From a virus, in IMG/VR virus record IMGVR_UViG_3300010885_020161, positions 1-29,276 of that record: a DNA stretch of 29,276 bases; one strand, given 5' to 3'. The position numbers were made by a program, and so were the translations under genes. The notes beneath the pieces were generated by a model. That model did not search any database. It saw nothing but the letters and a program-made list of their open reading frames with translations, and was not told the origin of the DNA. Positions 1 through 29,276 of the stretch are shown piece after piece. The first letter of the stretch is position 1; each line of letters starts with the position of its first letter.

Positions 1-209
1 TCGTTGAACTCTTGGACGTTGCGCGGGAACCTGCCAACAACTTCTGGGAACAGCGCTGCGTTGCAGTCCGAGCACCATGCTGAGTAGGTCTTGCAGCCGC
101 GTTGGTGGCGGATGGGCCACATGTAGTCGTGGTCTAAAACGGCGTCCCATGATTTGTGAACGCTGTCCCAGCGCCGTGATTGCTTGCGGCGTAGTTGTCT
201 GACTTTCAT
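1..209 (-). CDS. Hypothetical phage protein, 3' end outside window
   Basis: Minus-strand reading frame that starts at the ATG at 209-207 and is still open at base 1 (69 codons visible). An AAGGA ribosome binding site lies just upstream of the ATG, and the MoxR-like gene stops 14 bases before it, so it is the next gene of the same operon. The visible part is rich in Arg, Trp and His and has a Cys-x-x-Cys pair (WCSDC, about residues 49-53), which could belong to a small metal-binding fold. I recognise no family. In related MoxR operons a von Willebrand A protein often lies nearby, but nothing here shows that this gene is one. Confidence 0.7.
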   Translation of the reverse strand, partial: MKVRQLRRKQSRRWDSVHKSWDAVLDHDYMWPIRHQRGCKTYSAWCSDCNAALFPEVVGRFPRNVQEFN

Positions 210-223
210 ATGATTCCTTGTAG

Positions 224-1225
224 TTAGTTAAGGACGACATTCCCGGCACTCGTTGCCCAGTTGATGAAGGGCTTGGTGGTCTTGATCGCAGGCGTCTTCT
301 TGATCGCGTCTTGCCAGAACATCACACCGAAGTCACTTGACATACGCTCGACGAACTTGGCCACGCGCTCGATGTTGTTCGGGGTGGTGTTGTGTGCCAC
401 GCTGCCGACAATGGCGTACTGTGCGGACAAGTCTTTGGGGATGGACACACCGGTGGGGTTCATGACCACTTCCTCGAACGACACAAGGCTCTCGTAGATC
501 TTGCGGAACCCGGTGTACTCGGCAGCAGGGCCCTCACCGACCTTGGAGGCAACGTCAGCAAAGAACAGGTCTTGCCGCAGCGATGCCGGGACACGGTTGA
601 CCAACTCCCACTGACGAGGTGTGGGGGATGTATCCTGGTCGGCGTTGTACATGTCGAGCAGGTTGGGCTTGAAGCGCAGGAACTGAATCAGCACCGGGTC
701 GATGTCGCCCTTGGTCATGGCCCACTCAACGAAGTCGTCAAGGTTGGACTCCATGCTGAGCTGGCTCACCGCGTTCTTGACTTTGCCTGACAGCTTGCCA
801 GCGCCTGACTTGTCGAGGCTGCGGTTGGACATGCACAGAAAGTATGTCTCGGGGGAGAACTGGGTGCCGTTGATTTCCCGCGCCCAAGTGATGCGCCGAC
901 CGACGTTCTGCATCTGGATGTTGGCATCGGCGAACTCGTCGATGATGAGCAGATTGCGCCCTGTCTGCAGCTGGGTAATCATGGGCGAGGCGTAGAACTT
1001 GAGCGTGCCGCTCTCCTTGTCAGGAAAGTACAGGCCTGCAACGTCTGGGATATCCAGCATGGACAGGTTGATGGTGACAACTTTGTCGAAGCCCATTTCC
1101 TCGCCGATCTCGTCACCGAGTGCAGACTTGCCGCAGCCGGGGGAACCAGCGATGTGGATGGTGGTCTTGGTGTCGTTGGCGTCGATGTGAGCCTTGACGA
1201 TGGTTTTGATGTCAGAGAATTTCAT
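224..1225 (-). CDS. MoxR-like AAA+ ATPase
   Basis: 333-residue AAA+ ATPase. Visible motifs are Walker A GSPGCGKSA at residues 27-35, Walker B LLIIDEFAD at about 92-100 and a sensor-1 segment CMSNR at about 131-135. The compact N-terminal ATPase domain followed by a helical C-terminal part is typical of the MoxR/CobS group, which acts as an ATP-driven chaperone that remodels or activates partner proteins, often with a VWA-domain partner. It lies in a minus-strand operon, two bases after the stop of a 50-aa gene (TGATATG junction), so translation is probably coupled. No partner with a recognisable VWA domain is in the window. Its target in the phage cycle is unknown. Family assignment is good; the role is inference. 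Confidence 0.88.
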   Translation of the reverse strand: MKFSDIKTIVKAHIDANDTKTTIHIAGSPGCGKSALGDEIGEEMGFDKVVTINLSMLDIPDVAGLYFPDKESGTLKFYASPMITQLQTGRNLLIIDEFADANIQMQNVGRRITWAREINGTQFSPETYFLCMSNRSLDKSGAGKLSGKVKNAVSQLSMESNLDDFVEWAMTKGDIDPVLIQFLRFKPNLLDMYNADQDTSPTPRQWELVNRVPASLRQDLFFADVASKVGEGPAAEYTGFRKIYESLVSFEEVVMNPTGVSIPKDLSAQYAIVGSVAHNTTPNNIERVAKFVERMSSDFGVMFWQDAIKKTPAIKTTKPFINWATSAGNVVLN

Positions 1226-1226
1226 A

Positions 1227-1379
1227 TCATTTGCTTTCAGGGTTGATGGATTGAGCTAACAGGTAAGCTAGATGTGCCCGTGGTCGTTTGGGCTTGTGGG
1301 CTGTGCGCTGCTTGACCAGTGCCGCGCGTTTTTGCTTGGACGCTTCCGTCTTGGCTTGGTGTTTACGTTCGGGGGTCAT
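1227..1379 (-). CDS. Small basic protein (50 aa), MoxR operon
   Basis: A 50-codon minus-strand gene fills the gap between the 248-aa gene and the MoxR-like gene. Its ATG (1379-1377) overlaps the upstream TGA as ATGA, and its own TGA is followed two bases later by the MoxR ATG. This tight packing on both sides is the main evidence that it is real. The product is very basic (many Lys and Arg, starting MTPERKHQAK), so it may bind nucleic acid or an acidic partner. No family recognised. Its 3' part contains one diverged copy of the recurrent 14-bp palindrome (1255-1268). Confidence 0.6.
   Translation of the reverse strand: MTPERKHQAKTEASKQKRAALVKQRTAHKPKRPRAHLAYLLAQSINPESK
1255..1268. repeat. 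Diverged copy of 14-bp palindrome, 30 bp before moxR-like start
   Basis: GCTAACAGGTAAGC. The right arm GTAAGC is exact and the left arm has one change from GCTTAC. It lies inside the 50-aa gene, just upstream of the MoxR-like start. Confidence 0.4.
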
Positions 1380-2122
1380 GATGGGGTGAGTAACAGGTAC
1401 TCGTACTCCTGCTGTTGTGCTGTCAGGTTCATGATGGCTCTGGTGAGCACTGCTTTCTCGGTGCGGAACAGCGCGACGTTTTCGTGGTCACTCAGGTTGT
1501 GACCGGGTGTGGTCATCTTGGTCAGTGTCGCCATGGGGTTCCTCAACCCGTTGGGGCCAGCTATCCCGGCCAAGGCTCCCAGCGTCCGCGCTACCTTGAG
1601 CGTGTCACCGTGCTCGTCCATCCATTTGTCGTGGAGGTCTTTGCTTGGCCTATGTATCGTGTGGACGGCGGAGCACACCGGCAACATGCTGCGGTCTTGC
1701 CACACAGCTAACGGGTCAGCAAGGCGATGCGCGGGGGGTAGTCCCTCTTGTGGTGCGAAGGTGTTAGGTTTTCTGTAGTGCTGGCCAAGCGGGTACACCC
1801 GATCACCTTCCATCAACACGGTGTTGTGCCAAGTGCGGAAGTAGCTTCTGGGTACTTTGTCGCCGCTCTGGGTTGCCAACGTACCGCGCAGGTGACCGAA
1901 TGTTTTTATGTCGATACCTCGCCGCTCTGCGTCATAACGAACGTGAGGTTGTCGATACCCTGTGCCGTGCAGCGATACACCGCCGTCTTTATAGAAGCGC
2001 AGCCATGGTTGGGGTTCAATCCAGCTACGACCTGTCTCGAAGTCGGTTTTGTAGGTGTCTTGGTTGTAGCTGTTGCTCGATGGCTCAAACTTGAGCGGGG
2101 TTGCGGGGTTGGTGAAGCTCAT
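1376..2122 (-). CDS. Hypothetical phage protein (248 aa)
   Basis: The start at 2122 (MSFTNPATPL) is chosen because AAGGAGCAACC lies directly before this ATG and because the ATG overlaps the previous gene's TGA as ATGA. A longer open frame extends 30 codons further, but that would run through the preceding gene and has no ribosome site. The product is soluble-looking, with aromatic and His-rich stretches (residues about 30-120) and a Gly/Ala-rich turn near residue 190. No signal peptide or membrane segment. I do not recognise the family. Its place between the 66-aa and MoxR-linked genes suggests a shared function in that complex. Confidence 0.72.
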   Translation of the reverse strand: MSFTNPATPLKFEPSSNSYNQDTYKTDFETGRSWIEPQPWLRFYKDGGVSLHGTGYRQPHVRYDAERRGIDIKTFGHLRGTLATQSGDKVPRSYFRTWHNTVLMEGDRVYPLGQHYRKPNTFAPQEGLPPAHRLADPLAVWQDRSMLPVCSAVHTIHRPSKDLHDKWMDEHGDTLKVARTLGALAGIAGPNGLRNPMATLTKMTTPGHNLSDHENVALFRTEKAVLTRAIMNLTAQQQEYEYLLLTPS

Positions 2123-2319
2123 GGTTGCTCCTTGTTGTGTAGTTCCCCATATATCTCGTGCATGGTTTCGTGGCGCACTATCAGCGCAAACTCCAACAGC
2201 GTGAGCCCGCACCAGTTATGTGCAAAGTCCCCGCTAAGTTTCTTCATTCCAAGCATCCCCAGCGTGTCGTTGACATCATCAATACTGATGTGTCTTTTCT
2301 GTTCCCAGTCCGTTGTCAT
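2119..2319 (-). CDS. Small hypothetical protein (66 aa)
   Basis: The start is set at 2319 (MTTDWEQK) because GGAGGTAACTGAT lies directly before it. The open frame extends 23 codons further upstream, but only into the neighbouring gene. The stop overlaps the next ATG (ATGA at 2119-2122), and the upstream gene ends two bases before this start with the same TGATATG arrangement seen before the MoxR-like gene. The product is mixed alpha-helical in appearance with a LTLLEFALIVRHETMHEIYGEL helix-like tail. No family recognised. Confidence 0.65.
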   Translation of the reverse strand: MTTDWEQKRHISIDDVNDTLGMLGMKKLSGDFAHNWCGLTLLEFALIVRHETMHEIYGELHNKEQP

Positions 2320-2320
2320 A

Positions 2321-3316
2321 TCAGTTACCTCCAAAAAATGCGGCCATCTTGTTCTGCACATCGGCCAGCTTCTGTGCCTGCTGCTCACGTACTACCGGGG
2401 ACTCCCGCAGCACGTCGATATTTCCGCGCACCACCGAAGGCAGTGCAGCGTCCACCAGATCGCAGGCGGCCAGCACTTGCTCGTCATCCATACACAAGCT
2501 GCGTGCACGTTCGACCGCCTCGGTCAGGTTGGTCACCTTGGTATCCCTGAAGATACCTATACGCTTACCTGTAACCTTGTCGATGCCTGGCGAAGTGTTC
2601 AGAGTGGTGATTAACTCCCTGAGCGGAACCTCGATGCTCGCTTTCAGGTCAGCGGCTGCCGCTGCGAGTACGCTGGCGGCGAATGTGTCCAGGCTGGCGC
2701 GGTCTTCCTCGTCCACGTCAAACAGCCAGTGACTGTTATCGGGCAGCGGGGCAAAGGTGAATGTCAGGTCGATGGCGTCCGTAAAGTCCCGCGCCGTGGG
2801 GTAATCGCTGACCAGTGCTCGGCCTGTGCTGCCTCTGCTCACGGCCACCGCGTTGCGGTAGGCGATGTCGTTGGTCACTGCTTGGTCGTACTTGGCCGGG
2901 TCGTTTTTGTACACGGATACTTTGCGATGCACGTCACCGATAAGCACCCGCATTTCATCCCTGTAACTCTCATACCGTGTGACGGGTAACAGCCGGGGGC
3001 CTCTATCTATATAGGGCAGCGTTGACTTCTTGTGGTACTGGTACGCTGCGCCGACCTCGGACAGCAGCATCTTGATGGGTGATGTGTTGTCTCTGAACAG
3101 CTGGGTGCTGGCGCTGATACCCTCGTCACCGAGCGCGCCCCGCGCTACCTTGGCAGCTTCCTCGTCGTTGTGCCGGGTTGTCGGTCGACATGTGATGAGC
3201 TGCACACTCATGGCTTTGGCGTTGAGGGCTTTGACCTTGGGCGGGGGCAGCGGTGCTGGTGTGCCGGACATGAGGGTCATAAGGTGCTCGATATCTAGTT
3301 CGAGTTGCGTTGTCAT
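2321..3316 (-). CDS. Hypothetical protein (331 aa), first large gene of the MoxR operon
   Basis: Start at 3316 (MTTQLELDIEHL) is supported by AGGAGC seven bases upstream. The same frame stays open for another 67 codons, but these hold low-complexity Pro/Thr/His residues and cross a likely promoter region. Visible features are a Pro-rich segment near residues 25-35, a central basic/aromatic part (about 95-150), and a long Ala-rich helical stretch about 225-250. Phages that carry MoxR-like ATPases often encode a companion of about this size (the DUF3150 type is one candidate), but I cannot confirm that match by eye. It probably works with the MoxR-like ATPase, by operon position. Confidence 0.72.
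   Translation of the reverse strand: MTTQLELDIEHLMTLMSGTPAPLPPPKVKALNAKAMSVQLITCRPTTRHNDEEAAKVARGALGDEGISASTQLFRDNTSPIKMLLSEVGAAYQYHKKSTLPYIDRGPRLLPVTRYESYRDEMRVLIGDVHRKVSVYKNDPAKYDQAVTNDIAYRNAVAVSRGSTGRALVSDYPTARDFTDAIDLTFTFAPLPDNSHWLFDVDEEDRASLDTFAASVLAAAAADLKASIEVPLRELITTLNTSPGIDKVTGKRIGIFRDTKVTNLTEAVERARSLCMDDEQVLAACDLVDAALPSVVRGNIDVLRESPVVREQQAQKLADVQNKMAAFFGGN
2563..2576. repeat. Diverged 14-bp palindrome inside the 331-aa gene
   Basis: GCTTACCTGTAACC, with one mismatch in the right arm. It is internal to a coding region and may be chance. Confidence 0.2.
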
Positions 3317-3355
3317 AAATGCTCCTGTGTAGTTGTGGAGGTTGCTCTGCATTGT

Positions 3356-3369
3356 GCTTAGGTGTAAGC
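3356..3369. repeat. 14-bp palindrome copy upstream of the 331-aa gene
   Basis: GCTTAGGTGTAAGC has one mismatch to the family GCTTACNNGTAAGC. It lies 40 bp before the 331-aa start in the only real gap (3317-3422) of this operon. A CTGTC/GACAG inverted repeat (3377-3381 and 3390-3394) lies next to it, so this gap is probably regulatory. Confidence 0.5.
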
Positions 3370-3422
3370 ACGTATACTGTCCCGGATGTGACAGGGGGTT
3401 GTTTCCTTGGTTGGGGTTGGGG

Positions 3423-3665
3423 TCAAAGGTCAAGCCGCCGGGATGTAAAGTCCTCGGGGTAGTGGTGTAGCTGGTTGCACTTCTTGCAGTACAGCAGCTT
3501 GGCTGAGGGTTCGGCATCCTCGCCTATGTCTGACTTAACCCACCGACCATCGCTGTAAGTGGTGTTGCCAGACTCGGTGGATGTTGTCTCGTACAGGTAT
3601 GAGAACTCTGTGTGCCCACAGGTTGCGCAGCAGTTGTTGACTAGGTGCTTTCTACGGTTTTTCAT
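3423..3665 (-). CDS. Small zinc-ribbon-like protein (80 aa)
   Basis: Two Cys pairs, CATC near residues 13-16 and CKKC near residues 59-62, with His residues after the second, make a likely four-Cys zinc ribbon. The ATG at 3665 overlaps the TGA of the DUF2591-like gene as ATGA. Small single zinc-ribbon proteins are common in phage early operons and often bind nucleic acid or polymerase, but no specific role can be read here. Confidence 0.72.
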   Translation of the reverse strand: MKNRRKHLVNNCCATCGHTEFSYLYETTSTESGNTTYSDGRWVKSDIGEDAEPSAKLLYCKKCNQLHHYPEDFTSRRLDL

Positions 3666-3988
3666 GTCAACTCCTCTGGTATCTCTACCTCGTCACCCAG
3701 CTTGCTTGCCACGTAGCAGCGCATGGCTGCAACGAGCGGTGTGAACCCAAAGAACTCCTCGTCTGCTCGGGTAACCGCTGTCCAGTCTTGCCCAGACCAC
3801 TCCAGTTCGATGTGCTCCCGCTCAATGATTGGCCCACCTTGAGACCAGTCGGTTGATGGGGTGTACAGCACCTGCTCATCGTCCGGGTCTTTTGTGAACA
3901 GCGCCCCATCTACAAGGCACTCACCCTCACACTTCGCCACCGCCCAATCAAGGGCAGCGCCTGTCAGTTCGTTCGTTTTGATTTTCAT
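3662..3988 (-). CDS. NinX / DUF2591-like phage protein
   Basis: 108-residue protein with the pattern I associate with the DUF2591 (NinX) family: start MKIKTNELTGAALDWAVAKCEG, a middle STDWSQGGPIIERE segment, and an end TPLVAAMRCYVASKLGDEVE. The length is normal. GGAGAC lies a few bases before the ATG. The family is widespread in phages; its biochemical function is not known. It follows a 32-aa membrane peptide by one base and overlaps the zinc-ribbon gene by four. Confidence 0.85.
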   Translation of the reverse strand: MKIKTNELTGAALDWAVAKCEGECLVDGALFTKDPDDEQVLYTPSTDWSQGGPIIEREHIELEWSGQDWTAVTRADEEFFGFTPLVAAMRCYVASKLGDEVEIPEELT

Positions 3989-3989
3989 G

Positions 3990-4088
3990 TCACGGTCTCC
4001 AATAAAAGGTATCAGCGAGGACGATCACCGCTGCGATGATGTAAACCACTGCCAACACGCGGGTGACCAATGGTGTTTTTGTTGCCAC
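3990..4088 (-). CDS. Tiny single-pass membrane protein (32 aa, GTG start)
   Basis: GTG at 4088-4086, preceded by GGGAGCAC, opens a 32-codon frame that ends in TGA one base before the NinX-like ATG. The product begins with MATKTPLVTR and continues as one hydrophobic helix (about residues 10-26), ending in aromatic and basic residues. Positive N terminus, single helix and tight packing support a real membrane peptide. Function unknown; phage membrane peptides of this size can affect host membrane enzymes or superinfection. Confidence 0.5.
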   Translation of the reverse strand: MATKTPLVTRVLAVVYIIAAVIVLADTFYWRP

Positions 4089-4103
4089 GGAGTGCTCCCT
4101 TGC

Positions 4104-4117
4104 GCTTACGTGTAAGC
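4104..4117. repeat. Perfect 14-bp palindrome carrying a stop codon
   Basis: GCTTACGTGTAAGC, both arms exact. On the minus strand it encodes the last codons of the 44-aa gene and its TAA stop, and lies 16 bp before the GTG of the next gene. Confidence 0.7.
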
Positions 4118-4240
4118 TTCTTCATCTACCTCTGTAATATAAACAAAGGCTTCGTCGCCCATGTTTTCGTCTTCTTCACACAGATGTGGCTCGGTCGGCT
4201 CGAACATCAAGCCCATCAACTCAAGGTCAAAGTGGTCCAT
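4106..4240 (-). CDS. Small acidic protein (44 aa), first gene of the operon
   Basis: ATG at 4240-4238 with TTGGAG eight bases upstream. The product is strongly acidic (Glu/Asp throughout), a style seen in phage proteins that mimic DNA or inhibit host DNA-binding enzymes, but no motif supports that. It is the first gene downstream of the AT-rich control region, so it is probably expressed early. Its last residues and stop are encoded by the 14-bp palindrome at 4104-4117. Confidence 0.55.
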   Translation of the reverse strand: MDHFDLELMGLMFEPTEPHLCEEDENMGDEAFVYITEVDEEAYT

Positions 4241-4289
4241 AGTAAAACTCCAAAGAACGCCTCCGTTTAATTAGGTGGGGGCAAAACCT

Positions 4290-4318
4290 ATATTACGCTA
4301 CTGAAATGATAGTGAAAA
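4290..4318 (-). promoter_or_regulatory. Candidate promoter for the minus-strand operon
   Basis: On the minus strand TTTTCA (4318-4313), 17 bases, TAATAT (4295-4290). The -10 coincides with a GTAATATA box. It would start transcription about 40-45 bases before the 44-aa gene. Confidence 0.35.
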
Positions 4319-4323
4319 CAGTA

Positions 4324-4352
4324 ATATAACATGTCTACATACGTGTAAGCAA
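4324..4352 (-). promoter_or_regulatory. Second candidate promoter for the minus-strand operon
   Basis: On the minus strand TTGCTT (4352-4347), 17 bases, TTATAT (4329-4324). The -35 lies in a half copy of the 14-bp palindrome (right arm GTAAGC at 4345-4350), and the -10 overlaps a GTAATATA box. Confidence 0.35.
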
Positions 4353-4493
4353 GTCTACACCAGTGATATTACGTTTACTAGATATTATTTGGGGCTAATC
4401 ATCAAAGCAGGTTTGAGGTGCTGATGAGGTGCGGCGGAGCCGCGTAAGAAAACTGTAAGAATCCCAAACGGGCAAACAGCAATTTTGGGGTAC

Positions 4494-4556
4494 TAATAAC
4501 AACAATATCAATAATTAAATAAAATATATATATATATCATATACTTACAGCTGTTT
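4494..4556. other. Strongly AT-rich segment, possible unwinding element
   Basis: About 60 bases almost without G or C, with a TATATATATATAT core. Such segments can be origin unwinding elements or bendable promoter DNA. No iterons or DnaA boxes were recognised beside it, so origin function is only a possibility. Confidence 0.3.
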
Positions 4557-4643
4557 TCTCGAAATCTATATTACTGTTTGGGCAGTGTTTACTACGTAAT
4601 ATAGACATTCAACTTAAAAACAACACTAATAAAGGAACGGTGT

Positions 4644-4680
4644 CTTTTATTACAGAATCCAGCAGACTCTGTAATAAAAG
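4644..4680. repeat. Perfect 13-bp inverted repeat
   Basis: CTTTTATTACAGA (4644-4656) and TCTGTAATAAAAG (4668-4680) with an 11-base loop. Its right arm supplies the T-rich tail of the minus-strand terminator at 4674-4697. The 11-mer CTGTAATAAAA recurs upstream of the 171-aa gene at 5263-5273. Confidence 0.7.
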
Positions 4681-4697
4681 GGCTGGCACGGCCAGCC
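4674..4697 (-). terminator. Intrinsic terminator after the 171-aa gene
   Basis: On the minus strand a perfect GGCTGGC/GCCAGCC stem (4697-4691 and 4687-4681) with a three-base loop is followed by CTTTTATT. It lies about 20 bases after the TAA stop of the 171-aa gene, as expected for a Rho-independent terminator. Confidence 0.75.
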
Positions 4698-4716
4698 GAT
4701 TCGAGGTCGGGTTTTA

Positions 4717-5232
4717 TTAAACGAGGGCAGGGGCCTCAGCCTTGCGGGATTCAGCAGCGGCTTTGTTGGTGTCGCTGATACGCTGCGCTAACTGGGCAAC
4801 CACCACACAAGTGTTGTGCATATCCATAGCCAGCTTCAAAGCCGCGTTGGGTGATTGAACGCCCGTTTTCTTGGACGTTACATAGCCGCCAGACTTGGAC
4901 AGCTTGGCGGTCGATACCATATCTGCATACACGTCAGCTTGTGATTCGAATGATGCGCGATTGCTGATGGTTTTGGGTGTACCGCTGCGAATCGCCAGCA
5001 TCTCAGCGAACGGGCGATAGTTGCAGGTAGGCCATGCAGCAGCACGGGCGATTTCGACCAGATTTTGCTGGACAGCAGACATGCGGATTTCAGCGCCCAC
5101 TTTGCCAGTGATGCCTAAGCACGCACCGATAGCGGAGGCACTGGCGTGCCGGACGACTGAGAGTTGGCGGTCGGCTTTTTTCTCGCCAGTTACTTCGACG
5201 ATAACAGGGGCGATTGTGATTTGAGTTGTCAT
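4717..5232 (-). CDS. Hypothetical phage protein (171 aa)
   Basis: The start at 5232 (MTTQITIAPVIVEV) is chosen because AAGG lies ten bases upstream; a 17-codon extension upstream would cross a hairpin and has no ribosome site. The product is soluble, with a beta-like N terminus (about 1-15), a helical middle and an Ala/Glu-rich tail. It is a single-gene unit with its own terminator, and it lies directly downstream of the structured RNA region, so it may be transcribed with that RNA. I recognise no family. It is bracketed by copies of CTGTAATAAAA, which may be regulatory. Confidence 0.7.
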   Translation of the reverse strand: MTTQITIAPVIVEVTGEKKADRQLSVVRHASASAIGACLGITGKVGAEIRMSAVQQNLVEIARAAAWPTCNYRPFAEMLAIRSGTPKTISNRASFESQADVYADMVSTAKLSKSGGYVTSKKTGVQSPNAALKLAMDMHNTCVVVAQLAQRISDTNKAAAESRKAEAPALV

Positions 5233-5253
5233 GATATACCTTAAAAAGTTACA

Positions 5254-5281
5254 GCATGGGCACTGTAATAAAAACCCATGC
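5254..5281 (-). promoter_or_regulatory. Hairpin in the leader of the 171-aa gene
   Basis: GCATGGG (5254-5260) and CCCATGC (5275-5281) pair around a 14-base loop that contains CTGTAATAAAA. It is 20 bases before the start codon, between the structured RNA and the gene, so it could act as a leader regulatory hairpin or a processing site. Confidence 0.4.
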
Positions 5282-5282
5282 A

Positions 5283-5866
5283 ATAACCCCCTGCGCTTGC
5301 TAGGCGCAGGTATCCCTATATGCTCACAACATATGTACGGGATGTTGGGTTATATTTAACGCACTGTGGTGTCAGTCTCACACGTTTATGACTGGGTGAC
5401 CTCATTGGTTTGAAGCCGTTTAAGGTGCACGTTGGCTGACGCCGTACACCCCCTTAACTCATGAAATGAGTCCGTGGATATTTCCCTAAGCTATCCAGTC
5501 TTGCTGGACTCACTACGGCGCAATGCTCTACGCCGCGAATCAGTGCCCGTTATCACGTCGCACCTATTCAATTCGCGCGTTACCATCGTTCCCACACAAC
5601 CCGCGCAGTGACTAAATCAAGGCATTTATTCCAGCATCAAACCCTTGTCCCGTGCGATTACTCACACGGTGCGACAAAGTAGCTGGGTATGCTGTACGCC
5701 TACGCGCCCGCATACATCCCGCATCGTCTTTTCTGCGCGCGTTTCCGGAGAATCCCCGATAACACGCCTACTAACTCACTCTTAAATTTTTAAAGGTCAA
5801 GCTCCCTTCGCAGCATTCCGCCATGTCCTGCGCGATGTTCCCGTGGGAATGATTCGCGCCTGTAGG
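5283..5866 (-). ncRNA. Large structured noncoding RNA candidate (about 580 nt or more)
   Basis: No credible reading frame exists here on either strand, yet complementary segments are dense. Paired segments include 5283-5289/5347-5353, enclosing 5290-5296/5304-5310 and the stacked pair 5312-5316/5339-5343 plus 5318-5322/5330-5334 (a three-way junction). Others are 5424-5431/5443-5450 plus 5420-5423/5454-5457, 5468-5473/5506-5511 enclosing 5475-5480/5492-5497, 5516-5520/5531-5535, 5536-5540/5571-5575, 5643-5654/5665-5679 with a three-base bulge, 5702-5707/5737-5742, and 5830-5835/5854-5859 with an inner stem. Helices 5424/5450 and 5643/5679 contain G-U pairs that work only in the minus-strand transcript, which fixes the strand. 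Size, ornate folding and phage location recall the GOLLD and ROOL RNA classes, but I cannot assign it. The ends are approximate. Confidence 0.62.
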
Positions 5867-5980
5867 CTTTCCACTGCTAGGTTTTTAATGAGCTTTCAAG
5901 GTAGATACGATGACCTACACAATAGGCGCGCTTATGTTTTGGCTTGTTTTTGGCCCGGCCCGATGGGTTGGGCTTGGACG

Positions 5981-6026
5981 GGAGGGGGGTGGGACAGGGC
6001 CAGGCGGGCGCGGGGGGTAGGGGGGG
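5981..6026 (+). other. G-run block with G-quadruplex potential
   Basis: Six runs of three or more G on the plus strand (5984-5989, 5991-5993, 5997-5999, 6006-6008, 6012-6017, 6020-6026) are separated by 1-6 bases. This satisfies the usual G-quadruplex pattern. It lies between the two divergent transcription units and upstream of the terminase genes. Confidence 0.6.
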
Positions 6027-6056
6027 TATGTCACACACGACAACATCAAAATCTAC

Positions 6057-6144
6057 ATGCTATGATTTTTATAGCATCCTAAAATATTCAACGCTATACT
6101 TTTAATAGCAGACCCAAATACTCAGTGCTATGATGTTTATAGCA
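6057..6144. promoter_or_regulatory. Three 19-bp palindromes at exact 34-bp spacing (operator candidates)
   Basis: TGCTAT-N7-ATAGCA at 6058-6076, CGCTAT-N7-ATAGCA at 6092-6110 and TGCTAT-N7-ATAGCA at 6126-6144. Start-to-start distance is 34 both times. The shape (six-base arms, seven-base AT-rich spacer) fits sites for a dimeric helix-turn-helix regulator, and the position fits control of both divergent units. No regulator gene of that type is seen in the window. Confidence 0.65.
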
Positions 6145-6188
6145 TTCTAAAAATTTTAGAAAAAAGTTCAGGCATTTACAATGTCTCC

Positions 6189-6392
6189 ATGAATCTACAA
6201 GAGATCAGTGTGATAGCGGAGAAAGGGCTTCTTTTATGGCGGCTGACGGATGACCCGTTGACGCTGAGTGCCTCGAAAATACTCTTGCGCTGCCGCAAGA
6301 TGCCCCTTAATAAACCAGAGCAGATTTCCCTGGAGATGCTACAAAGGCAGTTGGCAGCATACGAGGTGCTTTACAGTAAGCAACTTATGTAA
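6189..6392 (+). CDS. Small hypothetical protein (67 aa), first late gene
   Basis: First plus-strand gene. No good Shine-Dalgarno is seen; a three-codon mini frame (ATG at 6181) ends at the TGA overlapping this ATG, so starting could depend on re-initiation. The product looks helical (MNLQEISVIAEKGLLLWRL, then a Leu-rich C-terminal helix). Position just before the small terminase is typical for small DNA-binding or packaging accessory proteins, but no motif supports this. Confidence 0.55.
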   Translation: MNLQEISVIAEKGLLLWRLTDDPLTLSASKILLRCRKMPLNKPEQISLEMLQRQLAAYEVLYSKQLM

Positions 6393-6404
6393 TACTCTTG
6401 GTCC

Positions 6405-6836
6405 ATGGACCAAGACAACCCAGCTGTAAGTACCCTCACTGCCATGCCCCCGGCCCTCCTGGCCGACGTAGCGGATGACCCGTCTATACTAAAAGGCATC
6501 GCCACTGTCATGTCGGCGGTTCAGCTAGAGGGTCTGCACCGTGTATTTAATAACCCGTCCACACCGACCGGGCAGAAGATACAAATTTTTGAGGCCACGT
6601 CCAAGATCGCAGAGATAGGCGCTTACGGGAAAGCAACTACTTACGGTCAGGTGGGAGCAGAGAAGTTCAGCCTGTCGATCAACGTCCTCAACCAGGTGGC
6701 ACCAACCCCAGCTGCAACCTCCACCCCAACTAAGCTGGAAACAAGTGCGCCAGTTGTTTTAGATGTGGTCGATGTCGCGGACGTGACGGACGTCACAGCA
6801 AAGGATATTAAAGAGGCAGCTGTCGATGCACGTTGA
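6405..6836 (+). CDS. Small terminase subunit candidate
   Basis: 143-residue protein directly before and overlapping the large terminase by 11 bases. Residues about 20-75 look helical (PSILKGIATVMSAVQLEGL and PTGQKIQIFEATSKIAEIG), consistent with an oligomerising terminase small subunit, and the C-terminal third is Thr/Pro/Val/Asp-rich linker. The small subunit binds the packaging site and loads the large subunit. Sequence identity of small terminases is poor, so the call rests mostly on position, size and helical content. No strong ribosome site before the ATG. Confidence 0.6.
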   Translation: MDQDNPAVSTLTAMPPALLADVADDPSILKGIATVMSAVQLEGLHRVFNNPSTPTGQKIQIFEATSKIAEIGAYGKATTYGQVGAEKFSLSINVLNQVAPTPAATSTPTKLETSAPVVLDVVDVADVTDVTAKDIKEAAVDAR

Positions 6837-8268
6837 TTTCGACCCCCCACTGTCTATCAATGGGTTCTTGACTTCAGACAAGTTCATCTCGCTGATTGTT
6901 GGGCCGGTGGGATCCACCAAAACCAGCGCAGGGATCATGAAGATTGCCTACCACGCCAAGAAGATGGCTCCGTGCAGGGATGGTGTGCGCCGCAGCCGGT
7001 GTGTCTGGGTGAGGAACACGAACCAGATGCTGCACGACACCAGTATCCCGGACTTCGTCAAATGGTTTCCGGACGGTGTAGCTGGTACGTTTGCCAAGGT
7101 GCAGATGAAGTTCATGCTGAAGTTTGACGATGTTGAGTGTGAGGTGCTTTTTCGCGGATTGGAGGATTCCAATGACGTCAGACGATTGCTATCTTTGCAG
7201 ATCAGCTTTGCGGTCCTGGACGAGTTCCGGGAGATCAACCAGCAGATTTTCGAGGCCCTGCAAGGGCGACTGGGCAGATACCCCGATAAATCCCTTGTGC
7301 CGCCTCGTCCTGAGTGGGGGTTGGACGCCGATGGCGTACCTATTGGTGGGTGTGTCAAAGATGATGGCTCAAGCAACCGACACATCTGGGGGATGACCAA
7401 CCCGCCGGACACGGACACGTTCTGGGAGACGCTGCTGACCGAGCCGCCCAAGAATGCCGAGGTGTTTTTTCAGCCCAGCGGTCTCAGCCAGGAAGCGGAC
7501 TGGCTCAAGTACCTGCCGTCGGAGTACTACGCCAACCTGGCAGAGGGTAAGACCCAGCAGTGGATCGACGTTTATATTAATGCCAAGTTTGGCGAGTCGC
7601 TGGCTGGTAAACCGGTGTTCAGCAGCTTCAAGACAGACACCCACGTTGCCAAGAACCCGCTCATCGTCCAGGCGGGACCGCTCATCATTGGGGTGGACGC
7701 CGGGCTGACGCCGACGGCGACGATATGCCAGGTTGACTACCAGGGCAGGCTGCTGGTGCACGACTCGATCACCGGGGATAACATGGGGGCGCTGCGGTTC
7801 TGCCGGGAGATGCTCAAACCACTGTTGACCAATAAGTATGGCCAGAAAGCCAGCATCGTCATCATTGACCCGGCAGCGTTCCAGCGCGCGCAGACCGACG
7901 AGCGCACGGTGGCGGACATTTTCAAGAACGAGGGGTTTGTGGTTAAACCCGCCCTGACCAACACCATCACCGCCAGGTTGGCTGCAGTGGACGGCTACCT
8001 GACCAGGACCGTGGACGGTAAACCGGCGATGTTGATTGATAAAGGGGGATGCGCAAAACTTATCCTGGCGCTGCGCTCGAAGTACCGGTACAAGACCAAT
8101 GCCAAGGGGGACACCGACGAGACGCCGGACAAAACTCACCCTTGGTCGGACCTTGCTGATTCCTTACAGTATGCCTGTCTGCACGCGGACGGTGGGGCAT
8201 CGATCGGTGCGGCACGGCGTGGCACGGCAGTCAAGGTTGTTCAAAAATCTAAATATGTTTACGCGTAA
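6826..8268 (+). CDS. terL: Terminase large subunit (ATPase/nuclease)
   Basis: 480 residues, normal length. N-terminal packaging ATPase: Walker A-like GPVGSTKT at residues 26-33 and Walker B AVLDEF at 129-134. C-terminal RNase H-like nuclease: GVDAG around 289-293 (acidic D291), IIDPA around 346-350 (D348) and HPWSDLADSLQYA around 438-450 (D442/D445). It cuts the concatemer and pumps DNA into the prohead through the portal, with the small subunit encoded just upstream. The last codons and the TAA stop are formed by a copy of the 14-bp palindrome (8257-8270). Confidence 0.95.
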   Translation: MHVDFDPPLSINGFLTSDKFISLIVGPVGSTKTSAGIMKIAYHAKKMAPCRDGVRRSRCVWVRNTNQMLHDTSIPDFVKWFPDGVAGTFAKVQMKFMLKFDDVECEVLFRGLEDSNDVRRLLSLQISFAVLDEFREINQQIFEALQGRLGRYPDKSLVPPRPEWGLDADGVPIGGCVKDDGSSNRHIWGMTNPPDTDTFWETLLTEPPKNAEVFFQPSGLSQEADWLKYLPSEYYANLAEGKTQQWIDVYINAKFGESLAGKPVFSSFKTDTHVAKNPLIVQAGPLIIGVDAGLTPTATICQVDYQGRLLVHDSITGDNMGALRFCREMLKPLLTNKYGQKASIVIIDPAAFQRAQTDERTVADIFKNEGFVVKPALTNTITARLAAVDGYLTRTVDGKPAMLIDKGGCAKLILALRSKYRYKTNAKGDTDETPDKTHPWSDLADSLQYACLHADGGASIGAARRGTAVKVVQKSKYVYA

Positions 8269-8270
8269 GC
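8257..8270. repeat. 14-bp palindrome copy forming the terL stop
   Basis: GTTTACGCGTAAGC, one mismatch to GCTTACNNGTAAGC. It encodes Val-Tyr-Ala-stop at the end of the large terminase, in the same phase as the copies at 4104 and 24459. Confidence 0.55.
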
Positions 8271-8286
8271 TAATATCGTGTACATT
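8258..8286 (+). promoter_or_regulatory. Weak promoter candidate before the portal gene
   Basis: TTTACG (8258-8263), 17 bases, TACATT (8281-8286), in the 114-base gap between terL and the portal gene. Each box matches the sigma-70 consensus at four of six bases. The gap also holds a 19-codon hydrophobic frame (8293-8352) of doubtful reality and a partial palindrome copy (8364-8374). Confidence 0.25.
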
Positions 8287-8382
8287 TGCCCCATGAACCC
8301 CGGAACCCAATTAATCGTTGGACTGGCGCTTTTCGCGCTGGGGTTTTCTGACGGCCCCATAAGCTAACAGGTAGTCACATAT

Positions 8383-10518
8383 ATGCAGCCCTTTGGAATG
8401 ACACCCCCTTCTCCCATGGGTCTTCCTGCTCAAGGGCCCGCCCCGCAGCAGCTCAATATTGGCGGTGTGATGAGCATGAAGCCGCTGTCCACCATGAAGG
8501 CCGAGGAGGCGACGGCAGCCGCCATCGACCGGGCCAGGAGCGCGAGCAATGCGCCGGTGGTTCAGGGCCTGGTTCAGTTGCTGCAAAAACACTGGAGCCT
8601 GGCCAAGACTGCCAAGCTGCAAATTGAGCTGGAGATGCTGGAGGCCGTAAGGGCCAAGAATGGGCAGCACCCCGTTGCACTTGAAGCCGAGCTGAAGGCG
8701 CAGGGTGGCTCGCAGATTTACATGATGTTGTTTGCCACCAAGGCCCGGCAGGCCAAAGCGCTGCTCAACGATGTCCTGGTGGGCGCGGGGGTCGAGAAAC
8801 CTTGGACCATATCGCCCAGCCCCAAGCCAGATCTTCCGGAAGAACAAGTAACCCAGATCGTGCAGGGTATCCAGACCTTGGTGCAGCAGGCCGAAAGCGG
8901 GCCAACGCCGATGAGCGTCGAGGAGATTCGTCAGCTGATGCGGGACGCCAAAGACCGGCTGGAAGACCAGGTGATGCAGCAGGCCCGGTTTGAGGCAGGC
9001 AAGTGCGAGGATGCGTTGGAAGACACGATGGTAGAAGGTGGCTTTTTGGAAGCCATGAATGAGTTTTTGGACGACCTGACAGTCTTCAAGACGGCTTTTA
9101 TCAAAGGCCCGATCATCTCTAATAAGCCTAAGCTTACGTGGGTTCCACAAGCCAACGGCACCAGCAAAGCCGTCGTCAATACGGTCAAGTGCCTGGATTG
9201 GAAGCGGGTAGACCCGTTCATGATGTACCCGGCGAGCTACGGCAAAGATGTCCAGGATGCGTACCTGATTGAGCGGCACCGGTTGAGTTCGGCGTCGCTT
9301 AGCGCCATGATTGGGGTTGATGGCTACAACGAAGATGCCATACGCGCTGTCTTGGACCAGTATGGCAAGGGCGGACTGCGGGAGTGGTTGGCAATTGACT
9401 CCGCACGCGCGCCCGCCGAGGGTCGCAACACAGCCCATGTCATGACGGGCGATGACCTGATAGATGCCCTGCAGTATTGGGGCGAAGTCTCTGGCAAGAT
9501 GTTGCGCGAGTGGGGCATGAAGGGCATTACCGATGAGGCCAAGGTCTACCCCGTGGAGTGCTGGTTGATTGGTGAGTACGTCATCAAGGCCATCATCAAC
9601 CCGGACCCGCTGGCCCGCCGCCCGTATTACACGGATGGCTACAGCCGGGTGCCCGGTGCGTTCTGGCACAAAAGCCTTTACGACCTTATTAAAGATGTCT
9701 GCTCCATGTGCAATGCCGCCGCGCGGGCGCTGGCCAACAACCTGGGCATCAGCTCTGGGCCGCAGGTGGGCGTGAACATCGACCGCATCGCCACCGGAGA
9801 AGAAGTCTCTGAGATGTACCCGTGGAAGATCTGGCAATTTACCAATGACCCGATGGGTTCTGGCGCGGCACCGCTGTCGTTTTTTCAGCCGACCTCTAAT
9901 GCAGCCGAGCTGATGGGGGTGTACGACAAGTTCAGCCTGATGGCTGATGAGTACAGTGGCATCCCGCGCTACATGACCGGCACAGAAGGCACGCCCGGTG
10001 CGGGGAGGACGGCATCGGGGCTGTCGATGATGGTGGGCAATGCGTCCAAAGTTATCAAGTCGTTGGTGTCCAGCATTGATCTGCATGTGACCGACAAGGT
10101 GGTGGGGCGGTTGTTTGACCACAAGATGCAATACGACCCGGCGTTCCAGTACCAGGGCGACCTGAACATTGTGGTGCGCGGCGCGTTGAGCCTGCAGGTC
10201 AAGGAAGCGGCCAACCAGGCGCGGATGCAGTTCTTGCAGTCAACCGCCAACCCAGTTGACATGCAGATCACCGGTATTGAAGGCCGGGCGGCGGTGCTGC
10301 GGGAGACCGCCAAGGGGCTGAACATGAACACCGATAGCGTGGTGCCATCGATATCAGCCATGCGTATGAAGCAGATTCAGCAAGCCATGGCGCAGCAACA
10401 AGCCGCGCAGAGCCCGCAAGGCGCGCCGCAAGCGCCAAGCGGACCGCAGTCAGGACAAACGCTAGACAACGGCCAACCCATCACGGACAACTTTAGCCCG
10501 CAACCTATGGCGGCATAA
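8383..10518 (+). CDS. Portal protein
   Basis: 711-residue protein after terL. It has a long helical N-terminal part (residues about 40-220), a core with conserved-looking aromatic and Gly segments (about 270-560, including SEMYPWKIWQFTN and SGIPRYMTGTEG) and a Gln/Ala/Pro-rich tail. The order terminase, portal, scaffold, coat and the size fit the portal of podoviruses and related tailed phages. Twelve copies form the vertex ring through which DNA is packaged and ejected. AGG lies 13 bases before the ATG. A long open frame on the opposite strand is an antisense shadow. Confidence 0.9.
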   Translation: MQPFGMTPPSPMGLPAQGPAPQQLNIGGVMSMKPLSTMKAEEATAAAIDRARSASNAPVVQGLVQLLQKHWSLAKTAKLQIELEMLEAVRAKNGQHPVALEAELKAQGGSQIYMMLFATKARQAKALLNDVLVGAGVEKPWTISPSPKPDLPEEQVTQIVQGIQTLVQQAESGPTPMSVEEIRQLMRDAKDRLEDQVMQQARFEAGKCEDALEDTMVEGGFLEAMNEFLDDLTVFKTAFIKGPIISNKPKLTWVPQANGTSKAVVNTVKCLDWKRVDPFMMYPASYGKDVQDAYLIERHRLSSASLSAMIGVDGYNEDAIRAVLDQYGKGGLREWLAIDSARAPAEGRNTAHVMTGDDLIDALQYWGEVSGKMLREWGMKGITDEAKVYPVECWLIGEYVIKAIINPDPLARRPYYTDGYSRVPGAFWHKSLYDLIKDVCSMCNAAARALANNLGISSGPQVGVNIDRIATGEEVSEMYPWKIWQFTNDPMGSGAAPLSFFQPTSNAAELMGVYDKFSLMADEYSGIPRYMTGTEGTPGAGRTASGLSMMVGNASKVIKSLVSSIDLHVTDKVVGRLFDHKMQYDPAFQYQGDLNIVVRGALSLQVKEAANQARMQFLQSTANPVDMQITGIEGRAAVLRETAKGLNMNTDSVVPSISAMRMKQIQQAMAQQQAAQSPQGAPQAPSGPQSGQTLDNGQPITDNFSPQPMAA

Positions 10519-10573
10519 CCCAACGGTGAGCCAACCCGTAAAAAGTTGGCGCTTGATAAATGGAAGTGTTGAT

Positions 10574-10726
10574 ATGGCTACAAAAATGCCCCCCAAGATG
10601 AAGAAGTTTGAACAAGGCGGTTACGACAAAGAGACGAAAGGCGTCAAAGAAGGCTCCAAAAAAGACATGGCTATGGACAAAAAGCAGATGGCCAAGATGC
10701 CTTTTATGTCGAAGAAACCAAAATGA
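10574..10726 (+). CDS. Small Lys-rich protein (50 aa)
   Basis: Start set at 10574 (MATKMPPKMKKFEQ) because GGAAG lies about seven bases upstream; a GTG 48 bases earlier would fall in a hairpin (GCCAAC 10530-10535 / GTTGGC 10545-10550). About a third of residues are Lys and Met is abundant. The TGA overlaps the next ATG as ATGA. Small basic proteins at this place, between portal and scaffold, can be minor virion or DNA-associated proteins; the function is unknown. Confidence 0.6.
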   Translation: MATKMPPKMKKFEQGGYDKETKGVKEGSKKDMAMDKKQMAKMPFMSKKPK

Positions 10727-10944
10727 GCGGGTTCAACGAAGAACTTTTGCTGCGCGAAGGTGCCAATTACTTCGGTAATCGCCTGATCTACAAGAACCAG
10801 GACATTGGCGTGACTGCGCCTGGGGCTGGCTTGGTTCTTTTTCCTGAAGGGGAAGACCTGGTGGCACGCTTGAAAGACATCACCGATGTTGTGGCAAAAC
10901 CAGCCCGCGCCAAAAAGGCGGCGGTGGACGACACCGCTGCATGA
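10723..10944 (+). CDS. Small head-module protein (73 aa)
   Basis: Coupled by ATGA overlaps to both neighbours. N-terminal half GANYFGNRLIYKNQDIG followed by an Ala/Lys-rich tail. No membrane segment or known motif. Conserved spacing in the head module suggests a minor structural or assembly role, which is inference. Confidence 0.6.
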   Translation: MSGFNEELLLREGANYFGNRLIYKNQDIGVTAPGAGLVLFPEGEDLVARLKDITDVVAKPARAKKAAVDDTAA

Positions 10945-11138
10945 CCAAGCCCGAAGAAGTGGAACTGTTTGAGTTCTTGGCCCGCCAAGCCAAGCTGCGC
11001 GAGTGGCTGATCTCAAAGCTGGCCGAGGACACACAAGTGTTGATGCAGGCACTGGAGATTGACCAGCTCCGAAAAGCTCAGGGGCGTACCCAATTTGCCA
11101 GCACGATGCTGTCAATGATGGACGCCCATAAAAAATAA
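10941..11138 (+). CDS. Small head-module protein (65 aa)
   Basis: ATG overlaps the previous TGA. The product is predicted almost all-helical (KPEEVELFEFLARQAKLREW, then LAEDTQVLMQALEIDQLRKA), so a coiled coil or helical bundle is likely. It is the last gene before the promoter/terminator island. Function not recognised. Confidence 0.6.
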   Translation: MTKPEEVELFEFLARQAKLREWLISKLAEDTQVLMQALEIDQLRKAQGRTQFASTMLSMMDAHKK

Positions 11139-11150
11139 TTAAATTAGTTG

Positions 11151-11178
11151 TTGACGTGTAAGCAACTTGTGATATAAA
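11151..11178 (+). promoter_or_regulatory. Sigma-70-like promoter before the capsid genes
   Basis: TTGACG (11151-11156), 16 bases, TATAAA (11173-11178). The -35 merges into ACGTGTAAGC, a half copy of the 14-bp palindrome. Transcription would start near 11185, upstream of the terminator at 11226-11261 and of the scaffold gene. Confidence 0.55.
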
Positions 11179-11184
11179 CACCAC

Positions 11185-11261
11185 ATATGGATAAGTCAGC
11201 CTTCGCGCTGACCCCACGATTACCTCTAATGTGCTTACGAGTAAGCGTATTAGTATTTTTT
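11185..11261 (+). ncRNA. Possible small RNA or attenuator leader
   Basis: The promoter at 11151-11178 and the terminator ending near 11261 frame a transcript of about 77 nt. It contains a GTCAGC/GCTGAC hairpin (six-base pairs, loop CTTCGC, about 11195-11212) and then the terminator hairpin. It has no plausible coding frame. It could be a free small RNA or an attenuator limiting early expression of the capsid genes. Confidence 0.4.
11226..11261 (+). terminator. Intrinsic terminator upstream of the scaffold gene
   Basis: A 13-base-pair stem (11226-11238 with 11241-11253, including two G-T wobbles) around a GA loop is followed by TATTTTTT. The core of the stem is a perfect copy of the 14-bp palindrome (11233-11246). 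Read-through or regulated termination would be needed for upstream promoters to reach the capsid genes. Confidence 0.7.
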
Positions 11262-11296
11262 AACCTGATAAGCCTGCGGGCCCAGGAGTTTGACAG

Positions 11297-12262
11297 ATGG
11301 CACTACCCCAACAGGTACAGGCTGCGCTTGACGCAGCGGAAACAACCCTTGCAACGATAAACGCACCCAGTGCGAACGAAGCAAGCCCGGTGGAACCAGC
11401 GTTAGACGCTCAACCACAGCCTGACCCGTTTGGTAGTGCCCCGCAGCCGCAAGCTGCGCCGGTAGAGCCACCTGCTCCGGCAGTTACGAAGCCCGATCCT
11501 TGGGAAGCCCGCTACACCTCGTTGCGCGGTCTTTTTGAGAAAACGGTCCCGGAGCTGCAAGGGCAGGTCAAGACACTGCAAAGTAACTTGACTGACGCCA
11601 TCACACGGCTAAACCAAGCAAGTGAAACGCAGGAGAGCCAACCAGCGCAGCCGCCAGCAGCGGACCCCAGGGATGCCGAGAACTTCGGGCAAGACTTGGT
11701 GGAGATGGTGAGCCGGGTAGCAAGCCAAGCAATTGGCCGTACTGCCCAGACGTTTGATGCGAAGGTGGCGCAGTTTGAACAACAAATGGCCCGACTGGAA
11801 ACTGCTGTGCAGGGGACAACCCAGCAAGTTGCAGTGACAGCCGAGCAAGCGTTTTTTGATCGCGTGACCAAACTGGTTCCGAACTGGGATCAAGTCAATG
11901 TAGACCCGGCCTTCGTGGCATGGCTGCAGGGGATTGACCCGGTGTACGGACTGGCGCGTCAAGCAGCACTGAATCGTGCGCAGGAAAGCTTAAATGCTGA
12001 CCATGCCGCTGCGGTGTTTCAGGCTTTCATCGGACCCCAACAAGCCGCGCCCAAAGAGCCCGACCCCCTGGACAAGCAAATGAGCCCGAGAAGTGCTACC
12101 AGTGTCCAACCGACGTCTGCCCAGCCGCAGATGATAAGTCAGGCCGATGTGACGAAGTTTTACGACGACGCCAGACGGGGCCTGTACAGAGGAAACGAAG
12201 CTGAGTATGCGCGGATTGAGCAGTTAATTAACGCCGCCCTGGCTGAAAGTCGAATCTATTAG
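11297..12262 (+). CDS. Scaffolding-like capsid assembly protein
   Basis: 321 residues lying directly before the decoration and coat genes. The N-terminal third is a Pro/Gln/Ala-rich disordered region, followed by helical segments (about 70-120 and 140-190, KTLQSNLTDAITRLNQ and QQMARLETAVQ) with coiled-coil character and a short C-terminal helical domain (about 280-321). This is the usual build of scaffolding proteins, which fill the prohead and leave before packaging. AGGAG precedes the ATG. The sequence family is not recognised, so the call uses composition and gene order. Confidence 0.75.
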   Translation: MALPQQVQAALDAAETTLATINAPSANEASPVEPALDAQPQPDPFGSAPQPQAAPVEPPAPAVTKPDPWEARYTSLRGLFEKTVPELQGQVKTLQSNLTDAITRLNQASETQESQPAQPPAADPRDAENFGQDLVEMVSRVASQAIGRTAQTFDAKVAQFEQQMARLETAVQGTTQQVAVTAEQAFFDRVTKLVPNWDQVNVDPAFVAWLQGIDPVYGLARQAALNRAQESLNADHAAAVFQAFIGPQQAAPKEPDPLDKQMSPRSATSVQPTSAQPQMISQADVTKFYDDARRGLYRGNEAEYARIEQLINAALAESRIY

Positions 12263-12304
12263 ACGACCAAAGTGGGACGGTAGCCATACCAAAGGAGATT
12301 TGAC

Positions 12305-12673
12305 ATGGCAAACGTATCGTCCCCCGTTCAGTCCATTGGTGGTCGTGAAACTGCACTGACAGTCACACAGACTACTGATACCCAAGCGGCAGCCATCACT
12401 GGCTTCACGCTTCCAGGCGCAGCCAATGTCATCACGACGATGGCTGCTTCCAGCATGGGCGCTTTGCCGGTTCTTCCAGCAGGCACCATGGTTGTAGTGA
12501 CGTCTACCGTCGCTACCAACACCTTGAAGATTTATCCCCCTGTCGGCGGGACTATTCAGGCGACCAATGCTGCAGGCACCGTTAACGCCGCCGTCACGAT
12601 GGCTGCGCAGGGTCTTGCTGTGTTTATGGCAACCGGTTCCAACAACGGTACCGATTTCTTTCGTCTGATCTAA
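12305..12673 (+). CDS. Capsid decoration / cement-like protein
   Basis: 122 residues, rich in Thr, Ala, Val and Gly with few charged residues, consistent with a beta-fold virion protein. It has a near-perfect AAAGGAGATTTGAC ribosome site, almost the same as that of the coat gene 25 bases downstream, so both are made in large amounts. A small protein just before the coat protein is often a cement protein that stabilises the shell, as in podoviruses such as BPP-1. Exact family not recognised. Confidence 0.65.
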   Translation: MANVSSPVQSIGGRETALTVTQTTDTQAAAITGFTLPGAANVITTMAASSMGALPVLPAGTMVVVTSTVATNTLKIYPPVGGTIQATNAAGTVNAAVTMAAQGLAVFMATGSNNGTDFFRLI

Positions 12674-12697
12674 CCCGCCACATAAAGGAGATTTATC

Positions 12698-13720
12698 ATG
12701 GCAGTCACCCGCAACTCTAGCGCCATCTTCCCAGTTGGCGCACCTTTCAACACCACCGTCCCAGCGTCTGGTAACTTTATCCCTTCAGTCTGGTCCGCCA
12801 AGCTGAATGCCAAGTTTTACGCGGCCACTGTGTTTGGCGAAATTGCCAACACCAGCTGGCAAGGCGACATCTCTGGCATGGGTGATAAGGTCATCATCCA
12901 CACTGCGCCGTCCATCACCGTGACGGACTACCAAGTCGGTGGTGCTGGCTTGAACTACCAAGTACCGCAGCCTGACGTGCAGGAAATGAACATTGATAAG
13001 GCCAAGGCTTTTGCCTTCCAAATCAATGACGTTCTGGACTACCAGGCCAAGCCCAACTTGCTGGACATGTTCTCGGCTGATGCTGGCGAGCAAATGAAGA
13101 TTCAGATTGACTCCACAGTCATCTACAACACGATCTTCCAAGCTGCTGCCGCTAACCAAGGCGCAACCGCTGGCGTTAAGTCGGGGTCGTTCAGCCTGGG
13201 TACTTCTGGCTCACCGATCACGATCAATGCGACTGCTGGCGATGCCAGCAACGTGCTGACCAAAATCTTGCAGCTGGCGTCGGTGCTGGACGAGCAGAAC
13301 GTCCCTGAGAGCGACCGCTTCTTGTTGCTTGACCCGGCCACGCGTACCTTGCTGATGAACACTAACTTGGCCCAGGCCCAGTTCATGGGTGACAGCCAGT
13401 CACTGGTGCGCAACGGCAAGATCGGCGTGATCGACCGTTTCACGGTGTACGTGACCAACCAGTTGCCTTTTGCTGCGGCCAGCGCCACAGTTTGGACTTC
13501 TGGTGCAGGTAACGAAACCAGCGTTACCGCTACCACCAACGCGGCACGCCGTCGTGTAATCGTGGCCGGACACAAGTCGGGTATCACCTTTGCCAGCCAG
13601 ATCACCAAGATGGAAACCATCCGTAACCCGAACGACTTTGGTGACTACATCCGGTCGCTGAACGTGTTTGGCTACAAAGTGGTGAAGTCTGAATCGCTGG
13701 CCGTTTGCGTTGTGGCTTGA
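12698..13720 (+). CDS. Major capsid protein
   Basis: 340 residues with a strong AAAGGAG site. After a short N arm, residues about 28-115 hold NFIPSVWSAKLNAKFYA, a TSWQGDISGMGDKVIIH segment and a DYQ-rich part; a long helix-like stretch follows (about 118-155) and the end is beta-rich, consistent with the HK97 coat fold. Size and place after scaffold and cement genes match a coat protein. A terminator follows immediately, which favours high coat mRNA. I cannot tell the exact coat subfamily by eye. Confidence 0.88.
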   Translation: MAVTRNSSAIFPVGAPFNTTVPASGNFIPSVWSAKLNAKFYAATVFGEIANTSWQGDISGMGDKVIIHTAPSITVTDYQVGGAGLNYQVPQPDVQEMNIDKAKAFAFQINDVLDYQAKPNLLDMFSADAGEQMKIQIDSTVIYNTIFQAAAANQGATAGVKSGSFSLGTSGSPITINATAGDASNVLTKILQLASVLDEQNVPESDRFLLLDPATRTLLMNTNLAQAQFMGDSQSLVRNGKIGVIDRFTVYVTNQLPFAAASATVWTSGAGNETSVTATTNAARRRVIVAGHKSGITFASQITKMETIRNPNDFGDYIRSLNVFGYKVVKSESLAVCVVA

Positions 13721-13721
13721 T

Positions 13722-13735
13722 GCTTACGTGTTAGC
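13722..13735. repeat. 14-bp palindrome copy after the coat gene
   Basis: GCTTACGTGTTAGC, one mismatch. It starts one base after the TGA of the coat gene and lies before the GC-rich terminator. Confidence 0.5.
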
Positions 13736-13745
13736 AAATTAGAGG

Positions 13746-13775
13746 GGCCCGGCTTCAACCGCCGGGCCATTCTTT
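13746..13775 (+). terminator. Intrinsic terminator after the coat gene
   Basis: Perfect stem GGCCCGGC (13746-13753) / GCCGGGCC (13761-13768) with a seven-base loop, followed by ATTCTTT. It would lower transcription of the tail genes relative to coat. Confidence 0.8.
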
Positions 13776-13788
13776 ATGGAGTAGTTTT

Positions 13789-14415
13789 GTGATCCTGACC
13801 ACTGCGTTTTTGCCGCGCTTGCTGCCCTACATCCCCGGCTGCCCGCAGACGATGGCGTTGCAGGCGTTGGTCGATTCGGCGATTTCTTTTTGCGAGGACA
13901 GCCTGGTCGTCCGCCAGCGGCTGGATCGGCAGCTGACCACCATGGGCCAAGCTGAGTTTGACATCGGTGTTGCGGACACGCAAAAAGTGACACGGATTCT
14001 GAAGGTGTGGCTCGACGGGGCAGAAATTTACCCAGCTGCCGCAGACATCGTGGACGACCAGGTGCTGGCTCAGGCACGCCCGAGAACTTTTTACACCCTG
14101 CTAGACGACGCCGGGTTGATAGCCGTTCTTTACCCCGTCCCAGACCAAGCCTACACGCTCGACGTTGAGGTGGCCTTAAAGCCAGCGCGTAGCGCCACTA
14201 GCCTGCACAGCGATTTATTCGAGACCTGGCTGGAAAGCGTTGTGGAGGGCGCAAAAGCCCGCCTGATGGCTATCCCGGACCAGCCCTTTAGCAACCCAGC
14301 AAATGCGCAGCTCTGCGCGATGCAAGCCGCGCGTATGGCTAAAAAGGCCCGCATCGCGGGTGCGTTTGGCCTTGTGCGGGGCTCTCTTTCCATTAAACCG
14401 AGGCCCTTAGCATGA
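13789..14415 (+). CDS. Head-tail adaptor candidate (208 aa)
   Basis: Starts with GTG, preceded by GGAGTAG. Mixed helix and beta protein with an N-terminal helix pattern (LQALVDSAISFCEDSLVVRQ) and a C-terminal helical part rich in Ala/Met (about 150-195). Its place right after the coat protein, and its coupling (ATGA) to the DUF6682-like gene, fit one of the proteins that join portal to tail. Adaptor genes are very divergent, so the family is not certain. Confidence 0.6.
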   Translation: MILTTAFLPRLLPYIPGCPQTMALQALVDSAISFCEDSLVVRQRLDRQLTTMGQAEFDIGVADTQKVTRILKVWLDGAEIYPAAADIVDDQVLAQARPRTFYTLLDDAGLIAVLYPVPDQAYTLDVEVALKPARSATSLHSDLFETWLESVVEGAKARLMAIPDQPFSNPANAQLCAMQAARMAKKARIAGAFGLVRGSLSIKPRPLA

Positions 14416-15101
14416 CCATCACTGCCCAATCCATCGTCCGCCGCGCGACCGACTTACTGCAAGACCAGGCTTCGGTGCGCTGGCCAACCAATGAACTGGT
14501 GCGCTGGCTCAATGATGCGCAGCGCGCTGTGGTGCGGGCGCGCCCCGATTCGATGAACACCACCACCACCATGACGCTGGCCGCAGGTTCGCGGCAGGAC
14601 CTGGACAGCGCGGGCTTGACCCCAGCGCCAGCCAAGCTGATTGAGATCACCCGTAACTTGGCGGCCTCGTCGGCCAAGGGCGCGGTGCGTTTGGTGGCGC
14701 GCCAGATCTTGGATGCGCAGACGCCGGGCTGGCACAGCATAACCCCCGTCGTGAATATCTTGCATTACATGTTTGACGCGCGTGACCCAAAAACTTTTTA
14801 TGTCTACCCACCGGCCACAACCTTGGCGCAGTTGGAAGTCATGTACGCGGGCTACCCGACCGATATTGCCGAGCCGGGCGATGGTTTGACCTATACATCG
14901 GTGACCGGCAATTTGTCGTTGCCCGATATTTATGCCGACGACGTGCTCAATTTGATGATGTTCCGCTGCTACTCCAAGGACTCGGAATTTGCAGGCAATA
15001 TGGAGCGCGCATCGGGCTATTTGGCCATGGTCACGGCATCTTTGGGTGCAGAGATTGCGGCCACGGTGGCGGTGGGCCCGAAGGTATCGGGCAATGGCTG
15101 A
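14412..15101 (+). CDS. DUF6682-like phage adaptor protein
   Basis: 229 residues. The N-terminal IVRRATDLLQDQASVRWPTN, ELVRWLNDAQRAVVRARPD pattern is the kind found in DUF6682 proteins of podoviruses, which sit at the head-tail joint. The end is Ala/Gly rich. ATG overlaps the previous stop, and the stop overlaps the next start by eight bases. Function as an adaptor or tail tube connector is inferred from the family and position. Confidence 0.75.
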   Translation: MTITAQSIVRRATDLLQDQASVRWPTNELVRWLNDAQRAVVRARPDSMNTTTTMTLAAGSRQDLDSAGLTPAPAKLIEITRNLAASSAKGAVRLVARQILDAQTPGWHSITPVVNILHYMFDARDPKTFYVYPPATTLAQLEVMYAGYPTDIAEPGDGLTYTSVTGNLSLPDIYADDVLNLMMFRCYSKDSEFAGNMERASGYLAMVTASLGAEIAATVAVGPKVSGNG

Positions 15102-15477
15102 AAAACTCAAACTCGTGCAGGGCGACACCCTGCCCCAGCCGAAGGCGGTGATTACCGACTCGACCACCGGGCTGCCGGTGAGTTTGGCGGGGGGCAGTGC
15201 GCTGATGTTTTTTAGGGCGGTTGGGGGAACCACATTGCTGTCTACCGTGCCGGGTGTCCTGCTGACGGGCCTGGAGGCAGACGACGGCAGCGTGAACACC
15301 GCTGCACCCTACAACGTGGCGGGCTTTGGTGGCCGGGTGGCTTTTGTCTGGGGGCCTACCGATCTGTCCATACCGGCTGGCGACTATGAGGGCGAGTTGC
15401 AGATCACCTTTGCCGATGGCGGTGTGCAGTCGGTCTATGAACTGATGAAGTTCAAAGTACGGGCGCAAATGTCATGA
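15094..15477 (+). CDS. BppU N-terminal-like structural protein (127 aa)
   Basis: Start at 15094 (MAEKLKLVQGDTLPQP) is chosen because AAGG lies nine bases before and because the eight-base overlap with the previous stop fits the tight packing. The pattern V-x-GDT-x-P ... IxDxxTGxPVxLxGG ... Y-x-GELQITF is that of the Ig-like N-terminal domain of baseplate upper proteins (BppU_N type). In siphoviruses that domain attaches receptor-binding parts to the baseplate; here it is probably a small linker at the tail or fibre base. Confidence 0.6.
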   Translation: MAEKLKLVQGDTLPQPKAVITDSTTGLPVSLAGGSALMFFRAVGGTTLLSTVPGVLLTGLEADDGSVNTAAPYNVAGFGGRVAFVWGPTDLSIPAGDYEGELQITFADGGVQSVYELMKFKVRAQMS

Positions 15478-16796
15478 GCATTAAGCTCTCTGCGCGTCAA
15501 CTGCTGGCGGCTATCCAGGCCAAGCGATTGGGGGCGTCTGCTCGCACCAACGAGCTAGGCGCGGTGATTTCAGCGCGTCAACTGCTAGCGGCTATCCAGG
15601 CCAGGAGGTTGGAGGCGTCTTCGCGCACCAACGAGCTAGGCGCGGTGATGACGCTGAGCGCGCTAGAGGCCGTGATGGCGCTGGGAATCTGGGTGCAAGT
15701 TTCGCTGACTGCATTGTTGAAGGGCGATGCTGCTGCTGGTACAGACGCGGCCACGCTGCAAAGCAACAAGGCTTTGTCTGATGGCGCTGTAACGCCCGAG
15801 CAGGTTGCGCTCTACATCATTAAGACATTTGCTGACAGCGCCTATACCGCTGATATTTTTAGCAAAGACGCGGGTTCTTATACCTTGCTGGGTGACACCA
15901 ATACCAGCGTGGACGACGAAACCTTGGCCTTTATCAAGGCGGTGATGGATGCCCCTAGCGTGGCTGATGTGTGCAACATCGTGGTGGCCTTTAGCCGCCA
16001 GTTTGATGATCTGGCGCTGACGCCTGAGACGCTTGCTTTTGACATTTCAAGCGCGCAAAACGAGCTTGCAGCAAGCGCCGATGCTTTTAGCTTTGTCCAA
16101 GCCAGCATCCGTGCAGATGTGGCGGCTGGGCTGGATGCTGCCGCGCTTGAGGTAGTCAAAGCTGCGGACGACCTGGCTTTGACGCTGGAGACGTTTGGCT
16201 ACGGTCTGCAAACCGACCGCGCCGACTTTGCGGGCTTGCTGGACAGCGCTTTGCTGGCAATAGACAAAGTATTTGCCGATGCCTCGGCGGTGTCCGACGA
16301 TGCGGCGCTGACAAGGCAGCAACTGTTTGACGACAACGTAATTAGCACAGACGATTTTGACGGCTTGAGCAGTGCCGAAGATGACCAGACCATGCAGTTC
16401 ACCAAGGTGCTGCCGGACCTGGCGCTAGCAGTAGAAAACTTTTTGCTGGCCTTGCAAGCGCAGCGCGATTTTGACGATCTGGCTGCGGCGCTGGATGGTG
16501 TTGGCCTGGCTCTGGAGCGCGCGCTGGCTGAGCCCGCTGAGGCGACAGATGCAGCGGCTGTGGCGCTGGAGCGGCCACTGGCTGAACAGGCCTTGGGTGG
16601 TGATGCGGCTAGTTTGACTTTCACCGTTGCGCCTTATTTTGAGTTGGCTGCTGCCGCTGAGCTGTATAGCCAAGCGACTGACAAAACCCTGGTCGAGCAG
16701 CCCCGCGCTGTGGATGTCGGGTCTTTCTTTTTTCTCAACTATGGATCACCTGATTTTTTTGCCGAGGATTTCGTTGGGGAAACCCGCACCTTTTAG
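15474..16796 (+). CDS. Repeat-rich virion protein (440 aa)
   Basis: N-terminal 27-residue tandem duplication (residues about 6-59, SARQLLAAIQA units) is followed by one hydrophobic stretch and then a long, very acidic Ala/Leu/Asp repeat region with loosely repeated phrases such as DDLALTPETLAF (residues about 90-395). The end is YGSPDFFAEDFVGETRTF; a Y/F-x-AEDYVG-x-x-x-TF ending is known from virion proteins of other podoviruses. It starts by ATGA overlap with the BppU-like gene. Likely an elongated tail or fibre-base component; the exact role is not known. Confidence 0.6.
   Translation: MSIKLSARQLLAAIQAKRLGASARTNELGAVISARQLLAAIQARRLEASSRTNELGAVMTLSALEAVMALGIWVQVSLTALLKGDAAAGTDAATLQSNKALSDGAVTPEQVALYIIKTFADSAYTADIFSKDAGSYTLLGDTNTSVDDETLAFIKAVMDAPSVADVCNIVVAFSRQFDDLALTPETLAFDISSAQNELAASADAFSFVQASIRADVAAGLDAAALEVVKAADDLALTLETFGYGLQTDRADFAGLLDSALLAIDKVFADASAVSDDAALTRQQLFDDNVISTDDFDGLSSAEDDQTMQFTKVLPDLALAVENFLLALQAQRDFDDLAAALDGVGLALERALAEPAEATDAAAVALERPLAEQALGGDAASLTFTVAPYFELAAAAELYSQATDKTLVEQPRAVDVGSFFFLNYGSPDFFAEDFVGETRTF
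15489..15650 (+). repeat. 81-bp tandem duplication inside the 440-aa gene
   Basis: Units 15489-15569 and 15570-15650, nearly identical, each coding 27 residues. The few differences include synonymous changes, so the copy is recent but not brand new. Confidence 0.9.
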
Positions 16797-16805
16797 GAGT
16801 TACCT

Positions 16806-17261
16806 ATGACCGCAGCCATCAAAGATTCAATCCAAGCCCAAGGGCAAATTCACATTCAACGCTTTGACGCCTCTGGCGCTCTGGTGGAGCAACGCAATGT
16901 GGAGAACTTGCTGGTGCAAACCGGTCTGAACTACATTGCCAGCCGCATCAAAGACGCCAGCGCTACGGTGATGTCGCACATGGCGCTGGGCGCTGGCACG
17001 GCAGCGGCGTCTAACGGACAGACCGCGCTGGTCACGGAGCTGGGGCGGGTGGGTCTGGCCTCAACCAACATAACCGCCAATGTGGTGACCTATATCGCGA
17101 CATTCGGCCCAGCAACGGCCACCGGTGCGGTAACCGAAGCGGCAATTTTGAACGCTGCCAGCGCTGGCACGATGTTGAACCGTGTGGCGTTTCCGGTGGT
17201 CAACAAGCAGGCCGGTGACACGGTGACGGTGACCTGGACCGTGACCATTAACGCTGCATAA
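16806..17261 (+). CDS. Tail fibre-associated structural protein (151 aa)
   Basis: AGGAG precedes the ATG. N-terminal QIHIQRFDASGALVEQRNVENL and then a Gly/Ala/Thr-rich beta part ending in TVTVTWTVTINAA. Such proteins (phage fibre or fibre attachment proteins with a G-x-GTAA motif near the middle) are common next to fibre genes. It opens the fibre cluster. No catalytic motif. Confidence 0.6.
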   Translation: MTAAIKDSIQAQGQIHIQRFDASGALVEQRNVENLLVQTGLNYIASRIKDASATVMSHMALGAGTAAASNGQTALVTELGRVGLASTNITANVVTYIATFGPATATGAVTEAAILNAASAGTMLNRVAFPVVNKQAGDTVTVTWTVTINAA

Positions 17262-17272
17262 GCTGAGCAAGC

Positions 17273-17506
17273 ATGTCAACGCTCACCACACGAAGCGGCA
17301 AGGGCTCAGCACTGAGCAACTCGGAGCTGGACGCCAACTTTAACAACCTGAATGCAGACAAGGCCGAGAAGTCGTCGAACCTAGCGGACTTGACCGACAG
17401 CGCAGCGGCCAGGAGCAATCTTGGGCTGGGCTCTGCGGCAGTGCTGGCGGCAACGGCGTTTGATGCGGCAGGCACAAGTGTGGCGATGGCGATTGCGCTG
17501 GGCTAA
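17273..17506 (+). CDS. Short fibre-like protein (77 aa)
   Basis: Contains SNSELDANFNNLN, the motif that often begins phage tail fibre proteins where the fibre joins the tail, followed by Ala-rich residues. Here the frame stops after 77 residues, so it is either a free attachment domain or the remnant of a longer fibre. Confidence 0.6.
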   Translation: MSTLTTRSGKGSALSNSELDANFNNLNADKAEKSSNLADLTDSAAARSNLGLGSAAVLAATAFDAAGTSVAMAIALG

Positions 17507-17523
17507 TCACTAAGGGGTGACAG

Positions 17524-17850
17524 ATGGCCAATAATTTTGCAAGCTACTTGACTAAATCGGTGGGTACAACGCCAGTGGCATTGCTGACAGTGGCTGCATC
17601 GACGCAGACCACGGTGATTGGGCTGACCTGTGCAAATACGCTCAACGCCAGTATCACGGTGGATGTGTATGTGACGCGCTCTGCGGTGGATTACTACATC
17701 ATTAAAACCGCATCGCTGTTGGTAGGCAGCACCTTGGTGTGCGTAGGGGCCGAGCAAAAGCTGGTGCTGGTCACCGGGGACGTGCTGAAAGTGGTGGCAT
17801 CAGTTGCCAGTGCGGTGGATGTGATTACCTCTGTCTTAAATATTACTTAG
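17524..17850 (+). CDS. Small beta-rich structural protein (108 aa)
   Basis: AAGGGGTGAC precedes the ATG. Val/Thr-rich with alternating hydrophobic residues, so a beta sandwich is likely. Small proteins of this sort lie between fibre genes in many podoviruses. No family recognised. Confidence 0.55.
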
Positions 17851-17858
17851 GACACGGC

Positions 17859-18338
17859 ATGGCATTCATTGGCGCATCATTACGAGGGCAGACTTTGGTG
17901 GGACCGCAGGGTGCCACGGGCGTCACGGGAAGCCAGGGAAGCCAGGGAAGCCAGGGCATACAGGGCATACAAGGCGTACAGGGTGTGGCTGGACCGCAGG
18001 GTGCGGGCTACTTGGAGGTGCCGCAAAACAGCCAGTCAGCGGACTACACGCTGGTGCTGGCAGACAGCGGCAAGCACATCTATCACCCGGTGGGCGATGC
18101 GGTGGCGCGAACCTTCACCATCCCGGCCAATGGCAGTGTGGCTTACCCCATCGGCACGGCTTTGACGTTGGTCAACATGTCAACCGCAGCGGTGACCATC
18201 GCCATCACCAGCGACACGCTGTATTTGAGCCCGACAGGTTCTACTGCTGGGACACGCAGCTTGGCGCAGTTTGGCTCGGCCACTGCCATCAAGTTGACGA
18301 CGACGACCTGGTTGATCTCGGGGAGTGGCTTGACATGA
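17859..18338 (+). CDS. Collagen-like fibre protein (159 aa)
   Basis: Start at 17859 ([12 protein letters not shown]) is favoured by AGGA before the ATG; the frame is open further upstream but without a site. Residues 15-50 are Gly-x-y repeats ([16 protein letters not shown] and on), made of a 9-bp DNA repeat, followed by a beta-rich domain. Collagen-like stalks in phages form trimeric fibres that carry receptor-binding tips. It is coupled by ATGA to the glycine-rich tip gene. Confidence 0.75.
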
Positions 18339-19135
18339 CCAGCGTTTTGCAAATGGTGGCGCTGCATCTGCGGGATATGAACCTCCCTGCGCCAAGCGTG
18401 GACTACTTACTGGTCGGTGGTGGTAGTTCGGGCGGTCACCACCAAGGTCCTGGTGGCTACAGCATGGGCGGTGCTGGCGGCGGCGGCGGCATGTTGGAAG
18501 GTTTTGATTTTGCAACGACACCGGGCGCTACTTACAGCATCACGGTAGGTGCTGGATCGGCTGGTAATTCAGGCTCCATCGGAGGACAGTCGTTCATCCA
18601 GATTGGGGCAAGCACGCTGTTATCGGCGCTTTATGGCGGCAACGGTGCGTACTACGGCGTAGCAGCAGCGGCTGGCGGCAGTGGCGGCGGCGGCGGCATG
18701 ACCTTTCCCACGGGCGGCCAAGGCACCACAGGCCAAGGCTCAAACGGCGGCAATGCACCCAACGGACAGTCGGGCGGCAGCGGCGGCGGTGCCAGCGGCA
18801 GCGGTATCGATGGCAGGGTCTCGGTGCTGACCGGTGAAACCTATGGCGGTGGCGGCGGGAACTCTGTATGGATTGGGTCTTACCCATTTGTAAATGGGCG
18901 CACCTATGGCAATGGCGGTGCTGGCGGCGGCGGCACGGGCGAGGGCGCTTCAAAAAATGGCACACCGGGAACCGGCGGCGGCGGCAGCACTGAGGGGGCC
19001 GGGGGCTCGGGGCGCGTGGCCTTGCGGTATTCAAGATTCTTCCGGGCAGCAACCGTCACGGGCTACGTGACGGAGTCCATCGTGGGGGAATACCGCCTGT
19101 ACCAGTGGCTCGCCGACGGCACGATTACTTTTTAA
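18335..19135 (+). CDS. Glycine-rich fibre tip protein (266 aa)
   Basis: After a short N-terminal part (residues 1-22), residues about 23-225 are extremely Gly-rich (runs such as GGAGGGGG and GTGGGGST) with a regular PGATYSITVGAGS piece. Gly-rich blocks of this kind form polyglycine-II lattices in fibre tips such as gp38-type adhesins. The end, EYRLYQWLADGTITF, has the tail-fibre style. It follows and overlaps the collagen-like gene, so both are probably one fibre made of two chains. Confidence 0.75.
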   Translation: MTSVLQMVALHLRDMNLPAPSVDYLLVGGGSSGGHHQGPGGYSMGGAGGGGGMLEGFDFATTPGATYSITVGAGSAGNSGSIGGQSFIQIGASTLLSALYGGNGAYYGVAAAAGGSGGGGGMTFPTGGQGTTGQGSNGGNAPNGQSGGSGGGASGSGIDGRVSVLTGETYGGGGGNSVWIGSYPFVNGRTYGNGGAGGGGTGEGASKNGTPGTGGGGSTEGAGGSGRVALRYSRFFRAATVTGYVTESIVGEYRLYQWLADGTITF

Positions 19136-19144
19136 ACATACACC

Positions 19145-19609
19145 ATGGCATATCTTGGCGCTACCCCCGAACTGGTTGGTCCGACTGGACCGACTGGCTT
19201 AACCGGATCATCCGGCAGTGTCGCGGAAGTCACACTCGCCAGTTATGTGTCCGCACACCCAGGCACTCTGAGCAAGGGCATGCCTGTCTGCCTGATAAGC
19301 GGCCAGCTGCGCCGCGCAACCAGCCTTGCAGCGGGGCGCGTTGTTTTTGGCCTGGTGTTTGAAGACACCCTCTTGGAGGGGGTGTCTGGAAGAGTGCAAA
19401 CCGACTGCAACGTGACCACCACGACAGCCGCCTGGGACCTTGCCACCGGCCTGGTGGGTGGGCTGGCTGCGGGCTCAAATTATTACTTGTCTTCTACCGG
19501 GGCGATGACCACTTCTGTGCCGTCGTCCGGTGAGTACCTTGTCCTGGTGGGGATGGCACTTAGCTCCACGACATTTCGCATCAACCTTTCTCCAACTGTT
19601 TTACTTTAA
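19145..19609 (+). CDS. Fibre module protein (154 aa)
   Basis: Short collagen-like start (GPTGPTGLTGSSG, about residues 12-24) and a C-terminal beta module (about 85-154) with W-D-x-x-T-G and YYLSSTGAMTT. The same module ends the 579-aa fibre just downstream (see findings), so the two share an origin. No clear ribosome site; the start is nine bases after the previous stop. Confidence 0.65.
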   Translation: MAYLGATPELVGPTGPTGLTGSSGSVAEVTLASYVSAHPGTLSKGMPVCLISGQLRRATSLAAGRVVFGLVFEDTLLEGVSGRVQTDCNVTTTTAAWDLATGLVGGLAAGSNYYLSSTGAMTTSVPSSGEYLVLVGMALSSTTFRINLSPTVLL

Positions 19610-19618
19610 GGACCTACC

Positions 19619-21358
19619 ATGGCTGCTATTAAACCGATTAAGCTTGACGCAAATGGTCAACTCGCAAACTTTCAAACTTCTTCATCAGACTATGTGCCGG
19701 TTGACCTTGGCGGTACGGGCGCAATAACTGCCGCTGGTGCGCGCACCGCACTGGGCGTGTCTGTTGGTGTGGATGTTCAGGCGTATTCTGCGGATACCGC
19801 ATCCCTTGCCGCGCTCAATGCGTCGGTGGGCATCCCCGTGCGCACAGGAACAAACACCTTTGCCATGCGCCAGATCGCGGTGGCCGCTCGACTTGCAGTG
19901 ACCAACCCTGCGGGTACTGCTGGTGACCCAACGCTAGACATGAATTCTCTTGCTGACGGTGGCGCAGGTACGTTCCTGAAGATTACACGCGACGCATATG
20001 GTCGTGTCAGTGGCAGCACCCCAGTTGTGACGGGTGACATCACGGCACTGGTTGACGCCACTTATGCGCCCATCAACAACGCGACGTTCACGGGCACCAC
20101 GACTCTGGCGGCTGATCCGGCCAGCGCCCTACAAGCGGCCACCAAGCAGTATGTGGACGCCATCGCTGCCGGTCAACGGGTGCAAGCCTCTGTTCGCGTC
20201 ATCTCCACGACCAATATCGTGGTGGGTACGGGTACGCTGCTGACAGTTGACGGTGTCGTGACCGTGGCTGGTAACCGTGTGCTGCTGACCGGCCAAACAT
20301 CGGGGCAAGAAAACGGCGTCTACATTGCAGCCACTGGCGCTTGGGCCCGGTCAACTGACTTTGACGGTGCCGATGAGGTGCTGGGCGGTGCAACCTTCTG
20401 GGTAAATGAGGGCACCTCGTATGCTGATACGGGCTGGACCTTGACCACAAACGACGCTATCGTCGTCGGCACTACCGTGATGGTCTTTACCCAAAGCTCT
20501 GGCTTGGGCCAAGTGACTGCCGGGGATGGCCTGACCAAAACCGGTAATACGGTTAACGTGATTGGAACGGCTGGGCGCATCGTTGCGAATGCTGACAGCA
20601 TCGACCTTGCCTCTGGCATCGTCACGGCAGGCACCTACACCAAACTGACCGTGGACACCTACGGACGGGCAACAGTCGGGGCGACAGCCACGCCAGGCGA
20701 TGTGGGCGCGCAGCCCGCTGATGGAGGCCTGACCAGTGTGGCTGCACTGACGGGTGCTGGCGGTGTTTACGCTACGGCCACTGACTCATTTGTTATGCGT
20801 ACTCTGGCGGGTACAGCGGGACGTATTTCGGTGGCTAACGGGGACGGCGCTGCTGGCGATCCGACCATTGACCTGGCATCGGGTGTCGCAACGGCAGGCA
20901 CTTATCAGAGCGTTACCGTAGACGTCTATGGCCGGGTTACGGCAGGAACCACATCGTCCAGCACCTTGCTGACGGACAACTTCATCAACGCCGAATCAGG
21001 GTCTATCGTCATCGGACGTGCGGTGTATGCCTTCACCACCACAGATCAGATCAAGCTGGCAAACGCCAATGCCTTGGCGGCAGCGCAGGTGATTGGTCTG
21101 GTGAATGTGGCGTCTATTGCAACAACAGCATCGGGCAGCATCGCATTTGCCGGTGTGATGGCGGCAACTACCGCGCAATGGGACGTTGTCACAGGGCAGA
21201 TTGGTGGCTTGACCGCTGGTGCAATGTACTTTTTGTCCAATGTGACAGCAGGCGCGCTGACGACCACGGCACCCACAACGGGCTTCTTGGCGGCAGTCGG
21301 TAGGGCCATGAGTACGACAAAAATGGTACTGCGCTTCGACCCGACTATTCAGCTGTAA
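19619..21358 (+). CDS. Tail fibre protein (579 aa)
   Basis: AAGGACC lies before the ATG. Domain order: N-terminal attachment part, a YGRV repeat region (three phrases ending in DAYGRVSG, DTYGRATV and DVYGRVTA at about residues 120, 345 and 440), an ATKQYVDAIAAG fibre linker (about 172), a SGQENGVYIAATGAW receptor-type segment and a C-terminal module like that of the 154-aa gene. These are standard side tail-fibre elements. It likely binds host surface polysaccharide or protein. Confidence 0.8.
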   Translation: MAAIKPIKLDANGQLANFQTSSSDYVPVDLGGTGAITAAGARTALGVSVGVDVQAYSADTASLAALNASVGIPVRTGTNTFAMRQIAVAARLAVTNPAGTAGDPTLDMNSLADGGAGTFLKITRDAYGRVSGSTPVVTGDITALVDATYAPINNATFTGTTTLAADPASALQAATKQYVDAIAAGQRVQASVRVISTTNIVVGTGTLLTVDGVVTVAGNRVLLTGQTSGQENGVYIAATGAWARSTDFDGADEVLGGATFWVNEGTSYADTGWTLTTNDAIVVGTTVMVFTQSSGLGQVTAGDGLTKTGNTVNVIGTAGRIVANADSIDLASGIVTAGTYTKLTVDTYGRATVGATATPGDVGAQPADGGLTSVAALTGAGGVYATATDSFVMRTLAGTAGRISVANGDGAAGDPTIDLASGVATAGTYQSVTVDVYGRVTAGTTSSSTLLTDNFINAESGSIVIGRAVYAFTTTDQIKLANANALAAAQVIGLVNVASIATTASGSIAFAGVMAATTAQWDVVTGQIGGLTAGAMYFLSNVTAGALTTTAPTTGFLAAVGRAMSTTKMVLRFDPTIQL

Positions 21359-21363
21359 GAACT

Positions 21364-22665
21364 ATGGCAACCCAAAAACCACTTGTCACGATAGGCGGGC
21401 AGACAACGGTTTTGCCTGCCGGGGACATTGTCGCCGCCGGAGGGCTTGTCAGTGCCACCACCACAGTAGATGTGGCTGCTGCGGCAGCGCCCACCGCCGG
21501 ACAAGTGCTGACTGCAACGTCTGCAACGGTGGCCGGATGGGCGACGCCATCAGCGGGTGGGGGTGGGGGCGGTATGACGATAACAGCCATTAAGACAGCT
21601 AACTACACCGCAGTAGCCAATGAGCTTGTACGGGTTAACTCAACATCCGGTGAATTTACTGTAACCCTGCCCTCGGCTCCGGCTGATGGTGCGCAAGTGG
21701 GTGTATTTGACATTGCTAATAGTTGCTCCACCCATCCCGTACTCTTTGCTGCGGCGGGTGGGATTACAACTGAAGGCGATGCGACGGGTATCTCTGTGAA
21801 CGTAAATGGTGCCCACGTTATCCTCATTTACAACAGCACAGGGACCAACTGGAAGGTGTCTGAAACACCTAATATCGGCCCTACGGGGGCCACAGGAACA
21901 ACGGGGGACACAGGAACGGGTGTGGCGGCTACTATTGCAGCGGGCACAGCTACAGCCCTTGCGACAGGCAACGCGCCCACCGTTACCAATTCGGGCAGCA
22001 GTGCCGCTGCGACATTTAACTTTGGCATCCCGGCGGGGGCCACAGGTGCCACAGGTGCCACAGGTGCTGCGGGTGCTACGGGTGCTACGGGTGCCACAGG
22101 AACAACGGGTGCGGCGGCTACTATTGCTGTCGGAAGCACTACTACAGGCGCTCAAGGAACCAGTGCTACGGTTACAAATAGTGGTACGAGTAGCGCCGCT
22201 GTATTTAATTTCACTGTCCCACGCGGTGCCGGTGGTACGGTCACCAAAATTACCGCTGACGTCACTAATAGTAACGCAACCGCGAACACTATTGCGGACG
22301 TGACCGGCCTCTCGTTTGCTGTTGTCAGTGGAAGCACTTACAGATTCCGATTTGTGATTCCTTATACGGCGGCATTCGTCACCACAGGTGCGCGCTGGAG
22401 TATCAATGGCCCAACGACCACCTTGTTGAGTTACACGAGTACTTACCCACTTACAGCTACAACATCGACGCTAAATTATGCAAGTGCCTACGACATACCA
22501 AGTGCCAGTAACGCAACATCACTACTGTCAGGCAACTTGGCTGTGATTGAGGGAATCATTGTGCCCAGCGCAACCGGCACAGTGATTGCCAGATTTGCAA
22601 GTGAAATTGCTAGCTCGGCTATTGTCGCAAAAGCAGGTGCTCACGTCACTTTTGAAACTATTTAA
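21364..22665 (+). CDS. Tail fibre with collagen-like stalks and duplicated module (433 aa)
   Basis: Starts five bases after the previous stop. A short Gly run (about 65-70) and a beta domain are followed by two collagen-like tracts (about residues 172-185 and 223-250), each followed by a copy of the same 40-residue module (about 188-226 and 250-290; shared TVTNSG-x-S-x-AA-x-FNF). The end is a separate beta-rich tip (about 295-433). Likely a trimeric fibre or adhesin. Confidence 0.75.
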   Translation: MATQKPLVTIGGQTTVLPAGDIVAAGGLVSATTTVDVAAAAAPTAGQVLTATSATVAGWATPSAGGGGGGMTITAIKTANYTAVANELVRVNSTSGEFTVTLPSAPADGAQVGVFDIANSCSTHPVLFAAAGGITTEGDATGISVNVNGAHVILIYNSTGTNWKVSETPNIGPTGATGTTGDTGTGVAATIAAGTATALATGNAPTVTNSGSSAAATFNFGIPAGATGATGATGAAGATGATGATGTTGAAATIAVGSTTTGAQGTSATVTNSGTSSAAVFNFTVPRGAGGTVTKITADVTNSNATANTIADVTGLSFAVVSGSTYRFRFVIPYTAAFVTTGARWSINGPTTTLLSYTSTYPLTATTSTLNYASAYDIPSASNATSLLSGNLAVIEGIIVPSATGTVIARFASEIASSAIVAKAGAHVTFETI

Positions 22666-22683
22666 CCCCTAAAAAGTACAAAT

Positions 22684-24060
22684 ATGACTGTAACACTTAC
22701 TTCCTTGTATCAAGGCAATGCGAATGCTGGGGCAAGCAACGGCGGTGCTACAACCATCAGCAGTGCTGTTGACATCACGTTGACAGCAGCGAGTACCCGC
22801 GTACAAGCCGTGACGATGACAGTCGCAGCCAAAGGCGTGACGCTGCCAGATGCTACAACGCTGACCACAGGCGGTGCGCTGTATGTGATTAAAAATTACG
22901 GAACGATTACTTTTGCCGTGCGCAATTCTGCGGGTACGTTGCTCGCACCAGTAGGCGCAGGCCAGATCATTGGATTATATCTATCAAATAACTCCACAGC
23001 AGCAGGTACGTGGGTAGTAGGTAATCAATCCACCTCATCATTCATAAGCGAAATTTGGAGCGGAAGTACCCTTGCTGTCAATGCAATTGCTGCTGATAGC
23101 ACAGGTATTTGCAGTTTGTCGGCAACTCAGGCGGTACTGGTATTTGTCACCCAGGCAAATAGTCTTAGGGCCGTCACCATCAATATCAGCGGAACCACAA
23201 TGACCGCTGGGGAGATTTTAACTGTTGGTACAGGTTATTACTATGCTAGCGTCATTGCTATGTCATCAACACAAGCATTGGTGGTGAGTGTTAATGGTAA
23301 TTATCACGAAGCCTTTACTCTTAACATCAGCGGTACAACAATAACAGCAGGTGCTCAGCTAGATTTTGGGGCATTTGTTACAAGCAGAGCGCTTGCAAAA
23401 CTATCTTCTACCAGGGCAGTTGTGTCGTACATATCCGGTGGTAACTTGGCAGTTCGTACCCTCGACATTAGCGGCACAACAATAACAGCAAATGAAGCTT
23501 TAGTAACGGGTCAAGCTTGTACCGGTGAAATAGCAATCGGCGTGTTTTCATCAACAGCGGTAGTGGTAGCTTGGGCTGAAACTTCAGGTTACTTGAGGTC
23601 TTCATGTTTCACTTTCGGCGCGGGTGGCTATCCATCAGCGTCCAATTCTACTAGCAATAATAATAGTAGTCCTACATCTTACGTCACTGTTGCACCCCTG
23701 ACTTCTACAACGGCATTGTTGGTTTATCTTGTCAACAGTACCATAAGATTTTCTGTCATAACTTTTAACGGAACCGTAACTTCGGTTGGAACTGAATTTA
23801 ATACGGGCATATATGGTGGCTGGTTAGCTAGCACAGCCCTCACCTCTAATAAAGTACTAGTAACTTTTTCTGGTGCATCACTATTACAAGATTTCATTAT
23901 TACCGTTGATTCGGGGGCAGCCGGTTCACCCCTTATTGCCAACTCATTAGCAGGCTATTACAACTCAGTAGCCTGCCTTTCTTCTGGTATGTCCCTTTTT
24001 GCTTTTAAAAATTCGTCTACGGGCTTCACAAACGTCACCTTACTCGAGACTGCGCTATGA
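22684..24060 (+). CDS. Fibre / receptor-binding protein with 47-residue repeats (458 aa)
   Basis: The phrase ISGTT recurs at about residues 168, 215 and 262, a period of 47, with a weaker copy near 361, each after a T-x-A-L-V type strand. This regular pattern suggests a beta-propeller or beta-helix receptor-binding domain. The gene has visibly lower GC than its neighbours from about 23040 on, and no clear ribosome site, which suggests an acquired tip cassette. The stop overlaps the next ATG. Target unknown. Confidence 0.65.
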   Translation: MTVTLTSLYQGNANAGASNGGATTISSAVDITLTAASTRVQAVTMTVAAKGVTLPDATTLTTGGALYVIKNYGTITFAVRNSAGTLLAPVGAGQIIGLYLSNNSTAAGTWVVGNQSTSSFISEIWSGSTLAVNAIAADSTGICSLSATQAVLVFVTQANSLRAVTINISGTTMTAGEILTVGTGYYYASVIAMSSTQALVVSVNGNYHEAFTLNISGTTITAGAQLDFGAFVTSRALAKLSSTRAVVSYISGGNLAVRTLDISGTTITANEALVTGQACTGEIAIGVFSSTAVVVAWAETSGYLRSSCFTFGAGGYPSASNSTSNNNSSPTSYVTVAPLTSTTALLVYLVNSTIRFSVITFNGTVTSVGTEFNTGIYGGWLASTALTSNKVLVTFSGASLLQDFIITVDSGAAGSPLIANSLAGYYNSVACLSSGMSLFAFKNSSTGFTNVTLLETAL

Positions 24061-24470
24061 AAATCCTAATCCGCAATTCAGACAGCATCGTCATCTACGC
24101 ACAAGACGACTTGGTGCTTGACACCGAGGCGCATGGCAACAACTGGCGTGACCCAAACTTCAACACCAGTAACGCAACGCTGGCTGAAGCCACCCTGCCA
24201 AGTGGCTGGACAGGGGCAATCTGGTCGTACATCAATGGTGTATGGGCGGTAGCCGACCAAGCTGCATACGACATGCGGCTGCAAGCCCAGGCAGACCAAA
24301 TTGCCGCGCAGGTAAGGCAAGCGCGGAACGCAAAGCTAACTGAGACTGATTGGCGATTTCGTACCGATATGACACCCGCTCAGTCTTGGAAGGATTATTG
24401 CCAAGCGCTGCGGGACATTCCAGCACAAGCTGGGTTTCCGTTGGCTGTGGTGTGGCCTGCTTACCCGTAA
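24057..24470 (+). CDS. Tail fibre assembly chaperone
   Basis: 137 residues, coupled by ATGA to the preceding fibre. The C-terminal part ARNAKLTETDW ... YCQALRDIPAQAGFP ... VVWPAYP is the typical signature of the Phage_tail_APC family, which helps fold or attach tail fibres. The N-terminal part varies with the partner fibre. The last codons and stop are encoded by a perfect copy of the 14-bp palindrome. Confidence 0.85.
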   Translation: MKILIRNSDSIVIYAQDDLVLDTEAHGNNWRDPNFNTSNATLAEATLPSGWTGAIWSYINGVWAVADQAAYDMRLQAQADQIAAQVRQARNAKLTETDWRFRTDMTPAQSWKDYCQALRDIPAQAGFPLAVVWPAYP

Positions 24471-24472
24471 GC
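24459..24472. repeat. Perfect 14-bp palindrome forming a stop codon
   Basis: GCTTACCCGTAAGC, both arms exact. It encodes Ala-Tyr-Pro-stop of the chaperone gene and lies just before the 75-aa membrane protein start. Confidence 0.7.
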
Positions 24473-24475
24473 TGA

Positions 24476-24703
24476 ATGGACAACCCAATGGCAGACGTTC
24501 AAGACCTTGCTTCCGAAACAGACAAGCGCCTAAGCGTGCATGAAGCTGTTTGTGCTAATCGCTATGAGGCCATTCAAGCTCGTTTTGATGAAGGCTCTAA
24601 ACGCATGACGAAGATTGAATACCTTCTTTATGTAGTCATTGCCGCTGTGCTGCTTGGCCCCGGCGTTGCTGCTGAGTTTGTTAAAAAAATGATTGGCATG
24701 TGA
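24476..24703 (+). CDS. Small membrane protein, XhlA-like (75 aa)
   Basis: N-terminal amphipathic part (residues 1-46) then one transmembrane helix (about 47-66, IEYLLYVVIAAVLLGPGVAA) and a basic tail. Small one-helix proteins with such a charged N part precede holins in many phages (the haemolysin XhlA style) and help permeabilise the inner membrane. First gene of the lysis cassette. No good ribosome site. Family is likely but not proven. Confidence 0.6.
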   Translation: MDNPMADVQDLASETDKRLSVHEAVCANRYEAIQARFDEGSKRMTKIEYLLYVVIAAVLLGPGVAAEFVKKMIGM

Positions 24704-24867
24704 TGTTAGACGCGCTGCCTGCACAACCCGTAGCGGCTTACGCGCCGTTGTACGTGTGCATGAGGTGGTCGTTTACGTTCAACGATAAAACGCCTTTTCA
24801 CCCAACCGTTTGGTGCGTGAAGTGGCAGAAGCAAGAGCCTGAGAAACCACCGGAGAAACCGAAGTGA
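24703..24867 (+). CDS. Small lysis-cassette protein (54 aa)
   Basis: ATG at 24703 overlaps the previous TGA (TGATG), and its own TGA overlaps the next GTG (GTGA), so both ends are coupled. The product has an aromatic middle (MRWSFTFNDKTPFHPTVWCVKW) and a Pro/Glu/Lys tail. No membrane helix or lipobox is seen. Function unknown. Confidence 0.55.
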   Translation: MLDALPAQPVAAYAPLYVCMRWSFTFNDKTPFHPTVWCVKWQKQEPEKPPEKPK

Positions 24868-25334
24868 TTGATCCATTTACCGCGCTAGCAGCCATCAGCA
24901 CAGCCGTCAAGCTGGTGAAGACTGCCGTTAAGACCATGCAAGACGTGGAGTCGCTGGGGCCGGTGTTGGGTGGATTTTTCAGTGCCAAGGCGGATGCTAT
25001 CAAAGTTGTTGAGCAAGCCAAAGCGGGCGGCTTTAAGGGCAGCTCGATGGGCAAGGCGGTGGAGTTGGAGCTGGCGATTGAACAGGCAAAAATGTTTGAG
25101 AAAGAAGTGGAGATGCTGTTTTTCTCAAGCAACAAGATGGATGTGTGGCAAAAAATAATTGCCCGTGCAGCAGAGATGGACAGACAAGGCGCAGCCGACA
25201 TACGGCGGGAGCGTGACGCAAAGATCAAAAGAAAAGAAGAGATTGACGAGGCGATTGAGCTGGTGTTTGTGCTGGTTCTTTTTGTGGTGGTGGTGGGCGG
25301 CAGTATTTGGCTGGTTGTCAAAACGATAACTTGA
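24864..25334 (+). CDS. C-tail-anchored membrane protein (156 aa)
   Basis: GTG start with GGAG before it. Long helical soluble part (residues 1-128) with several charged helices, then one C-terminal transmembrane helix (about 131-152, ELVFVLVLFVVVVGGSIWLV) and a short basic tail. Its place between small lysis proteins and the holin suggests a role in lysis or lysis timing, for example an antiholin or membrane-anchoring partner. No family recognised. Confidence 0.6.
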   Translation: MIDPFTALAAISTAVKLVKTAVKTMQDVESLGPVLGGFFSAKADAIKVVEQAKAGGFKGSSMGKAVELELAIEQAKMFEKEVEMLFFSSNKMDVWQKIIARAAEMDRQGAADIRRERDAKIKRKEEIDEAIELVFVLVLFVVVVGGSIWLVVKTIT

Positions 25335-25342
25335 AGGAAATT

Positions 25343-25837
25343 ATGGAAACACTACTCAACCTTCTCAAAGGCGTTGCACCTGCGCTGGCAACCGCTGTGG
25401 CTGGCCCACTCGGGGGACTCGCCATTACCGCGCTAGCAGATAAGTTTGGCGTGGCCGACGATGTGAACGCTATTGCTAAAGCGATTGCAGGTGACCCAGA
25501 CGCTGCCGTCAAGCTGGCTGAAATTGACCTAAAGCAATTTGAACTAGAAAACGCAGACCGTGATTCAGCACGCAAACGTGAGGCCGATGTGGCGGCGGCT
25601 GGCGGCAGTGTTTTGGCGCAACTGGTCGTGCCGATTCTTGCACTTGGTACGGTGTCGCTGACGTTTATCTTTATTGGCATTTTGTTGTTTAAAGAAATAT
25701 CAAGCGCCCAGCAGCAGCTTGTGATCTTTGCGCTTGGCTACGCCACCGCTGCGGCGCAGCAGGTGCTGAGCTACTACTTTGGCTCCAGCAAGTCTAGTCA
25801 AGACAAAACCGTTGCACTGCAGAAGGTACTGAAATGA
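25343..25837 (+). CDS. Holin, three-transmembrane type
   Basis: Start at 25343 (METLLNLLKGVA) is chosen for AAGGAAATT directly upstream. Hydrophobic segments at about residues 8-31, 89-116 and 124-146. The end with ALGYATAAAQQVLSYYFGSS is typical of the Holin_3TMs family. Holins make the inner-membrane lesion that lets the endolysin reach the cell wall. It overlaps the muramidase gene by four bases. Confidence 0.8.
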   Translation: METLLNLLKGVAPALATAVAGPLGGLAITALADKFGVADDVNAIAKAIAGDPDAAVKLAEIDLKQFELENADRDSARKREADVAAAGGSVLAQLVVPILALGTVSLTFIFIGILLFKEISSAQQQLVIFALGYATAAAQQVLSYYFGSSKSSQDKTVALQKVLK

Positions 25838-26370
25838 ACACCAACTTTGACCCCATCATGGCCAAGCTGCTAGCCCATGAGGGCGGCTACACGGCTGACG
25901 TGCGTGACCCTGGCAACCGCTTGCCCGATGGCCGTGCGGGCAGTACCAACCTGGGCGTGACGCAGGCGGTGTGGGAAGCCTTTGTGGGCCACCAAGTGAG
26001 CCAGAACGTGATGAAAGCCTTGACCCCTGCGGATGTGGGCCGTTTGTACAAAGAGCGCTACTGGGACGCGGTGCATGGTGATGAGCTGCCAGCTGGCGTG
26101 GACTACAGCGTGTTTGACGCTGCTGTCAACAGTGGCCCCAGGCAAGCCGCGAAGTGGCTGCAACGCGCCGTGAGCGCGCCTGATGATGGCGCGATTGGCC
26201 CCAAGACGTTGGCCCAGGTGCAACGCTTTCCGGCTGCTGATGTGGTGGAGCGGGTTAACCAGCAGCGGCTGGCGTTTTTGCAGGGCCTGCCGACCTATGC
26301 CACCTACGGTAAAGGCTGGAGCAGGCGGGTGGCTGAGGTGGAAAGTGTCTCAACCGCCATGCTGGCGTAA
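25834..26370 (+). CDS. Endolysin: GH108 N-acetylmuramidase
   Basis: 178 residues, normal length. LAHEGGYT near the N terminus (catalytic Glu about residue 16) is the mark of glycoside hydrolase family 108, followed by the VDYSVFDAAVNSGP core and a DDGAIGPKTL peptidoglycan-binding (PG_binding_3) C-terminal part. It cuts between N-acetylmuramic acid and N-acetylglucosamine at the end of infection. No signal peptide, so release depends on the holin encoded just upstream. Confidence 0.92.
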   Translation: MNTNFDPIMAKLLAHEGGYTADVRDPGNRLPDGRAGSTNLGVTQAVWEAFVGHQVSQNVMKALTPADVGRLYKERYWDAVHGDELPAGVDYSVFDAAVNSGPRQAAKWLQRAVSAPDDGAIGPKTLAQVQRFPAADVVERVNQQRLAFLQGLPTYATYGKGWSRRVAEVESVSTAMLA

Positions 26371-26381
26371 CAAGGAACCCC

Positions 26382-28145
26382 ATGGCAATGATTCGACTCA
26401 GTGGCTTTGGCGGTGAAAACCGGGCGCTGCACCCGCTGCTGCTGCCGGACAACATCGGCGTCAGCTCAACCAACCAAAAGCCGGGGCGCGGTGACCTGCG
26501 GCCTTGGAAAGCAGCTTCGACCGTGGCGACGGTGCCATCGGGCCGAACCACGATTTACCGGATGGGCCGGGATGTGGCGAGCGACACCAACTACTGGCTG
26601 AGCTGGCCAACCACGGTACATGCGGTGCGCGGGCCGAACGCGGCGGACAACGATGAACGGACGTACTTTACCGGTGACGGCACGCCAAAGTGGACTGACA
26701 AGGTCAAAGCCTTGGCCTCTGCGCCCTACCCGACGGCGGCGCGCGAGCTGGGCATACCAGCACCGGCAACGCCTTTGACTTTAGCGGTCTTGGTGGTGAC
26801 CACCGCAGCGGGCGCTTTTGTGGTCGGTAAGGTTTACCTGATTGCCACGGTGGGCTCGACCGACTTTACGTTGGTGGGCAGTGCCAACAACACGGTGGGC
26901 ACGAGTTTTACCGCCACCGGCGTGGGCAGCGGCAGCGGCACGGTGACCAGTGGTAACCTGTTGGTGGAGACCCGCTACTACACCTACACCTACGTGAGCG
27001 ACATTGGTGAGGAGAGCGCACCCAACCCAGCCCCGACCGTGATCGTGTGCAAGACCGATGCGCAGATCACCATCAGCAATATTGCCGCTGTAGCTGCAGG
27101 CAACTATGGTGTGGACCGGGTGCGGATTTACCGCACGCAAAGCGGCACGGCGGGTGACGCAAACTTCTTTTTTCTCCGCGAGATTGCTTCGACCCTGACC
27201 ACCAGCGCCGACGATGGCCGGGTGCTGGGCGAAGTGCTGCCGAGCACGACATGGCTGCAACCGCCTGCCGATTTAAAACAGTTGAAGGGGTTGTGGAACG
27301 GCATGATGGCCGGTATATCAGGCCGGTCGGTGCGCTTTTGTGAGGCCTTTGAGCCCTATGCCTGGCCGTTGGCTTATGAGATTTTGCCAACGTCGGTGAC
27401 GCCGGTAGCCCTGGCGTCGTTTGGCCAGACGCTGGTGATATTGACTGATGGCAAGCCTAGCGTGTCGACCGGCGGCACCCCGGACGCGATGGACGAACAA
27501 CCCACCGAGTTCTTACAGGCCTGTGTTGCGCCGCTGAGTGCGGTGGGCATGGGCTATGGCGTGGCCTGGGCTTCTCCCGACGGGCTGGCCTTTATTGGCG
27601 AGGGCGGTGCGCGTTTGTTGACGCAGAACTGCTTGACCCGTGACGACTGGCAGGCGCTGAACCCCATCACCATTCGCGGCTGTATGTACCGGATGCAGTA
27701 CTTTGGCTTTTACACCGTGGGCGGGGTGGAAAAGAGCTTTATGGTGGACCCGCGCGAACCGAACGGCATGTACTTTATGGACTTTGGGTCCACAGCGCTG
27801 CATTTTGACGAACTGCAAGGGACGCTGTTTTTATTGAATGGGGTGAACGTACAGAAGTTTGATGCTGGCTCGGCGCTGACCGCGACCTTTAAAAGCAAGC
27901 TGCACCGGCTGCCCAAACCGACGCCGGGCTTTGGCTGGGCTGAGGTGAACGCCGATGCGTACCCGGTGACCTTTAAGCTGTATGCCGATGGTGCGCTAAA
28001 GCATACGCAGACGGTGGCCAGCGCTACCCCCTTCAGGCTACCCAGTGGCTACTACGCGCAAACCTTTCAGATGGAAGTGGCGACCACCGGGGCGGTGCAG
28101 GGCATTGCTGTGGCGCACGCTACAGCGGAGATAGCCAACATATGA
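26382..28145 (+). CDS. Large tail structural protein (587 aa)
   Basis: AAGGAACC lies before the ATG. RLSGFGGENRALHPLLLPDN opens a long, beta-rich protein with the typical insert TSFTATGVGSGSGTV (about residues 175-190) and a C-terminal region of repeated small strands. Proteins that begin this way are structural tail proteins in podovirus-like phages; a tail tube or nozzle is possible. It overlaps the truncated tip gene by four bases. Not an enzyme by its sequence. Confidence 0.65.
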   Translation: MAMIRLSGFGGENRALHPLLLPDNIGVSSTNQKPGRGDLRPWKAASTVATVPSGRTTIYRMGRDVASDTNYWLSWPTTVHAVRGPNAADNDERTYFTGDGTPKWTDKVKALASAPYPTAARELGIPAPATPLTLAVLVVTTAAGAFVVGKVYLIATVGSTDFTLVGSANNTVGTSFTATGVGSGSGTVTSGNLLVETRYYTYTYVSDIGEESAPNPAPTVIVCKTDAQITISNIAAVAAGNYGVDRVRIYRTQSGTAGDANFFFLREIASTLTTSADDGRVLGEVLPSTTWLQPPADLKQLKGLWNGMMAGISGRSVRFCEAFEPYAWPLAYEILPTSVTPVALASFGQTLVILTDGKPSVSTGGTPDAMDEQPTEFLQACVAPLSAVGMGYGVAWASPDGLAFIGEGGARLLTQNCLTRDDWQALNPITIRGCMYRMQYFGFYTVGGVEKSFMVDPREPNGMYFMDFGSTALHFDELQGTLFLLNGVNVQKFDAGSALTATFKSKLHRLPKPTPGFGWAEVNADAYPVTFKLYADGALKHTQTVASATPFRLPSGYYAQTFQMEVATTGAVQGIAVAHATAEIANI

Positions 28146-29276
28146 GCGACGACCGAAAAGACCTGCCGCCGGTCAACGCGCCGAACTTTTTAGAGAAGGT
28201 GCGGGAGTTGCTGGGCGTCTATCTGGGCAACCGGGGCGACAAGCTGGACCGGGGGGTGACGCTGCGCGACCTGAGCGACGCTGGTCTGGTGACGTTGTCG
28301 CCAAGATACACCGGCGGGGCGGGGGGCAAAGGTGTCACCCCGCTGATGCCCGTTCCCGTGCCACTGGTTTATGAGCCCGACTTGACGCCTCCGCCAACAC
28401 CGAGCGGCTTTACGGCTACGGCGGCCATCAGCAACCTGATGCTGTCGTGCGACGCGCAAACCTATACCCAAGGCCACGGCCATGCCAAGAGCGTGCTGTA
28501 CGGGGCAACGTGGGTGAGTGGGGCGCTGCCGGTGTTTGCCAATGCGGTGGTGCTGACGGAGTTCTCGGGCACCTTCTTTGCCCATGCGACCAACCCGGCG
28601 ACGACCTGGCACCTGTGGCTGAAATGGGTGACGGTGGATGGGGTGTATTCAACCACGCCTGCCGGGGGTACGAATGGCGTGGTGGTGACGACGGGGCAGA
28701 ATGTCGCTTTGTTGATAACGGCGCTGACAGGGCAGATCACGGCAAGCCAGCTGTATGCCGATTTGGGTAGCCGAATTAACTTGATTGATGGAGCGTCGAA
28801 TTTGGCTGGGTCGGTGAATGCGCGGGTGCTGACCGAGACTAATGCACGGGTTACTGCGATTTTGGCTGAAACAACCGCTCGCGGCACGGCGATTACCACG
28901 GTCAACACCTTGCGTGCTGACGGGGACGCGCAGATTGCGGCCACCGTGACCACCCTCACCACCACCGTCACCAATAACAACACCGCCCAAACTGCGGCAA
29001 TTCAAACCGAGGCCACCACCAGAGCCAATGCAGACACCACGGAAGCCGCTCTGCGCACGACACTGGCCGCACGGGTCACAACCAACGAAGGCAACATCAG
29101 CACCAACACGGCTGACATCACCACCGAGCAAACCGCGCGTGCCAACGGGGACAGCGCCAACGCCAGCAGCATCAGTACGCTAGCCGCCAGAGTGACGACT
29201 AACGAAGGCAACATCAGCACCAACACGGCTGCCATCACCACCGAGCAAACCGCGCGTGCCAGCGGGGACAGTGCCA
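28142..29276 (+). CDS. Tail tip / central fibre protein, truncated at window end
   Basis: Starts by ATGA overlap with the previous gene and stays open to the last base (378 codons seen). A short charged N part (residues 1-50) and a fibronectin-like or beta domain (about 90-200) are followed by helical, Thr/Ala/Asn-rich repeats (about 220-378) in the style of the coiled region of J-like tip proteins (RVTTNEGNISTNTA repeats). It likely forms the elongated central fibre that contacts the host. Its full length lies outside the window. Confidence 0.75.
   Translation, partial: MSDDRKDLPPVNAPNFLEKVRELLGVYLGNRGDKLDRGVTLRDLSDAGLVTLSPRYTGGAGGKGVTPLMPVPVPLVYEPDLTPPPTPSGFTATAAISNLMLSCDAQTYTQGHGHAKSVLYGATWVSGALPVFANAVVLTEFSGTFFAHATNPATTWHLWLKWVTVDGVYSTTPAGGTNGVVVTTGQNVALLITALTGQITASQLYADLGSRINLIDGASNLAGSVNARVLTETNARVTAILAETTARGTAITTVNTLRADGDAQIAATVTTLTTTVTNNNTAQTAAIQTEATTRANADTTEAALRTTLAARVTTNEGNISTNTADITTEQTARANGDSANASSISTLAARVTTNEGNISTNTAAITTEQTARASGDSA
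29084..29276 (+). repeat. 117-bp tandem repeat in the tip gene
   Basis: The block beginning at 29084 recurs at 29201, a period of 117 bases or 39 codons, with only a few base changes over the 76 bases that can be compared. The repeat is cut by the window end. Confidence 0.85.

Follow-up and report, generated by a model that had tools for sequence, protein, structure and literature searches.

The window, which is the whole 29,276-base IMG/VR virus record that was analysed and treated as that of a bacterial virus (phage), was organized into two gene arms. The right arm on the plus strand carried TerL (6826-8268), portal (8383-10518) and structural genes, and the left arm on the minus strand carried an ATPase, a NinX-like protein and small genes; the protein encoded at 3662-3988 was related to P22 NinX (Pfam PF10765). 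Between the two arms, beside the DNA-packaging genes, sat a structured-RNA region, which the initial annotation had described as a large noncoding RNA of about 580 bases (5283-5866) with no credible gene. No ORF of at least 50 aa was found inside 5283-5842, and the longest stop-free run in 5240-5905 was 70 codons. The boundaries proposed at first were too narrow. The unit extended over about 5240-5912 (about 650 bases), with its 5' end predicted near 5912 and its 3' end placed provisionally at the Shine-Dalgarno sequence of the downstream gene. This RNA and a gene for a 171-aa protein formed a unit directed away from TerS/TerL, in the order of promoter core, hairpin, boxA1, hairpin, boxA2, variable body, two-part 3' hairpin, Shine-Dalgarno, 171-aa gene and terminator. 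The boxA elements, the promoter core and the downstream gene had all been overlooked in the initial annotation.

The folding of the region was compared with that of dinucleotide-shuffled sequence. The minus-strand RNA from 5890 to 5260 folded at -244.8 kcal/mol, against -200.2 +/- 6.7 kcal/mol for the shuffles (z -6.6), whereas the plus strand within the same boundaries gave z -3.7. With the boundaries moved to 5905-5241, the z values were -5.9 for the minus strand and -3.2 for the plus strand, and ten 665-nt control folds taken from the coding parts of the window ranged from +0.8 to -2.8. An excess of folding energy over shuffled sequence, which the initial annotation had proposed as a check, was present on the minus strand (z -5.9 to -6.6) and, together with the slot conserved in relatives, pointed to an RNA read from the minus strand over 5240-5912. 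Most of the helices named from the sequence at first reading were predicted with high probability. In the body, the predicted helices at 5687-5715 and 5631-5686 and a bulged 15-bp helix at 5643-5679 (7 + 8 bp, matching the bulged helix drawn there earlier) had pair probabilities of 0.93-0.99, and the helices at 5537-5569, 5515-5536, 5493-5509, 5422-5452 and 5398-5417 had pair probabilities of 0.88-0.97. The helix previously placed at 5420-5457 was recovered as 9 bp at 5422-5452 (P 0.93), and three of its pairs were G-U pairs that exist only in the minus-strand RNA, as had been noticed. For the proposed stem within a stem at 5468-5511, it was the inner stem at 5493-5509 that was well supported (P 0.88). 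The hairpin CCTGCGC-CTAGCAA-GCGCAGG at 5290-5310 had a P of 0.99. The three-way junction described at 5283-5353 appeared only if the fold was cut at 5260; it was absent from the best fold of the full 3' end, in which 5283-5289 paired in the terminal hairpin at 5246-5289 instead.

At the 5' end of the unit, a promoter-like core, GCCTATTGTGTAGG, was located at 5914-5927 on the minus strand, with 14/14 bases identical to the related locus L274. Upstream of it lay a C-rich block (5940-6035, G-rich on the plus strand), which gave an nhmmer match with L004 and had a similar counterpart in relatives. At the equivalent place in relatives, the promoter-like block was a C-rich stretch followed by NCCTATNGTGTAG, often in two tandem copies. 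The hairpin GTAGGTCATCGTATCTACC at 5900-5918 on the minus strand occupied a boxB-like place and was aligned with the GGTGATCGCACC-type hairpins of the relatives; in the window it was a weak 4-bp stem. A boxA motif near the 5' end of the RNA, a feature of rrn-type leaders, was present in the window: boxA1 (GCTCATTAAAAACC, 5880-5893, minus strand) fitted the pattern TC[AT]TTAA[AC]A, was one of only two matches to it on both strands of the window, and stood at the same position as the boxA of L006, L007, L008, L107, L113 and L137. A hairpin with CCCACGGGAAC at 5831-5858 on the minus strand separated boxA1 from boxA2 and aligned with CCTACGGGAAC of the relatives (P about 0.55-0.6). The boxA2 block TGACCTTTAAAAATTTAAGAGTG (5777-5799, minus strand) had 21/23 bases identical to L254/L272, a match score reached by 0/200 shuffles; its core was one base off, with CCTTTAAAA in place of TCTTTAAAA. 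The background frequency of boxA was 3.8e-5 per base, yet most freshwater members carried the motif at the start of the RNA, and all five occurrences of the extended pattern GCTC[AT]TTAA[AC]A in 774 kb fell in the equivalent leader. Many members had tandem promoter cores, a hairpin, a boxA and often a second boxA. Farther upstream, three palindromic repeats like GCTATNATTTTTATAGC with 34 bp spacing lay between the divergent promoters at 6047-6152 and resembled operator sites, and GTGTGTATACACAC-type palindromes were seen near the equivalent position in relatives.

The RNA ended in a two-part hairpin (5246-5289, minus strand), formed by an outer helix of 7 bp, a 1x1 loop and an inner helix of 8 bp (local z -3.3, 0/200 shuffles), and this arrangement was kept in relatives. 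Across all clades, the 64 nt immediately upstream of the RBS formed a strong hairpin: z was below -2 for 35 of the 37 RNAs (-3.3 in the window), and most of the 37 had the two-part form, with outer and inner helices separated by a small internal loop. The 171-aa protein that followed (4717-5232, minus strand, ATG at 5232) represented a new family. It was 36% identical to the L008 protein and 35-55% identical to the proteins of other loci of its family; no match was found in Pfam/PHROG, nor by Foldseek with its AlphaFold model (pLDDT 84.5). A single-sequence search with the small protein found no relative among viral contigs and phages, a two-sequence profile built from the window and L008 proteins retrieved 13 loci, and a larger profile retrieved 38. 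At nearly all of the loci with the small gene, a noncoding stretch lay directly upstream, and in most it had a boxA at its start. Beyond the gene, an intrinsic terminator-like hairpin was read from the sequence at 4672-4697 on the minus strand (GGCTGGCC-GTGCCAGCC then CTTTTATT), and the minus-strand folding excess at 4500-4700 was z -7.5. No terminator was found between the RNA and the 171-aa gene in the window, so the two are probably co-transcribed. A perfect 13-bp inverted repeat, CTTTTATTACAGA / TCTGTAATAAAAG, abutted the terminator hairpin at 4644-4680.

A TerL search in viral contigs yielded 80 loci, and freshwater relatives carried an equivalent unit at the equivalent place. L004 and L006 each carried a noncoding stretch of about 580-600 nt, antiparallel to TerS/TerL, ahead of a gene for a protein of about 170 aa. 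For the L006 stretch, the RNA strand had z values of -4.4 to -5.1, against -0.3 to -0.8 for the opposite strand; L004, which of the relatives with the slot stands nearest to the window (TerL 75%), reached just -1.9, and no boxA was found in it. Single-sequence z values were modest in many members (+0.2 to -2.8), and L007 and L008 had short leaders of about 140 nt. The order of ATPase and early genes, small gene and RNA on one side and TerS, TerL, portal and MCP running in the opposite direction on the other was found in about 20 viral contigs, and the order of ATPase, small gene, RNA, TerL, portal and MCP was kept though TerL identity dropped to 31%. In 40 further TerL relatives, a small antiparallel gene was preceded by at least 400 nt, and 32 of 60 surveyed loci passed an automatic test (promoter core, 250-800-nt gap and gene). 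A pattern search with conserved motifs turned up further members. All members except the Pseudomonas putida phages described below were uncultured contigs. The placement of the RNA between the two gene arms, noted at the outset, was thus conserved in dozens of relatives, and no conserved protein reading frame was found in the slot. In addition, the 645-aa TerL of L007 (3095-5032) had an intein-like insertion (CFVAGTPVLTPRG...VHNC), GCCAATAAG repeats were dense in a left-arm intergenic stretch of the same locus (780-1330), and the left arm of L006 (6460-7060) contained repeated GCAAAGCGC(T)TTGCA palindromes.

Compensatory changes were found within each of the four alignable clades. Full-length clade alignments contained eight, six and five sequences (TerL relatives) and twelve sequences (freshwater set), and their column-shuffle alifold z values, which are rough (24-40 shuffles each, MAFFT alignments), were -16.5 to -21 for M1, about -8.6 for F1, about -3.7 for M2 and -13 to -14.6 for G1. 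Alignment A3 covered the 3' core of 15 distinct RNAs with one pseudoknot and included one misaligned row (L088), which weakens the structure signal. The core consisted of a GGAAAGAC-loop hairpin, a pseudoknotted hairpin and a ACCAAGAACAG-loop hairpin, and its nested helices were recovered by RNAalifold unaided. With the pseudoknot, 87.9% of the cells were paired and double-sided changes occurred in 16 of 19 pairs; no measure was reached by any of 500 shuffles, and slid-partner controls were 24-46% paired. The covariance model R1 gave 39 matches at E <= 1 adjoining the gene; 35 scored 32-109 bits, and some were its training sequences. Covariation among homologues, another check raised in the initial annotation, was therefore present in the related RNAs, with none of which the body of the window RNA aligned, and the description of a large structured minus-strand noncoding RNA was supported by the strand-specific folding excess, the conserved slot and these compensatory changes. 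The RNA strand was stronger than the opposite strand in 4/4 clades. This bears on the possibility that the region is a DNA-level element, either an origin or a packaging site, whose palindromes mimic RNA helices. The element adjoins TerS/TerL and the spaced palindromes at 6047-6152, as such a site might, but the reading is disfavoured because the folding is strand-asymmetric with G-U pairs, and the orientation of boxA and promoter also argues against it; we regard it as highly improbable.

How far the window itself belongs to the freshwater family differed along the RNA. A sequence profile of the whole family matched 5930-5778, which is the 5' domain, with an E of 1.5e-3 in a small set. The window had the 5' domain of the wider family (promoter core, hairpin and boxA2), and its RNA lay in the family's slot, which precedes the small gene, runs antiparallel to TerS/TerL and has a two-part terminal hairpin. 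It had in common with the freshwater clade the promoter core, boxA2, the downstream gene and the architecture of the 3' hairpin. The R1-type 3' core (GGAAAGAC hairpin, pseudoknot and ACCAAGAACAG hairpin) was absent from the window, and R1 matched neither the window, L004 nor L008, nor the RNA slot of L006, with the window also searched without filters. The window RNA body aligned with no relative, and the covariation of the family hence excludes it. On sequence comparison, the window has the two ends and the gene of the family, around a body that would have diverged beyond alignment or been replaced. A structured RNA that is unrelated and specific to this lineage could have replaced the family RNA while both conserved ends (5' and 3') stayed, which would explain why the body aligns with no relative, but the length, the ends and the gene all equal those of the family, and L006 (TerL 69%), which has the GGTAAGAATCC and GGAAAGAC of the family, seems intermediate. 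We consider such a substitution unlikely.

The region was then compared with known RNAs. With Rfam 15 at gathering thresholds, nothing matched the window or the loci of 26 relatives; at E <= 10 there was no GOLLD match in 5200-6200, and no meaningful subthreshold match was seen in the region. GOLLD and ROOL were ruled out at Rfam thresholds, since neither covariance model matched the window or the relatives, and no model of phage tmRNA, RNase P or introns matched. No tRNA was found in the window or the tested loci, and GOLLD often adjoins tRNA genes. The initial annotation had left the choice between a new class and a diverged GOLLD or ROOL; the first is favoured, and the lack of Rfam matches and of nearby tRNAs argues against the second. 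Like GOLLD and ROOL, the window RNA is phage-encoded, hundreds of nt long and highly structured; unlike them, it is linked to TerS/TerL and a small gene and has a boxA leader. GOLLD has a conserved 3' part and a variable 5' part, and RNA-only multimers (nanocages) are a trait of the GOLLD/ROOL kind (PMC12286853). The region had no DNA similarity to annotated phages, and no description of boxA-led structured phage RNAs was found in the openly available literature. A search of 300 genomes from a single order yielded no genuine member. The loose pattern GGAAAGACN{40,70}CCAAGAACA matched mostly by chance. Part of the pattern matches in bacterial genomes were inspected by eye, and none of those had the stems. 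No prophage is claimed as a member, since the R1 hits of 23-30 bits in pattern-fetched loci (L225 and L238) are selection artefacts. Known classes of large ornate RNAs number just a handful.

The likeness of boxA to Rho-blocking elements is, by analogy, the best clue to how the RNA would be produced. In rRNA operons, boxB, boxA and boxC follow promoter P2 and another such set lies ahead of 23S; the Nus complex is recruited by boxA, which alone suffices to recruit antitermination factors (PMC10250234). In reporters, boxA prevents the Rho-dependent loss of long untranslated RNA, and Nus/SuhB has been proposed to aid rRNA folding (PMC4807359); CRISPR arrays likewise use boxA (PMC7862264). The unit resembles rRNA leaders and CRISPR boxA regions in its hairpin, boxA, second boxA and long untranslated structured RNA, with tandem promoter cores in many members. 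It differs from the rRNA leader in that the RNA is of a phage and not ribosomal, no boxC was identified, and boxA is missing in some clades. Our preferred explanation, held with moderate confidence, is that these large structured phage RNAs form a family not described before, have an rRNA-like boxA leader and probably act in trans with the co-transcribed protein. Host RNA polymerase would start at the conserved promoter core and pass a hairpin and two boxA elements, from which a boxA-NusB/NusE complex would shield the long untranslated transcript from Rho as in rRNA operons, and may also aid its folding. The transcript would fold, close with the conserved two-part hairpin and run on into the small gene and then the terminator. 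The body would then probably act in trans, likely in an RNA-protein particle that contains the co-transcribed protein, although the binding of that protein by the RNA is conjectural, as is the action in trans. The RNA core was conserved before strongly different protein subfamilies, suggesting a function for the RNA itself. Counting against the preferred explanation were the unalignable window body, L004 with its weak fold and no boxA, the marine clades without canonical boxA, the short L007/L008 leaders, the modest single-sequence z values and the unproven homology of the freshwater and marine proteins.

Two other explanations give the leader a different role. As a cis-acting element, the RNA would be a long 5' UTR that regulates the small gene, its body having no job in trans; in a variant, a nut- or put-like antitermination leader would allow polymerase to read through the terminator (4672-4697) into the left operon. 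The nut and put sites are tens of nt long. The RNA always lies just upstream of the small gene with no terminator between, begins with boxA as lambda nut sites do, and has short boxA-bearing versions of 140 nt in L007/L008, all as a cis leader would; it shares with lambda nut and HK022 put a phage leader with a hairpin and (nut) boxA before an operon. Unlike nut and put, it is about ten times longer and has a terminator after the first gene, and no N-like protein was found. Its 450-650 nt, pseudoknot and many helices exceed known nut/put sites, and the constancy of its core before very different protein subfamilies suggests a greater importance for the RNA than for the regulated gene. Purely cis action is a less probable explanation that still deserves weight. 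Alternatively, two boxA copies on an abundant early RNA could titrate NusB/NusE (S10) or SuhB and thereby lower host rRNA synthesis. Two copies occurred in the window, L006, L107 and L137, and boxA suffices to recruit antitermination factors (PMC10250234), but several members carried one copy and the marine clades none, and a sponge would make the conserved body, pseudoknot and terminal hairpin needless, so that titration seems very unlikely. RNAs of this class have a fixed genomic partner gene, and their predicted expression logic suggests how long untranslated RNAs escape Rho.

Similar arrangements were seen farther afield. Marine-type TerL loci had, at the equivalent place, a C-rich block, a CTATAGTGTA-like core, a gap of 350-500 nt and a gene for a protein of 165-175 aa; canonical boxA was not found in the marine clades. 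Cultured Autographiviridae, 25 P. putida phages among them, carried relatives of the marine gene that were about 30% identical to it. In five of the P. putida phages (vB_PpuP-ErraM, Pori-2, Kompost-1, Vanda and KiKu), a 1.1-1.2-kb stretch with no annotated gene preceded the gene of about 180 aa at the left end, and its last ~500 nt gave an alifold z of -3.7. Like the window RNA, the stretch had a boxA-like CGCTCTTTAGTA and a terminal hairpin, GCAAGGG..TTACTACAGTG..CCCTTGC, and the terminal-hairpin loop of the window, TTATTACAGTGCCC, resembled that of ErraM. The gene homology to the window was not demonstrable, the genome organisation differed and the RNA body was not alignable. Profile comparison of the freshwater with the marine/Autographiviridae small proteins gave no convincing match and did not demonstrate homology, so the P. 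putida/marine link to the window family is tentative. A new class of large phage RNAs spanning freshwater, marine and probably cultured Autographiviridae phages, made by means of host rRNA antitermination and acting in trans as an RNA-protein particle with the small protein transcribed alongside, is a possibility that we advance with caution. The apparent counterparts in P. putida phages, which can be grown on laboratory strains, make a direct functional test feasible. In L291 (623-1858) and its sister P. putida phages L294-L297, about 300 nt of the gene-free 1.1-1.2 kb at the left end were nearly identical, and the surroundings differed between phages.
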